64,000 nt of DNA, taken from assembly GCA_019359445.1 (NCBI GenBank), contig JAHHHJ010000005.1:1-64000 (forward strand), read 5' to 3'. Shown here one piece after another: positions 1 through 64,000 of this stretch. Position 1 is the first letter of the stretch; every line of letters begins with the position of its first letter. The notes under the pieces are model-generated. The model was given only the letters and a program-made list of their open reading frames with translations. It had not been told where the DNA came from and ran no database searches. The position numbers and the translations under genes were made by a program. Origin of the DNA: Kastovskya adunca ATA6-11-RM4. Lineage in GTDB: Bacteria; Cyanobacteriota; Cyanobacteriia; Cyanobacteriales; Coleofasciculaceae.

Positions 1-190
1 TGATTTGTCTAGGTTCGGGGCGCTGGAGTCGGTTAGCCCTTCTCTTGAGCGCTTTCCTAATGTAACGTCAATAAATCCTTCTGTCAACTATTTAGAACAA
101 CTTTTTGGGACAATTCCCTCGATGCCTTTGTCTGCAAGCAATCTAAGCTAAGTTAGGTCTATGTGTTGTGGAAATTAAAGAAGTTCTATC

Positions 191-1078
191 GTGAGTGCGA
201 TCGCTGCTTTACCCCCTTTACTCGTTCTAGACCCTCTCCTCCAGCAGTGGCTACTTGAAGACATTGGTCGAGGAGATCGCACTACTCAAGGATTACTAGC
301 TGGAGCGGCCCGCCTGGGAAAAGCTAACTGGATTGCTAAAGAAGACGGAGTTGTAGCAGGACTTCCAGTTGCTGCACGTGTATTTCGCCTACTGAGTGAA
401 GAAGTTAGCTTTGCCCCAACCCTTGATGAAGGGGAGCGGTGTCAAACGGGACAAACCATCGCTCGTTTTCATGGTTCTCTGGATGCGCTGTTGATTGGAG
501 AACGAGTTGCCCTAAATCTGGCAATGCGCCTCAGCGGAATTGCCACCTTCACACATAGGTATGTCGAGAAGATCGCTGATTTACCTGCTCAATTAGTTGA
601 TACTCGCAAAACCACTCCTGGCTTAAGACTGCTAGAGAAGTATGCCTCGCAAGTAGGAGGAGCAATCAACCATCGGATGGGATTGGATGATGCGGTGATG
701 ATTAAAGACAATCACATTGCTGCGGCTGGAGGGATTGCCGCCGCCGTGTCTCGGCTTCGAGAACAAATTCCTTACCCCCTGAGTATAGAAGTTGAAACAA
801 CCACAATTACAGAAGTGGAAGCAGCGATCGCGAGTGCTGCCGATATCATCATGCTAGATAATATGCCTGTAGAGTTGATGCACAAAGCCGTACAACTGAT
901 TCGTCAACATCCTGCTCGCATCAAGATCGAGGCATCAGGTAACATCACCCTAGAGACAATTCGTGCGGTTGCGGAAACTGGCGTTGATTTTATTTCTACG
1001 AGCGCCCCAATTACTCGTTCAACCTGGCTGGACTTAAGCATGAACCTGGACACTAGCGTTGTTGATAGTTCTGCCTGA
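191..1078 (+). CDS. nadC: nicotinate-nucleotide diphosphorylase (quinolinate phosphoribosyltransferase)
   Basis: This cytosolic enzyme makes nicotinate mononucleotide from quinolinate and PRPP in de novo NAD synthesis. The 295-residue product has the family's usual length. It shows the N-terminal LLQQWLLEDIGRGDRTT stretch, the central DTRKTTPGLR substrate-binding motif, the basic HRMGLDDAVMIKDNH segment, and the C-terminal barrel motifs IEVETTT, IMLDNM and IEASGNI. The start is GTG; no ATG lies further upstream in frame. The 190 bases before it show no other gene. The next gene, argS, is 264 bases downstream on the same strand, and I see no sign that the two form an operon. Confidence 0.95.
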   Translation: MSAIAALPPLLVLDPLLQQWLLEDIGRGDRTTQGLLAGAARLGKANWIAKEDGVVAGLPVAARVFRLLSEEVSFAPTLDEGERCQTGQTIARFHGSLDALLIGERVALNLAMRLSGIATFTHRYVEKIADLPAQLVDTRKTTPGLRLLEKYASQVGGAINHRMGLDDAVMIKDNHIAAAGGIAAAVSRLREQIPYPLSIEVETTTITEVEAAIASAADIIMLDNMPVELMHKAVQLIRQHPARIKIEASGNITLETIRAVAETGVDFISTSAPITRSTWLDLSMNLDTSVVDSSA

Positions 1079-1342
1079 ATCTCAATAAAGAGAGATTTGT
1101 TCCGCTGCGTTGATAAGTTAACTCTCCAAAATGTCAAGATAGTAAAAAAGAAGTACTGTCTTTAAATATCGAGTGCTGTACTGCCCTAGCTTCAAGCTTC
1201 GTAGAGGGAAGTAACCATTCTCAAGCCAGTGCTAATTTTGTTTATTAGCAGCTTACTATTCGGAGCCTGAAATCCTTACAGGTAAGATTTTTCCGGCTTT
1301 GATCACAAACATAAAACTTTTAGAAGGCTTTGATCCTGCATC

Positions 1343-3100
1343 ATGAACTCCATTGTCGAACAACTCAAGACCCGCTTTACTCAAACACTAGTTGCCGCCT
1401 TTGGTGATGATTTTGCAGGGACAGATCCAATGGTGGTAGCAGCTAGTAATCCTAAGTTTGGTGACTACCAGTCAAATGTCTCTTTGTCACTGGCAAAAAG
1501 GTTAGGTCAACAGCCAAGAGCGATCGCGCAACAAATTATTGGGCATTTAGATGTGTCGGATATCTGCGAACCACCGACAATTGCTGGTCCTGGGTTTATT
1601 AACCTGACAGTAAAACCTGCTTACCTGGAAGCACAGCTTAATAATATTCAGATGGATCGGCGTTTGGGGATTCCAACAGCCAAGCATCCTCAGCGGGTGA
1701 TTGTGGACTTCTCTGCTCCTAATATTGCTAAGGAGATGCATGTAGGTCACTTGCGCTCCACTATCATTGGTGATTCCATTGCTCGGGTTTTAGAGTTTCA
1801 GGGTCATGATGTCCTGCGGCTGAATCATGTGGGTGATTGGGGGACGCAGTTTGGAATGCTCATTACCTACCTGCGAGAAGCCCACCCGGAGGCTTTGACT
1901 ACTGCTGATGTTTTGGACTTAGGAGACTTGGTCGCTCTCTATCGACAAGCAAAGCAGCGTTTTGATGCCGATGAAGATTTTCAAGAAGTATCTCGGCAGG
2001 AGGTTGTAAAGTTACAATCTGGTGCGGAAGATTCTCGCCGTGCTTGGCAGTTGCTGTGCGAACAATCCCGCCGGGAGTTTCAAGAAATTTACAACATGCT
2101 GGATATTCAGCTAACGGAACGGGGTGAGTCATTTTACAACCCGTTGCTTCCTGATGTCGTGAAAGACCTTGAGCAAGCAGACTTGCTAAAAGAAGATGCA
2201 GGCGCTCAGTGCGTTTTCTTGGAAGGATTTAGCAATAAAGCAGGTGAACCGCTACCCCTGATTGTTCGGAAATCTGACGGTGGGTACAACTACGCCACTA
2301 CTGATTTAGCCGCAATCCGTTATCGGATTGAGCAGGATAGAGCTGAGCGAATTATCTATGTCACTGATGCTGGACAAGCCAATCACTTTGCTCAAGTATT
2401 CCAAGTCGCGCGGCGAGCAGGTTGGTTGACAGATGAAGTTGAGATCGTACACGTCCCCTTTGGGTTGGTGCTGGGGGAAGATGGAAAGAAAATCAAAACT
2501 CGCTTTGGAGAAGCGGTACGGTTACGGGATTTGTTGGATGAAGCGATCGCTCGCGCTCGTGCCGATCTGGAAGCTCGACTCCAGAAAGAAGACCGCGAGG
2601 AAACGGAAGAGTTTAAAGTCCATGTTGCCAAGGTGGTTGGACTCAGCGCCGTTAAGTATGCTGACTTGAGCCAAAACCGTACGAGCAACTACATTTTCAG
2701 TTTCGACAAAATGCTTTCTCTCAAGGGCAACACGGCTCCTTATTTACTCTATGCCTATGCCCGCGTTCAAAGTATTAGTCGTGAAGGAGGTATTGATTTT
2801 GAGCAGCTGGGAGCAGATACCAAAATCCTGTTGCAGGAAGACACGGAATTGGCACTAGGGAAGCATTTATTACAAGTGAGCGAGATTCTCGAAGAAGTTG
2901 AGCACGATTTGCTGCCTAATCGCCTTTGTCAGTATTTATATGAACTAAGTCAAAAGTACAATCAGTTTTACGAGCAGTGTCCTGTGCTTAAAGCCGAGGA
3001 ACCTGTGCGGACATCGCGATTAGCGCTGTGCAATTTGACAGCTCAAATTTTGAAACTAGGGCTGTCGTTACTGGGAATACCTGTTTTAGAGCGGATGTAG
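1343..3100 (+). CDS. argS: arginyl-tRNA synthetase
   Basis: This class I aminoacyl-tRNA synthetase charges tRNA-Arg. The 585-residue protein has the ArgRS N-terminal additional domain (about residues 1-110), the HIGH-type signature in the HVGHLRST segment, a degenerate KMSK region in [15 protein letters not shown], as is usual for ArgRS, and the C-terminal DALR anticodon-binding domain ending in LGIPVLERM. The ATG start gives the normal N-terminus. The stop lies only 13 bases before the 3' end of the convergent, broken peptide deformylase gene. Confidence 0.97.
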
Positions 3101-3113
3101 TAACCATTACTAC

Positions 3114-3665
3114 TTACAGATTCTGAATAATTTGTTTTTGATATTCTTGCTCTGTCATCAAATCCTGATTGCTTTCTACGCGATCGAGGAAGACAACGCC
3201 CTTAAGGTGATCCAGTTCATGTTGAAAAATTCGGGCAACAAAATCCTGCAACTCTTGTCGGTGTTGCTTGCCATCACGACTAGTGTATTCAACCTAGATG
3301 ACTCGATACCTAGGAACTAAACCCCGGATTCCTGGAATGCTTAAACAACCTTCCCAGTCTTTAATTATTTCTTCAGAATGGTCAACCAGGCGGGGGTTAA
3401 CCATTGCTGTGGGTTCCATTAACGGGGCATGGGGATAGCGGAGATTAGGACGAGAGGCCACAATGAACACACAGTGCTGTTCAGATACTTGTGGTGCAGC
3501 AATTCCCACGCCGTTTGCTGCTGTTACTGTCACGATCAGGTTATTGATCAAGTGTTGGATGTGCTGAGCGCTAATGTTTTCAATCAGCCGAGCAGGTTGG
3601 CGCAGGATAGGATTACCTAATTGAGCGATTTGTAGAGATTCAGCCATGATGAACTTTGTACTCAT
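3114..3665 (-). pseudogene. def: peptide deformylase, interrupted by an in-frame TAG
   Basis: Peptide deformylase removes the formyl group from nascent proteins using a metal held by one Cys and the two His of HExxH. Reading the minus strand from 3665, the 5' part encodes the GVGIAAPQ motif (residues 52-59) and EGCLS (105-109). An in-frame TAG (plus-strand cta, 3294-3296) falls at codon 124, and the same frame then continues open to a TAA at 3114-3116. That downstream part contains the HELDH metal motif (149-153) and a normal PDF tail, GVVFLDRVESNQDL. The truncated 123-residue product would lack two metal ligands. Either this copy is dead, or the stop is suppressed, or the base is a sequencing error. 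The start may instead be the ATG seven codons in (MAESLQ). Convergent with argS. Confidence 0.88.
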
Positions 3666-3917
3666 AGGCGATCGCTATACTAACGAAGAATCTTTACACC
3701 ACAAAAGTTGACCTGTGGTTCACCAAGAAGAGTTGTATAGCGGTAGATAATACTATTTTGCACAAGTAGGCGATGATGTTATCTACCTCAAAAAGGGAGT
3801 AAAGCTGAGATTGGCAATACATCTTCTACAGATTGTCTAGCAAGATGTGAACAAATCGCCGGAAGCTGCCCGTGTGACGCTGAAAGAAAATATCAAGACT
3901 ATGGTGGAGGAAAGCCA

Positions 3918-5294
3918 GTGGAAATGTCCTCAGAACAGCTTTGGAGCCAGGTACTGGAACGTCTACAGCTACAACTGAGCCGACCCACCTTTGAAACTTG
4001 GATTAAAACGGCTAGTGCCGAGCAATTGGACAATAATCGCTTAGTAATTCGTACCCCCAATCCTTTTGCTCGCAATTGGCTACAAAAGTACTACATCAAA
4101 ACAATTGCCGATGTTGTCCAAGACATCTTGGGTCAAGCGGTTGAGATTCAACTCACGGTTACCGCTGGCGATGATACGGCTAATACCAATGAGTCCCAGG
4201 CGTCTTGGTCACTTCCTGTGATGACTAGCGTTCCTGAAACTACGTCGAATAATCACCCACGACCTCCGGAACTCAATTCCAAATATGTTTTCTCGCGTTT
4301 CGTAGTGGGTTCCAACAACCGTATGGCACATGCGGCTTCTTTAGCGGTTGCAGAATCTCCGGGACGTGAGTTTAATCCATTGTTCCTATGTGGTGGCGTT
4401 GGTTTAGGAAAAACTCACTTGATGCAGGCGATTGGTCATTATCGATTGGAAATCGACCCGAACGCCAAAATTTTCTACGTCTCCACTGAGCAATTTACTA
4501 ATGACTTAATTGCTGCCATTCGTAAGGATAGTATGCAGAGCTTCCGGGAGCACTACCGTGCAGCGGATGTGATTTTAGTAGATGACATTCAGTTTATTGA
4601 AGGGAAGGAGTATACCCAGGAGGAGTTTTTCCACACCTTCAATACTCTGCATGAAGCAGGGAAGCAAGTCGTCATTGCATCAGATCGTCCTCCCAATCAA
4701 ATTCCTCGCTTACAAGAACGTCTTTGTTCGCGTTTTTCGATGGGGTTAATTGCAGATATTCAGCCGCCGGATTTGGAAACCCGGATGGCAATTCTGCAAA
4801 AGAAGGCAGAGTACGAAAACATGCGATTACCGCGCGCTGTCATTGAATACATCGCAACCAACTACACTTCCAATATTCGGGAGTTGGAAGGAGCGTTGAT
4901 TCGTGCGGTTGCCTATATCTCAATTTCAGGGCTACCGATGACGGTGGAGAATATCACGCCAGTGTTGAATCAACCGGCTTACAAGGTTCAGGCGTCACCA
5001 CAAGCCATTTTAATGGCGATCGCAGATACTTTTGATGTTTCGATTGAAGACCTAAAAAGTAACTCCCGACGCCGAGAGATTAGCTGGTCAAGACAAATTG
5101 GGATGTATCTGATGCGCCAACATACCGACTTGAGTCTACCAAGAATTGGTGAGGAGTTTGGTGGCAAAGACCACACAACCGTAATGTATAGCTGCGACAA
5201 GATTACTCAGTTGCGAGAAACCGATGCAACACTAGACCAGACTCTACGCCAACTTAGCGATCGCATTAATTTAGTCAGCAGAACTCAAAACTAA
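3918..5294 (+). CDS. dnaA: chromosomal replication initiator DnaA
   Basis: DnaA binds TTTTCCACA boxes and melts the origin as an ATP-bound filament. The 458-residue protein has domain I (residues 1-85, [10 protein letters not shown]), a short variable domain II, the AAA+ domain III with Walker [11 protein letters not shown] (159-168) and Walker B ILVDDIQF, and a C-terminal domain IV with the [18 protein letters not shown]-binding signature. The start is GTG with GGAGG seven bases upstream at 3906-3910. Immediately downstream is a cluster of DnaA boxes and then dnaN, the classic bacterial origin layout. Confidence 0.98.
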
Positions 5295-5580
5295 CCCTAA
5301 TACTTGGACGCTCAAGTTTACAGCTTGTGGAAAAGCTCTCGTTTTTTAGGGAAAACCTGAGGAAAACTCCTGGAAAAGTTGATTATTTTTGGGGAAATCT
5401 TGACTACGTATAAATACCCTGTGGAAAACTTGCCCTTTTTTCCACAGGTTTTCCACAGGGTACAAATCGCTGAAGGGGTTGGCGATCAAGTAACAGCCGT
5501 GTTTTTCCACATTTTCCACAGCCCCTACTACTACTATTAAAGAATAATTAATAATTAGTAGTAGTGATCAAGATGCTAAG
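5295..5580. other. probable oriC: DnaA-box cluster plus AT-rich block
   Basis: The dnaA-dnaN spacer carries six exact TTTTCCACA or reverse-complement sequences: minus orientation at 5326-5334 and 5420-5428, plus orientation at 5438-5446, 5449-5457, 5503-5511 and 5512-5520. The last two abut directly. Near-matches such as CCTGGAAAA (around 5370) also occur. An AT-rich, roughly palindromic segment at about 5526-5568 (ctactactatta facing taattagtagtag) follows and could be the unwinding element. Location and box density match known bacterial origins. Origin function is inferred. Confidence 0.82.
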
Positions 5581-5827
5581 GAGATCGCCAGAAAATCACT
5601 TTGTAACCTCTGCAACAAACTGTTTAATTTCTCCTAGGTAGCTCCTATTGAACGTTAACGGCATTTTCACTAGCAATTGGTGATTGACCAAAACCCATCT
5701 CAGACTTATCCTGATATAGCTCGTTAGCGTGGTTCAAGCTAGAAAAATAAATCTAGCTTCGTTTCGCAACTGGGTAGCCACTGTAGCCTACAAACAACGA
5801 CCTAGTCAGAACACCTTCAATTTGCTC

Positions 5828-6994
5828 ATGAAACTGGTCTGTACTTCATCTGACCTTAGCACTCACCTTTCTCTTGTCAGTCGTGCCGTTCCCTCTCGAC
5901 CGACGCACCCAGTTTTGGGCAATGTTTTGCTGACAGCAGATACAGAAACTTCAACGGTGCGCCTAACCGCCTTCGATCTGAGTCTGGGGATTCAGACTAG
6001 TTTTAGTGCCAACATTGAGTTGAGTGGGGAAATCACACTTCCGGCAAAACTTTTCAACGACATTGTCTCTCGTCTACCGGAAGGAGAGATCGCGCTAGAG
6101 GAAGTAGCTGATGGACAAGGTGGGGATAGTGCGATCGCGGTTCTTACCTCTAGTTCCGGACGCTACCAAGTACGGGGAATTAGTGCAGAAGAGTTCCCCG
6201 AACTTCCCGAAGTGACAATAGAGGGAGCAATTCAGCTTCCCGCCGAAGTCTTAGTACAAGGGTTACGTTCGACCTTGTTTGCCACTAGCTCTGATGAAAC
6301 AAAACAGGTATTAACTGGAGTTCATCTGACACTTGGGTCAGATAGCTTAGAGTTTGCAGCAACAGATGGTCACAGGTTAGCCGTCGTGCAAACCAGTAAT
6401 CAGGGAGAAGAGGAGGATCAACAGCCCATAACGATTGATACTCCCCTACAATTCACCATTCCTGCCAGAGCCTTGCGAGAGCTTGAGCGGATGCTAGCTA
6501 GTCGTCCAGCAGGGAGTATGGTAGCGCTACAGTTTGAAGAAGGACAGATCGTTTTCCAGGCAGAAGGCGATCGCTTAACTAGCCGTACCCTAGAAGGACA
6601 GTACCCAGCCTACCGTCAACTGATCCCAAATCAGTTTCAACGGCAGGTAACAATCGATCGGCGTCAGTTACTCAGTGCGGTGGAGCGAATTGCTGTCCTT
6701 GCTGATCAGAAGAACAACATTATTAAATTTACTATCGACAACGACAACCAACAGCTTTCCCTCTCCGTGGATGCTCAAGATGTCGGTAGTGGTAGAGAGT
6801 CACTATCAGCACAAATTACTGGCGAGAGCTTAGAGGTTGCCTTCAACGTTAAGTACTTGTTAGACGGCTTAAAGGCTTTGCCTACTTCTGATATTCAAAT
6901 GCAGCTTAATACAGGCAGTAGTCCAGTCATTTTAATTCCTTTAGGAGGCGTCAAGATGACTTATTTGGTTATGCCTGTGCAAATCCGAAGTTGA
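5828..6994 (+). CDS. dnaN: DNA polymerase III subunit beta (sliding clamp)
   Basis: The homodimeric ring clamp tethers the replicative polymerase to DNA. The 388-residue product has the three-fold clamp architecture, with conserved stretches PSRPTHPVLGNVLL, TDGHRLAVV and the C-terminal VMPVQIR. The frame is open back to a GTG at 5729, but the ATG at 5828 gives the standard cyanobacterial N-terminus MKLVCTSSDLSTHLSLVSRA, so I take that start. It lies about 300 bases after the last DnaA box and is convergent with the Get3-like gene. Confidence 0.96.
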   Translation: MKLVCTSSDLSTHLSLVSRAVPSRPTHPVLGNVLLTADTETSTVRLTAFDLSLGIQTSFSANIELSGEITLPAKLFNDIVSRLPEGEIALEEVADGQGGDSAIAVLTSSSGRYQVRGISAEEFPELPEVTIEGAIQLPAEVLVQGLRSTLFATSSDETKQVLTGVHLTLGSDSLEFAATDGHRLAVVQTSNQGEEEDQQPITIDTPLQFTIPARALRELERMLASRPAGSMVALQFEEGQIVFQAEGDRLTSRTLEGQYPAYRQLIPNQFQRQVTIDRRQLLSAVERIAVLADQKNNIIKFTIDNDNQQLSLSVDAQDVGSGRESLSAQITGESLEVAFNVKYLLDGLKALPTSDIQMQLNTGSSPVILIPLGGVKMTYLVMPVQIRS

Positions 6995-7152
6995 AATGAG
7001 CTACTAAATAGGCTTACACCAAAGATTAACGCCCGATAATTCCGGGAACAAGAGGAAGAAGGCGAACAAGATTCAGAACGGAGATCGATTAAGCGATCGC
7101 GTTCACTCATAAAACTCATCTTAGTTCGCCGACAGTCAACTCTAGCCAACGC

Positions 7153-8343
7153 TTAAACCTGCGCCGTCGTAGCAGCAAACTTAATCTTCAAATAATCTTC
7201 CTCCATTTTAGCTCCAGAGGGTTGTAAGGCAGCTAGGGCTTGGGGCAAAACTAGATTACGTCGGTGATTGCCGATGCGGATGTTGAGTTCATCCCCTGTT
7301 TTGCTCAGTTGGACATGGTCTTTAGGAATTCCTGGTAGATAAAGTTCCAAACTGTAGTGACCTTGGTTTTGTACCACCCGAATAGTATTTTCTTTGTAAT
7401 AAACTTGTGTAGGATCTTCTGAGCCGTATAAGGTTTCTTTTAGCCGTTCTAAAGCCTCTAAGCCACACATCTCTTCTGAATAGAGAGGAACTTCTTTAAC
7501 GGGTAGAGGATGAAAGTTGTCGTGAATTTCCTGACGATACTGCTGCTGATTCTCTTTCCACTGCTTGAAGAACGGGTCAGTCACTTCGTCGGGAATAATC
7601 CGATTAGCAACGACCATATCAGTCGCAACATTATATAAACTCAAGTAGGCATGAGCCCGTAAGGACTCCTTAATCACCATCTTTTCAGGATTGGTCACCA
7701 AACGTACCGAAGTTTGGGTGTTATCAGTAAGTACCTTTTCTAAGGCTTCAATTTGTTCATAAAACTCATAGGGCGCTTGCATTACTTCATTGTCTGGTAA
7801 GGAAAACCCAGCAATTGGTCGGAATAGCGGTTCAACAAGTGGTCTAAGCGCCACAGACATCTTTTGCAATGGCTTGTAAAAACGTCGCATGTACCAACCA
7901 CTAACTTCTGGCAGACTGAGTAAGCGCAACGCTGTACCCGTAGGGGCTGAGTCAATGATCAGAACATCATACTCGTTGGCGTCGTAATGCCGTTTCATCC
8001 GCACTAAGCCGAAGATTTCGTCCATACCGGGAAGAATTGCCAATTCTTCAGCTTGGACGCCATCTAATCCCCGCGCCTGCAAAACTTGGGTAATGTAGCG
8101 CTTTACCGCTCCCCAGTTTCCTTCTAATTCCATCAGGGCATCAAGTTCCGCACCCCAGAGATTCGGGCGAATGGCTATCGGTTCGTGCCCTAATTCTTGA
8201 TCAAAACTGTCTGCCAGGGAGTGGGCGGGGTCGGTACTCAAAACCAGCGTACGATAACCCAGTTCCGCGCAGCGTAGCCCTGTTGCTGCTGCAACGGAAG
8301 TCTTACCCACGCCCCCTTTCCCAGTCATCAGAATTATACGCAT
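7153..8343 (-). CDS. Get3/ArsA-family ATPase with C-terminal HSP20-like domain
   Basis: A P-loop ATPase of the ArsA/TRC40 (Get3) group. Seen: the deviant Walker A GKGGVGKT at residues 8-15, the [12 protein letters not shown] switch I segment, and [18 protein letters not shown] (switch II region). From about residue 310 a beta-rich segment ([20 protein letters not shown], then [15 protein letters not shown]) looks like the alpha-crystallin-like domain fused to ArsA homologues in phototrophs. Length is 396 residues. No metal-binding CxxC pair is visible. The role is uncertain: a chaperone for membrane-protein insertion is more likely than arsenite export, because no arsB or arsR lies nearby. 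The gene is convergent with dnaN. Confidence 0.88.
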
Positions 8344-8385
8344 GAATACTTTAGCCTTGTATAAAAATGTTTACTTTTATACACT

Positions 8386-8775
8386 CTAACGATTTTTTGT
8401 TGATAAAACATGTTGTTTGAGAACATTGAGACGCGAACAGTCCCAGTAATCAATATGGGAAATAATTAACTGCTCGGCGTTGAGTTGGAGTTCGCTACAA
8501 CCGGGAATAGCAATGCGAGGTTTCCAGGGAAGGGGAGTATTCCAATTAAGAGTCCAACGCATTTTAATGGTGTCTCCTGAACGATGAATATCATGGAGAT
8601 CCATGCGGATGTTCAGGAAAAATATGCTGATCAACCTAATCATCATTTTGTAGCGCTCAAGCCCACGAAACTCGTTCAGTGGGTCTTTAAAGTAAATGTC
8701 TTTGGCATAAAGGCTGTAAGTTTGGTCAGTGGGGAATTTTTGATAGTCTGCTTTTAGCGTTTCAATAATATCCAT
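8386..8775 (-). CDS. DUF2358-like small conserved protein
   Basis: A 129-residue soluble protein, probably of the DUF2358 family of cyanobacteria and plastids, which has an NTF2-like cone fold. Seen: an N-terminal helix (IIETLKADYQKF), the segment IYFKDPLNEFRGLERYKMM, and beta strands ending in IISHIDYWDCS, a layout typical of NTF2-like proteins. The function is not known. The ATG is at 8775. The gene lies 43 bases upstream of the Get3-like gene on the same strand and may be cotranscribed with it. A strong perfect hairpin (8794-8820) lies just upstream. Confidence 0.7.
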   Translation of the reverse strand: MDIIETLKADYQKFPTDQTYSLYAKDIYFKDPLNEFRGLERYKMMIRLISIFFLNIRMDLHDIHRSGDTIKMRWTLNWNTPLPWKPRIAIPGCSELQLNAEQLIISHIDYWDCSRLNVLKQHVLSTKNR

Positions 8776-8793
8776 TAGCGCCAGGTTGTAGGG

Positions 8794-8820
8794 TTTAGGC
8801 AGGCGACATGCCTGCCTAAA
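8794..8820. repeat. perfect 11-bp inverted repeat with 5-base loop
   Basis: TTTAGGCAGGC and GCCTGCCTAAA flank GACAT. The hairpin lies between the stop of the 8837-9403 gene and the start of the DUF2358-like gene, both on the minus strand. There is no T-run after it, so it is a weak candidate terminator; a processing site or dispersed palindrome is equally possible. Confidence 0.7.
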
Positions 8821-8836
8821 GAGAATCTAACGATTT

Positions 8837-9403
8837 TTAATCAACTTCTGACCACAGGCTTTCTAAGCGACGCCGCCAAGCCGCCAGCACCTGTTCTCGC
8901 TCTGGGGTGGTCTGTTCCAGTCCCCCCATCAAGCCTTCTTCGTAAAAGCGGTCTAGGGTTTGCATGGTTGCTTCTAAGGATTGTCCTTGAAGCTTGGCTA
9001 CCTGAATAATCTGCCGAATGCGACTATCTGCGAACTGATCGAAGCTTGGGGATAGACCTTGTTGACGAAGAGAAATTAAGCGATCGCTGGCTGCTTTAAA
9101 ATCTTCTACACTCAGGTTTGCCAAACTGTGCTGAAAAACTCCCCACAACACTTCTCGACTTATGGCATAACGACTTTCCTGGGTTGCATCAAAATTTGCC
9201 TCTAATAATTGTTCAAAAAATGGTTGCGCTTCTGAAGCAGGCGCAATGGGAATAAGCATTCGCAACCAAGTCTGATCCTCTGACAGCAACACTAACAGCC
9301 GCCATTGAGGAGTTTCCACTTGCCACGAACTAGGGTCAGGAGATTGAACCATCGATGGCTCAAAAGAATTTGTAAGGGTTTGAGTTATTTCTTCGGGTGT
9401 CAT
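8837..9403 (-). CDS. conserved hypothetical protein
   Basis: I do not recognise this 188-residue protein. It begins MTPEEITQTLTNSFEPS, has a strand-rich N-terminal half (WQVETPQWRLLVLLSEDQTW, MLIPI) and a helical C-terminal half ending in EQVLAAWRRRLESLWSEVD. The layout recalls type-III-secretion-chaperone-like (CesT/YbjN-like) folds, but that is only a guess. An earlier TTG at 9430 would place the start inside the terminator hairpin of the upstream gene, so I prefer the ATG at 9403. It may be cotranscribed with the next two minus-strand genes. Confidence 0.7.
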   Translation of the reverse strand: MTPEEITQTLTNSFEPSMVQSPDPSSWQVETPQWRLLVLLSEDQTWLRMLIPIAPASEAQPFFEQLLEANFDATQESRYAISREVLWGVFQHSLANLSVEDFKAASDRLISLRQQGLSPSFDQFADSRIRQIIQVAKLQGQSLEATMQTLDRFYEEGLMGGLEQTTPEREQVLAAWRRRLESLWSEVD

Positions 9404-9414
9404 AGCTTCATCAT

Positions 9415-9442
9415 AAAAAAACCCCGGCAAGAAGCACGGGGG
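9415..9442 (-). terminator. rho-independent terminator of the Rho_N/DUF4912-like gene
   Basis: Read on the minus strand, CCCCG and CGGGG (plus 9437-9441 and 9422-9426) flank a 10-base loop and run into seven Ts. Confidence 0.8.
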
Positions 9443-9484
9443 AGAGGCGAAAAATATTAATTCAACACTGTTGGTGCCTGTTAT

Positions 9485-10753
9485 TTAGAAGAGCCACTCA
9501 GGAATAGCTTCTTCTTTAGTGTTGGTATTCTGAGAGGGCGTCTCGCGGGTAAACTTCATTTGGATCGAGCGAGTTTGCTCACCATCGACGGCTACTGCCT
9601 TGATGGGGTAATCAATCAAACCATCTTGGAAGGACATCTGGAAGCGAAATGTACCATCGGGATTGAGTTTGATCGGGCGTCCACCAATAGTGACGGTTGC
9701 ATCTGGTTCAGTTGCACCGTAAACAATTAGTTCTGCATCTGCAACTAGCCAGAATTGGCGCGGCTGCATAGGGGTGGAGAATCCGGCTCCAGACATCCCA
9801 GCACCAGACATGGTGAGACCAGACATTGTCGGTACTGCCCACATGCCAACACCAGAGGGGAAGACATAAGAACTGACTGCTTGCTCATGAACTGGAACTT
9901 GCTGCATTGAACCGTACAGAGAGCCAGCAACTCTTTGAGCTTCAGCAGATTTTGCCATTCCGAAGATGGCATCGTAAATTGGATTGCCAGCGGCATCTAC
10001 TCCAGTTCCCGTCTGAGTCTCACTTGTTTTGACGTCAGCCGATGCTTTCTTGCTGGGAGGAATTAATTCTAGGAAGGTTTGATCGCGCAGTTCTTCTTCC
10101 CAATTAACAGTGATGAATTGGTCTTCAATCCAATCAGAGGGATAGACAGGTGGAACGCGTACAGGGGCAGAGCGAGCCAGAATCAGCCAGCGACCATCAG
10201 CACAACGATAACCGATATCAACTGCATAATCGCGATCGCTCACGGGCATTGGCAAATACCACTCCCGCGCTAGCTCATCGCAAGGATATTCTTGAATGCT
10301 GTGTGGGCTTTGGTAGTCAAGATTGATATCGGTGACGTCATAGATTCGCAAAGCTAATTGCTGTCCACCTTGACGCCGCAGATCTTCTTTATGATCGTTA
10401 GGAATATCCCAATACGCATAAGCCCACTGGGGGTCGCGGGGCATCAAAACAATTCGACTATCACCGTAGCCAGATGGTAAGTCTGGTAATCCTTCATCTA
10501 CAGATGCAAGAGTGCCACCCGTGCGGTCTTCTTGACCTAAATCGAATTTCGCTGCTTCCACTTCTGGTTGTGCCTCCACTGTACGAGATGAACTAATCGG
10601 AGCGTTAGCTCGTTTAATTTGTTGAATTTTTTGAATTTCTGCCAGTAATTGCGCTTTCCGCATCCGGCTATAACGAGAGATACCGTATTCGCTGGCAACT
10701 TTACGTAGTTGTCGCAAGGTCATCTCTTCTAAAGGTGGGCGTTCTTTTGCCAT
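9485..10753 (-). CDS. Rho_N-domain / DUF4912-like protein
   Basis: The N-terminus (residues 1-45, MTLRQLRKVASEYGISRYSR then KAQLLAEI) matches the Rho_N/SAP-like helical domain often linked to nucleic-acid binding. The middle (about 95-225, IVLMPRDPQWAYAYWDIPND, LALRIYDVTDIN) matches the DUF4912 domain. A Met/Gly/Ser-rich linker (about 295-320) follows, then a C-terminal Ig-like strand region (LIVYGATEPDATVTIGG) containing a typical TEPDATVTIGG repeat-unit motif. Length is 422 residues with no signal peptide. The biochemical role is not known. A clear terminator follows the gene. Confidence 0.75.
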   Translation of the reverse strand: MAKERPPLEEMTLRQLRKVASEYGISRYSRMRKAQLLAEIQKIQQIKRANAPISSSRTVEAQPEVEAAKFDLGQEDRTGGTLASVDEGLPDLPSGYGDSRIVLMPRDPQWAYAYWDIPNDHKEDLRRQGGQQLALRIYDVTDINLDYQSPHSIQEYPCDELAREWYLPMPVSDRDYAVDIGYRCADGRWLILARSAPVRVPPVYPSDWIEDQFITVNWEEELRDQTFLELIPPSKKASADVKTSETQTGTGVDAAGNPIYDAIFGMAKSAEAQRVAGSLYGSMQQVPVHEQAVSSYVFPSGVGMWAVPTMSGLTMSGAGMSGAGFSTPMQPRQFWLVADAELIVYGATEPDATVTIGGRPIKLNPDGTFRFQMSFQDGLIDYPIKAVAVDGEQTRSIQMKFTRETPSQNTNTKEEAIPEWLF

Positions 10754-11372
10754 GATTTATGTTCTCCAGTAGTTAAAACGGCAGGTAGGTGTTCCTGTCT
10801 TAAGATTTTTTGCTTACAGAAAAAAGTTCAATCACCGAATTGGGCAAATCTACATCAATCGAGATTCCCAGCCTGCTATGGCTACTAGCGAGTAGTACTG
10901 CAAGTGATTTAGCGGCTAATTGCTCAAGAAAAGCAAAAAGAAAGCTTTTTTTAGGATCGCCTCGCGCTTTATATGTACCAAATCACACTAGGGGGTGGTC
11001 AAGGGGTTGTTCAGGCTGTCTTTGATAGATTAACGGATTTAAGCATAATTGGGGATCGCAATTGTCAAGATATCATGACATAAAAACCTATGGGGATCGC
11101 TGACAAGGATGCTCCTCGTAGCAAAAACTAGTCTTGAATTGAATGTTATGAAACTATGACAACCCTAATGTGCCGATAATTTGGGTAAGATAATAAAAAA
11201 TCACTACCTCAATCGCCTTGTTCGCGGCTAAGTAACAAGCGATCGCTAAACCAATACAGCGATTTTTGCTTGTATTCGCTGCAACATCCTGTAGAGCAAA
11301 GCACAATTTCTTACCCTTATTAGAGAGGTGACTCGTCTGCAAAATACTGCAAACCCATGACTCAAGTCGTAT
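10754..11372. other. 619-base spacer between the DUF4912-like gene and the IS element
   Basis: No convincing gene. A plus-strand ORF at 10810-11025 has no family resemblance or coding character. A minus-strand hydrophobic ORF tail at 11154-11387 is listed separately as a possible relic. Confidence 0.5.
11154..11372 (-). pseudogene. possible relic of a membrane-protein gene beside the IS element
   Basis: The minus-strand frame reads LCFALQDVAANTSKNRCIGL, then a hydrophobic stretch ending in YYLTQIIGTLGLS, and stops at 11154. The pattern loosely recalls the last helices of BASS/ACR3-type transporters, but I cannot name it. The frame enters from the IS630 end; rejoining the flanks across the IS gives only a few more codons before a TAG. 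It is therefore at best a fragment, and may not be coding at all. Confidence 0.25.
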
Positions 11373-12339
11373 TATAGCAACCGCCAAGGCGGTTAGGACG
11401 CCAGGTGCAAGACATCCTCCATTGCATCACGTAGACAATCAAACTGGTTGAGTTGCTTGCGAATTCGACTTTTGAGCCAAGACCAGCATTGCTCAATTTT
11501 ATTGAAGTCTGGTGAATAAGCAGGTAAGTAGAGCAATTGACAGCCAGCTTCCTGAATTAGTTGCTCAATGTTTCCCCCTTTATGAAAGGTGGCATTATCC
11601 ATAACCACTACCTGCCCCGGTTTCAGCAGAGGAATCAGGCAGGTTTCCAACCAAATCTCAACTACAGTCCGATTGCAGGAACCTTCGACGGTAAAGGGAG
11701 CCATCAGTTTCCGGTTGCAAAAGGCTGCAATCATATTCACTCGCCCCTGCCGTCGCCCTGATTTCAAGGCATGAAAGCGTTGTCCTTTCTCATTCCAGCC
11801 ATAACTGTAATCTTCAAGGGTTGTCCATGCCTGCTTCATCCACATAAACAATCATTTCATCTGCCCACTTAGCCAACTGCTCTATGAACGTTTGCCGTTT
11901 TGACTCATCCCGTTCTTGATAGCCATAGGTCTTTTTTTTCGTGTGAACCCAATTTTCTTCAAGGCTCGTGAGATTGTGCGATCGCTGATGTCTCCCTCCC
12001 ACAGTTGCGCCATCTCCACCTGGGTTTTATCTCCATGAGTCTTAGCAAACGTCCGGAACTTCTCCCAGTCTGTAATTTTATGATTGTTGCCAGGAGGTCG
12101 GTTGGGCAATGCTTGAACATCTCCCGTTTGGGCTTTGCGTTGCAACCACAGGTTTATCGTGTTGCGACTGATATTGAACAGTTCACTCGCTTCGCTTTTC
12201 TTGAGTCCATCTAATTCAATAGCTTGGAGCACTTTCTGACGAAAGTCGTAACTGTAGGGTTTAGGCATGGCAGAGCAAACGGTAACAAGTCACAATAACA
12301 CCTTCATTCTATGTCCTAACCGCCTTGGCAGTTGCTATA
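11373..12339 (-). mobile_element. IS630-family insertion sequence
   Basis: A 967-base element bounded by 27-base terminal inverted repeats, 11373-11399 and 12313-12339, which differ at one base (AACCGCC versus AACTGCC). Both outer ends read TATAGC, consistent with the TA target duplication of the IS630/Tc1/mariner group. It contains one transposase gene on the minus strand, split over three frames. It sits in a gene-poor spacer between the DUF4912-like gene and ftn2. Confidence 0.9.
11393..12268 (-). pseudogene. IS630-family transposase with two frame changes
   Basis: The 5' part (12268-11882) encodes the HTH region MPKPYSYDFRQKVLQAIELD, then FNISRNTINLWLQRK. At a run of eight As (minus strand, around 11935) the expected protein continues in the -1 frame (KKTYGYQERDESKRQ) up to the first catalytic Asp (VYVDEAGMDN). 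That slip at A-AAA-AAG is a plausible programmed -1 frameshift. A second change after MDN (CCCTTGAAG where CCTTGAAG would keep frame, around 11825) moves to the third frame, which holds EDYSYGWNEKGQRFHALKSG, the second Asp (VVMDNATFHK) and the Glu (FNKIEQCW). The second change looks like a real one-base insertion, so this copy is probably inactive. Confidence 0.88.
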
Positions 12340-12499
12340 TTAACGCCGACAGCTAAACTAATCTTGGGAATAACTGGGTGCGACAAATAAGGGTCAGAAT
12401 TTCTAGAAGAACTCTAACCCAGCAGAGGCTGCGATCTAGTAGTTATGGCAATGCAGTCAGTAGGAACTAACTGAAATCAGTATCGTTTTAGAGCCGTCC

Positions 12500-14836
12500 T
12501 TAGTTCAACACTGCCATATCCCTAATCAGCCACTGATCATCTCTACGTACCATGTCGTAGCGTACCTTCAGGTTGTCATTACTATAGGAATCATTTTGAT
12601 TTAACTTACCGTTTTGGTAAGACTCGGCAACTTCCTTCACTGTCGCTTCCGCGCTAGCTTGGTCAGGGTTAGCCTCGTTTGTGCTCACGTTGGTAACTTG
12701 AACATCGTGATTGTACTGCCAGTGAGTATTGCTATTTTTCGCTGCCTGAGAGCGTTTCTGCCAGGTCGATAGGGTGGGATTGACGAGGATCTTTTCTAAG
12801 TTTTCAATCTGATGCTCGCGTCCTAGAGCCTGTGATTTGGTTGATAACCAAGTTCGGATAACTTGTTGTGCGGTATCTGCTGTTAAAGGTCCTTCAGGAG
12901 CCGTAATTTGACTATCAGGTGCAGGAATAGTAATTGGTGGTTGAGCCAATTGCACTTGCGGTTGATTTTCCTCTAAGGCTGATGCTGAGCTGCCTATAGT
13001 ACGTTGGAATAAGTTGTAAAGACCTGCAAGCAGCATTAATAAAGCTCCTAGCCCCAAAATACCCGCGATCGCTAAAATCACTAGGCGTTTTGTCTTAGTT
13101 GCTGGATCAACACGTTCTGAAGCGCGATTACTCCGAGCAGGAGGTAAGTGCAAAGCCCCATTGCCATTCTTGGAGGGATCTTCAGCAACTGGCTCCGTCC
13201 GACGAGCGCGAGGCGCTGATAAATCACCACTCCGTTCCTGGGAAGGTGAAACGGGTTGAGGAGACACTTTAGGGATGCCATTACCAGAAGATAGCTGGGA
13301 AGCCCGTGGCGATAGCGTAGAGACACTAGGGATTGATGAGGTATTTAGCATTGCTCCCACCGCTGCTGTTTTACCCATTGAAGCACCAGGGGAGCTGGCA
13401 ACAGCTAAGGGAGAGTTTGCGGTTTGCTTAGTGATGCGATCGCTTCCTGAAGCAGAGTCTGTTCTTAATGTCGTGCCTGTTCCCCGGCTTGAAGAGGGAG
13501 CCGTAGCTGCGTAGGAGATTTTTTGCGGTTGTACTACCGCCCACTCATTACTAGCATCTCCCTCAGCAGGAAGTTCTTCTAAGAAAGCTTGTACCTGTTC
13601 ATCTGCAAAGTACTCCTTCAGGGACGCTTTCAAATTCGCTAAGTCACGAAAATGAGGAAACACTGACTTTTGTAGCCACCGTTCGCCATACAGGCATAAT
13701 CCAGGCAGTAAGTCAGGGGCTCCCTGAGATTGTTCGCGAATGAAGGCTAAAGCCTCGTACTCTTGAGACAGTTCTAAGGCACGGCTTGCCTCTTCCGTTT
13801 GACCCAATAGCAGCGCACACACTGCCTGCTCTAAATGGACGTCCTGACGCCTTCCCAAGCGCAGTAACATCTGTTTGGCACGCGTGATCCAGGCGGGTTG
13901 TCTTTGCACAAACCCGCGAGCGAGCAAGGCATAAACAGCAAGGTAAGTAGCTACCGCTGAAGGACGTCGAGCTTCAGCTTCAAATAGGCTTTGCTGTTCC
14001 GCTGAAGTGAGATAGCCTCTTAGCTGTTGAATAAAGCGGAGAAAATCATCAATACTTAACCCAGACTGGTCGTCCCCTGTCCCGTCAATACCACCGCGCT
14101 CTTGGAGCATGTCCTGCAAGAGCCGTAATCCGTTGCGTCGTTCGACCAGATTTTCTTCTGGCAGTGCCAATAGTTCCAGAATCCGGTAGGGACGTAACTT
14201 GTAGAGATCCGATTGAATTTCTCCTCGGACACTGGGGAACAAACCTTCCCGCAGTAGCAATTCTTGACCGTTTTCTAGGGCAACGGCGGCATTTTCATAC
14301 TGACCTTGCTGCCATTGCTCGCGACCTAGTTCTAAATAAGCTAGAGCTACCGTTAAAATGATATCGCTTCGGACTAAGTGGGGATCTCCCAAGCGACCCT
14401 TATCAAGACTGATACTTTTGCTGTTAGTGAGATAGGGATTTCCCAGCTTTAGTACTAGTTCGTACTCTCCTAGTTCGTGCAAAATCAGCAGCGCCCCAAC
14501 GAACTGGTCGCCTGCGATTTCGATACTGGGTGATTGAGAACCGCCTTGAGAATCAGTTGGCTCTGTAACGGTGGTATTAGTTGCCGCGTGTTGATGAGGT
14601 GAGTCTGGATCGTAAGTCTTCGCAAGAAAACTGGCGTCGTAGGCGGCGCACTTTTCCGGATCGGACACAACGGCATAGGCTTCATCGAGCAGTTGTTTCC
14701 GAGCGGCGATCGCCGCTTCTGAATACTCCCGACGCGGAAGTTGCAGCGAACGGTCGCGATACGCCTGGTTTCGCTGTTCAGCCGTAGCCTGGATGGGCAG
14801 TCCTAAAATTCGGTAGTAATCGAGCGGGATTCGCAC
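12500..14836 (-). CDS. ftn2: cell division protein Ftn2/ZipN (ARC6 homologue)
   Basis: Cyanobacterial counterpart of plastid ARC6, a bitopic inner-membrane protein that tethers FtsZ at the division site. Seen over 778 residues: an N-terminal J-like domain (DYYRILGLPIQATAEQRNQA, LLDEAYAVVSDPEKCAAYD) without an HPD tripeptide; a long helical, TPR-like region; a Ser/Pro-rich linker (about 440-580); a single membrane segment near 585-612 (LVILAIAGILGLGALLML); and a C-terminal DUF4101/IMS domain ending DDQWLIRDMAVLN. The gene diverges from pdhA across a 314-base spacer. Confidence 0.93.
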   Translation of the reverse strand: MRIPLDYYRILGLPIQATAEQRNQAYRDRSLQLPRREYSEAAIAARKQLLDEAYAVVSDPEKCAAYDASFLAKTYDPDSPHQHAATNTTVTEPTDSQGGSQSPSIEIAGDQFVGALLILHELGEYELVLKLGNPYLTNSKSISLDKGRLGDPHLVRSDIILTVALAYLELGREQWQQGQYENAAVALENGQELLLREGLFPSVRGEIQSDLYKLRPYRILELLALPEENLVERRNGLRLLQDMLQERGGIDGTGDDQSGLSIDDFLRFIQQLRGYLTSAEQQSLFEAEARRPSAVATYLAVYALLARGFVQRQPAWITRAKQMLLRLGRRQDVHLEQAVCALLLGQTEEASRALELSQEYEALAFIREQSQGAPDLLPGLCLYGERWLQKSVFPHFRDLANLKASLKEYFADEQVQAFLEELPAEGDASNEWAVVQPQKISYAATAPSSSRGTGTTLRTDSASGSDRITKQTANSPLAVASSPGASMGKTAAVGAMLNTSSIPSVSTLSPRASQLSSGNGIPKVSPQPVSPSQERSGDLSAPRARRTEPVAEDPSKNGNGALHLPPARSNRASERVDPATKTKRLVILAIAGILGLGALLMLLAGLYNLFQRTIGSSASALEENQPQVQLAQPPITIPAPDSQITAPEGPLTADTAQQVIRTWLSTKSQALGREHQIENLEKILVNPTLSTWQKRSQAAKNSNTHWQYNHDVQVTNVSTNEANPDQASAEATVKEVAESYQNGKLNQNDSYSNDNLKVRYDMVRRDDQWLIRDMAVLN

Positions 14837-15150
14837 GGTTCACCTTACACGCACAGAGCAACTGAATTAACGTATATTAGCCGATAGTGGTTTTTTAAGC
14901 CGCTATAACGCTAGAGTTTTTGCTTTTTGTTTCGGTAGAAGCTGGCTTACTGATGACGTTGCCAGAAAGTGAGCTGTTAGCAATTCTAGCAACACCGTCA
15001 AGTTTAGCCACCATGATGAGACAGTTAGATCTTAAACTGACAATGCTGTTTTGACTTAAACCACATTGTTGCTCAACTTTGATGAGTTGATCTAACAAAA
15101 GTTGAGTAACAATCACAATTATTGTGTTGCTGCAAGGATACTATAAACTA
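14837..15150. promoter_or_regulatory. divergent ftn2/pdhA spacer with inverted repeats
   Basis: Two dyads lie just upstream of pdhA. GTTGCTCAACTTT (15068-15080) faces AAAGTTGAGTAAC (15098-15110) with one mismatch, and CACAATTATTGTG (15114-15126) is a perfect odd-length palindrome. Either could be an operator or leader hairpin. A minus-strand ORF at 14895-15116 has no recognisable features and I do not call it. Confidence 0.45.
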
Positions 15151-16185
15151 ATGGTTCAGGAACGAACTTTACCTGTTTTTCATGCTAGCGAGAGCCAAAT
15201 TACCAAAGAAGAAGCATTGCTCCTCTACGAGGATATGATTCTGGGGCGCTTCTTTGAGGATAAATGTGCAGAAATGTACTACCGGGGCAAGATGTTTGGT
15301 TTTGTCCATCTCTATAACGGTCAAGAAGCGGTAGCAAGTGGTGTCATCAAGGCAATGCGTCCTGATGAAGATTATGTTTGCAGTACCTATCGCGACCATG
15401 TCCATGCTCTTAGTGCTGGTGTACCTGCCAAAGAAGTGATGGCAGAGTTATTTGGCAAGGCGACGGGTTGCAGTAAAGGTCGTGGTGGCTCGATGCATAT
15501 GTTCTCCGCCGAGCATCATCTTTTAGGCGGTTATGCATTTGTTGCCGAAGGCATACCCGTGGCTACAGGGACAGCTTTTCAAAGCAAATACCGTAGAGAA
15601 GCTTTAGGCGATCGCAATGCCGATCAGGTAACAGCTTGCTTTTTTGGCGACGGTGCTTGCAACAATGGTCAGTTTTTTGAGTGCCTAAATATGGCAGCCC
15701 TGTGGAAACTGCCGATCCTTTATGTTGTAGAAAATAACAAGTGGGCAATCGGCATGGCTCACGAACGGGCAACTTCTCAGCCAGAAATTTACAAAAAAGC
15801 TAGCGTGTTTGGCATGGCTGGCGTGGAAGTAGATGGCATGGATGTACTAGCGGTTTACTCCGCCGCCAAAGAAGCGATCGCACGGGCACGAGCAGGTGAA
15901 GGGCCAACATTGATTGAAGCATTAACTTATCGTTTCCGAGGGCACTCTCTGGCCGATCCAGATGAACTGCGCTCCAAAGAGGAGAAAGAATTCTGGTTTA
16001 CCCGCGATCCCATTAAGAAGCTTGCCGCCCATGTGACGGAACACAACTTAGCAACTCAAGAGGAGCTTAAAACAATTGAGCAAAAAATCCAGGAAAGAGT
16101 GAATGAGGCAGTACGTTTCGCCGAAGAAAGCCCTGAACCTGACCCTAGTGAGCTGCGCCGTTATATTTTTGCGGAAGATAACTAA
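15151..16185 (+). CDS. pdhA: pyruvate dehydrogenase E1 component, alpha subunit
   Basis: With the beta subunit (not in this window), E1 decarboxylates pyruvate with thiamine diphosphate and feeds acetyl-CoA to lipid synthesis. The 344-residue protein has [20 protein letters not shown] near the N-terminus, the GRGGSMHMF region, and the ThDP/Mg motif [20 protein letters not shown] ending in VENN. The frame is open back to a GTG at 15124, but the ATG at 15151 gives the usual cyanobacterial start MVQERTLP and has AAGGA upstream at 15134-15138. A long nested stem-loop follows the gene. Confidence 0.95.
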
Positions 16186-16251
16186 AACCGACTCAATGGC
16201 TGATAGCTAATCGCTTTGAAGCCACAACATCAATCCCTACGCTTTGCTATA

Positions 16252-16318
16252 ACTTAGTTACAAAACTCACCCGATTGCCCACAACAAATTCATCGGGTGC
16301 AACGTTTTGTGACTAAGT
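16252..16318. repeat. long nested inverted repeat downstream of pdhA
   Basis: Outer arms ACTTAGTTACAAAAC (16252-16266) and GTTTTGTGACTAAGT (16304-16318) pair with one mismatch. Inner arms CACCCGAT (16268-16275) and ATCGGGTG (16292-16299) pair perfectly around a 16-base loop. No T-run follows. It may end pdhA transcription, stabilise the message, or be a dispersed palindromic repeat. The rest of the 16186-16515 spacer shows nothing else I recognise. Confidence 0.7.
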
Positions 16319-16515
16319 CACTCACTAAACTTGCCATTTGGCTACCCGAAGTTAGACAACGGTACTCAATGCTGTTAATCACACAGAAGGCTCAATAGAT
16401 GAGTACTTCATCCTTTGTCTTTTTAGCTGTCAGCACGTCTACATGTGGAGCGATTGGTTTTACCACTGCCCAAGAGGCGATCGCAAACTCCTGAATCAAG
16501 CTTCTGCTGCTCCCA

Positions 16516-18195
16516 ATGTTCATCAAAAACAAACACCTAACGCCAGCTATGACAAACCAGGGATTTTCCTCTTGTCACCCGATTCATTTTTCCCAACGAT
16601 TTATGGAATGCTTCCCTGTCCACACCTTGCTATCGGCGCTACTCCTGGTTTCCGGTAGCACTACGGCACTTCCTGTATTCGCTAACCCAGTAACGTCATC
16701 CTTAATTGCTCAGACTCCTCCCATAGGAGCCCAAATTATTTATGTCAATCCCAATACTGGCAGCGATACTGCAGGCGCTGGTAGTAGTGAAGCGACACCC
16801 GTCCGCACCATCACCTATGCCCTCCAACAAGCCTCATCTGGCAGCACCGTGCAACTAGCGCCCGGTTCCTATACAGCTGATACAGGTGAAGTTTTTCCCC
16901 TAGTTGTTAAACGCGGTGTTAGGTTACGGGGCGAACCCTCAACAAAAGGGCAAAGAATGGCTATTATCGGCGGCGGCTTTTATGGTAGCCCCACTTTGGC
17001 ACGTCAAAACGTAGCAATTCGGGCAGAAAGGGATAGTGAAATTAGCGGCATTACCGCTACTAATCCCAACAGTAGAGGCACCGCCCTTTGGGTCGAATCA
17101 ACTAACCCAATTATTAGCAATAACACCTTTTCGGGGAGTCAACGGGAGGGGGTGTTCCTCACAGGTACAGCTAACGCCAAAGTAGAGGACAACATCTTTA
17201 CCCAGAACCAAGGAAATGGTATTTCAGTAGCGCGGGCGGCTACAGGAGAAATCCGCAACAATCTCTTTCAGGACACTGGAATTGGCATTAGCATTGGAGA
17301 TACTGCCTCAACCTCGATTGTAGAAAATCGCATTTTGCAGAATGTGGACGGCGTTGTCGTTACGGGCACTGCTACTCCTACTCTTCGGAATAACATCATT
17401 GAGAGCAACCAGCGCAACGGTGTAGTGGCAACTAGCAGTGCTCAACCAAATCTTGGAACTGCCGATAGTCCTGGTCAAAATCGTATTCGCAATAATGGTA
17501 GCTTTGATCTCAACAATGCCACCCGTCAAGGTACTATTGTTGCCGTTGGTAACGATATTGACCAAAGTCGCATTTCAGGTTCTGTAGACTTTGTTGCCGC
17601 TACCATCCCAGGTGGAACCTTGCTCGATGTTCAAGGACACTGGGCACAAGCCTATATCGAAGCATTAGCCGCCAGAGACGTTATTGCTGGCTTCCCGGAT
17701 GGCACGTTTCGACCTAATGAACCCGTTACCCGTGCTCAGTTTGCCGCCATTATTAATAAAGCATTCGCTCCTGCACCTGAGCGAACTGCGATTAATTTTA
17801 CTGATGTCCGCAATGACTTCTGGGGATATCAAGCGATTCAGACGGCGTATCGCGGCAACTTCCTCTCTGGCTATCCTGACCGAACTTTTCAGCCCAATCA
17901 GCGTATTCCAAGGGTACAGGCGCTGGTATCTCTGGTTAGTGGTTTAAAGCAACGCTCTGACAATACCAGCGTTTTGTCGGTCTATAACGATGCAGGACAA
18001 GTTCCTAATTATGCGTTGAGTGCGATCGCCGGAGCTACTCAACGACAACTGGTTGTAAACTATCCCAACGTTAATCAGCTCAATCCTAATCGTGAAGCAA
18101 CCCGGGCGGAAGTAGCAGCTTTCGTCTACCAGGCACTTGTAAATTCAGGTCGGGCAGAAGCAATTCCTTCCCCTTACCTGGTAGCAGCTCCCTAA
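16516..18195 (+). CDS. exported parallel beta-helix protein with SLH domains
   Basis: Up to 559 residues. A hydrophobic export signal (LLSALLLVSGSTTALPVFA) precedes a DUF1565-type segment (IIYVNPNTGSDTAGAGSSEA, then PVRTITYALQQA) and right-handed beta-helix repeats (about 180-340, with N-N ladders such as NPIISNNTFSGS and GEIRNNLFQDTG). Three SLH-like modules follow: GHWAQAYIEALAARDVIAGF, then NDFWGYQAIQTAYRGNFLSG, then YALSAIAGATQRQLVVNYP. SLH modules anchor proteins to the cell wall or outer membrane, so this is likely a periplasmic or surface carbohydrate-active or adhesive protein. ATGs at 16516, 16549 and 16603 are all possible; the signal is best centred with the later ones. Confidence 0.85.
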   Translation: MFIKNKHLTPAMTNQGFSSCHPIHFSQRFMECFPVHTLLSALLLVSGSTTALPVFANPVTSSLIAQTPPIGAQIIYVNPNTGSDTAGAGSSEATPVRTITYALQQASSGSTVQLAPGSYTADTGEVFPLVVKRGVRLRGEPSTKGQRMAIIGGGFYGSPTLARQNVAIRAERDSEISGITATNPNSRGTALWVESTNPIISNNTFSGSQREGVFLTGTANAKVEDNIFTQNQGNGISVARAATGEIRNNLFQDTGIGISIGDTASTSIVENRILQNVDGVVVTGTATPTLRNNIIESNQRNGVVATSSAQPNLGTADSPGQNRIRNNGSFDLNNATRQGTIVAVGNDIDQSRISGSVDFVAATIPGGTLLDVQGHWAQAYIEALAARDVIAGFPDGTFRPNEPVTRAQFAAIINKAFAPAPERTAINFTDVRNDFWGYQAIQTAYRGNFLSGYPDRTFQPNQRIPRVQALVSLVSGLKQRSDNTSVLSVYNDAGQVPNYALSAIAGATQRQLVVNYPNVNQLNPNREATRAEVAAFVYQALVNSGRAEAIPSPYLVAAP

Positions 18196-18248
18196 ATTAT
18201 TTCATCCTTAGTTCAGCTTCGTTTTGACGGTTTTAACGCCAGTAAGCC

Positions 18249-18336
18249 GAATGTGCCTCCGTTTGGCACATTCCCTTAACAAAAGTGCATGAAAACAGAG
18301 AGTGCCAATCCTTCGACGGTGGGGGTTGGCACTCTC
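18249..18336 (+). terminator. two hairpins after the SLH gene
   Basis: GAATGTGCC and GGCACATTC form a perfect 9-bp stem (about 18250-18273). GAGAGTGCCAA (18298-18308) and TTGGCACTCTC (18326-18336) form a perfect 11-bp stem followed by a short T-rich stretch. Together they probably end transcription of the SLH gene. Confidence 0.6.
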
Positions 18337-18458
18337 CTGTTATTTATCAGGTTTATTATATGGTTAAGGTCTTTATATTGGCTGACCTCATTTGAACTGA
18401 TACTAATTTCTCAGGAATTTCACTGAATAGTGTGTTTCGTAATATTTTCTTTGTATTT

Positions 18459-18614
18459 GTTTCTTGATGAATTGTGTAGTTCTGTCACAGCGCGAGCGCG
18501 GCACCTTGACCACCCGCTGTTAACGGTAGGAGACACCAGCTATGAAGCTGTGTTCCCAGTGAAGAGCCAAGGCGACTGGCTGTTGCTACTGTTGGCAACA
18601 GAGTGTCAAGAAAC
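18459..18614 (+). ncRNA. 6S-RNA-like structured RNA candidate
   Basis: The ends pair perfectly: GTTTCTTGA (18459-18467) with TCAAGAAAC (18606-18614), 156 bases overall. Inside, TTCTGT (18480-18485) faces ACAGAG (18598-18603), and CCTTG (18504-18508) faces CAAGG (18568-18572). Between these stems lies a large internal bubble of about 18 and 25 bases. The apical part holds ACACCAGC-TATGAA-GCTGTGT. A rod with closing stem, central bubble and apical stem is the 6S RNA plan (RNA polymerase-binding regulatory RNA). A TAATAT box lies about 15 bases upstream (around 18441). The 63-codon ORF here has no protein-like features. The strand is inferred from the upstream box. Confidence 0.5.
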
Positions 18615-18673
18615 AGTCTAAGGTAGGCATTAATAGTGAACAGCTAGCCGTCATAGGGAATCATTAGTTGCGC

Positions 18674-19018
18674 TCAAGCTCGGCTGGTTACAGGTGGACA
18701 AAACTCCGACGGTTTGATTTGATATTTAACCAGGTTAGCTAAATCCTGCAATTGGCTGATAGCTTCAGCGCCTTCAAGCTTCATTAGTTCGCGGTCATCT
18801 CGCATCTCAGTCCAAGTAATCCCGTAGTCTGACACTAGGAAGCGAATCAGATGATTGTCTCCTAAGCTGACCATAAAAGATGCGCTATTCATTTGACTCC
18901 CGCAGGTATAGCAGGAGGCTAAATAGCCTCGGTTCTCTAAAACGATCGCCAGGGCTTGAAGGTTCATTACCAAGTCCTGAACGAATTGACGGTGTTGCTC
19001 TGCAAGTCGTATAAACAC
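18674..19018 (-). CDS. DUF1815-family protein
   Basis: A 114-residue soluble protein matching, by eye, the highly conserved cyanobacterial DUF1815 family: MFIRLAEQHRQFVQDLVMNL, then YLASCYTCGSQMNSASFMVS, then VSDYGITWTEMRDDRELMKL. Two cysteines three residues apart (CYTC) are conserved in the family as I remember it. The start is GTG with AGGAG seven bases upstream. The function is unknown. No operon partner is adjacent. Confidence 0.85.
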   Translation of the reverse strand: MFIRLAEQHRQFVQDLVMNLQALAIVLENRGYLASCYTCGSQMNSASFMVSLGDNHLIRFLVSDYGITWTEMRDDRELMKLEGAEAISQLQDLANLVKYQIKPSEFCPPVTSRA

Positions 19019-19520
19019 GTTTTTTCTCCTAGCACCACACCTAATCTTAAACTCTTTATACTTTTTTAAGAATTTAATTTTGAGAACTTAGGCGGGTTAG
19101 TTTAAACTACCATAAGCTTGCGAAGAGGTTTCGGCTAGCTTCGCATTAGATTAACTTAAGTTCTCCTCATTCTAAGGTATCAGCAACAACATAATAGGTA
19201 GTTCTTGCTGCTGATTGAAGTCTAGTAAAGTCTAGCCAGATTAATACCAGCTTATTTCTGTCCTTAGACAGACTTATCAAAGGATTAAACCTGTTCTAGT
19301 AATAGGAATCATTAATATAAAACATCAACTATACTGATGATTCCGGAAACTAAGTTAGCAATTTGCTGCCCCTGAAGTCATGCCTGAGGCAGCAAACAAG
19401 CAGAGTAAAGTATCAAAGTTAAATTGAGGATAAAAATATTTTCCTAGACCTCATACCCTACAATCTTTGATTACCGTCAATTCAAACTTTACAGAGCCTA
19501 GGTGAAAAAGGGAGGTTTAG
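19019..19520. other. 502-base spacer, no gene seen
   Basis: AT-rich, without a coding frame of note or a clear hairpin with T-run. It must contain the promoter of the DUF1815 gene and the 3' end of the DUF2839 gene. Confidence 0.5.
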
Positions 19521-19733
19521 TTAATGAACTTTCCACCAGCCAAATGCTGGCCCTACAAATCGAATAGTTAACCAGGCAACTACCATGAGAGTAATACCAT
19601 ACCAGGCTCCTGTAGTTGTCCATTTTACAAACTGCTGACCCTGGCTCTTAGTAAACGGCAGCCAAGGAAACATCCTGGCTTCTTTGCCGTACTTATCTCC
19701 TAATGCAGCTTTACGACGCTTGGCTTCACCCAT
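19521..19733 (-). CDS. DUF2839-family small membrane protein
   Basis: A 70-residue protein beginning MGEAKRRKAALGDKYGKEAR, followed by FPWLPFTKSQGQQFVKWTT, one membrane segment (ITLMVVAWLTIRFVG) and a GPAFGWWKVH end. This matches the DUF2839 family of cyanobacteria by eye. An upstream ATG at 19799 would add 22 residues unlike the family, so I use the ATG at 19733. The function is unknown. The next minus-strand gene upstream is at 19864-21450, on its own far side. Confidence 0.85.
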   Translation of the reverse strand: MGEAKRRKAALGDKYGKEARMFPWLPFTKSQGQQFVKWTTTGAWYGITLMVVAWLTIRFVGPAFGWWKVH

Positions 19734-19863
19734 AACCCATTGCCCTAAATAAAAATAGATCATAGCGTCCTTGTCAGACACTGAGGTGAGATTGTTCATG
19801 AAATGACAAGTCTTTCTAGGCTAACTTTTCAACATTTAGTAGGTTTTATTTTCTAGCTAAAAT

Positions 19864-21450
19864 CTACAGCCAGTTGTCTTCTGGCAGGGAATTAGGGGAA
19901 CTAAACCATGTGGCATCCAAGTAGTTGATGCGGGCAAATGGGCTGAGGGCGGATAGGACTTGACGTCCGTAGCTGCGGTGATTAACGCGATTGTCTAGTA
20001 GGGCAACAACACCTTGGGATTCTCGTACAGGTGCGATCGCCCGTTGCAGTTCTCTCAAGGCAGCAGGCAGAAGATATAAACGAAACCAGTCCTGACGCCG
20101 TTGCTTGTAGTATGCTACTTTGCCTGCGACTAAGGGATCTTCTAAGGACGGGATCGGCAAGGTGGCAATCATCAGTAACTGGGGCGCAGGAAACGCACCG
20201 TGATGCTGCCGCCAAAATTCCCAGCCACTGACAAGGATGCCGTTGCCGTCCATCTTTGTCGTTTCGACTTGGACGCGGGAACCGAATTCTGCTGCTAGAA
20301 CCGCGCCTAGCTGGGCTTTGAGGGGCATATCTCCTACCAAAAGAATTACTGGAGTGTTGAGATTAGCGCCGATCTTTAACAGCATTTGCACTTGTTGCTT
20401 CAACATCTCTTGAAATTGTGGCGTGTTGGGCATTGGCAACCTATCCGGCAAATAAAGCTGAATCAATTCTCTTTGTCGATCTGGGGAAAACTTAATGCAA
20501 GTTAAGTCACCCAACCCCAGTTGCTGGCGATAAATAGAGGCTGAACGTTCTAAATCAAGTGCCTCACCAATCACTACCACAGGTTGCTGCAACCAAACCT
20601 TTTCCAAAGCTGTTGCCACCTCAACGGGGCCACAAAACAGCGAAAATTGCCCTTGGGAACGAGCGATCGCTGCCCACATGAGTTGGGCTGATTCTTGCCA
20701 CTGGTGCCAAAAATTCTTCCAAGCTATCGGAATGGGTGCAGGAAGCTCACAGAGTTGGGAACCATTGTCTTTAGCGTCCTGTATCGCTAATCTATTCCTC
20801 ATTCCCAGTTGTTCGTAGAGCGTTTGTAAAATTTCCTGCTCTGGTTTTTCAAGGAGACAGCATTGATAGGGATTCGGTGGATGTTGAAAGATGGCTTTTG
20901 TCAGCCTAACGCGGGCATCCCGGATGGCATCAGCTTGATCGGGGCAACGTTGCATCAATTCATCCCAATCAACGGGTTGTAGGCAGGCAGTGAGGCGATC
21001 GCGTGTCCACGATTCTAGGTCGTCAGCGCCGTCAATGATCGTGGGAATGCCAGCCGGAAAACGTCCCTGTCCTTCTAATCGGTCTGCTAGCCAGGATTGG
21101 GGGGAAGTAATCAATAACCCTTGGAACAGCTCATCAACAAAGCGATCACCAATTGCCACCGCCTTGTCTGTTCCCATCCACGCCTGCAAACGAGGAATCT
21201 CAACCTGTAGCAACCACTCCTGAATCAATTCTGGTACAACTAACAAGACAGAGCCTTTCCAGAGCAACGCCGAAGCAAGATAGCTCAGACAGTAACGGCG
21301 CTGGGGACTTCCCGTTTGAATTAGAGCAGAACGTTCTAAGCGTAAAGCTCGTGCAACCAAGCGTGCCATGGTGAGATGATGGGGCCAGCTTGGTTCGCCC
21401 TGCTTTCTGAGAAAGGTACGTAGGGAGGAATGGACTGTTGCCTCAATCAC
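19864..21450 (-). CDS. degenerate DinG/XPD-like helicase-related protein
   Basis: A 528-residue cyanobacterial protein that keeps the layout of the XPD/DinG superfamily 2 helicases. The position of the Walker A loop reads LIQTGSPQRRYCLSYLAS (44-61), without the GKT signature. The Walker B-like position reads IPTIIDGADDLESW, not DEAH. The C-terminal half has VILLVGDMPLKAQLGAVLA and a GNGILVSGWEFWRQ motif typical of the second RecA-like domain (helicase C-2). ATP hydrolysis is therefore doubtful. The start is GTG. The biological role is not known. It is probably transcribed alone. Confidence 0.65.
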   Translation of the reverse strand: MIEATVHSSLRTFLRKQGEPSWPHHLTMARLVARALRLERSALIQTGSPQRRYCLSYLASALLWKGSVLLVVPELIQEWLLQVEIPRLQAWMGTDKAVAIGDRFVDELFQGLLITSPQSWLADRLEGQGRFPAGIPTIIDGADDLESWTRDRLTACLQPVDWDELMQRCPDQADAIRDARVRLTKAIFQHPPNPYQCCLLEKPEQEILQTLYEQLGMRNRLAIQDAKDNGSQLCELPAPIPIAWKNFWHQWQESAQLMWAAIARSQGQFSLFCGPVEVATALEKVWLQQPVVVIGEALDLERSASIYRQQLGLGDLTCIKFSPDRQRELIQLYLPDRLPMPNTPQFQEMLKQQVQMLLKIGANLNTPVILLVGDMPLKAQLGAVLAAEFGSRVQVETTKMDGNGILVSGWEFWRQHHGAFPAPQLLMIATLPIPSLEDPLVAGKVAYYKQRRQDWFRLYLLPAALRELQRAIAPVRESQGVVALLDNRVNHRSYGRQVLSALSPFARINYLDATWFSSPNSLPEDNWL

Positions 21451-21678
21451 AATTTTGTGTAGCGCCTAGACGCCCTCCGAAGGTTGAAGCTGGCAGCAGT
21501 TGTCTGATAGCAAACACTAGCATTGCAACTGAGTAATGCCATTTTCATTATGGCAAGGACGAATATTGTCCTTGAGGCTGCCTTTAGCTTCTCGTTTTTA
21601 AGCTGAAAATAATGTTGAGTCCTGACATGACAGTTCCTTGAGATACCTAGGACTCAAGATTGACCTTAGTGTTCTGGT

Positions 21679-23253
21679 TTAAACCAAATTCGACGATTTT
21701 CCCAAATAATCGAATTTTTTGATAAATTCCACCACTTCACCTATAGGCGGTAGGGTTGATTCTGGCATTAGGTCAGTGCCATTTTTTGGGGGTTTGAGCA
21801 AGCTAGATTGATGCATCAGATGCTTGCCGAACCCTGGATGATGATAGACAGTGAGGGTCTGGTCGCTGGAGTTGGCGATCGCTGTCTGTGTAGGAGCCTG
21901 AAAGAAGCTCACCGCCTCTGTAACGTTGGAAATAGTTTTGAGGGCTTTAATAGAGCGAACTTGGTCAAGCCCTTGACTAATGGCGGCAATTAATTGCTCA
22001 AGCTGTTCGGACTTGATTCCCAAATCCTCTAGAGCTTGAGACTCCAGGGTATTGACTAGAGTCAGGATATTTTGCTGGGTTATTCCCGCATCCTGAAAGG
22101 GGAGAATGGCGAGATAAGCAACGCTAAACAGTTGATCATTGCTGTCGATGCGAAAGGTTAAAGCCGTGCGGCGAGAGCTAACTTCAATACTAGGAGTTTG
22201 CTTAATGGTGGGGTATTGTTGAGCAATTTGATGATAAGTAGAGGCAAGAACCAGGTTGGCATCAAGGCTTAAAGGCGCATCAATAACAATTCTTACCGTT
22301 GGTAGAGTTTCATTAAAAAACTTTTTCGAGCCTTCAGACGTAAAACGAAAGATCTCGCTTTGATCGCCACCAGGGCTTAAATCAATCCATTCACAGGTCA
22401 TGCCTTCTGTTTTCAAGCCAAACCGAGAAACGGCATACAGCTTTGCCCCTGTCAAAATTGCTCCCGTCAAATCAGCACCAATCCAATCTGCCTTGATTAA
22501 CCGGGCTTGGGTGAGGTCAGCATGTACCAAGCTAGTGTTAAGCAAATTAGCATTGCTCAAGTCAGCGCCCATTAAGTTTGCGCCGCTTAATTTTGCTTCG
22601 CTGAGGTCAGCCCAGCTCAGATTCGCCCCACTGAGGTCAGCCCAGCGTAAATTTGCGCCACTAAGATCGGCTCCACTGAGATCGGCGCGACTAAGATTTG
22701 CTTGGCGCAGTTCAGTGTCACGAAGATTTGCGCCCCGAAGGTCGGTGCGGCTCAGGTCTGTACCGTTTACATTTGCCTGCTCTAAGGTGGCGGCGGTTAG
22801 GAGAGCACCTCGAAAGTTGGCTTCAGTTAATGTAGCGCCGCTAAGATTAGCTTGTCTGAGGGCGGCTTCTCGTAAATCAGCACCACTGAGATTGGCGCGG
22901 CTAAGATTGGCGCGACTAAGTTTGGCGCGAATCAACTCGGCACGAATTAGGGAGGCGTTTTCTAGATTTGCCTCTCCTAAGTCAGCCCGGATCAAGTTAG
23001 CGACGTTGAGGTTTGCCCGTACTAATTTTGCTTTGGAGAGATTGGCACCGCTTAGTCTTGCCACATTCAACTTGGCATCAGTCAAATTCGCTTCACTCAG
23101 ATGGGCACCACTGAGGTTAGCTACACTCAAGTTGGCTCGGATCAAATTAGCACCGCTGAGGTTAACGCCACTTAAGTTTTCTTCAGTGAGATTAACGCCA
23201 GAAAAGTCTCTAACTCCTTGTGCATATTTTTTGAGGATTTCCGTAACATTCAT
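21679..23253 (-). CDS. pentapeptide-repeat protein with unknown C-terminal domain
   Basis: Residues about 18-270 are almost uninterrupted A(D/N)LSx pentapeptides (such as ANLSGAHLSEANLTDAKLN), which form a right-handed quadrilateral beta-helix. After ILTGAKLYAV a separate region of about 250 residues follows, with FGLKTEGMTCEWIDLSPGGD, SEIFRFTSEGS and KFFNETLPTVRIVIDAPLSL; this combination recurs in cyanobacterial pentapeptide proteins, but its role is unknown. There is no signal peptide, so it is probably cytosolic. The repetitive DNA creates a long open frame on the opposite strand (22400-23266) that is not a gene. Confidence 0.85.
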   Translation of the reverse strand: MNVTEILKKYAQGVRDFSGVNLTEENLSGVNLSGANLIRANLSVANLSGAHLSEANLTDAKLNVARLSGANLSKAKLVRANLNVANLIRADLGEANLENASLIRAELIRAKLSRANLSRANLSGADLREAALRQANLSGATLTEANFRGALLTAATLEQANVNGTDLSRTDLRGANLRDTELRQANLSRADLSGADLSGANLRWADLSGANLSWADLSEAKLSGANLMGADLSNANLLNTSLVHADLTQARLIKADWIGADLTGAILTGAKLYAVSRFGLKTEGMTCEWIDLSPGGDQSEIFRFTSEGSKKFFNETLPTVRIVIDAPLSLDANLVLASTYHQIAQQYPTIKQTPSIEVSSRRTALTFRIDSNDQLFSVAYLAILPFQDAGITQQNILTLVNTLESQALEDLGIKSEQLEQLIAAISQGLDQVRSIKALKTISNVTEAVSFFQAPTQTAIANSSDQTLTVYHHPGFGKHLMHQSSLLKPPKNGTDLMPESTLPPIGEVVEFIKKFDYLGKSSNLV

Positions 23254-23472
23254 GGGGCTACCCTAAACTGACTCCCGATCGATAGGTGAAAACTTGCGCT
23301 ACTAGACAGTTTGGCAGTTCCTGGTACACGGAGGAGCAAGGAAGGGAGCAAGCTGGTTGGTAGCGACAACCCGGGCATCAACTGGTTAAGACAGTTTTCG
23401 CCGCTTAAGTCTTGGCGTTGCATAACAATTAATTTAATGCTTGCATAAGCTTAACTTTGATAGCGCTAGACA

Positions 23473-24327
23473 ATGAATATTGGGATTGTTGGACTGGGGT
23501 TGATTGGTGGCTCTTTGGGGATAGATTTACGATCGCTAGGACATCAGGTGTTAGGTGTTTCTCGCAATTCGCTAACCTGCCAACTGGCTATTGAGCGAGG
23601 AGTTGTGGATGATGCCAGTGTGAATTTAACGCTCTTGGCAGCTGCTGATGTTGTTTTTGTCTGTACGCCCATTACCGCGATCGCGCCAACTATTCAGCAA
23701 CTGGTTCCCCATTTAGCCACTGACGCCATCATCACTGATGTTGGTTCTGTCAAAGCTGCTGTCGTTGAGGTTGTTACTCCGCTTTGGCATAACTTTGTGG
23801 GTGGTCATCCAATGGCAGGCACAGCGGATAGTGGCATTGATGCCGCTCAGTCTCAGTTGTTTGCCGGAAATCCTTACGTGCTAACGCCTCTAGATACAAC
23901 GCCCCCGGCTGCTGTCAAAATTGTGGAAGAAATTGTGCGATCGCTCCGTTCCCAGGTTTATTTTTGCCGCCCTGAGGAGCATGACCGCGCCGTGGCTTGG
24001 ATTTCCCATTTGCCAGTGATGGTAAGTGCCAGCTTAATTGAGGCATGTATGAGCGAATCAGAGACTTCTGTGTTAGAGCTTGCCCAAAATCTTGCCAGTT
24101 CTGGTTTTCGAGACACTAGCCGTGTTGGTGGAGGCAATCCGGAGCTAGGAGTGATGATGGCACGTTACAACCACAAGTCACTGTGGCGATCGCTGTTATC
24201 TTACCGCCACTGTCTCGACCAGCTGATCACTGAAATTGAGCAGGAAAATTGGCACGCTCTGGAACAACGCTTACAAGATACTCGTAAAAATCGTCCGTCG
24301 TTTCTCTCTGAAGACGTTAGAGATTAG
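23473..24327 (+). CDS. tyrA: prephenate/arogenate dehydrogenase
   Basis: Oxidative decarboxylation of arogenate (usual in cyanobacteria) or prephenate in tyrosine biosynthesis. The 284-residue protein starts with the Rossmann motif GIVGLGLIGGSLG, has the VGSVKA and GGHPMAGTADSGID substrate motifs, and the CRPEEHDRAVAWISHLPVM segment with the catalytic-region His. There is no chorismate mutase or ACT domain, so it is a monofunctional enzyme. The strand is opposite to the pentapeptide gene, with a 219-base divergent spacer. Confidence 0.95.
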   Translation: MNIGIVGLGLIGGSLGIDLRSLGHQVLGVSRNSLTCQLAIERGVVDDASVNLTLLAAADVVFVCTPITAIAPTIQQLVPHLATDAIITDVGSVKAAVVEVVTPLWHNFVGGHPMAGTADSGIDAAQSQLFAGNPYVLTPLDTTPPAAVKIVEEIVRSLRSQVYFCRPEEHDRAVAWISHLPVMVSASLIEACMSESETSVLELAQNLASSGFRDTSRVGGGNPELGVMMARYNHKSLWRSLLSYRHCLDQLITEIEQENWHALEQRLQDTRKNRPSFLSEDVRD

Positions 24328-24577
24328 CTGTAGAAACGTTCTGTACCAGATCTTTACATCTGATTTCAATCTTGGCTGTAGTGTTCACCACAGCTATATA
24401 AAACGGCGAACAACCTTCATAAAAGTGCAACATCCCTGACATCGGAATGTCATAGACGCTAGCTAAATTAAGAGATGTCAAGAAGATTTGCGAATTTCGC
24501 TGATCAAAGCTTGATAGCTGGTGCTAGCTGCAATACCGATCTATTAACTCTCTATTTCCTGCTCCCAAGAAGCAATT

Positions 24578-25870
24578 ATGAAAACTGATCAACCGAACCA
24601 AGACAACGCTCCTGAACAAACGAATCGTCTAGGTTTTGACAATAATCAATCTGTAACTCGCACCAGCAAGGCTTCTCCATTGCGAAAAGCAGCAACCTAT
24701 GTTTCTTTAGTGCTGCTTGGTGCTGGGACTGTTGTTTCGGTCAACTCCCTGAACGTACAAAACCCCATCGCTTCCAAAGCCCTATTAGCTCAAACAGTAC
24801 CCAACCTTGGCATCCCCACTAGAGCAACGGCGATCGCATCGGTAGGAAACACCAACTTTATCAGCGATGTTGTTGAACAAGTAGGTCCTGCTGTTGTTCG
24901 CATTAATGCTTCACGAACCGTAGCTAGCAGGCGTCCTGAAATATTTAATGATCCCGCCTTCCGCCAGTTCTTCGGTTCCCAGGTTCCCCAAGGGCCGAGT
25001 GAGCGGGTTGAGCGCGGGACGGGATCGGGATTTGTTCTCAACCAAGAGGGACAGATTCTCACCAATGCCCATGTGATTGATGGCGCTGATAAAGTGAGTG
25101 TGACGCTGCAAGATGGTCGCAGCTTTGAAGGCACAGTTTTGGGAACTGACTCCGTCACCGATATTGCTGTTGTGAAAATTACGGCAGATAATCTGCCTAC
25201 CATCTCCTTAGGAAACTCCGATGAACTTAAGCCTGGAGAATGGGCAATAGCGATCGGTAACCCTCTAGGTTTAGATAGCACAGTCACAACTGGCATCATC
25301 AGCGCGACTGGTCGTTCTAGCAGCCAAGTTGGTGTCCCAGATAAACGAGTTGAGTTCATCCAGACTGACGCTGCCATCAACCCGGGTAACTCTGGCGGCC
25401 CGCTTCTCAATGCCTCTGGACAGGTTATCGGGATCAACACCGCAATTATTCAAGGTGCTCAAGGATTAGGCTTTGCAATTCCTATCAACACCGCACAAAA
25501 CATTGCTAACCAGTTGATTGCTCAAGGAAAAGTAGAACACTCCTATTTAGGCATTCAAATGGTGCAACTAACACCGGAAATCAAACAGAACATCAACAGT
25601 AATCCCAGTGTTGGTTTTCAGATCAATGCCGATCGAGGAGTTCTGATTGCCAGAGTAATGCCGAATTCTCCAGCAGAAAGAGCGGGAATCCGTGCAGGTG
25701 ATGTGATTCAAAAGATCAATAACCAGGCGATCGCAGATTCTAAAGATGTCCAAAAGTTTGTAGAAAGTAGTAAGGTCGGTAGCAATCTGCCAATGGAACT
25801 CAGTCGAGCCGGGAAAACTATTGATTTAGTAGTGCAACCAGGCGCTGTCCCTACGCAACAAAATTCCTAA
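24578..25870 (+). CDS. htrA: HtrA/Deg-family serine protease (HhoA/HhoB/HtrA type)
   Basis: A periplasmic or thylakoid-lumen protein-quality-control protease. The 430 residues hold an N-terminal signal-anchor (about 38-58, AATYVSLVLLGAGTVVSV), a trypsin-like domain with triad His165 (LTNAHVID), Asp195 (DSVTDIAVVK) and Ser272 (NPGNSGGPLL), and one PDZ domain (about 320-420, GVLIARVMPNSPAERAGIRA). One PDZ is the norm for cyanobacterial Deg proteases. I cannot say which of the three paralogues it is. A strong terminator follows. Confidence 0.93.
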   Translation: MKTDQPNQDNAPEQTNRLGFDNNQSVTRTSKASPLRKAATYVSLVLLGAGTVVSVNSLNVQNPIASKALLAQTVPNLGIPTRATAIASVGNTNFISDVVEQVGPAVVRINASRTVASRRPEIFNDPAFRQFFGSQVPQGPSERVERGTGSGFVLNQEGQILTNAHVIDGADKVSVTLQDGRSFEGTVLGTDSVTDIAVVKITADNLPTISLGNSDELKPGEWAIAIGNPLGLDSTVTTGIISATGRSSSQVGVPDKRVEFIQTDAAINPGNSGGPLLNASGQVIGINTAIIQGAQGLGFAIPINTAQNIANQLIAQGKVEHSYLGIQMVQLTPEIKQNINSNPSVGFQINADRGVLIARVMPNSPAERAGIRAGDVIQKINNQAIADSKDVQKFVESSKVGSNLPMELSRAGKTIDLVVQPGAVPTQQNS

Positions 25871-25937
25871 CTAATCCCTAAGTTGCTGTATCGGCAGCAG
25901 TTGCCTCGACTAAAATAAAAGTTTCGACAGGTCGATC

Positions 25938-25966
25938 AGGATGGGTATTTGCCCATCCTTTTTTTT
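25938..25966 (+). terminator. rho-independent terminator of the HtrA gene
   Basis: AGGATGGG (25938-25945) and CCCATCCT (25952-25959) around a 6-base loop, then a T-run. Confidence 0.9.
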
Positions 25967-26267
25967 GTTTAAGGTAGAAAAATTTTATCTCCCTGTCCAG
26001 GGTGTTACCAAACCAACTTTGTGAGCTAGATAAGCGGTACAGACTCAGCACTTTTACTGGTAAAAGTCCGGATTTTGGAATCGAGACTCTAGCGTAGTTT
26101 CCGTTTGTAGTGGCGCGATCGCCTAACAATTCTCTGTAGTGATACGTTCAACTTAACCTAGGGACATACTGTAATACTTCTATAAAGGTTGCCACAAATC
26201 CTGAAAAATCGTTGTAATTGCAAAAAAGCGTGACTATAATCTGTTTTAACTAAGCCAAAGATTCCCC

Positions 26268-27107
26268 ATGCCTTTCAGCACTTACTTTGCGAAGTCACCA
26301 AAACGCTTGGCGATCTTCGTCGGGGTTATATTGCTACTCTTGCTAGGTTTCTTAGATCATCAAATTTCTGCTGACATTTCTGTTGATATCTTTTATCTAT
26401 TTCCGGTCTCTCTTATCACCTGGTTCGTTGAGCGTTGGATGGGTTTTCTCAGCGCTACGGGTAGTGTTGCCATTTGGTACTTCGCCAATGAACAACAACT
26501 CAACCAACAGTCTTGGCTAGTCGTTATCTGGAATGCGGCATCAAAACTAAGCTTTTTCTTAGCTTTTAGTTACTTATTATCTGCCTTACATCAATCCTTA
26601 GAGTCAGGAAAACAACTAGCAAGAACTGACTTGATCACCGGGCTGATCAATAAAAAAATATTTTTTGAATTGGCAAATTTAGAAGTTAAACGAGCTTCTA
26701 GATATAGACATCCCTTAACTATTGCTTATATTGATATTGATGACTTCCGCTTAATTAACAATAACTACGGACATCAGGCAGGAGATCGAACCTTACGACA
26801 AGTAGCTGAAGTCCTTAAGAACAATATTCGTGAGACAGATTTCGTTACTAGACTAGGAGGAGATAAATTTTTGATTCTTTTGCCAGGTAGTGGATATGAG
26901 CCAGCTCAAGGAGTAGTACTGCGATTGCAAAAATGTCTTCAAAAGACAGTAGAAAGACAAAAGCTAGGTACTACCTTTAGTATTGGCATGATCACCTTTC
27001 TAGAGCCACCCGAGGCTGTAGATGAAATGCTCGCAAAAGCAGATCACCTAATGTATTCTTTGAAAAATAATGGTAAAAAATGCCTGAAACACATTACTGT
27101 AACCTAA
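26268..27107 (+). CDS. membrane GGDEF-like protein with GGDKF active site
   Basis: A 279-residue protein with an N-terminal membrane region of about four segments (residues 12-110) and a C-terminal diguanylate-cyclase domain: DLITGLINKKIFFEL, the metal Asp in YIDIDDFRLINNNYGH, then the signature loop. The loop reads GGDKF (197-201) instead of GG(D/E)EF. The glutamate it replaces is needed for catalysis in characterised cyclases. The RxxD inhibitory site (RETD, 188-191) sits the normal five residues before it. The protein may bind c-di-GMP rather than make it. A perfect terminator precedes the gene, so it has its own promoter. Confidence 0.88.
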   Translation: MPFSTYFAKSPKRLAIFVGVILLLLLGFLDHQISADISVDIFYLFPVSLITWFVERWMGFLSATGSVAIWYFANEQQLNQQSWLVVIWNAASKLSFFLAFSYLLSALHQSLESGKQLARTDLITGLINKKIFFELANLEVKRASRYRHPLTIAYIDIDDFRLINNNYGHQAGDRTLRQVAEVLKNNIRETDFVTRLGGDKFLILLPGSGYEPAQGVVLRLQKCLQKTVERQKLGTTFSIGMITFLEPPEAVDEMLAKADHLMYSLKNNGKKCLKHITVT

Positions 27108-27128
27108 AGTAACAAGTTGATATTTTTG

Positions 27129-27224
27129 TTAGGAGTGATGATTAGGAAATAAATAAGCGATCGCTGCCCCTCCAGACAAAGTAAGCGTGATAACTAACGT
27201 AGTTGCCAAAATAGTAGAAAACAT
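27129..27224 (-). CDS. possible 31-residue single-span membrane peptide
   Basis: The minus strand reads MFSTILATTLVITLTLSGGA and ends AIAYLFPNHHS before TAA. An AAAGGG stretch lies about seven bases upstream of the ATG. It has one hydrophobic span and a short polar tail, like many tiny photosystem or cytochrome-complex subunits, but it matches none that I know. The rest of the 27108-27587 spacer is AT-rich with nothing clear. Confidence 0.35.
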   Translation of the reverse strand: MFSTILATTLVITLTLSGGAAIAYLFPNHHS

Positions 27225-27587
27225 TCTAAAACCCTTTCTTTAATTAACCAGCTTTAATTAATTTTTTCTGAAGTTTAGCTCACTCAAGCTTTTGCCAAAC
27301 CTTATGGTCTTTCAAATTTAGCAAGTTTATATAACATCACTGTGACTTGGGTGTGTCAAAAAGCGAAGTAACTCTTCATCAATCATTAGTTTTTACCAGA
27401 AGTAATACCAATATTCTAAGTTTTTACTACAAACAATTTTCTCACTTCCATAAAAGGAAACTGGGAGACGACTCTGTAAGAGTCAAGAAAGAGTTGATGT
27501 AATTCACAAAATAAATATTAAACAACTTTACTGCCTTCTATTCTGCCTAAAAGAAGCATTTTATCAGCAATCTCTAACGAACGGCTA

Positions 27588-28709
27588 CTACACCAAAGGT
27601 AGATAAAACTTGAATGTACTACCTTTACCAACTACACTTTCTACTTGAATCCTGCCCCCTTGTAGTTCAATCAATCGCTGCGAAATCGCTAGTCCAATAC
27701 CTGTTCCCCTAGTATTACGGGCACTGGCTTGACCAGCACGCCAAAAACGCTCAAATATGTGAGGTATATCTTCTGGTGCAATTCCTGAACCTGTATCGAT
27801 AACTGCAATCCACAATCGACGGGCTTCTAACCAAGCCCGAACAGTAATTGAACCTTCCTCTGTATAGGAAATTGCATTTCCTAATAAATTCATCAACACC
27901 TGTTCTAAGCGGTCAGCATCAGCCATTACTAAAGGAAGTTTGGATGGACACTCCAACTGTAAAGCTGGACCATCATCAAGTAATTGATCAGAGAATTTTT
28001 CTACCAGAGACTTCAAAAAAGGACACACGTTAATCGCTTGAAGATGAATTGGCAGATACCCTGCCTCCGCTTTTGATAATTCTTGCGTATCGTTGACCAG
28101 TCGTTGGAGCCTAGTAGTTTCTCTAATAAGTCGCTGATAAACTTCGCTGCTAGGTTCAATTTGACTGTCCGCCAACTCTTCTAAGTATCCGCGAATTACC
28201 GTTAATGGTGTCCGCAACTCATGAGTTAAATCTCCAATTAATTCTCGACGACGGCGTTCTACTCCCTCTAGGCTGACAGCCATGCGATTAAAGCTAGCAC
28301 TGAGTTGGTTAAGTTCAGGAATTTCACTGGGCGGTAAGCGTTCATCAAGCTGTCCAGCGGCAAACTTCTGAGTAATTTGTTCGATTTGAGTTAGAGGTTG
28401 GGTAATCCGTTTAGATACCCAGTAGCTGAGTCCACCTGCAGCAGTAGTACCTACAATCACAGCCCAGAAAGTGCTGCGGTTCCAGGCAGTTTCAAATCCT
28501 TTCACAAGATAAGTACGGGCATAGCGTAAACTAAATCCCCTTCCCTCTAATTGCTGTAGGTGTAGGACAAACAAGCGGGGCGAAGAAAGCTTACCGACAA
28601 TCACCATAGTACCAACTGCCACCATCATTACCAGAAGGTGAGAAAGCAGTAAACGCGAGGTTAAGGGTAAGGCTTTTCTCTTACGTGAGCCAACTCTTCT
28701 GAATGACAT
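27588..28709 (-). CDS. sensor histidine kinase
   Basis: A 373-residue membrane histidine kinase. It has two membrane segments (about 19-40 and 80-100) around a short extracytoplasmic loop, a HAMP domain (KRITQPLTQIEQITQKFAAG), HisKA with phosphorylated His163 (GDLTHELRTPL), and HATPase with N box NLLGNAISYTEEG, DTGSGIAPEDIPHIFERFWR and GTGIGLAIS. The ATG overlaps the stop of the upstream response regulator by one base (TAATG), so the two are translationally coupled. The small sensing loop gives no clue to the signal. Confidence 0.93.
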   Translation of the reverse strand: MSFRRVGSRKRKALPLTSRLLLSHLLVMMVAVGTMVIVGKLSSPRLFVLHLQQLEGRGFSLRYARTYLVKGFETAWNRSTFWAVIVGTTAAGGLSYWVSKRITQPLTQIEQITQKFAAGQLDERLPPSEIPELNQLSASFNRMAVSLEGVERRRRELIGDLTHELRTPLTVIRGYLEELADSQIEPSSEVYQRLIRETTRLQRLVNDTQELSKAEAGYLPIHLQAINVCPFLKSLVEKFSDQLLDDGPALQLECPSKLPLVMADADRLEQVLMNLLGNAISYTEEGSITVRAWLEARRLWIAVIDTGSGIAPEDIPHIFERFWRAGQASARNTRGTGIGLAISQRLIELQGGRIQVESVVGKGSTFKFYLPLV

Positions 28710-29419
28710 TATTGAGTTACTAAATCTTCAAATTTATAGCCCACACCAATTACTGTTTTAACAAAATTAGGATTGGCTGGGTCAGGTTCAATCTTTTTTC
28801 GCAACCGTGCTACATGAGTATCAACGACTCGCTCATCTCCAAAAAAGTTATCTCCCCAAAGCTTATCTATCAACTGAGTACGATTCCAAACCCGATTAGG
28901 TTGACTAACAAATGTGCTTAATAAATTAAATTCTAAGGTAGTTAAATCTAGAGCTTCTGACTCTTCAGAATCTAAGTTACGGTAAGCCTGCCGCTGGTCT
29001 ACATCAACAGTAAAATGGGGAGTACGATAAACCAATGTTTCTCCCCCATGGCGGAGACTACGCCGTAACAATGCTCGAACTCTTGCTACTAACTCTCTAG
29101 GGCTAAATGGTTTAACTAAATAATCATCAGCACCAGTTGATAAGCCAATTACTCGATCAATTTCTTCTCCCTTAGCTGTCAACATTAGGATGTAAGGGTC
29201 TTTTGCGCCGGGTTTCTGCCGCATACGGGCGCAAACTTCCAGCCCATCCAAACCAGGGAGCATTAAGTCAAGGAGGACAACATCAGGTTGCTGCTCTTGG
29301 AATACCTGTAATGCAGATAATCCATCCCGGCAGTGATAGCAGGAAAATCCTTCTCTTTCCAAGGTTGAGGAAATGAGTTGAGCAATTTCTTGTTCATCTT
29401 CAACAATTAAAATCTTCAT
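28709..29419 (-). CDS. OmpR-family response regulator
   Basis: A 236-residue regulator partnered with the adjacent kinase. The receiver has acidic residues ED near the N-terminus, the phospho-acceptor Asp51 (VVLLDLMLPGLDG), the KPF lysine (DDYLVKPFSPRELVARVRAL), and a winged-helix DNA-binding domain ending VVDTHVARLRKKIEPDP and VIGVGYKFED. First gene of a two-gene operon. A PepSY-like membrane gene is divergent from it and is a plausible target. Confidence 0.94.
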   Translation of the reverse strand: MKILIVEDEQEIAQLISSTLEREGFSCYHCRDGLSALQVFQEQQPDVVLLDLMLPGLDGLEVCARMRQKPGAKDPYILMLTAKGEEIDRVIGLSTGADDYLVKPFSPRELVARVRALLRRSLRHGGETLVYRTPHFTVDVDQRQAYRNLDSEESEALDLTTLEFNLLSTFVSQPNRVWNRTQLIDKLWGDNFFGDERVVDTHVARLRKKIEPDPANPNFVKTVIGVGYKFEDLVTQ

Positions 29420-29836
29420 AACTCATTCCGGTTAAATCGTGTCTTTTTATAAAGGTTGTATTTGAGTTTATTCTAAAAGTCTAATTATTAAGATTAATGC
29501 GCAAACTATTCCAATTCTTTTGGCAACAAAATATTTTTAAAACTAGATTTGGTAAAATTTAATGTTTATAATTTTAATCAAATTTATGAGTATATTAAAA
29601 GACGAATGTGAAGTTTGTACACATTGTTTACCTATTGATGTTTCCGGCGCTTCTATAGTTTCTCCTAGTTGACTAACATTTTTTTGGGTAAATGAGATTG
29701 ACGGCATAGAACCCAACCCAGACAACACTTTTACTAATCTATTGGTGTCTTGTTGCCACCGACAAATCAGTAAATTAGGGGCTGAGAACTTTTGTTAGCC
29801 GATTCAGATCGTTTTTCTGATCTTAAAGGAATTGTC
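29420..29836. promoter_or_regulatory. divergent AT-rich spacer
   Basis: A 417-base spacer between the response regulator and the small membrane protein, which diverge. It is strongly AT-rich with no convincing ORF; a minus-strand 61-codon frame at 29543-29728 lacks features. It must carry both promoters. Confidence 0.4.
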
Positions 29837-30133
29837 ATGAACATTAATTCTAGTCTTCTTCGTCGGCTGCACCGTTCTTTGGCACCGATTATGCTTTTAC
29901 CCATTCTCCTGACTCTAATTACAGGCTCTCTTTATCAAATCATGCAGCTTACAGACCATAACAGAGGCTTTGGGTGGCTTTTAAGTTGGCATAAAGGAAA
30001 CTTCGGCATTCTCAACCTGGAAGCAATTTATCCGTTTTTGAACGCGGCTGGTTTACTTACTTTGGCAATTACAGGAATTTCAATGTGGTTTCGGCAGCGT
30101 CGTAGGTCGAAGCCGCGTCCTGAAGATGCCTGA
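29837..30133 (+). CDS. small PepSY-TM-like membrane protein
   Basis: A 98-residue protein with two membrane segments: RSLAPIMLLPILLTLITGSL (about 14-33) and FLNAAGLLTLAITGISMWF (about 67-85). Between them is a His-containing loop (HNRGFGWLLSWHKGNFG). The LHRSLAP and ITGISMWFRQRR motifs recall PepSY-associated TM proteins. The ATG at 29837 has AAAGGA six bases upstream, so I reject the longer frame from 29792. The divergent two-component system may control it. The function is unknown. Confidence 0.7.
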   Translation: MNINSSLLRRLHRSLAPIMLLPILLTLITGSLYQIMQLTDHNRGFGWLLSWHKGNFGILNLEAIYPFLNAAGLLTLAITGISMWFRQRRRSKPRPEDA

Positions 30134-30181
30134 GGTTACTGTCTGTTACTAAGTCGCCGTAGCGAAAATAACTGTAACTTC

Positions 30182-31087
30182 CTACAACCCCAACTTTTCT
30201 AGTACAGGTCGCGTTGAGACAATGTGCTTGTCTAATCCCAACTGCTGAGGGCTAATCCCCAACGCTAGAGCAATAAGCTGTGGCAGGTGCAACACGGGTA
30301 ATCCTAACTGATGCCCAATCACTTTCTCAACTTCTGGTTGCCGAGAATCAAGATTGAGGTGACACAAAGGACAGGGAGTCACTAGGCAATCTGCCCCTGC
30401 CTCTATGGCTTCCTGAATGTGCGCGCCTGCCATCTTGAAGGATTGCTGCGGTGCATAGCTAGAAATCGGCCAACCACAACATTGAGTACGTCCCCGATAA
30501 TATACTGGTGTTGCCCCCACTGCCCGAAAGACATCCTCCATCGACTCAGGATGGAAGGGGTCGTCATAGGGGATAGACTTTTGCGCTCTCAGTAAATAGC
30601 AGCCATAGAAGGCAGCACAGTTCAAGTTTGCCAACTTGTGGGTGACTCGTTCTTGTATAGCGTCCAAACCGTAGTCTGTTACCAACGCCCACAACAAATG
30701 CTTAACGTCTGTGCTGCCTTGATAGGGTGAACAGCTTTCTTTTTTTAATAGACCATTAATTTGCTCAATGTAAGCCGGGTCTGTGTGTTGAAATTCCTTC
30801 AGGCGCTCATCAACATGACCGATTACTCCTTGGCAGGTACTGCAATGGGTCAGTAGGGGCAAATTCAAAGACTCTGCTAAAGCAATGTTACGGGCATTAA
30901 CTGTATCTTCGAGGAGTTGAGAGTCTTCTTTAAATGTGCCAGAACCACAACAAGATGCTTTTTTGAGTTCCACCAGCTCAATTCCTAGCGCCTGTGTAAG
31001 GGCGGCTGTCGATTGATAGAGTTCCCGGCAGGCTCCTTGAGCGACGCAACCAGGAAAATAAGCGTACTTCAGTATTTTGGATGCCAT
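30182..31087 (-). CDS. HdrB-like CCG-domain protein
   Basis: A 301-residue protein related to subunit B of heterodisulfide reductase. It has two cysteine-rich CCG domains: one with PGC near residue 13, CCGSGTF and THCSTCQG, and a second with YGCYLL, CCGWPIS and TPCPLCHLNL. These cysteines bind an unusual cubane-type cluster in HdrB. Methanogen coenzymes are absent from cyanobacteria, so the physiological substrate must differ. No HdrC partner lies next to it. The gene is monocistronic and divergent from acpP. Confidence 0.85.
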   Translation of the reverse strand: MASKILKYAYFPGCVAQGACRELYQSTAALTQALGIELVELKKASCCGSGTFKEDSQLLEDTVNARNIALAESLNLPLLTHCSTCQGVIGHVDERLKEFQHTDPAYIEQINGLLKKESCSPYQGSTDVKHLLWALVTDYGLDAIQERVTHKLANLNCAAFYGCYLLRAQKSIPYDDPFHPESMEDVFRAVGATPVYYRGRTQCCGWPISSYAPQQSFKMAGAHIQEAIEAGADCLVTPCPLCHLNLDSRQPEVEKVIGHQLGLPVLHLPQLIALALGISPQQLGLDKHIVSTRPVLEKLGL

Positions 31088-31357
31088 GATTCTTTATTTT
31101 GGCTTGCGTAAATCTTGACCTCTTCTTCTATCATCGTTTGCCAATGAGCTTTTAGTGAAATTTCTGGAATCCCTTTGACCTTCAAAATGTGAGCATTTCA
31201 ACGTTTTTGGTCGTTTATCGGCAACTAAGGCGGGAGTGCCAATTGAAGAAGCGACCATGGCAGCGATGGATGGTTCCTCTTTCCGATAAGATTAAAAAAT
31301 GCTTAGAACTAGGCAACACTGCTTATAAGGTTCGAGTAATTGGGTTAAGGAAGGCTT

Positions 31358-31606
31358 ATGAACCAAGAAATTTTTGAGAAAGTAAAGAAGATCGTTTGTG
31401 AACAACTAGAAGTTGAGTCGGCTGATGTAACACCCGAAGCAAACTTTGCCAACGACTTGAACGCCGATTCTCTAGATGTAGTTGAACTGGTGATGGCGTT
31501 GGAAGAAGAGTTCGATATTGAAATTCCTGATGAGGCAGCCGAGCAAATTGCTACAGTACAAGCTGCTGTAGACTACATCAGTGGGAAGGTTACTGCCTCT
31601 GCGTAG
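31358..31606 (+). CDS. acpP: acyl carrier protein
   Basis: An 82-residue acidic protein that carries growing acyl chains on 4'-phosphopantetheine attached to Ser38 in the motif [10 protein letters not shown]. Length and sequence are typical of cyanobacterial and plastid ACP. It lies 140 bases upstream of fabF on the same strand, the common acpP-fabF arrangement, so the two likely form an operon for fatty-acid elongation. Confidence 0.97.
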
Positions 31607-31745
31607 AGGTAGGGATTGAGTGTAAAAATAAGGGCATTAGCGAGCGGTATTAGTCTAGCTCTGAGGATCTAAACTCAAGGCTCTTAAGCCTAATGCCTTC
31701 TTTAGTTTTATGTTATGGGCGATCGCGCCCTATCTTACTGCCATC

Positions 31746-33005
31746 ATGACGAATTCTGAACTGAAGCGTGTTGTGGTTACTGGCCTCGGTGCGATTACAC
31801 CGATAGGCAACACCTTAGAAGAGTACTGGGAAGGGTTGCTCAGTGGGCGTAATGGCATTGGCCCAGTTACTTTGTTTGATGCGTCCCGGCATAATTGTCG
31901 GATTGCTGGTGAGGTAAAGGGTTTTGACCCTCATCTCTATTTGGAGCGCAAGGAAGCCAAACGCATGGATCGATTTGCCCAATTTGGAGTGTCGGCAAGT
32001 AAACAGGCGCTTGCAGATGCCAACTTTGTGATCAATGACTTGAATGCAGAGCAGGTGGGGGCAATCATCGGTACGGGAATCGGTGGTTTAAAGGTTTTAG
32101 AAGACCAGCAAGAAATCTATCTGACGCGAGGGCCAGACCGCTGTAGCCCATTCATGATTCCCATGATGATTGCGAATATGGCAGCGGGTTTGACGGCAAT
32201 TCATACAGGTGCTAAAGGGCCAAATAACTGCACGGTTACGGCTTGTGCGGCTGGTTCTAATGCGATTGGCGACGCTTTTCGCTTAGTGCAGCGTGGCTAT
32301 GCTCAGGCAATGATTTGTGGTGGGACAGAAGCAGCGGTAACTCCCTTGTCGTTTGCAGGCTTTGCCTCTGCCCGGACGCTTTCAACGCGTAATGACGACC
32401 CGGCTCATGCTAGTCGCCCCTTCGACCGCGATCGCGACGGGTTTGTGATGGGAGAAGGAGCTGGAATTTTGCTCTTAGAAGAGCTAGAACATGCTCTAAG
32501 CCGAGGGGCAAAAATTTATGCAGAAATTATCGGCTATGCCATGACCTGCGATGCCTACCATATGACCTCTCCCGTTCCGGGTGGGGAAGGTGCAGCCAGG
32601 GCAATTCAACTAGCGATGAAGGATGCTGGAATTGCACCCGATCAGGTGGATTACATCAACGCTCACGGCACTAGTACTGCTATGAATGATGTCACCGAGA
32701 CCGCAGCTATTAAAACGGCCCTAGGTGAGAGCGCTTATCAAGTTGCCATCAGTTCTACCAAGTCCATGACTGGGCATTTATTGGGAGGTTCTGGTGGTAT
32801 TGAAGCTGTAGCGACAGCTATGGCGATCGCCAACGACAAAGTCCTGCCGACGATCAACTTAGAGAATCCTGATCCGGGGTGCGATCTGGACTATGTGCCT
32901 CATCAAAGCCGTTCTCAAACTGTCAATGTTGCCCTTTCTAACTCGTTTGGATTCGGTGGTCATAACGTTACGTTAGTGTTTAAAAAGTACAACCCAGCTA
33001 ACTGA
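31746..33005 (+). CDS. fabF: beta-ketoacyl-ACP synthase II
   Basis: Condenses malonyl-ACP with acyl-ACP in chain elongation. The 419-residue protein has the Cys-His-His triad: Cys167 ([10 protein letters not shown]), His307 ([11 protein letters not shown]) and His344 ([12 protein letters not shown]). It ends in [18 protein letters not shown]. The frame opens at 31710, but the ATG at 31746 gives the standard [15 protein letters not shown] start. A stem-loop (33039-33058) follows. Confidence 0.97.
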
Positions 33006-33038
33006 CTTTCTACACCGAGAGCAGCAGACTAGTGACCT

Positions 33039-33058
33039 AACCCCTAATTTTAGGGGTT
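33039..33058 (+). terminator. stem-loop after fabF
   Basis: AACCCCTA and TAGGGGTT around a short loop, without a strong T-run. Possible terminator or 3'-end stabiliser of acpP-fabF. The rest of the 33006-33343 spacer shows no gene. Confidence 0.5.
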
Positions 33059-33343
33059 CAGAACCTGTGAAATACTGTAGATAACATCTCTACAACCCGT
33101 TAATACTATTAAAATAGACTGCTAGAGAGTGATGGCGTGATGAGTGATGAGTTATCGGGTGAAGATGCTCTGATTCAACGCTCAAAATATGACTAATGCT
33201 TATTCTCTAGCCTTGCTCATCGATTCCGCTAATGGGATGATGGGTGATAGTCTTTGGGCAACCGAGAGCCATTGAGTATTAACTCACAAAAGATCTTGCG
33301 TTAAACCTGAGTTCACACTGTAGTCATTAAATAAATAGAAGTT

Positions 33344-35347
33344 ATGGCCGTTGCAACCCAATCTCTCGAAGAACTTTGTATTAATTCCATTCGTTTTCTG
33401 GCAATTGATGCCGTAGAAAAAGCAAATTCCGGTCATCCAGGGCTGCCAATGGGAGCGGCTCCGATGTCTTTTGTGCTCTGGAACCGCTTTATGCGGATAA
33501 ACCCCAAAAATCCTGGCTGGCACAATCGCGATCGCTTCATTCTCTCGGCGGGTCACGGCAGTATGTTGCAGTATGCCCTGCTCTACCTGAGTGGATATGA
33601 GGGCATGACAATTGAAGACCTCAAGCAGTTCCGGCAGTGGGAGTCAAAAACTCCAGGACACCCGGAAGATTTTATGACCGAAGGCGTCGAAGTGACAACA
33701 GGTCCCTTGGGGCAAGGCATTTCTAACGCTGTCGGTATTGCTGCTGCTGAAGCACACTTTGCGGCTCGATTCAATAAGCCAGATTTATCGATCTTTAACC
33801 ATTACACCTATGTGATTGCCAGTGACGGCGACATGATGGAAGGTGTGGCTTCAGAAGCTTGCTCTTTAGCAGGACACTGGGGCTTGGGCAAGCTGATCGT
33901 TCTCTATGACGACAACAAGATCTCCCTTGATGGCGACACCGATATGTCCTTCACCGAAGATGTCGGCAAGCGCTTTGAAGCATATGGCTGGCATGTAACA
34001 GCTGTTGAGGATGGCAACACTGATCTTGAGGCAATTGCTCAAGCGATTGAAGAGTCCAAGGGAGTCACGGATAAACCCTCACTAATCAAAGTCCGGACAA
34101 CTATTGGCTACGGCTCTCCTAATAAAGCCAATTCCCACGACTCCCACGGTGCAGCTCTTGGTGCTGACGAAGTGAAAGCTACCCGCGATCAGCTAGGTTG
34201 GCAATACGAGCCGTTTGAGGTTCCCGAAGATGCCCTCAACCATTGGCGCAAGGCAGTCGAACGCGGCGCTAAGTTGGAAGACGAGTGGAATCAGCTTTAT
34301 GGTAAGTACAAAGAACAGTACCCCGAAGAAGCGGCAACCCTAGAGCAAATGTGGAGCAAAAAGCTCCCTGAAGGTTGGGACAAGTGCCTTCCCACCTACA
34401 CTCCAGATGATAAAGGAGATGCAACGCGGAACCATTCTGGTAAATGCTTGAATGCGATCGCCGAAGTTGTTCCTCAACTGATTGGCGGTTCTGCTGACCT
34501 TTCCACCTCCAACAAAACTCTATTGAAGTCTTCTGGTAACTTCCAGAAAGGTTCTTACGAGCACCGCAACCTCTGGTTTGGGGTACGAGAGCACGGAATG
34601 GCCGCAATTTGCAATGGTCTGGCGACTCATGGTGGCTTAATTCCCTACTGCGCCACCTTCTTGACCTTCACCGACTACATGCGTGGATCGATGCGCCTCT
34701 CAAACTTGGCGCGTGCGGGTGTCATTTATGTCATGACCCACGATTCTATCGCTCTGGGTGAAGATGGTCCTACCCACCAGTCGGTTGAACATTTTGCCTC
34801 CCTGCGTGCCATTCCTGAAATAGTGGTAATGCGTCCCGCTGACGGTAACGAAACCTCTGGAGCTTATAAAGCTGCTGTTGAAAACCGTCGTGGACCCACA
34901 GTAATCGGACTTTCACGGCAAAATTTGCCGAACCTCGCGGGTAGTTCAATTGAAGGAACACAGAAAGGTGCTTACATCCTCTCAGACAGTGAGGGTACTC
35001 CTGATATCATTTTGATGGGTACAGGAAGCGAAACCCAACTCTGTGTGAAAGCTGCCGAAGAGCTACGCAATCAAGGTAAGAAAGTCCGCGTTGTTTCTAT
35101 GCCTTCATGGGAACTATTCAATCGGCAAGATGAGCAGTATCGCGAATCAGTCTTGCCAAAAGCGGTTAAGAAGCGCATCTCTGTGGAAGCAGGTATTACC
35201 TTTGGTTGGCATCGTTACGTTGGCGATGAAGGAATCGCTATTGGTATCGATCGCTTTGGTGCTTCCGCTCCCGGAAATGTCTGCTTAGAGAAGTTTGGCT
35301 TCACGGTAGATAACGTACTTGCTAAGGCAAAGCAATTGCTAGGCTAA
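33344..35347 (+). CDS. tkt: transketolase
   Basis: A thiamine-diphosphate enzyme of the Calvin cycle and pentose-phosphate pathway that transfers two-carbon units between sugar phosphates. The 667-residue protein has the usual length and all landmarks: [14 protein letters not shown], ThDP/Mg motif [30 protein letters not shown], the [19 protein letters not shown] region, and RFGASAPG near the end. It stands alone between a 338-base leader and its own terminator. Confidence 0.97.
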
Positions 35348-35370
35348 TATCGAATCATTGATGACTTGCA

Positions 35371-35398
35371 AGGTGGGCCCAAAAGCTCACCTTTTTTT
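35371..35398 (+). terminator. rho-independent terminator of tkt
   Basis: AGGTGGGC and GCTCACCT pair (one G-T) around a 6-base loop and are followed by a T-run. Confidence 0.88.
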
Positions 35399-35686
35399 AT
35401 TAGCAATTGATCGAACGCGATCGCCCGAAGCTGATGAATCTACTTGATAAGAACAGCCCTAATTAGCGGCTAGTAAAGCTTTCTTTTTTCAGAGATTCCC
35501 GAAGGAATCGCGTTGCGAATCGCGGGTAATACAGCTCCAACAGCGAATCACCCAAAAGCATTTAAAGGCAAGTGACACTCTACAAGAAGACACAGCCTAC
35601 CTGCCTCAATTATTTTGCAAACAGATGGCTCAGAAAATCGCCCGACAACTTAGAATAGTGGCTACGAGGGTATTGAGAAGTCCCAA
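35399..35686. promoter_or_regulatory. leader region of xisH
   Basis: It contains a perfect 6-bp tetraloop hairpin GATTCC-CGAA-GGAATC (35494-35509) and nearby CGCG/GCGAATCGCG repeats. No gene seen. Confidence 0.35.
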
Positions 35687-36106
35687 ATGTCTACCAAGGA
35701 TGTCTTCCACAATGTAGTTCGGTTAGCCCTAGAAAAAGATGGATGGGTGATAACAGACGATCCACTTTATCTCAAAGCTTCTCCCAAAATTGGGATGTAC
35801 ATTGATTTGGGGGCACAAAAGCTGTTAGCGGCTGAACGGAATGACCAGAAAATAGCCATTGAGATCAAGAGTTTTCTGGGACTTTCAGCAATTAATGAGT
35901 TTCACTTGGCTTTGGGTCAATTCTTAAATTATCGATTGGCATTGGAAAAACTAGAGCCAGAGCGAATGTTATATTTAGCGGTTCCAGAAGATGCCTACAG
36001 TGAATTTTTTACAGATGAGTTTATCCAGCAAGCAGCCGAAGCGTATCACCTAAATCTAATTGTCTTTAATCCTGTACAGGAGACGATCGTACTATGGAAA
36101 AATTAG
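35687..36106 (+). CDS. xisH: XisH-family protein
   Basis: A 139-residue homologue of XisH, first described as needed for excision of the fdxN element in Anabaena. It has the layout of a PD-(D/E)xK nuclease core: Asp40 (GMYIDLGAQ), Glu59 and Lys61 (AIEIKSF). The last 13 bases overlap xisI, so translation is probably coupled. No fdxN, nif gene or xisF recombinase is in this window, so a role outside element excision is likely. Many cyanobacterial genomes carry such pairs in multiple copies. Confidence 0.9.
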   Translation: MSTKDVFHNVVRLALEKDGWVITDDPLYLKASPKIGMYIDLGAQKLLAAERNDQKIAIEIKSFLGLSAINEFHLALGQFLNYRLALEKLEPERMLYLAVPEDAYSEFFTDEFIQQAAEAYHLNLIVFNPVQETIVLWKN

Positions 36107-36426
36107 ACTATAGCCAATTGATCAAGAATCTATTAAAAGAACACGCAAAATACCCATTAAAAGAAGAATCTATCGAAAAACAACTCATTTTTAATACTGA
36201 AAATGACCACTATCAACTAGTGCATATTGGCTGGCAGGACGAAAAGCGAATTTATGCTTGCCTAATCCATATTGATATTAAGGATGGAAAAATTTGGATT
36301 CAACGGGACTTTACTGAAGCAGGGATTGCTCAACAATTAGTTGAACAAGGTGTGCCAAAGTCAGATATTGTCTTGAGCTTCCGATCGCCATTTGTCAGGA
36401 AATTTAGTGAGTTTGCCATTGCCTAG
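36094..36426 (+). CDS. xisI: XisI-family protein
   Basis: A 110-residue partner of XisH, with conserved NDHYQLVHIGW, YACLIHIDIKDGKIWIQRD and GIAQQLVEQGVPKSDIVLSF. It overlaps xisH by 13 bases. The pair behaves in genomes like a linked two-gene module, similar in layout to toxin-antitoxin pairs, but the activity of XisI is not established. Confidence 0.92.
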   Translation: MEKLDYSQLIKNLLKEHAKYPLKEESIEKQLIFNTENDHYQLVHIGWQDEKRIYACLIHIDIKDGKIWIQRDFTEAGIAQQLVEQGVPKSDIVLSFRSPFVRKFSEFAIA

Positions 36427-36659
36427 CTAGGAAGCACAATCGGTCATGTTAAAGTCGTTGATGACTAACTGACAGTCGTTACCAAACAGCGCTCGCCAAA
36501 TTCGATTTCGTACCGTACCACCCGCCAACCACTAGGGTGAGGAGGTTGAAAAATGCGATCGCACTCCGCCCACGGCAGTTATGCGATCGCCAATAATAAT
36601 CCTCTAGCTGTATTGCTACGGCAATACAGTACAAAATACAAAAACCTACATACTAGGCT

Positions 36660-37628
36660 TTAGCTTATCTTTGCCAAAACAGGAAGCACCTTTTCCCCAA
36701 AAGTTTCAATAAACTGTTGTTGCTCTCGATTGACATTGTGCAGGTAGAGTTCGCTGAATCCTAGGTCTATGTACTTCTGCAACCACTCAATATGTTGTTC
36801 TGGTTCGGCTGAGATCCGCACAGATTCGTGCATATCCTCCGGTTTAACAAACTTTGCTGCTGCATCAAATTGTTTGGGAAGCCGAATATCTGACAAGACA
36901 AGACTGGCAAAGATGTTTGTGCGCCACTGATCGTAGGCTCCCTGGAGTGCGGCTTCCTCAGTTTGTGCGTAGGAAAGTTGCACCTTTAGGTACATCGGCT
37001 TGCCCTCTCCCCCACCTCGACGGAAGGCTTCTACAACTTCTCGAAGTTTCTCGTAGGGGTGGGAGACAGTAATCAGCCCATCTGCCCATCCTCCCACCCA
37101 CTCTGCTGTTTGGGGAGTAATCGCGGCTCCAATAATCAGAGGGGGAACCTCAGGACGCGTGTAGAGTTTAGCTTCTTCCACTGTCACTAGACCGTAATGA
37201 GTCACCGTCTCTCCTGCCCATAAAGCGCGGATCACGTCAACGCATTCTCGTAAGCGCTGGTTTCGGTCACCTTTAGCCGGCCAACCTTCCCCGGTAATTT
37301 GCTCATTGAGTGCCTGACCACTTCCTAGAGCTATCCAGAAGCGTTGAGGAAACATTTCCGCTACAGTGGCGGCAGCTTGAGCAATAATTGCGGGGTGATA
37401 CCGTTGCCCTGGAGCATTCACGACCCCAAACGGTAAGTTAGTGACTTGCATGGCTGCGCCTAGCCAAGACCAAGTGAAACCGCTTTCTCCTTGACGCTCG
37501 CTCCAAGGATAAAAATGGTCAGAGGAGAGAACAGCGTTAAATCCAGCTTTTTCGGCAGCTTGAACGTACTCTACTAGCTTACTCGGCTTGAATTGCTCAT
37601 GAGAGGCGTGGTACCCAAACTTTGCCAT
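36660..37628 (-). CDS. LLM-class flavin-dependent oxidoreductase (TIGR03885-like)
   Basis: A 322-residue luciferase-like TIM-barrel protein. Seen: MAKFGYHASHEQFKPSKLVE, SSDHFYPWSE, ERFW-type FPQRFWIALGSGQALNE, and the C-terminal FSELYLHNVNREQQQFIETF. It resembles F420-dependent glucose-6-phosphate dehydrogenases but belongs, as I read it, to the subgroup thought to use FMN in organisms without F420. The substrate is unknown. No obvious partner genes. Confidence 0.82.
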   Translation of the reverse strand: MAKFGYHASHEQFKPSKLVEYVQAAEKAGFNAVLSSDHFYPWSERQGESGFTWSWLGAAMQVTNLPFGVVNAPGQRYHPAIIAQAAATVAEMFPQRFWIALGSGQALNEQITGEGWPAKGDRNQRLRECVDVIRALWAGETVTHYGLVTVEEAKLYTRPEVPPLIIGAAITPQTAEWVGGWADGLITVSHPYEKLREVVEAFRRGGGEGKPMYLKVQLSYAQTEEAALQGAYDQWRTNIFASLVLSDIRLPKQFDAAAKFVKPEDMHESVRISAEPEQHIEWLQKYIDLGFSELYLHNVNREQQQFIETFGEKVLPVLAKIS

Positions 37629-38320
37629 AACAGTTCCTTGAATAATGCTGTTTTAAAAATCACGATGGTGCTTGGCACATGCCACGCTGACGCATGAACA
37701 ACTGCACAATTAATAAGCGGTAAGCGGGAATATAGCCCACCGTTCTAGGCAAAGCCATGCTGTAGACATTTGCTCTCTACTATTTATATTTAATCGCTTG
37801 GCTGATTAGATATTACCTGCGACATAAATTGCAGAAGTTCTAAGGTGGATGTCAGACGTATCTTCTCGACAGCATACATGTTGACTTTCTAAAGGTAGTC
37901 TTGTCCAAGAATCGGAAAGTACTATCGGCAAAATCGTCAATCTAGACTACGCGGGTAAAAAGATGACAATGAAATACCCCTATCTGGGGACACCGCGAGT
38001 ATTCGTATCTAAACCTCTAAAATAAAGCGCTGCGATCGCAATTTCAGCGTAACTACATAACCTACTGAATTCACAATAGTTGCTGACAAATTTCTTCTAC
38101 CTTTAGGTGAAGCAATTGTTTCTATAGCAACATAAATTACCTCGGAGCTAAGTCAACTCAGCTTGCTGAAGGAAAGCAATGGTGACTTAGCGTAACTCCT
38201 ATTTAAGAGTTTCCTTAGTGAAATGCCAGTTTTTCAGTGCCAGCAAATTACCTTACAGCATAAAAAATGCTAGGAGATTAACGGTATGATAGTCTCCCAG
38301 CAAATAATTAAAGAGAAAGA
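37629..38320. other. 692-base spacer, nothing recognised
   Basis: No ORF with coding character, no tRNA and no long inverted repeat noticed. It contains the promoter of the flavin oxidoreductase and the 3' end of the acidic-protein gene. Confidence 0.5.
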
Positions 38321-38617
38321 TTACTTTTCTTCAACATACATTTCTGGTTCAACAGCTACATTGTCTAGTCTGCCAGCTTCGTCGAGAACATATCCACCAG
38401 TTGTCTCCATTCCTGAACCTTCTTCTTGCTCCTCTAAGGCTTTTACTTCTTTGACGTTTTTTTCCACATCAACGTTAGAAGGAATGACTTCTTCAGGGTC
38501 GTTTACGCCGATTGTTTGTGCCATTTGAACGCCGTAGTGGTTATTACCTGGAGCACCTCTACCCGGTTCAGCTTCTTTAGGATCTTCTGGTAAATTTTGT
38601 CTGGTTTCTTCAGTCAT
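38321..38617 (-). CDS. acidic hypothetical protein
   Basis: A 98-residue, strongly acidic, low-complexity protein: MTEETRQNLPEDPKEAEPGR, then VNDPEEVIPSNVDVEKNVKE, ending EPEMYVEEK. There is no Cys, no membrane segment and few hydrophobic residues, so it is probably largely disordered. I do not recognise it. The frame stays open to 38824, but the ATG at 38617 is followed by protein-like composition, whereas the upstream extension is not. Composition recalls stress- or desiccation-related disordered proteins; that is inference. Confidence 0.6.
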   Translation of the reverse strand: MTEETRQNLPEDPKEAEPGRGAPGNNHYGVQMAQTIGVNDPEEVIPSNVDVEKNVKEVKALEEQEEGSGMETTGGYVLDEAGRLDNVAVEPEMYVEEK

Positions 38618-39676
38618 AAGATGAATCCTCTGTATATTTTTAAACAAGCTTCCATAGCCTGTAGCAGAATAATTGAGATTGCCTACAGACGAATGTATTG
38701 TTTGAACCTCTAAGTTCCCTACGAAGATAACTCGATTTGTACCATTCTTGACTCTTTCGTGGGTATTAGATTTACTAAGCAGCGGAGATTTATCAAACAG
38801 CGGAGGGGAAGATTTATAGCCCATCCTTCAGGCTTTAAAGGGGAGTTTTTGCTAGAGGGTTGCAGCTCTAATGGAACTGTAGTACTGCCTGCGATCGCTT
38901 CTCTAACAGCAGCTCGGTACTTTCGTTAAAACACAGTGCAACCTCTTCACAATCTCTGCTTCCGTATGTAGAAAATTTGGTAAGGGTTGTAGCCTCGTGG
39001 ACTAAGAGGCTTTGAGTAGAAAAAGCGTGATCGCCACCTACACTACCCTCTTAACCTCCTACCACTGCTTTGAAGAAAAATGGTATTTTCTACAAAATTC
39101 TGATTTCATGTACGTGATAAATCTATTTCAAAAGATGGATGACAAATTTTCATTTTGTAAAAACTTTACTTGTCCACAATGCCGTAGGAAGTAAACGTGT
39201 CACGAATTAGGTTTAGGTTAAGCTGCCTGCTGTTTTTAATTTAGCCTTTTACTACCTACATAAATTGTTATTCTACAGTGTAACGAATTTGACTTATTAA
39301 TTATTTTAATATCTATTGTTTTTATGTGAAATAGCACTTATGCTTTCGCGGCAATTATTTATCAATTTCCAATTGTAAGTCAGTTAAATCTTAACGTTTT
39401 CTCTATATTTTAGAATCAACAGATTTGCTTCCGTTCTTTATTCATGAGCGACAGTATTTAGATAAAAATTTGTAACATATTTATCTGCTGAGGTTACGGC
39501 TCGAAAGAAGGAGATTTCCTGCGTCAAAAGGGAGAAATAAGTGTATATTTGCCTATATTCGGGCATCGCATATACACTTAAAATTTGAAAGTAGCAAATT
39601 GGCAAGGGTAGACATCTGGTGTGCCAGAACCCGATCGCCAGTTTGGCTATTTAGTAGTAACGAAGAAAAAAGACTT
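38618..39676. other. 1059-base AT-rich spacer before sod
   Basis: No convincing gene; a plus-strand 60-codon frame at 39012-39194 ends in a CPQC motif but lacks a start or ribosome site I trust. A short hairpin AGCCTC/GAGGCT lies at 38991-39011. A stronger 41-base inverted repeat near the 3' end is listed separately. Confidence 0.45.
39539..39579. promoter_or_regulatory. inverted repeat upstream of superoxide dismutase
   Basis: AAGTGTATAT (39539-39548) and ATATACACTT (39570-39579) are perfect 10-bp arms, with an inner TGCC/GGCA pair. It lies about 100 bases before the sod ATG. It may be an operator dyad, a leader hairpin, or the terminator of an unseen upstream transcript. Confidence 0.55.
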
Positions 39677-40291
39677 ATGTCACACGAATTACCATCTTTA
39701 CCGTATAGCTTTGACGCTTTAGAACCTTATATCGACGCCCAAACGATGCAGCTTCACCATGATATGCATCATCAGGCTTATGTAAATAAACTCAATGCGG
39801 CACTGGAAAAGCACTCTGAGTTACAAGGCAAAAGCCCTGAAGAACTGATTCGCGACCTCAACAACCTGCCGTCTGACATCATGACTGCAGTGCGTAACAA
39901 TGGTGGCGGTCATGTGAACCACTCGATGTTCTGGACGATCATGGCTCCTAATGCTGGCGGAGAACCTACAGGCGCGATCGCTGAAGCGATTAGTGACACC
40001 TTTGGGGACTTTGAGAGCTTTAAGACGAAGTTCAATGATGCTGGTGCTACTCAGTTTGGTAGTGGCTGGGCGTGGTTAGTCCGCAATAGCGGTGGCAAAT
40101 TGGAAGTGATTAGTACTCCCAATCAAGATAGCCCTCTGACCGCTGGTCACTTCCCTATCATGGGTAACGACGTTTGGGAACACGCCTACTACCTCAAGTA
40201 CCAAAACAAGCGTCCTGAGTACCTAAAGCAGTGGTGGAACGTCGTTAACTGGAACGCCATCAACGATCGCTTCCAAATGGCAAGCCGTTAA
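39677..40291 (+). CDS. sodA: superoxide dismutase, Mn-type (Fe/Mn family)
   Basis: Dismutates superoxide in the cytosol. The 204-residue protein has metal ligands in the HHDMHH stretch (27-32), His82 ([11 protein letters not shown]), Asp165 and His169 ([20 protein letters not shown]). The [18 protein letters not shown] and [16 protein letters not shown] signatures favour the manganese type over the FeSOD usual in cyanobacteria. There is no N-terminal membrane anchor from the ATG at 39677. The frame extends to 39599, but the extra residues are not family-like. A terminator follows. Confidence 0.93.
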
Positions 40292-40348
40292 ACATTGCCA
40301 ATTGTGGGGCGCAGCCTTTTTGTGGTTGCACCTCATACCAATAAGTTA

Positions 40349-40384
40349 GGGGCGCACGGTGACACAACCGTCGCCCTTTTTTGT
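40349..40384 (+). terminator. terminator of sodA
   Basis: GGGCG-c-ACGGT pairs with ACCGT-CGCCC around GACACA, followed by a T-run. Confidence 0.85.
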
Positions 40385-40432
40385 CACCCCGACAGGAAAA
40401 ATACCTATCGACCTATCTACCTACCACCTGTG

Positions 40433-40657
40433 ATGAGTGACCAAAACCACCAAGAGCTAATCGACAGAGTTATTGAACTGGAAACAAAATTCACTGCTTC
40501 TCTAGATGCGATCGCTCATTTACTCAAAGCCGTAGATCATCTCCGTGCTAACGACACTCAGGGTGTTTTTGACTTAGATTTAGCTAGACACGCACTGAAC
40601 GAAGCGGGATATCAGGAAATTGACCCAGCAACTGATCCTCAAAACTGGCAAAGCTGA
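40433..40657 (+). CDS. small conserved hypothetical protein
   Basis: A 74-residue protein beginning MSDQNHQELIDRVIELETKF, likely a short coiled coil, followed by VDHLRANDTQGVFDLDLARH and a QEIDPATDPQNWQS tail. I do not recognise it. The frame is open from 40295, but the upstream part runs through the sodA terminator, so the ATG at 40433 is preferred. Confidence 0.55.
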   Translation: MSDQNHQELIDRVIELETKFTASLDAIAHLLKAVDHLRANDTQGVFDLDLARHALNEAGYQEIDPATDPQNWQS

Positions 40658-40813
40658 CAGTTGCGTTCAATTCTTATCGGCTTGTGCAGCACTCGGAGCA
40701 GGGACGCAGGGATAAAGCATAAATGAGGTTGTTGGTTCTCCCTATCCCCTCATCTCCCCCGCACCCCTGCTCCTGATCACTCTCAACAATACCTTTGCAA
40801 CCAAAAGAGGATA

Positions 40814-42025
40814 TTACCGAGGAAATTGAGGTTGCTGTCTAGTTCGTTGCTTTCGTCCTTGTTCAGCGCGGCGATGCGCTATGGAGACCACTTCTGCTTC
40901 GCTGCTTTCTCTAGCTACCCGAACTAATAATCCGGCTGCCAATAAACTGGCAATCATTGAGTTGCCACCGTAACTAAATAGTGGCAAGGGGAGACCTGTT
41001 GTAGGAAGCACACCTGTTGTAACGCCAATATTTAGCAGGGACTGACCCACGAGCAGAATCATTGCTCCAATAGCGACTAATCGATGAACAATATTTCGCG
41101 CTTTCATCGCGACTATCAATGCCAAAGTGGCATAGGTAACGAGTAATAGAAGCAACAACAGGCTACCTGCGAAGCCAAATTCTTCAGCAAAGACTGCAAA
41201 TATAAAATCGGTGTTTTGAATCGGCAGATAAAACAATTTTTGTTGCGACAGCCCAAAACCAGCTCCCCAGGTTCCCCCGGAACCAACAGCCATAAGGCTT
41301 TGAACAAGTTGGTATCCATCCTGCATTGGGTCAGCCCAGGGATTGAGAAACGACATTACCCGTCGTCGCTGATAGTCTTTAATGCTGATACTGAGCAGAG
41401 CTAGGAGAAAACCCCCAATGGCTGTTCCTCCTAGCTGGGAAAGGGGTAACCCAGCAGCTAGGGCAATTAACCACAAGGTCATGCCACAGAGGGCGGCTGT
41501 ACTCAAGTTAGGTTGGAGCAAGATCCCCACGAGTACAGCACAGAAAACCAACAGCCAGAATCCTCGGATTTTCCAACTCAGCCGCTCCCACTGCCCAAAA
41601 AGCCGCGCGCTTTGCAGAACTAGAAAAGGCTTGATCAGCTCAGAGGGTTGAAAGGGAAATATCCCCAGCGATAGCCACCGTGTCGCTCCGTTAACTGTAG
41701 TTCCTAATCCTGGAATCAGGGTAACGCCAATGAGCATTAACAGTAGAAGTAAGAGCCAACGGGCGACTCCTAGAATATAGCGAAGAGGCGATCGCACTAA
41801 AAAGTTGAAAACTATTAAGCCCAGAAAAATTGAAACCACCTGGCGCTTGACGTAATACAGACCATCTCCATACTCAGCATCAGCATTTGGATAGGAGGCT
41901 GAAAACAAAACAACCAAACCGACAGACATCCACAGGAAAGTCAGCCACCGTAACAATCGGGCTTCCAAAGCCCATTCCTGGAGGTCGGAGGAGTTGCCAA
42001 ATGGAATCAGGTTATATAGAGCCAC
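40814..42025 (-). CDS. ftsW: FtsW (SEDS-family peptidoglycan glycosyltransferase)
   Basis: A polytopic septal peptidoglycan polymerase working with a class B PBP. The 403 residues have about ten membrane segments and SEDS motifs: LGTTVNGATRWLSLGIFPFQ then PSELIKPF, QPNLSTAA, GGTWGAGFGLSQQK, ADFIF-type NTDFIFAVFAEEFGF, and GLPLPLFSYGGNSMIASLL. The C-terminal tail is basic (HRRAEQGRKQRTRQQ). FtsW and RodA are hard to separate by eye; the GLPLPLFSYGGNS region fits either, but FtsW is the usual cyanobacterial annotation. Confidence 0.88.
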   Translation of the reverse strand: MALYNLIPFGNSSDLQEWALEARLLRWLTFLWMSVGLVVLFSASYPNADAEYGDGLYYVKRQVVSIFLGLIVFNFLVRSPLRYILGVARWLLLLLLMLIGVTLIPGLGTTVNGATRWLSLGIFPFQPSELIKPFLVLQSARLFGQWERLSWKIRGFWLLVFCAVLVGILLQPNLSTAALCGMTLWLIALAAGLPLSQLGGTAIGGFLLALLSISIKDYQRRRVMSFLNPWADPMQDGYQLVQSLMAVGSGGTWGAGFGLSQQKLFYLPIQNTDFIFAVFAEEFGFAGSLLLLLLLVTYATLALIVAMKARNIVHRLVAIGAMILLVGQSLLNIGVTTGVLPTTGLPLPLFSYGGNSMIASLLAAGLLVRVARESSEAEVVSIAHRRAEQGRKQRTRQQPQFPR

Positions 42026-42185
42026 TAATTACTACTGGTGTTGTTGGTCATTAGTCATGGGTCATGGGCATAAAAGTGCTAATGATGACCCAGGCTTCAG
42101 ATAAAGTCTATGCTCAGATGCACAGCATAGCTTAACAGTAATAATGCCAGACGGAAACAGGGTGATAAGTTGTTCGCAGAGAGAA

Positions 42186-42213
42186 ATAAAAAAAGAGGTC
42201 ACAAAGACCTCTC
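42186..42213 (-). terminator. terminator of the apcABC unit
   Basis: On the minus strand AGAGGTC and GACCTCT flank a 5-base loop and run into seven Ts, 28 bases after the apcC stop. Confidence 0.92.
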
Positions 42214-42240
42214 AGCAATTCACATAAAAAACTTGTGGAA

Positions 42241-42444
42241 TTAAAGTAGCCCGGTGTTAACGCCCTGCTTACCAGTAGCTAGTTCCACCTTCATGATTTT
42301 GCCACCCATCTTCATAATCCGCTGTTGCTCACGGAACCAGTTATCGTAGGAAACTAGTTTGGTGAAATAGGTATTTTGTAGCTCGCGCTGCGTTCTAATC
42401 CGGGTTTGGCTAGGAACGCAAGCCGTTATTTTGAACATCCGCAT
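42241..42444 (-). CDS. apcC: phycobilisome core small linker (Lc 7.8)
   Basis: A 67-residue linker that caps allophycocyanin core cylinders. The sequence MRMFKITACVPSQTRIRTQ, TYFTKLVSYDNWFREQQRI and KVELATGKQGVNTGLL is that of ApcC (CpcD-like domain). The frame is open to 42516, but MRMFKI is the known start. Third gene of apcA-apcB-apcC, separated from apcB by a 353-base spacer containing a long stem. Confidence 0.97.
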   Translation of the reverse strand: MRMFKITACVPSQTRIRTQRELQNTYFTKLVSYDNWFREQQRIMKMGGKIMKVELATGKQGVNTGLL

Positions 42445-42666
42445 GAGTCGATCTCTCCTAATCAGGTTGAGAAATTTTAAATGTTGATCTCTGTTTTGCC
42501 AAAAGGCAATTATCAAAACTTTTTGTAGGAAACTGAATCTGCTACTTGTCTAAATTAGGCGATCGCATTACAGGCTATTCAGTCTTGCTTCTTCCTGAAG
42601 TCAAAGCCTAATTTATAGCGAGATAATCAGTTTTGAAACCATTAAGGGTTTGGTGTAGATAGAGCA

Positions 42667-42755
42667 AAGGTCGGGAGTCAAGAGTCAATACTAGACCGTA
42701 CAAGCCGCATTAGCCTGATCGCGAGCTAGCACTCACTCCGGACTTCCCAGACCTT
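42667..42755. promoter_or_regulatory. stem in the apcB-apcC spacer
   Basis: AAGGTC (42667-42672) followed by GGGAGTC can pair with GGACTTCCC and GACCTT (42750-42755), forming a broken stem of about 13 bp on a long loop. It could attenuate or stabilise so that apcC is made below the level of apcAB. Nothing else seen in 42445-42797. Confidence 0.4.
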
Positions 42756-42797
42756 AACAGCAGACTCCTAACTTAGAAGTCTAGATAGGAAGTTGAC

Positions 42798-43283
42798 TTA
42801 GCTCAAGCCAGAGCAGATGTAGTCAAAGTAAACACCCATTTCCTTACCAGCGTCAGCACCAACTAGGCTAGCGGTGACTTCTTTCATGGCTTGGATTGCC
42901 TGAACGGTAGCGGAGATAGGTACACCTAGGGAGTTGTAGGTTTCCTTCAAGCCGTTGAGCACGCGCTCATCTAGGATGGAAGGATCGCCTGCCAACATAG
43001 CGTAGGTACCATAGCGGAGGTAGTAGTCCAAGTCGCGGATACAAGCAGCGTAGCGGCGAGTGGTGTACATGTTGCCGCCGGGACGGGTGATGTCCGAGTA
43101 CAACAGAGACTTAGCAACAGCTTCTTTAACGATAGTTGCAGCGTTAGCACTGATGGTGTTAGCAGCACGAACCCGCAGTTCGCCAGTTTGGAAATAGCCC
43201 TTGAGCTTTTCCATAGCGGAGTTGTCGAGGTACTTACCTTGAACGTCGGAGGAATTAATAACCGAGGTAATTGCGTCTTGCAT
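42798..43283 (-). CDS. apcB: allophycocyanin beta subunit
   Basis: A 161-residue phycobiliprotein that binds one phycocyanobilin at Cys81 ([13 protein letters not shown]). Asn71 in GGNMYTT is the residue methylated in this family. It pairs with ApcA to form core trimers. Length and sequence are standard. It follows apcA by 63 bases on the same strand. Confidence 0.98.
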
Positions 43284-43346
43284 GATTGTTATTTCCTTAT
43301 TGCACCGATTCTAAGAATCTTTAACTTGAGTAGAGACAGTGTCTCT

Positions 43347-43832
43347 CTACTGCATCGCTCCGATCACGTAGTCGAAGTAAGCGCCAGCTTCAGAAGCATC
43401 TTCGCCAGTCATCATGGAGGCGGCAACATTCTTCATGGCGCGAACGCTTTCTGCAACACCATCAACTGGGGTTCCCAGAGATCTGTACATTTCGCGAACA
43501 CCTACCAAACCGATTTCTTCAATCGGGGTAACATCACCAGCAACTACTCCGTAGGTGATCAAACGTAGGTAGTAGTCCATGTCGCGTAGGCAAGTAGCCG
43601 TCATTTCTTCACCGTAGGCATTGCCGCCGGGAGAAACTACGTCAGGACGCTTCTGGAACAGTTGATCGCCAGCTTGCTTGACGATACGCTCGCGAGACTC
43701 AGTTAGAGTTTGAGCGATGCGGAGGCGGCGCTCACCAGAAGTAACAAAAGTCTTAATCCGGTCTAGTTCGCCAGGGCTCAGGTAACGAGCCTCAGCATCT
43801 GCATTCACGATGGATTTCGTGACGATACTCAT
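43347..43832 (-). CDS. apcA: allophycocyanin alpha subunit
   Basis: A 161-residue phycobiliprotein with bilin-binding Cys81 ([14 protein letters not shown]). First gene of the apcA-apcB-apcC unit. The spacer upstream (43833-44207) has no gene and should hold the strong promoter. Beyond it lies a decayed STAND/TPR gene on the other strand that separates this unit from apcE. Confidence 0.98.
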
Positions 43833-44207
43833 CGATGGATTCCTCCAGAAAAAGGTAACCAGGTGTATTTAAAACTGGCAGTCGCATTTTTGATGATGGA
43901 GCTATTCTCCTGTCTGCCTACGAAATCAGCATGCAGTTACTGTTTGAAATCTGACCTTCTAAGTTAAATCTCAGTAGTCTCATAATTCTAAAGTAACAAC
44001 CAATACAGTAGGTTGGGGAGACAGCCACCTTCCGCAAACATTCTGCGATAGATCGTTCACATTAATCCCACCCTCGCAATAGTTTGTAACATTTTTCCTC
44101 AGATTGGTGGATGCAGGCGGGCATTGCTACTTCCCTAGACCTATAAGGGTTGAGTCTAGAATCGTTTATAAATCTTCTAATTCCTTCAGCCCACGCCTCT
44201 GCATCAC
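43833..44207. promoter_or_regulatory. apcA upstream region
   Basis: A 375-base spacer with no ORF of note. It presumably carries the apcABC promoter on the minus strand; I cannot place its boxes with certainty. Confidence 0.4.
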
Positions 44208-45380
44208 TTGGGACAGATACGCGGGCGACTCCTGGCTAGCGGCTCAGTAATTATCAGTGGGGCTTTATGTTTAGGTGGATTGCCCGATGCCAATACTGTG
44301 GCGATCGCCATCAGCACTGTCACAGGTATTTTAAGTGGGATTGTCGCCAATGATTTAGGGAGCCTGACAGAGCGCCTGCGTCAGGACGATCGCAGTAATG
44401 ATGACTTAACGAAAGCGGTAGGACAAGCGATCGCGTTAGTTATTCTGACTGCGGCAGAAGCTGAAACTTACCCAAATTACAGAAGAGACTTAAGAAAACT
44501 GGCAAAAACGGCTACTCAGTATTGGTCATCTGTTGCTAATGCCACTAAAGATGCGCCAGAAGATTATTTTGCCGCAATTAAAGACGATCAACTTGCCGAG
44601 CTTTTTGCTAACCGAGTGCAACAGACATAAAAACTATTCTCTAATTTTTGATGACAATCGCCCTAGTGTAACGAACTGGCATGGACGTACTGATGAGATC
44701 CAAAAACTAAAGGTTTGGTTAGCAGATAACACAAGGCAGAAAATCTGACTGAGGCGCACCAGAAAGATATTTATTACTATCTTTTAAAACTGAAACAATG
44801 ACCCTAGCAAGCCATAGATTACATTACAGAATACTTAGAAGTCTTTTATCACTGGTGCCAGTTGGGAAAATATGCTCAAGCTTTTGACACAATTACTAAT
44901 AACATTAATGACTTTTTAGCTCTGCGTGGCTACAATGCTATCCACATTGAACTGTACAGCCAGCTAGTACAACTCTTACAACAAGATAAGGATGAACAGT
45001 GGCGAATTGTAGGTGCTTTTACAGCCTTGGGCAATGCTTACACTTCTCTAAGGCAATACCAGCAGGCAATTGATTACTGTCAGCAACTTTTGAACTTAAG
45101 AAAAGAAACTGGAGATAAGTAAGGTAAAGCTAATTGTTTGTTTTTATTAGCTGCTTCATATGAACAAATAGGTAAAATCCAACAAGCATTTATATGTAAG
45201 AATCAAGCAAGTCAGATATTAATTGAGGTTGGGGGACTTGATGCCTTGCCAATACCGCAGTGGCAAAAATCGATAGCTAAATTTGCTCAACGCGGCAAAT
45301 TACAACTAACTGCGTGCTTTGTTGTCGGGTTAGTAGCATTTCCCTTTGCTTTAGTTTTTATTGTGACACTAAACATATGA
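44208..45380 (+). pseudogene. decayed STAND NTPase / TPR protein gene
   Basis: Fragments of one protein lie in order on the plus strand. An N-terminal domain of about 140 residues (GALCLGGLPDANTVAIAIST, SGIVANDLGSLTERL, AKTATQYWSS) ends at a TAA at 44628-44630. In another frame, SVTNWHGRTDEIQKLKVWLA is the entry of an NB-ARC/NACHT domain, but it stops after a few residues and the P-loop and rest of the ATPase are missing. Then TPR units follow (LGKYAQAFDTITNNI, ALGNAYTSLRQYQQAIDYCQ), with in-frame stops before them and a TAA at 45120-45122. A C-terminal membrane segment (FVVGLVAFPFALVFIVTL) ends the gene. It sits within the apc cluster, opposite in direction. Confidence 0.8.
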
Positions 45381-45570
45381 CGATTAGTACGCGTACAATT
45401 TAGACAGCAATAATATCGTCTATTTGTAAAGGTTTGATAGGTTTTACTGTTGCTCTATTGTCCTACAAACTGAGATAGCCAAAATATTTATCTTATTCTC
45501 TTTCTTCGCGTCCTAGCCTTCGGCAAGCTGCTAGCGCGTCTATGCATCTTTACGGTTCAAAATTCAAAGT

Positions 45571-45608
45571 AAAAAATCCCCCTGACCTGCTAACAAATCA
45601 GAGGGGAA
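45571..45608 (-). terminator. terminator of apcE
   Basis: On the minus strand CCCCTCTGA pairs with TCAGGGG around a 13-base loop and is followed by ATTTTTT. It lies about 50 bases after the apcE stop. Confidence 0.85.
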
Positions 45609-45661
45609 CTATTAACTAATCTTTCTAGGAGTAGATATTAAACCTACCCCTAAATCAACAA

Positions 45662-49420
<3,759 letters not shown>

Positions 49421-50620
49421 ATGTTCATGAACACTACTCCTGATCCGAGTGCTGCGGTACAGCGGCTTTACGATACTTATCCCTTTCCGCCAGAACCCTT
49501 ACTCGACGCTCCCCCACCAGGGTACAACTGGCGTTGGAACTGGCTTGCCGCTTATAACTTTTGCACTGGACAAAAACCTCAAAGGCAGGATGTCCGTATT
49601 CTTGATGCGGGCTGTGGAACGGGTGTCGGGACAGAGTATTTGGTGCATCTAAATCCGGAAGCGCAGGTAGTGGGCATTGATTTGAGTGCGGGGGCGTTAT
49701 CTGTCGCCAAGGAACGCTGTCAGCGTTCTGGGGCAAATCGCGTTGAGTTCCATCACCTGAGTTTGTACAATGCAGACCAACTCGACGGCGAGTTTGATTT
49801 GATTAATTGTGTCGGAGTGCTGCACCATTTGCCCGATCCGATTAAAGGTATTCAATCCCTCGCCCCTAAGTTGGCTCCCGGTGGATTGATGCATATCTTT
49901 GTCTATGCTGAGTTGGGGCGCTGGGAAATTCAACTGATGCAGAAAGCGATCGCGCTTTTGCAAGGGGACAAACGAGGCGACTATCGCGATGGGGTACAGT
50001 TGGGGCGATCGCTCTTTGCCTCTCTACCGGAAACCAATCGTATAGTAAAGCGAGAAAAAGAACGCTGGTCAATGGAAAATCAGCGGGATGCCAACTTTGC
50101 AGATATGTACGTGCATCCTCAGGAAATTGACTATAACATTGACACCTTGTTTGAATTGATCGATGCGTCAGGATTAGAGTTTTTGGGCTTTTCTAATCCA
50201 AGTTATTGGCAGTTAGAGCGGCTTTTCGGGAAAGATCCGACCCTAATAGAGCGAGCCAAAGAACTAAGCGATCGCGAACGTTATCGTTTAATAGAACTCT
50301 TAGATCCAGAAGTCAGCCATTACGAATTCTTCCTCGCACGTCCTCCTCTACCAAAAGCAGACTGGTCTACTGATGAAGCGCTTTTAGCCGCCATTCCCGA
50401 ACGGAATCCTTGCATGGATGGTTGGCCCAGTAAATGCCTATTTAACTACGATTATCAGATTGTTAACTTGTCAGAAGCAGAATTTGAGTTTCTCCAAGCT
50501 TGTGATGCGAATGTAGCCCAACAGCAGACGGTGAGAGAAATTCTGGCTCAGGTGAAATTGGGGTTAGAAGAAGTGCGATCGCTACTCCAACGTCAGTTGG
50601 TTGTACTGACACCAGCTTAA
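49421..50620 (+). CDS. class I SAM-dependent methyltransferase
   Basis: A 399-residue protein. The N-terminal YDTYPFPPEPLLDAPPPGYN region is shared by a group of cyanobacterial methyltransferases. SAM motif I is ILDAGCGTGVGTEYL (about 57-71), followed by VVGIDLSAGALSVAKERC and a motif II-like FDLINCVGVLHHLPDP. The C-terminal 60 residues (LSEAEFEFLQACDANVAQQQ) form a small helical, PqqD-like module. The substrate is unknown. A terminator follows. Confidence 0.88.
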   Translation: MFMNTTPDPSAAVQRLYDTYPFPPEPLLDAPPPGYNWRWNWLAAYNFCTGQKPQRQDVRILDAGCGTGVGTEYLVHLNPEAQVVGIDLSAGALSVAKERCQRSGANRVEFHHLSLYNADQLDGEFDLINCVGVLHHLPDPIKGIQSLAPKLAPGGLMHIFVYAELGRWEIQLMQKAIALLQGDKRGDYRDGVQLGRSLFASLPETNRIVKREKERWSMENQRDANFADMYVHPQEIDYNIDTLFELIDASGLEFLGFSNPSYWQLERLFGKDPTLIERAKELSDRERYRLIELLDPEVSHYEFFLARPPLPKADWSTDEALLAAIPERNPCMDGWPSKCLFNYDYQIVNLSEAEFEFLQACDANVAQQQTVREILAQVKLGLEEVRSLLQRQLVVLTPA

Positions 50621-50674
50621 AAAATACAACAACGTAGACAATCGGCTTCCGTTTCGATTGAACTACCAAATTCC

Positions 50675-50709
50675 TGCCTCACTCTAATTACAGACTGAGG
50701 CAATTTTTA
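50675..50709 (+). terminator. terminator of the methyltransferase gene
   Basis: TGCCTCA (50675-50681) and TGAGGCA (50696-50702) flank a 14-base loop; a T-rich run follows. The rest of the 50621-50937 spacer shows only the open upstream extension of the next gene. Confidence 0.8.
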
Positions 50710-50937
50710 TTGACTTTTAATCCTTTATTAACCAGTATTTATACACAAATTAACTCAACATTGCCCTAAAGCTTAATGTCTAACTCGTATATTTACGTAG
50801 GGAAATTGTCTCAGGTTATTTGGCTAATTGAATTTGCCTTGTTCTCAATATCAAACGAGTTAACAGCAGCACTAAGTCTTAACCTACCCAAATTGATATT
50901 CACATCAACGCAACGCCGATTAATCTTGGAGTGCAAT

Positions 50938-52098
50938 ATGTTTCGTTTTTGCAAATTAGCATTATTAGCAACAGCCGTTGCCACACTTTCACCCGTTGGT
51001 GAAGCCGTAGCCGCAACGTTGACAGGGGCACCTCCGATTGTAATTGGACATCGGGGGGCGAGCGGCTACCGACCAGAACACACCTTAGAAGCTTATCGAC
51101 TAGCGATTGAACTGGGAGCTGACTACATTGAACCTGATGTCGTTTCCACGAAAGACGGCGTTCTAGTTGCTCGCCATGAAAATGAAATTTCTGGAACGAC
51201 AGACGTTGCTTCTCGCCCAGAGTTTGCGGATCGCAAAACGACTAAAGTGATTGATGGCGTAGAAGTAGAGGGTTGGTTCACCGAAGACTTTACCCTGGCA
51301 GAAATCAAGACACTCCGAGCAAAAGAGCGCCTTCCTCAACTACGAGGGACTGAGTATGACGGTCTGTATGAAGTCCCGACGCTTCAGGAAGTTATTGATT
51401 TAGCCAAGCAAAAAAGCGCCGAAACAGGTCGCACCATTGGAATATATCCAGAAACCAAGCACCCTAGCTACTTCGACTCCATCGGTCTATCTTTGGAAGA
51501 ACCTTTAGTTGAACTTCTCAGTACCAATGGCTACACAGACGCTGACGACGCTGTGTTTATCCAGTCTTTTGAAGTAAGCAACCTGCTAAACCTGGCTCAG
51601 TTAACCAATTTGCCTCTGGTTCAGTTATTTGGCGGCGCAAATGCTCAACCTTATGACTTTGTTTTGAATGGCGATTCTCGTACCTATGGCAATCTAACTG
51701 CTCCAACAGAACTGAGCAACATTGCTGACTATGCGAGTGGGATTGGCCCGTCTAAGCGCTTGATTGTTCCCACAGGCGAGGATGGACAGCTACTTGAGCC
51801 AACAACACTAGTCAGCGATGCTCACGCCGCTGGTTTGCTTGTGCATCCGTACACCTTCCGCAATGAAGATGTTTTTCTGGCTCCGGATTATAACGGAAAC
51901 CCCGAACTGGAATACGAACAGTTCTTTAAGCTGGGCGTTGATGGTGTCTTCAGTGACAATCCCGATACGGCTGTTGCTGTTCGTAACCGTGTGGCTGGTG
52001 ACTCCAACGCACAGGTTCCTGAACCTGGTTCTTTCTTAGCCTTTGGCGTTTTACCCGTAGCGGAATTGTTACGCCGTCACAAAGCCCAAAAAGTATAA
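50938..52098 (+). CDS. glycerophosphodiester phosphodiesterase with PEP-CTERM tail
   Basis: Hydrolyses glycerophosphodiesters outside the cytosol. The 386-residue protein has a signal peptide (MFRFCKLALLATAVATLSPV, cleavage near AVAA), the GDPD TIM barrel with His38-Arg39 (IGHRGASGYRPEHT), Glu65, Asp67 and His80 (ARHENEIS), and a C-terminal sorting motif: VPEPGSFLAFGVLPVAELL then RRHK. PEP-CTERM tails direct processing by exosortase. The ATG at 50938 starts the signal peptide; the longer frame from 50776 is rejected. Confidence 0.92.
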   Translation: MFRFCKLALLATAVATLSPVGEAVAATLTGAPPIVIGHRGASGYRPEHTLEAYRLAIELGADYIEPDVVSTKDGVLVARHENEISGTTDVASRPEFADRKTTKVIDGVEVEGWFTEDFTLAEIKTLRAKERLPQLRGTEYDGLYEVPTLQEVIDLAKQKSAETGRTIGIYPETKHPSYFDSIGLSLEEPLVELLSTNGYTDADDAVFIQSFEVSNLLNLAQLTNLPLVQLFGGANAQPYDFVLNGDSRTYGNLTAPTELSNIADYASGIGPSKRLIVPTGEDGQLLEPTTLVSDAHAAGLLVHPYTFRNEDVFLAPDYNGNPELEYEQFFKLGVDGVFSDNPDTAVAVRNRVAGDSNAQVPEPGSFLAFGVLPVAELLRRHKAQKV

Positions 52099-52177
52099 GC
52101 ATTGGACAAAATTAAAGAGCTGCACGGACAGGCTTGACATCTATAGTCCTATTCGGTGCTGTGGGCGTCGTTGTCAC

Positions 52178-52217
52178 TCAGAACTTACGCAGAAATAGCC
52201 TATTGCGTAAGTCCTGA
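52178..52217. repeat. palindromic element (ACTTACGCA type)
   Basis: CTCAG-a-ACTTACGC and GCGTAAGT-c-CTGAG pair, with inner AATAG/CTATT arms. It forms a 40-base hairpin in the spacer between convergent genes. ACTTACGCA palindromes are familiar as dispersed repeats in cyanobacterial genomes. It may also act as a bidirectional terminator. Confidence 0.65.
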
Positions 52218-52269
52218 GCTGTAGCAATTAAGAAGCGATCGCTTTTAGTCTTTTACCAAAGTATCTAAC

Positions 52270-52914
52270 CTAAAAGGAATTTGTTGGCGTCTCCGACAAC
52301 TGTGATTGAACGGCGGGAGGTAAAATCACTCGGTCAATTGCGTGAATGACGCCGTTGCTTGACTGAATATCGGGTTGAACTACCCTGGCTCTTTCTACAC
52401 GAATCCGACCACTGGCATCAACTTGTACCTCTAGTGGGCTGCCAACTAAGGTTTCAAGCTGTCCAGATTGCAGTTCGCCTCCTCTGATCTCACTAGGTAC
52501 CACATGGTAAGACAGCACCTGTCTTAGTAAGTCTCTATTTTCTGGCTGAAGGAGCTGTTCTAGGGTTCTAGGTGGCAGCTTAGCAAAGGCTTCATCCGTA
52601 GGAGCAAAAATTGTGTAAGACCCCTCCATCAGAAGAGTACTCTCTAAATCAGCGGCGTTAATTGCTGTGGCGAATGTCTGGAGGCGATCGCTTCTAGCTG
52701 CCATTTCGACCAAATTATTGTTTGTTACTGATCGGTCATTAGAACTTTCCCTCTGTTCGACTGGGTTGAGAGACTCAGAGCGATACCCCTCTGTTCTATA
52801 AGGAGGTGTATGACCAAAGAACTTTTCTATCCGAATTGTTTGAGCCACTGCCGGAGAACTGAACAGGGCACTGACTGCCAGAATACCGAGCAGCAAAGGA
52901 GTTTGCAATTTCAT
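52270..52914 (-). CDS. secreted fasciclin-domain protein
   Basis: A 214-residue protein with signal peptide MKLQTPLLLGILAVSALFSS (cleavage near AVAQ), a short variable region, and one FAS1 domain (about 70-205): TFATAINAADLESTLLMEGS, YTIFAPTDEAFAKLPPRTLE, LSYHVVPSEI and NGVIHAIDRVILPP. FAS1 domains mediate adhesion. The ATG six codons inside the open frame is used, because it starts the signal peptide. It is a paralogue of the next gene upstream and probably arose by tandem duplication. Confidence 0.9.
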   Translation of the reverse strand: MKLQTPLLLGILAVSALFSSPAVAQTIRIEKFFGHTPPYRTEGYRSESLNPVEQRESSNDRSVTNNNLVEMAARSDRLQTFATAINAADLESTLLMEGSYTIFAPTDEAFAKLPPRTLEQLLQPENRDLLRQVLSYHVVPSEIRGGELQSGQLETLVGSPLEVQVDASGRIRVERARVVQPDIQSSNGVIHAIDRVILPPAVQSQLSETPTNSF

Positions 52915-53020
52915 AATACTTTTTAAATACAAAGTCTACTATCCTCCCAGGTTAGGGGAGGCATTCAAGTTGTCACCTCTTGCAATCGAGGTACTTCTTT
53001 AGAACTAGTTGTTAAAACAA

Positions 53021-53044
53021 AGAAAAAGCCCCCAGGGGCAAAAC
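53021..53044 (-). terminator. terminator of the second fasciclin gene
   Basis: On the minus strand GCCCC-tg-GGGGC followed by TTTTTCTTT, 65 bases after the stop of 53109-53885. Confidence 0.82.
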
Positions 53045-53108
53045 TGGAGACTTCAAAGCTTTAACTGAGGAATGGCTAACTTGAAACTGCACTGAAAGAA
53101 GCTTGCTT

Positions 53109-53885
53109 TTAGTTATTGCTGGCTACTTCAGGTTCTACCTTTAACTGAGTCTGAGCCTGTAGCGGTAAAATTACTTGGTCAACAGCATGAATAACGCCGT
53201 TGCTGACTTGAATATCAGCTTGAGTTACGGTGGCGTTGTTGACGCTCACTGTCCCATCTGAATTTTTGGTAATTTCGAGTGTCCCTTCCGTTAGTGTTTC
53301 GGCTTCTCCTGACTCAATTTGACTGCTAGTAATTGCACCAGGAACGACATGGTAACTCAGCAGTTGCACCAAAATTTCTTTATTTTCCGGTTGTAGAAGT
53401 TGCTCCAGGATGCCTTCTGGTAAGGCGGCAAAGGCTTCATCCGTCGGTGCAAAAAGGGTATAAGGCCCCTCGGTTGATAGGGTTTCTTCTAACCCAGCTG
53501 CCTCAATGGCTTTGGCAAGAGTTTGAAATTGTTCGCTGTCAGCTGCTTGCTCGACTAAGTTGTTGCCTGCTGGTTCAGCATCAACAGAACTATCTAATGT
53601 TTCGTCTGTAGGGGACACTGGAACTGCATCAACAGGAACCTGTGGGGCATCATCCACGGGAATCTCTGTTTCGTCGGCACTTTCAGGGATCGTCTCAGTA
53701 GGCGTCTCTTGAAGAGTTTGTTTCTTCTTAGCAGGTGGATTGAGAGATTCCGAGGTACTTTCTTCTCTTGCTCCAGGAATGCCAGTGAAGGCGTCTTCAA
53801 GTTGATTAGCTTGGGCAAATGCCGGAGCACTGATTAGAGCACTTAAGCCGAAAATAGCGGTTAGTAGTTGAATGCGAGTTTTCAT
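53109..53885 (-). CDS. secreted fasciclin-domain protein with acidic linker
   Basis: A 258-residue paralogue of the 52270-52914 protein. Signal peptide MKTRIQLLTAIFGLSALISA (cleavage near AFAQ), a Thr/Glu/Asp/Pro-rich linker of about 70 residues (PTETIPESADETEIPVDDAP), then one FAS1 domain (about 110-245) with YTLFAPTDEAFAALPEGILE, LLSYHVVPGAIT and NGVIHAVDQVILPL. The linker is the main difference between the two. The terminator after it and the spacer before its neighbour mean the genes are transcribed separately. Confidence 0.9.
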   Translation of the reverse strand: MKTRIQLLTAIFGLSALISAPAFAQANQLEDAFTGIPGAREESTSESLNPPAKKKQTLQETPTETIPESADETEIPVDDAPQVPVDAVPVSPTDETLDSSVDAEPAGNNLVEQAADSEQFQTLAKAIEAAGLEETLSTEGPYTLFAPTDEAFAALPEGILEQLLQPENKEILVQLLSYHVVPGAITSSQIESGEAETLTEGTLEITKNSDGTVSVNNATVTQADIQVSNGVIHAVDQVILPLQAQTQLKVEPEVASNN

Positions 53886-54176
53886 TTTGCAAATACCTAC
53901 TGAATGTTATGTTTTGTAAACGTTACGCCCGCAGTTCAAGACAGGCTTTTTTCTAAGCCCTATAGCTGCCGAAAGACGGCATGAGAACTATTGATATCGG
54001 AATAAAGCTTGAGAAAAGCGCGATCGCGTTATCTGGAGTGGTTGAGTAGCAGGCAGGTTCTGAGCAGGGACTTAGGGAAGCGGACTGTCACTGATTTGAA
54101 CAAGGGCTGACGTTGGCAGTCTTGTGAACCCCTCACATATTGGTCGCTTTTACTCACTGCTCTTTAGCTAGCAGTT

Positions 54177-54377
54177 TTAAATCCAGACATCAATCCAACT
54201 ACTTCTTTGTAGTGCCAATCTGCCGTTAGGAGTTTTCGTCAACTCCTCGAATTCAAGAGTGTCAGAATCTAACTGATTTCTCATCTCTTGCGCCTGCTGA
54301 GGCGTCAGACCAGCTAGAATTAAGCCTTCCAATCTAGCTTCATCGGTGCGAGTTGAGAGGTGCTGTGTGTTGATCAT
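54177..54377 (-). CDS. small hypothetical protein downstream of the histidine kinase
   Basis: A 66-residue protein from an ATG at 54377: MINTQHLSTRTDEARLEGLI, then LAGLTPQQAQEMRNQLDSDT and a WIDVWI end. I do not recognise it. A longer reading from a TTG at 54506 overlaps the kinase stop by four bases and adds a membrane segment (FSITLRILSSFLLLRAIL); this could be a coupled membrane protein. AGGAG lies eleven bases upstream of the ATG, so I prefer the short form with low certainty. Confidence 0.45.
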   Translation of the reverse strand: MINTQHLSTRTDEARLEGLILAGLTPQQAQEMRNQLDSDTLEFEELTKTPNGRLALQRSSWIDVWI

Positions 54378-54502
54378 CACAGTGACTCCTGATGAAATTG
54401 ATGCTTTCTTCTGTCTGGTCTTGAGAATAGCTCTCAAAAGTAAAAAACTCGATAAGATCCGCAACGTTATTGAAAAAATCCCCAGAATTGTGGAATAACG
54501 TC

Positions 54503-55774
54503 TCAAAACGCTGGGAGACGAATGTGAAAGCAGCTGCCGACTTCTAGCTTGCTGGTGACGGAGATCTTGCCGCCATGACGTTGCGCGATCGCCTGAGCGA
54601 TCGCCAGCCCTAACCCTGTCCCTCCCGCCCGCCGAGTGCGAGCCGGATCAGCACGCCAGAAGCGATCAAATATAAAGGGAATCTGGTCTTTGGCAATACC
54701 GATGCCTGTATCCTTGATATTCACTAAAGCAAACCGATTCTGTTTAGCTAGACAAAGCTCTACCTTGCCACCCGCAGGAGTATATTGCAGGGCATTTTCC
54801 AGAAGATTAGAAAATAAGCGGGCAAGTTGTGCTTTATCGCCCACGACAGACACCTTCGCCAACCATCGTGCTTGCAGAGTAATTTCCTTGGATTGTGCGG
54901 AGGGTTCGAGTAATTCCAACAAGTCCTGTAAGAGCTTGTTGAGGGAAATCGGGATGGACTCCCGCAGTGGAACTGAGGCGTAAGCATCCGTCTGTGCTAA
55001 AAAAAGCAAGTCTTGCGCCAATGTGCTCATTTGAGAGGTAGCCAGGGCAATAGCAGACAACTTCTTAACATCTTTCGGATGAATGCGTTCTGGGTGATTC
55101 AAGATCACATCAGTTGAGGTTTTAATCGCCGTCAGAGGACTGCGAAGTTCGTGGGATGCATCGGCAGTAAATTGTTTCAATCGTCTGAAACTTTGCTCAA
55201 TTGGCTCTAGGGTTCGCTCTGTCAGCCATAAGCCGCCAACAGCTACCAGTCCAAGCGCGATCGCTCCTCCCATTCCTAGCCCCCACAGCAGTTGACTGTG
55301 TACGGTTTCTAAATCCTCTGTAGACTGGCTGGCGCGAATGTACCCTTCCAGAGAAGCCTTACTGGAGTTAGGGTCGCCTTTGTAGATGGAAATGGTGAAG
55401 GTGCGAATATGTCTTGGTCTTTGCGATCGCTTTAATGTCACCGAACCTGTTTTGGGAGGAAAGCTTAACGAAAGTGTTCCTTTACTTGCTAACACTTTGC
55501 CCTCAGCGTTAAACCATTCCAAGCTTTGTTGGTTGCGGTTAAAAATATCACGCCAAGGCACTTCCTCTACCTGATCAAGATACTCACTTCCTTGGACTTT
55601 AACTTCCGTTAATGAGGGAGCCGCAGCTTGAGCAACAGTCAGAAGCTTTTCATCAAGTTGGCGATAGAGACTGTGAATAAAGAACAAATAGACGCCACTA
55701 CCAAATGCGCCCATAATGGCTGCCATTACGATTAGATATGACAACAAAAGACGCCAGCGTAAGCCTTGAAACAT
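54503..55774 (-). CDS. sensor histidine kinase (RppB-like)
   Basis: A 423-residue membrane kinase. It has two membrane segments (about 8-33 and 160-184) enclosing an extracytoplasmic domain of about 125 residues, HisKA with His208 (ADASHELRSPLTAI), and HATPase with NLLENALQYTPAGG, DTGIGIAKDQIPFIFDRFWR and GTGLGLAIAQ. Its partner regulator lies 140 bases upstream on the same strand. The ligand is not evident. The order regulator-kinase and the sequences recall RppA/RppB of Synechocystis. Confidence 0.92.
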   Translation of the reverse strand: MFQGLRWRLLLSYLIVMAAIMGAFGSGVYLFFIHSLYRQLDEKLLTVAQAAAPSLTEVKVQGSEYLDQVEEVPWRDIFNRNQQSLEWFNAEGKVLASKGTLSLSFPPKTGSVTLKRSQRPRHIRTFTISIYKGDPNSSKASLEGYIRASQSTEDLETVHSQLLWGLGMGGAIALGLVAVGGLWLTERTLEPIEQSFRRLKQFTADASHELRSPLTAIKTSTDVILNHPERIHPKDVKKLSAIALATSQMSTLAQDLLFLAQTDAYASVPLRESIPISLNKLLQDLLELLEPSAQSKEITLQARWLAKVSVVGDKAQLARLFSNLLENALQYTPAGGKVELCLAKQNRFALVNIKDTGIGIAKDQIPFIFDRFWRADPARTRRAGGTGLGLAIAQAIAQRHGGKISVTSKLEVGSCFHIRLPAF

Positions 55775-55914
55775 GCAGTTCTCTCAATGAGTACATCAAC
55801 ATCAAGACTAAAACTCTCCCATACATCAAACTAACTTTCCTCCCCCAGCCAGCAACATTGACAGGGAAAGTTAACGCTAGATTGAGTTAAACAATAGGGA
55901 ATAAACGGGCAATT

Positions 55915-56595
55915 TTAGGAATGTTGTTTGAGACGATAGCCCAGACCATAAACCGTCTCGATCAAATTAACCGGAACCCCAGCAGACTTAAGTTTTTGCC
56001 GTAAGCCGCGAATATGTGCCTTCACGGTTGCTTCTTCGGGAATCTCCTCAAAAGACCAGAGGTGTTCCAGAATTTGAGCGCGACTAAAGACGCGACGATT
56101 GTGGCGGAGAAAAAGTTCTAGCAGGCTGTATTCTTTCGGGGTTAGAGAGAGAAGACGAGCTTCGTAAAAAACTTCGCAGGTATTGGGGTTAAGTCGTAAG
56201 TCTCCCCATTCCAGTAGAGGTGAAAATGTCGAATTTCCCCGACGTAGTAGCGCTCGAATCCGTGCTGACAACTCCTGAAGTTCAAAGGGTTTGACCAGAT
56301 AATCATCTGCCCCCGCATCTAAACCAATTACTCGGTCATCTACTGAATCACGAGCCGTCAGCATCAAAATGGGGAGACTTACCCCTTCAGCGCGGAGTTT
56401 CCGGCAAAGGGTAATACCATCGACTTTGGGCAGCATTACATCAAGCAAAATTAAGTCATAACTGAAGCTTTCTGCCAGTTCTGCACCCAGTTGACCGTCA
56501 TGAGCAATATCGACAGCATAATGGCGATCGGTGAGGTCTTCGGCAAGCGCTTCTGCAATCCGCTCATCATCCTCTATGAGCAAAATCTTTGTCAT
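55915..56595 (-). CDS. OmpR-family response regulator (RppA-like)
   Basis: A 226-residue regulator with receiver phospho-acceptor Asp52 (LILLDVMLPKVDG), DDYLVKPFELQELSARIRAL, and a winged helix (LTPKEYSLLELFLRHNRRVF, VKAHIRGLRQKLKSAG, LIETVYGLGYRLKQ). It precedes the kinase at 54503-55774. The pair resembles RppA/NrsR-type systems controlling metal or redox genes, but no target is adjacent. Confidence 0.93.
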   Translation of the reverse strand: MTKILLIEDDERIAEALAEDLTDRHYAVDIAHDGQLGAELAESFSYDLILLDVMLPKVDGITLCRKLRAEGVSLPILMLTARDSVDDRVIGLDAGADDYLVKPFELQELSARIRALLRRGNSTFSPLLEWGDLRLNPNTCEVFYEARLLSLTPKEYSLLELFLRHNRRVFSRAQILEHLWSFEEIPEEATVKAHIRGLRQKLKSAGVPVNLIETVYGLGYRLKQHS

Positions 56596-56978
56596 AGTTT
56601 ACCCCTGTCTTTAAGGTAATTTTTTGAGCCGAGCTAGAGAAGTACGTGACGAACCTATAACTTGTAAGTTTTATCGTCAACTTATAAGCATTGGCAATCT
56701 TTCTAACCCAGAGTGTTTATTAATGGGTTTAAGCCAATTTGGTTAATAAGGCTTGACAAAGGACTACTATGTTCCCGTTTCTCCCGATTATTTCTGTTTT
56801 TGTCATCTAGAGAGACTTTTGGTCAACAAATAGATTGGCGATCGCCCCCTATAAGGCAGTGGTTGCAAGCATACCAAAGATTGAAACTTCTTTAAGTATT
56901 GTTACCAGCGCATGGTATGATTACCTCTGGCTTATGGCGATCGAGCCAGCTTTCTCTAAAGGTCTTTTGCTGCTACCC

Positions 56979-57431
56979 GTGAACTTGTCAGACGACTCTC
57001 TTCCACCGACACCAGCACCCGACGAGGAACTTTCTCAAGAAAGCGCCTCACCAACTACTGCTGGTTCCTCCATGCAGGAGTATTACCAACTCAAGCGAAA
57101 TTTACTGGTGATAACCCTGGCAATGACAGGAGTTATTTTTATCTCGGTTTGGATTTTTTACTCGATTGACATCGCCTTGAATTACTTAATCGGGGCGTGC
57201 ACAGGTATGATTTACTTGAGAATGTTGGCAAAAGAGGTTGAGCGGCTCGGTCAACAAAAAAGGCGTCCAAGTTCTACCCGGCTGGCGCTGCTTATTGGAG
57301 TATTTGTCGTTGCCAGTCAGTGGCAAAAACTGCAAATTTTGCCCATATTTTTAGGATTTCTGACGTATAAAGCCGCCCTCATCGCTTATGTGCTGCAAAG
57401 CACTCTACTTCCTCCTTCTTCTAATAAGTAG
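56979..57431 (+). CDS. atpI: ATP synthase protein I
   Basis: A small membrane protein that assists assembly of the c-ring; not part of the final enzyme. About 150 residues with four membrane segments ([71 protein letters not shown]). [13 protein letters not shown] is the family's usual beginning of the conserved region. The start is uncertain: a GTG at 56979, an ATG at 56934 and a TTG at 56835 are all in frame. First gene of the atp operon; 64 bases separate it from atpB. Confidence 0.88.
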
Positions 57432-57495
57432 TAGAAGTAGCTTTAAGCTAGTCAACAGGGTTCACTCTTGATAGGTATCTGGGTAAATCTCCCTA

Positions 57496-58236
57496 ATGGA
57501 AATGATCCACGGTTTAAGCATTATCAATTCTTTCCCCCTTGCTGAATTAGAAGTTGGGAAGCATCTTTACTGGCACTTTGGCAATTTCACAGTCCATGGA
57601 CAAGTATTTCTAACGTCCTGGTTTGTGATCGGCCTTCTCCTGATTGCTTCCATCGCCGCTAGTCGCAATCCCCAACGAATTCCCAGGGGTATTCAAAATT
57701 TTATGGAGTACGCCCTAGAATTTATTCGGGATTTGGCGAAAACCCAAATCGGGGAGAAAGAATATCGTCCCTGGGTGCCCTTTGTCGGCACTCTATTTTT
57801 GTTCATTTTTGTGTCAAATTGGTCTGGGGCACTAATTCCCTGGAGACTCATTGAACTCCCTGAAGGTGAGTTAGCGGCTCCTACAGGTGATATCAATACA
57901 ACGGTTGCCTTTGCATTACTCACTTCTCTAGCTTACTTTTACGCGGGTATCAGTAAAAAGGGGTTGGGATACTTTGCAGGTTACGCGCAGCCAGTACCAA
58001 TTTTGTTGCCCTTCAAAATTTTAGAAGACTTCACTAAACCGTTGTCTCTAAGCTTCCGACTTTTCGGAAACATTCTCGCCGATGAATTGGTGGTGGCTGT
58101 TTTGGTGCTACTGGTTCCCCTATTTGTACCAATTCCCGTAATGGCATTGGGTCTATTTACGAGTGCCATTCAAGCGCTGATCTTTGCTACTCTAGCAGCC
58201 GCCTACATTGGTGAGGCACTAGAAGAGCATCATTAG
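57496..58236 (+). CDS. atpB: ATP synthase F0 subunit a
   Basis: The proton-channel subunit. 246 residues, five to six membrane segments, with the essential Arg in [20 protein letters not shown] and the [10 protein letters not shown] end typical of cyanobacteria. The spacer to the c gene (58237-58361) contains a hairpin with T-run. Confidence 0.97.
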
Positions 58237-58284
58237 TCAAGGCAACACTCGCGTTTCCCAACTCTAGATACCTCCTGTTGCCAG

Positions 58285-58308
58285 TCCGCCCACCCGTGCG
58301 GATTTTTT
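58285..58308 (+). terminator. hairpin with T-run between atpB and atpE
   Basis: TCCGC (58285-58289) and GCGGA (58298-58302) followed by a run of six Ts. It is a short stem, inside the operon, so it is probably a partial terminator or attenuator rather than an operon end. Confidence 0.6.
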
Positions 58309-58340
58309 GGAGGTAGAAGCCTCTGTTTTTTGTACTTTAA

Positions 58341-58607
<267 letters not shown>

Positions 58608-58617
58608 GGCTTTTATC

Positions 58618-58655
58618 AGCGCTCAGACTTGCTTTGCTATTGCGGTCTGAGCGCT
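58618..58655. promoter_or_regulatory. strong stem-loop after the c gene
   Basis: AGCGCTCAGAC (58618-58628) and GTCTGAGCGCT (58645-58655) pair perfectly over 11 bp with a 16-base loop. No T-run follows, so it is more likely an mRNA-stabilising or processing element than a terminator. Confidence 0.65.
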
Positions 58656-58740
58656 GTAGCTCAGTGACTACAGCCCATAAAATGCATCCAACTCCCAGCT
58701 CTAGTCTCAACCTTTTGTAAGCTCTGGGAACCGACTAATC

Positions 58741-59235
58741 ATGATGACCTATTGGACAATTTTGCTAGCCGTTGAAGCAACGGAAACTGCTGCTGAAGGG
58801 GGCTTATTTGATTTTGATGCCACCCTCCCGTTGATGGCAGTGCAATTTTTGCTTTTAGTGGTGTTGTTAAATATTGTGTTTTACAAACCCCTAACAAAAG
58901 CAATTGATAGCCGTGAGGAATACGTCCGCAAAAACTTGTTGGACGCCAAGGAACGGACAACGAAAGCAGACAAATTAGCGCTGCAGTACGAACAAGAGTT
59001 AGGTGAAACGCGACGCAAGGCTCAAAGCACTATTGCCGCAGCCCAAGAGGACGCCCAGAAAATTGCTGCCCAAAAAATGGCAGCCGCACAACAGGAAGCA
59101 CAAGCTCAACGAGAGCAAGCCGCTCAAGAGATCGAGCAGCAGAAAGCTCAAGCAATGGCTTCCCTAGAGCAAGAAGTGGACAGTCTCAGTCGCCAGATCT
59201 TAGAAAAACTCCTCGGGTCTGAGCTAGTAAAGTAA
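58741..59235 (+). CDS. atpF2: ATP synthase F0 subunit b'
   Basis: The second peripheral-stalk b subunit found in phototrophs (also named atpG in some cyanobacteria). 164 residues: one membrane segment ([20 protein letters not shown]) and a long Ala/Gln/Glu-rich coiled coil ending in [12 protein letters not shown]. It starts ATGATG. It pairs with subunit b, 134 bases downstream. Confidence 0.95.
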
Positions 59236-59369
59236 AGCGACTCTAGAAGGTTGAAGGATGAAAAACTATATTATCTTGTTCTTCTCAGGAGCAAGATATA
59301 CAAAAAAGTCATACTTCACACTTCTGTAGTCAAAGTATTAACAAGTAAAACGCAAGCGCAGTTGTAAAA

Positions 59370-59921
59370 ATGGCGATCGTGGGAACGTATTTATTCCTAG
59401 CAACGGAAGCGGCAGAGAGCGCCTCAGAAGGCGGTTTCGGTCTAAATTTCGATATTCTAGGAACCAATCTAATTAACCTCGTTATTGTCATCGGGGTTCT
59501 ATTTGTTTTTGGGCGTAAAACTGTGGGAAATGTCCTCTCCCAGAGACGCGCCAAAATTGAAGAAACTATCAAAGACGCTGAAGCTCGTGTTAAAAATGCT
59601 GCCTCTGCTTTGGCAGATGGTCAGCAAAAGTTAGCAAAAGCTCAGTCAGAAGCAGAAAAGATTCGCGCTACGGCAGAAGAAAATGCCTCAGCAGCAAGAG
59701 AGGCAGTCTTAAGTGCTGCTGCCAAAGACATTGAGCGCATGAAAGAGACTGCAACTCAGGACTTAAATACAGAAAGAGAAAGAGCGATCGCTGAACTTCG
59801 TTCACAAGTGGCAGCTTTGGCAATGCAGCGAGTAGAGTCCCAACTCAAAGACCGCTTAGATGACTCTGCTCAACAAAACTTGATTAATCGCAGCATTGGT
59901 ATGGTGGGAGGTGGCTCATGA
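59370..59921 (+). CDS. atpF: ATP synthase F0 subunit b
   Basis: The peripheral-stalk subunit: N-terminal membrane segment (INLVIVIGVLFVFGRKTVG) and a coiled-coil stalk, 183 residues. It overlaps the delta gene by four bases (ATGA), indicating coupled translation. A weak TATCTTG/CAAGATA hairpin lies in the spacer upstream (59272-59298). Confidence 0.96.
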   Translation: MAIVGTYLFLATEAAESASEGGFGLNFDILGTNLINLVIVIGVLFVFGRKTVGNVLSQRRAKIEETIKDAEARVKNAASALADGQQKLAKAQSEAEKIRATAEENASAAREAVLSAAAKDIERMKETATQDLNTERERAIAELRSQVAALAMQRVESQLKDRLDDSAQQNLINRSIGMVGGGS

Positions 59922-60475
59922 AAGGTAGTTTATTAACCGCTGAAATAATAGAGCCTTACGCAGAGGCCTGGATGTCTCTGGCCCAATCCAGTAACATCGT
60001 CGATAAAATGGCAGAAGATGCCGCCGGTTTGTTGAGCTTACTGAAAGATTCAGAAGACTTGAATCAATTCTTGGCTAGTCCGATAGTCAAAGCGGAAGAT
60101 AAAAAAGCTGTAATGCAGCAAGTTTTTGGAGAACAAGTTCATCCCTTGACGATGAACTTCTTGAAGCTGCTGGTCGATAGACGGCGCATTCAGTTTCTAG
60201 AAGGGGTTTGTAAGCACTTTCAAGCCTTGCTGCGGAAGCTTAATCAGACGATGCTGGCGGAAGTAACCTCCGCTGTCGAACTCAGCGATGAGCAACGGCA
60301 ATCTGTCTGTGAGCGAGTCAAAACGATGACCAACGCTCAGCAGGTGGAACTAGAAACAAGCATCGACCCGAATTTGATTGGTGGTGTGATCATTAAAGTA
60401 GGCTCTCAGGTCATAGACGCCAGTCTACGCGGACAACTTCGTCGCATTGGTATGCGCCTGAGCAGCGCTAGTTAG
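59918..60475 (+). CDS. atpH: ATP synthase F1 subunit delta
   Basis: Joins the peripheral stalk to the alpha3beta3 head. 185 residues with the helical N-terminal domain (AEIIEPYAEAWMSLAQSSN) and the C-terminal motif DPNLIGGVIIKVGSQVIDAS then LRGQLRRI. The start overlaps the stop of atpF by four bases. Alpha follows after 92 bases. Confidence 0.96.
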   Translation: MKGSLLTAEIIEPYAEAWMSLAQSSNIVDKMAEDAAGLLSLLKDSEDLNQFLASPIVKAEDKKAVMQQVFGEQVHPLTMNFLKLLVDRRRIQFLEGVCKHFQALLRKLNQTMLAEVTSAVELSDEQRQSVCERVKTMTNAQQVELETSIDPNLIGGVIIKVGSQVIDASLRGQLRRIGMRLSSAS

Positions 60476-60567
60476 AGACAAAAGCTCAAAGGGCGCTGAG
60501 GCTAAGAGCAGCGCGTCTAGCTCTGATCTTCCGCTGATAATAGAACAACGAACGACTAATAATTGAC

Positions 60568-62085
60568 ATGATTAGCATTAGACCTGACGAGATTAGCAGC
60601 ATTATTCGGCAGCAAATTGAACAGTACGACCAAGACGTAAAAGTATCTAACGTCGGTACTGTTTTACAAGTCGGTGATGGCACAGCCCGGATCTATGGCT
60701 TAGAAAAGTGCATGGCTGGGGAGCTGGTGGAATTTGAAGATGGCACCATCGGTCTTGTTCTTAACCTAGAAGAAGACAACGTCGGTGCCGTATTAATGGG
60801 TGCTGGTCGCGGTATCCAAGAAGGTAGCTCCGTTACCGCCACGGGTAAGATCGCCCAGATTCCTGTTGGTGACGCCATGCTCGGTCGCGTCGTAGATGCT
60901 CTAGCCCGCCCTCTGGACGGTAAGGGAGACATCCAAGCAAGCGAGACGCGCCGGATTGAATCAGGAGCACCAGGAATTATTGAGCGGCGCTCGGTGCATG
61001 AACCGATGCAAACAGGGATCACGGCGATTGACGCGATGATTCCTGTTGGACGTGGTCAGCGGGAGTTGATCATTGGTGACCGTCAAACCGGAAAAACTTC
61101 CATTGCGGTAGACACGATCATCAACCAGAAAGAAGAGGACGTAGTTTGCGTCTACGTTGCCATCGGTCAAAAAGCTTCTACTGTTGCCCAGGTGGTAAAC
61201 GAGCTTCAGGAACGGGGCGCATTGGCTTACACAATTATTGTTGCCGCCAACGCTAACGATCCGGCTACCTTACAATACCTGGCTCCTTATACAGGGGCAG
61301 CGCTGGCGGAGTACTTCATGTACAAAGGCAAAGCGACGTTGGTAATCTACGATGACCTCTCTAAGCAAGCCCAAGCCTATCGCCAGATGTCCTTGCTATT
61401 GCGTCGTCCTCCCGGACGGGAAGCCTATCCTGGAGACGTTTTCTATCTCCACTCTCGCTTGTTGGAGCGGGCTGCGAAGCTCAGTGATGACCTAGGTGGT
61501 GGTAGTATGACGGCGTTGCCGATTATTGAAACCCAAGCGGGTGACGTTTCGGCATACATTCCCACCAACGTGATTTCAATTACGGACGGTCAGATCTTCC
61601 TTTCCTCTGACTTGTTTAACTCCGGTCTGCGACCTGCCATTAACCCTGGTATTTCCGTGTCACGAGTCGGTTCTGCTGCCCAAACAAAGGCAATGAAAAA
61701 GGTGGCGGGTAAGTTGAAGCTGGACTTGGCACAGTTTGACGACTTACAAGCTTTCTCCCAGTTTGCTTCCGATTTGGATAAAGCAACACAAGACCAGTTG
61801 GCACGGGGTCAGCGCTTGCGGGAACTCTTGAAGCAGCCTCAGTACTCGCCGCTAGCGGTTTATGAGCAAGTAGCAATTGTTTACGCGGGTATCAATGGCT
61901 ATCTGGACGATATTGCGGTTGATAAGGTCAGCAGCTTCACCAAAGGACTGCGGGAGTATATCAAGACCAGCAAGACCAGATTCCGTGAAATTATCCAAAA
62001 TGATAAGGCGCTGACGGAAGAGGCGGAGAACCTTCTCAAAGAAGCGATCGCTGAGTACAAGCAGACCTTCCTTGTATCTGCTTAG
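60568..62085 (+). CDS. atpA: ATP synthase F1 subunit alpha
   Basis: The non-catalytic nucleotide-binding subunit. 505 residues with Walker A GDRQTGKT (170-177), the P-loop-following [20 protein letters not shown], and the signature [17 protein letters not shown]. The usual length. The beta and epsilon genes are not in this window, as in other cyanobacteria where they form a separate operon. Confidence 0.98.
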
Positions 62086-62186
62086 AGGCGCTTGGACTAA
62101 GGATTAGGGGCTAGGGAGACTAAAGATACTCCCTACTCCTATTCCTGACTCAGCACTTCCTTACTCAATACTCAGGATTTAGAATT

Positions 62187-63134
62187 ATGCCTAATCTGAA
62201 GTCAATTCGCGATCGCATTCAGTCGGTCAAAAATACTAAAAAAATTACCGAAGCGATGCGCCTCGTCGCCGCCGCCAAAGTGCGACGCGCTCAAGAACAG
62301 GTCACTGCTACCCGTCCTTTTGCCGACCGCTTGGCACAAGTGCTCTACGGATTACAGAACCGTCTGCGGTTTGAAGATGCGGATTTGCCCCTCTTAAAGC
62401 AACGAGAAGTCAAGACTGTCGGCATTTTGGTAGTCTCCGGCGATCGCGGTTTGTGTGGTGCTTATAACACCAACGTTATCCGTCGTGCGGAAAACCGTGC
62501 TAAAGAACTGCAAAAAGAAGGGTTGGACTATAAATTCGTCATCGTTGGACGCAAAGCCTCTCAGTACTTCCAGCGCCGGGAGCAACCAATTGAGGCAAAA
62601 TACATCAACCTAGAGCAGATTCCCACAGCATCTGAAGCATCAATGATTGCGGATGAACTGCTGTCTCTGTTCCTATCAGAAACTGTAGACCGGGTTGAGT
62701 TAGTCTACACCCGGTTTGTCTCCTTGATTAGTTCTCGCCCAGTGGTTCAAACTCTACTGCCACTAACCCCACAAGGTTTAGAAGCACGAGATGATGAAAT
62801 CTTTAGGCTGACTAGTCGTGGTGGTGGATTTGAAGTGCAACGAGAGAAAGTCACATCTCAACTTGCTCCCTTACCCCGCGACATGATTTTTGAGCAAGAC
62901 CCCGTGCAAATTCTGGACGCCCTCTTGCCCTTGTATCTAAACAACCAGTTACTGCGGGGATTGCAAGAGTCTGCCGCTAGCGAACTGGCTGCTCGGATGA
63001 CAGCAATGAACAACGCTAGTGAAAACGCCACAGAATTGATCGGCACCTTAACGCTGTCTTATAACAAAGCACGGCAAGCCTCAATTACTCAGGAAATCCT
63101 CGAAGTTGTCGGCGGTGCCGAAGCGTTGGGATAA
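62187..63134 (+). CDS. atpG: ATP synthase F1 subunit gamma
   Basis: The central rotor shaft (named atpC in some cyanobacteria). 315 residues: N-terminal helix [21 protein letters not shown]-terminal helix ending [15 protein letters not shown]. The middle carries the insertion (about 195-235, [20 protein letters not shown]) seen in phototrophs, without the two regulatory cysteines of chloroplast gamma. Last gene of the operon; a strong terminator follows. A TAGGGAG/CTCCCTA hairpin lies in the spacer before it (62112-62135). Confidence 0.97.
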
Positions 63135-63161
63135 AGTCAGTTTCTAACTTAAAAAACCACA

Positions 63162-63191
63162 AGCGTCTGAGAATGCTCAGGCGCTTTTTTT
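63162..63191 (+). terminator. terminator of the atp operon
   Basis: AGCGTCTGAG and CTCAGGCGCT pair nearly perfectly around a 4-base loop and run into seven Ts. Confidence 0.93.
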
Positions 63192-63362
63192 AAGTAGCTT
63201 TAACCCGTTGCCCTACAACTACAAGATGATATTTTCTCAGGTAAAATTGATTATTTTGTACTAAGACTAGCGATATTAAGCGTGACCGGGCTTACACTAA
63301 AGTTCGTCTTGCTTCTCTTTCCATCCACTGCAATTTTTATTTTGTCAGAACCGTATTGATTC

Positions 63363-63683
63363 ATGTCTAACATTTATACCGTTCAAATCCAACACGAAGG
63401 ACAAACCTACACCATTGAAGTACCCGAAGATAAAACTGTTCTTGGGGCAGCGGAGGAAGCCGGGATTGATTTGCCCAATTCCTGTAACGCTGGTGTTTGC
63501 ACTACTTGCGCGGCGAAAATTTTGGAGGGAACTGTCGAACAAGGTGAGGGTATGGGAGTTAGCACAGAACTTCAGGCAGAAGGCTATGCACTGTTGTGTG
63601 TTGCCTATCCTCGCTCTGACTTAAAGGTGGAGTCCAACAAAGAAGAGGAGGTGTACGATCGCCAATTTGGTGCGCCTAAGTAA
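63363..63683 (+). CDS. 2Fe-2S ferredoxin with C-terminal extension
   Basis: A 106-residue plant-type ferredoxin, about ten residues longer than photosynthetic PetF. The cluster ligands are in SCNAGVCTTC and, near the end, LLC. The C-terminal EEEVYDRQFGAPK tail and the low similarity to PetF around the cluster loop resemble the Fed2/FdC2 group (Fed2 of Synechocystis), linked to iron responses rather than bulk electron transport. The ATG at 63363 follows a 228-base spacer after the atp operon. Confidence 0.9.
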   Translation: MSNIYTVQIQHEGQTYTIEVPEDKTVLGAAEEAGIDLPNSCNAGVCTTCAAKILEGTVEQGEGMGVSTELQAEGYALLCVAYPRSDLKVESNKEEEVYDRQFGAPK

Positions 63684-63807
63684 CTACCTCAGAGCAAATC
63701 AGAACTAATTCTGGCTCCCAGGCGAATGGGCGATCGCTAAATCCTGAGCGTCGGTGATTGATACACTAATTAAGCTCTGATATACACCCAAACAGAAAAG
63801 CGTCATC

Positions 63808-64000
63808 ATGACAACACACTTTATTACGGCAGAAATTGACTTACAAGAAACTCCAACTCAGCTTCAAGAAGCGATTGAGGCGGAACTCAAAGCGCCTGGG
63901 GAACCTCTACGCTGGGCAATTACGAATGTGGACGTAGAGCAGCAAAAAGCCTCCGTTGAGGCAATTGTTACCGTAGCAGAAGCCCATCAACCTCAAGCGT
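63808..64000 (+). CDS. partial hypothetical protein, cut by window end
   Basis: An open frame from ATG at 63808 runs off the window: MTTHFITAEIDLQETPTQLQ, then EAIEAELKAPGEPLRWAITN and VDVEQQKASVEAIV. Composition is protein-like, with a regular alternation suggesting a small alpha/beta fold. I do not recognise it. Confidence 0.65.
   Translation, partial: MTTHFITAEIDLQETPTQLQEAIEAELKAPGEPLRWAITNVDVEQQKASVEAIVTVAEAHQPQA

Follow-up and report, generated by a model that had tools for sequence, protein, structure and literature searches.

A single in-frame TAG interrupts an accessory peptide deformylase gene of Kastovskya adunca, probably through a recent loss

Peptide deformylase (PDF) holds its metal through the Cys of the EGCLS motif and the two His residues of HExxH, a motif whose Glu is the catalytic residue. 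According to the main text of PMC12690207, several PDF genes occur in about one in two bacterial reference genomes, and deviating motifs may leave many of the accessory copies with weak activity or none; the word 'pseudogene' is absent from that main text. The gene analyzed here, def2 of Kastovskya adunca ATA6-11-RM4, resembles the accessory PDFs described there in being additional to a main PDF gene, but its motifs are exact and are instead parted by a stop. It is also like the accessory PDF of cyanobacteria in sequence (57-73% identity to 21 aligned orthologues), in motifs, and in its place beside dnaA, as seen in the two relatives checked, and differs from it by a private internal TAG. Bacteria also have pseudogenes that are disabled by a single nonsense codon. 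With its lone stop and otherwise undamaged sequence, and as a dispensable paralogue, def2 is like these, and no difference from them was found.

We analyzed the first 64,000 nucleotides of contig JAHHHJ010000005.1 (the window) together with the rest of the host genome, which has 5,085,095 bases (5.09 Mb) in 37 contigs and is given in the assembly listing as 99.99% complete with 0 contamination. An earlier sequence-only reading of the window had proposed a PDF gene split by one in-frame TAG, with GVGIAAPQ and EGCLS ahead of the stop and HELDH beyond it in the same frame, and had left the strand unnamed. Translation of the minus strand bore this out, including the position of the stop. Read on that strand, the gene is one frame that starts with ATG and is interrupted only once before its terminal stop (183 codons plus the terminal stop, counting the TAG as one codon). 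On the plus strand, the displayed frame contains five stops over these positions. With X placed at the TAG, def2 aligns to PF01327 from position 2 to position 153 of the 156-position profile (E 9.5e-48; 162.2 bits against a curated cut-off of 22.8), and the NCBIfam model TIGR00079 is passed with a score of 128 (cut-off 103.95). GxGxAAxQ, EGCxS and HExxH share one DNA frame and do not stand in a single translated frame, as the TAG severs HELDH. As judged by homology, the TAG lies inside a genuine PDF gene, and chance is excluded because homology flanks the stop on either side.

Table 1. Features of the interrupted deformylase locus, in window coordinates.
Feature	Position	Strand	Basis
def2, accessory PDF gene, interrupted	3114..3665	-	translation; PF01327; orthologue identity
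Sole internal TAG, codon 124 of def2	3294..3296	-	translation, orthologue alignment
123-codon open part of def2, with GVGIAAPQ and the Cys-ligand motif EGCLS, without HExxH	3297..3665	-	translation
Part of def2 beyond the TAG, with HELDH, conserved, predicted to be out of reach for normal translation	3114..3293	-	translation, conservation
Neighbour on the side away from dnaA, presumably argS (named by recall from its sequence)	1343..3100	+	orthologues (76-80% identity) present in three of the four genomes searched
Neighbour, presumably dnaA (named by recall from its sequence)	3918..5294	+	orthologues (81-85% identity) present in three of the four genomes searched
252-base gap between def2 and dnaA, whose starts diverge	3666..3917	.	

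The gene adjoins dnaA, in divergent orientation, in both relatives checked (G011 and G014). G014 shares with the host both the gene order (argS, def2, dnaA) and the strands, and in G011 argS is found about 2.7 kb away, beyond dnaA. Because this position is common to the two relatives, def2 is, on gene order, in a shared place and not a new insertion. Elsewhere in the window (11393-12268, minus strand), a transposase-like sequence that we take to be IS630-like runs over overlapping ORFs in different frames, by programmed frameshift or decay.

We profiled other copies of the gene for the same stop. The codon-124 column of the 21 aligned orthologues holds Glu in 20 and Ala in one, and TAG is one base away from a glutamate codon. 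These 21 were drawn from the 29 non-host rows that have loci in our search of relatives; two near-duplicates of genera already used and six partial or distant rows were dropped. No stop was found inside def2 in any of the 29 rows, nor, over the matched range, in any of the 141 def2-type places of a class sample other than the host copy (142 places in 140 genomes), where matches can be partial (that of G020 starts at query residue 41) and four genomes are in both sets. In a third collection, the Cys motif and HExDH stand in one open frame in all 80 named loci, the best 80 of 594, which may omit the host genome and were read as far as HExDH. All but one of these (79/80) are open from the match start; L081 is open after a stop that we rejected as internal, as it sits upstream of the locus's own start. 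The flagged def2 rows, four among the 29 relatives and four among the 141 class places, were likewise rejected, as all of their stops lie outside the gene. In G013, G017, G035, G036, G042, G161 and G204 the stops either precede the start or fall at the end; the rows of G008 and G035 run further upstream, and both genes are open from start to match end. A stop flagged in a def1 gene (G023; def1 is introduced below) is also outside the gene, at one of these two positions. Among the copies examined, the TAG is private to the host genome. A disabling change that the orthologues lack is a mark of a pseudogene, and def2 carries one.

The sequence-only reading had noted that the family needs at least one active copy and proposed a search for a second PDF gene. 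We found one elsewhere in the genome, def1 (G000:C36:10399-10845), which is intact, is 192 aa long from its first possible start, and is the one PF01327 match besides def2, so that at the sequence level another copy is kept. Identity between def1 and def2 is about 35% over the matched range. A strong def1-type match (best E 2.3e-72 or better) is present in 36 of the 37 genomes of the relatives search, host included, and the lone genome without one is 67% complete.

The distribution of def2 is patchier. Our class sample held 195 genomes of at least 95% completeness, host included. Every one has some PDF match, and 140, again counting the host, have a def2-type match (E 1.9e-44 or better). The other 55 (about 28%) miss the type at this threshold, with best matches of 1.2e-36 or worse that include some intermediate ones, about 1e-27 to 1e-36, of unassigned class; no genome has its best E in the gap between 1.9e-44 and 1.2e-36. 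On gene content, def2 is an accessory, dispensable paralogue, a name we give it because it is often missing from class genomes that all have some PDF match. Another intact copy in the genome and an orthologue often missing in relatives are what a pseudogene of a dispensable paralogue should show, and both were found. A shared loss in a member of the same family (G005) was considered and rejected: the absence of def2 there is uninformative because argS and dnaA were likewise not found in that 88%-complete assembly.

Beyond the TAG, def2 deviates at none of the 18 otherwise invariant columns of the 22-row alignment and at one of the 29 columns conserved in at least 85%, where the other 21 rows deviate at 0 to 4. 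A uniform neutral model puts the divergence since loss at no more than about 7% per site (95%), a rough figure. The earlier argument that a lack of other damage makes the loss recent is thus supported, with codons beyond the TAG that appear free of decay. Ahead of the TAG, 7 of 71 conserved columns are altered in def2, a count near the top of the range; three other rows have 7, 8 and 11. With an end branch of 0.31, def2 exceeds all other rows of its family (next 0.25) and is at about twice the median of the whole 22-row tree (0.15). This long branch could reflect relaxed selection prior to the stop, or only the effect of a single-genome genus in the set.

We interpret def2 as most likely an accessory PDF paralogue that was recently inactivated by a single nonsense mutation, with an intact def1 kept elsewhere. 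A recent knockout was among the options of the sequence-only reading and is the best explanation; the private TAG, the intact def1, the frequent absence of def2 in the class and the conserved part beyond the TAG speak for it. One base substitution would have turned codon 124 into TAG, a change that we infer to be real in the organism. Translation would then end after 123 residues and yield a fragment that has the Cys ligand and lacks HExxH, with its two His ligands and the catalytic Glu. This product should be inactive, because those residues sit beyond the TAG, and it is probably degraded. The cell would survive as def1 removes the N-formyl group, for which this one enzyme presumably suffices.

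The main alternative, appreciably less probable and still to be taken seriously, is an error in the consensus or assembly, which the sequence-only reading had listed as a sequencing error, in which case the TAG would be an artefact and def2 intact in the organism. That a single base is affected while the rest of def2 is undamaged, and that every other copy examined lacks the stop, are both as an error would have it. However, the assembly figures look good, and it would be a coincidence for a stop-making error to hit a dispensable gene. Two other genes with a single stop were found in 804 kb of the genome, as real decay predicts, although errors would give the same.

Those two genes come from a census of in-frame stops over the 804 kb with a hexamer method. 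Of 1185 simulated stops the method recovered 1100, a rate that is optimistic because these stops sat in its own training ORFs. The census gave 25 candidates (14 TAA, 7 TGA and 4 TAG). We took def2 and four others to Pfam, and the remaining 20, including two TAG, were judged by eye. A domain crosses the stop in two of the four, both TAA, so that TAG occurs only in def2 among the three stops shown to be inside a gene. Another candidate was a false positive, with an IspF domain that ends ahead of the stop, and at the census TAG at C14:125949 an AAA match below the cut-off is located beyond the stop. Because two other genes have a domain across the stop, we count single-stop gene breakage among the background features of the genome, and nothing marks TAG as special. 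One of the two is a response regulator receiver domain spanned by PF00072 (G000:C14:68812, plus strand; L191:8587-9015), and the other is a pentapeptide-repeat gene spanned by a Pentapeptide_4 match (G000:C16:14149, plus strand; L173:13201-15249).

A second alternative, that the TAG is read through or suppressed to give some full-length def2, was also raised by the sequence-only reading and now looks very improbable. In its favor, the part beyond the TAG is as conserved as in intact orthologues, and tRNA-Gln(CTG), whose anticodon occurs only there among the listed tRNAs, lies in a 20-tRNA array. Near-cognate reading of UAG by a tRNA of this kind is known from yeast. However, the amber-suppressor tRNA that the earlier reading had suggested looking for did not turn up: no CTA anticodon is present among 57 host tRNA hits, all covered by ARAGORN runs. 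Release factor 1 (RF1, prfA) is intact (525 bits), and TAG terminates 117 of the 395 long ORFs (those with 250 or more codons between stops) in the 804 kb. Suppression is unlikely on these three grounds, and as far as seen TAG acts as a stop in the host. Further points against it are that TAG makes up only 4 of the 25 census candidates, that the other two proven in-gene stops are TAA, and that no orthologue examined has a stop at this place. The host genome thus shows none of the signs of suppression or recoding (a CTA tRNA, loss of RF1, many in-frame TAG codons in genes), an argument that is strong but not absolute because the tRNA list is incomplete (no tRNA-Ile(GAT) was seen, and scoring covered 150 of 275 first-look candidates). 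A narrower version, in which partial readthrough, for example by the array's tRNA-Gln(CTG) on contig C32, would give a low, tunable level of full-length PDF, we hold to be slighter still. The array itself (G000:C32:39943-43001; L033 9944-13002) is dense and lies on the minus strand; many of the anticodons of its 20 tRNA genes are repeated elsewhere in the genome, and an ORF beside it (L033 14227-14745) is presumably HNH-like.

That the halves are made separately and assemble into an active split enzyme, by a restart at, for example, the TTG 14 codons beyond the TAG, is hardly credible, as this candidate start falls within the domain, none of the orthologues read is split at this place, and the metal ligands of the two halves would presumably need to meet.

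Recent inactivation of def2 by one nonsense codon would be ordinary gene decay, nothing new in kind, and would leave the general view unchanged. If real, it offers a clean snapshot of a redundant copy of an essential enzyme being lost, the accessory copy first and by one base, and it predicts that the organism relies on one deformylase. Another broken copy was seen in a genome of the same order and another family (G029; 86% complete, 350 contigs), which is one of the 29 rows without a stop. Its def2 (L076:1355-1872, G029:C96) is in two pieces, with a frame change inside motif 1, and may be an apparently independent break by frameshift or an assembly error. This fits the dispensability of def2 and leaves the odds for the host gene unchanged. 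An opposite fate to that of the host copy was observed in a complete-looking genome, where two def2-type genes lie about 1.2 kb apart on the same strand (G185:C1:5832967-5835223).
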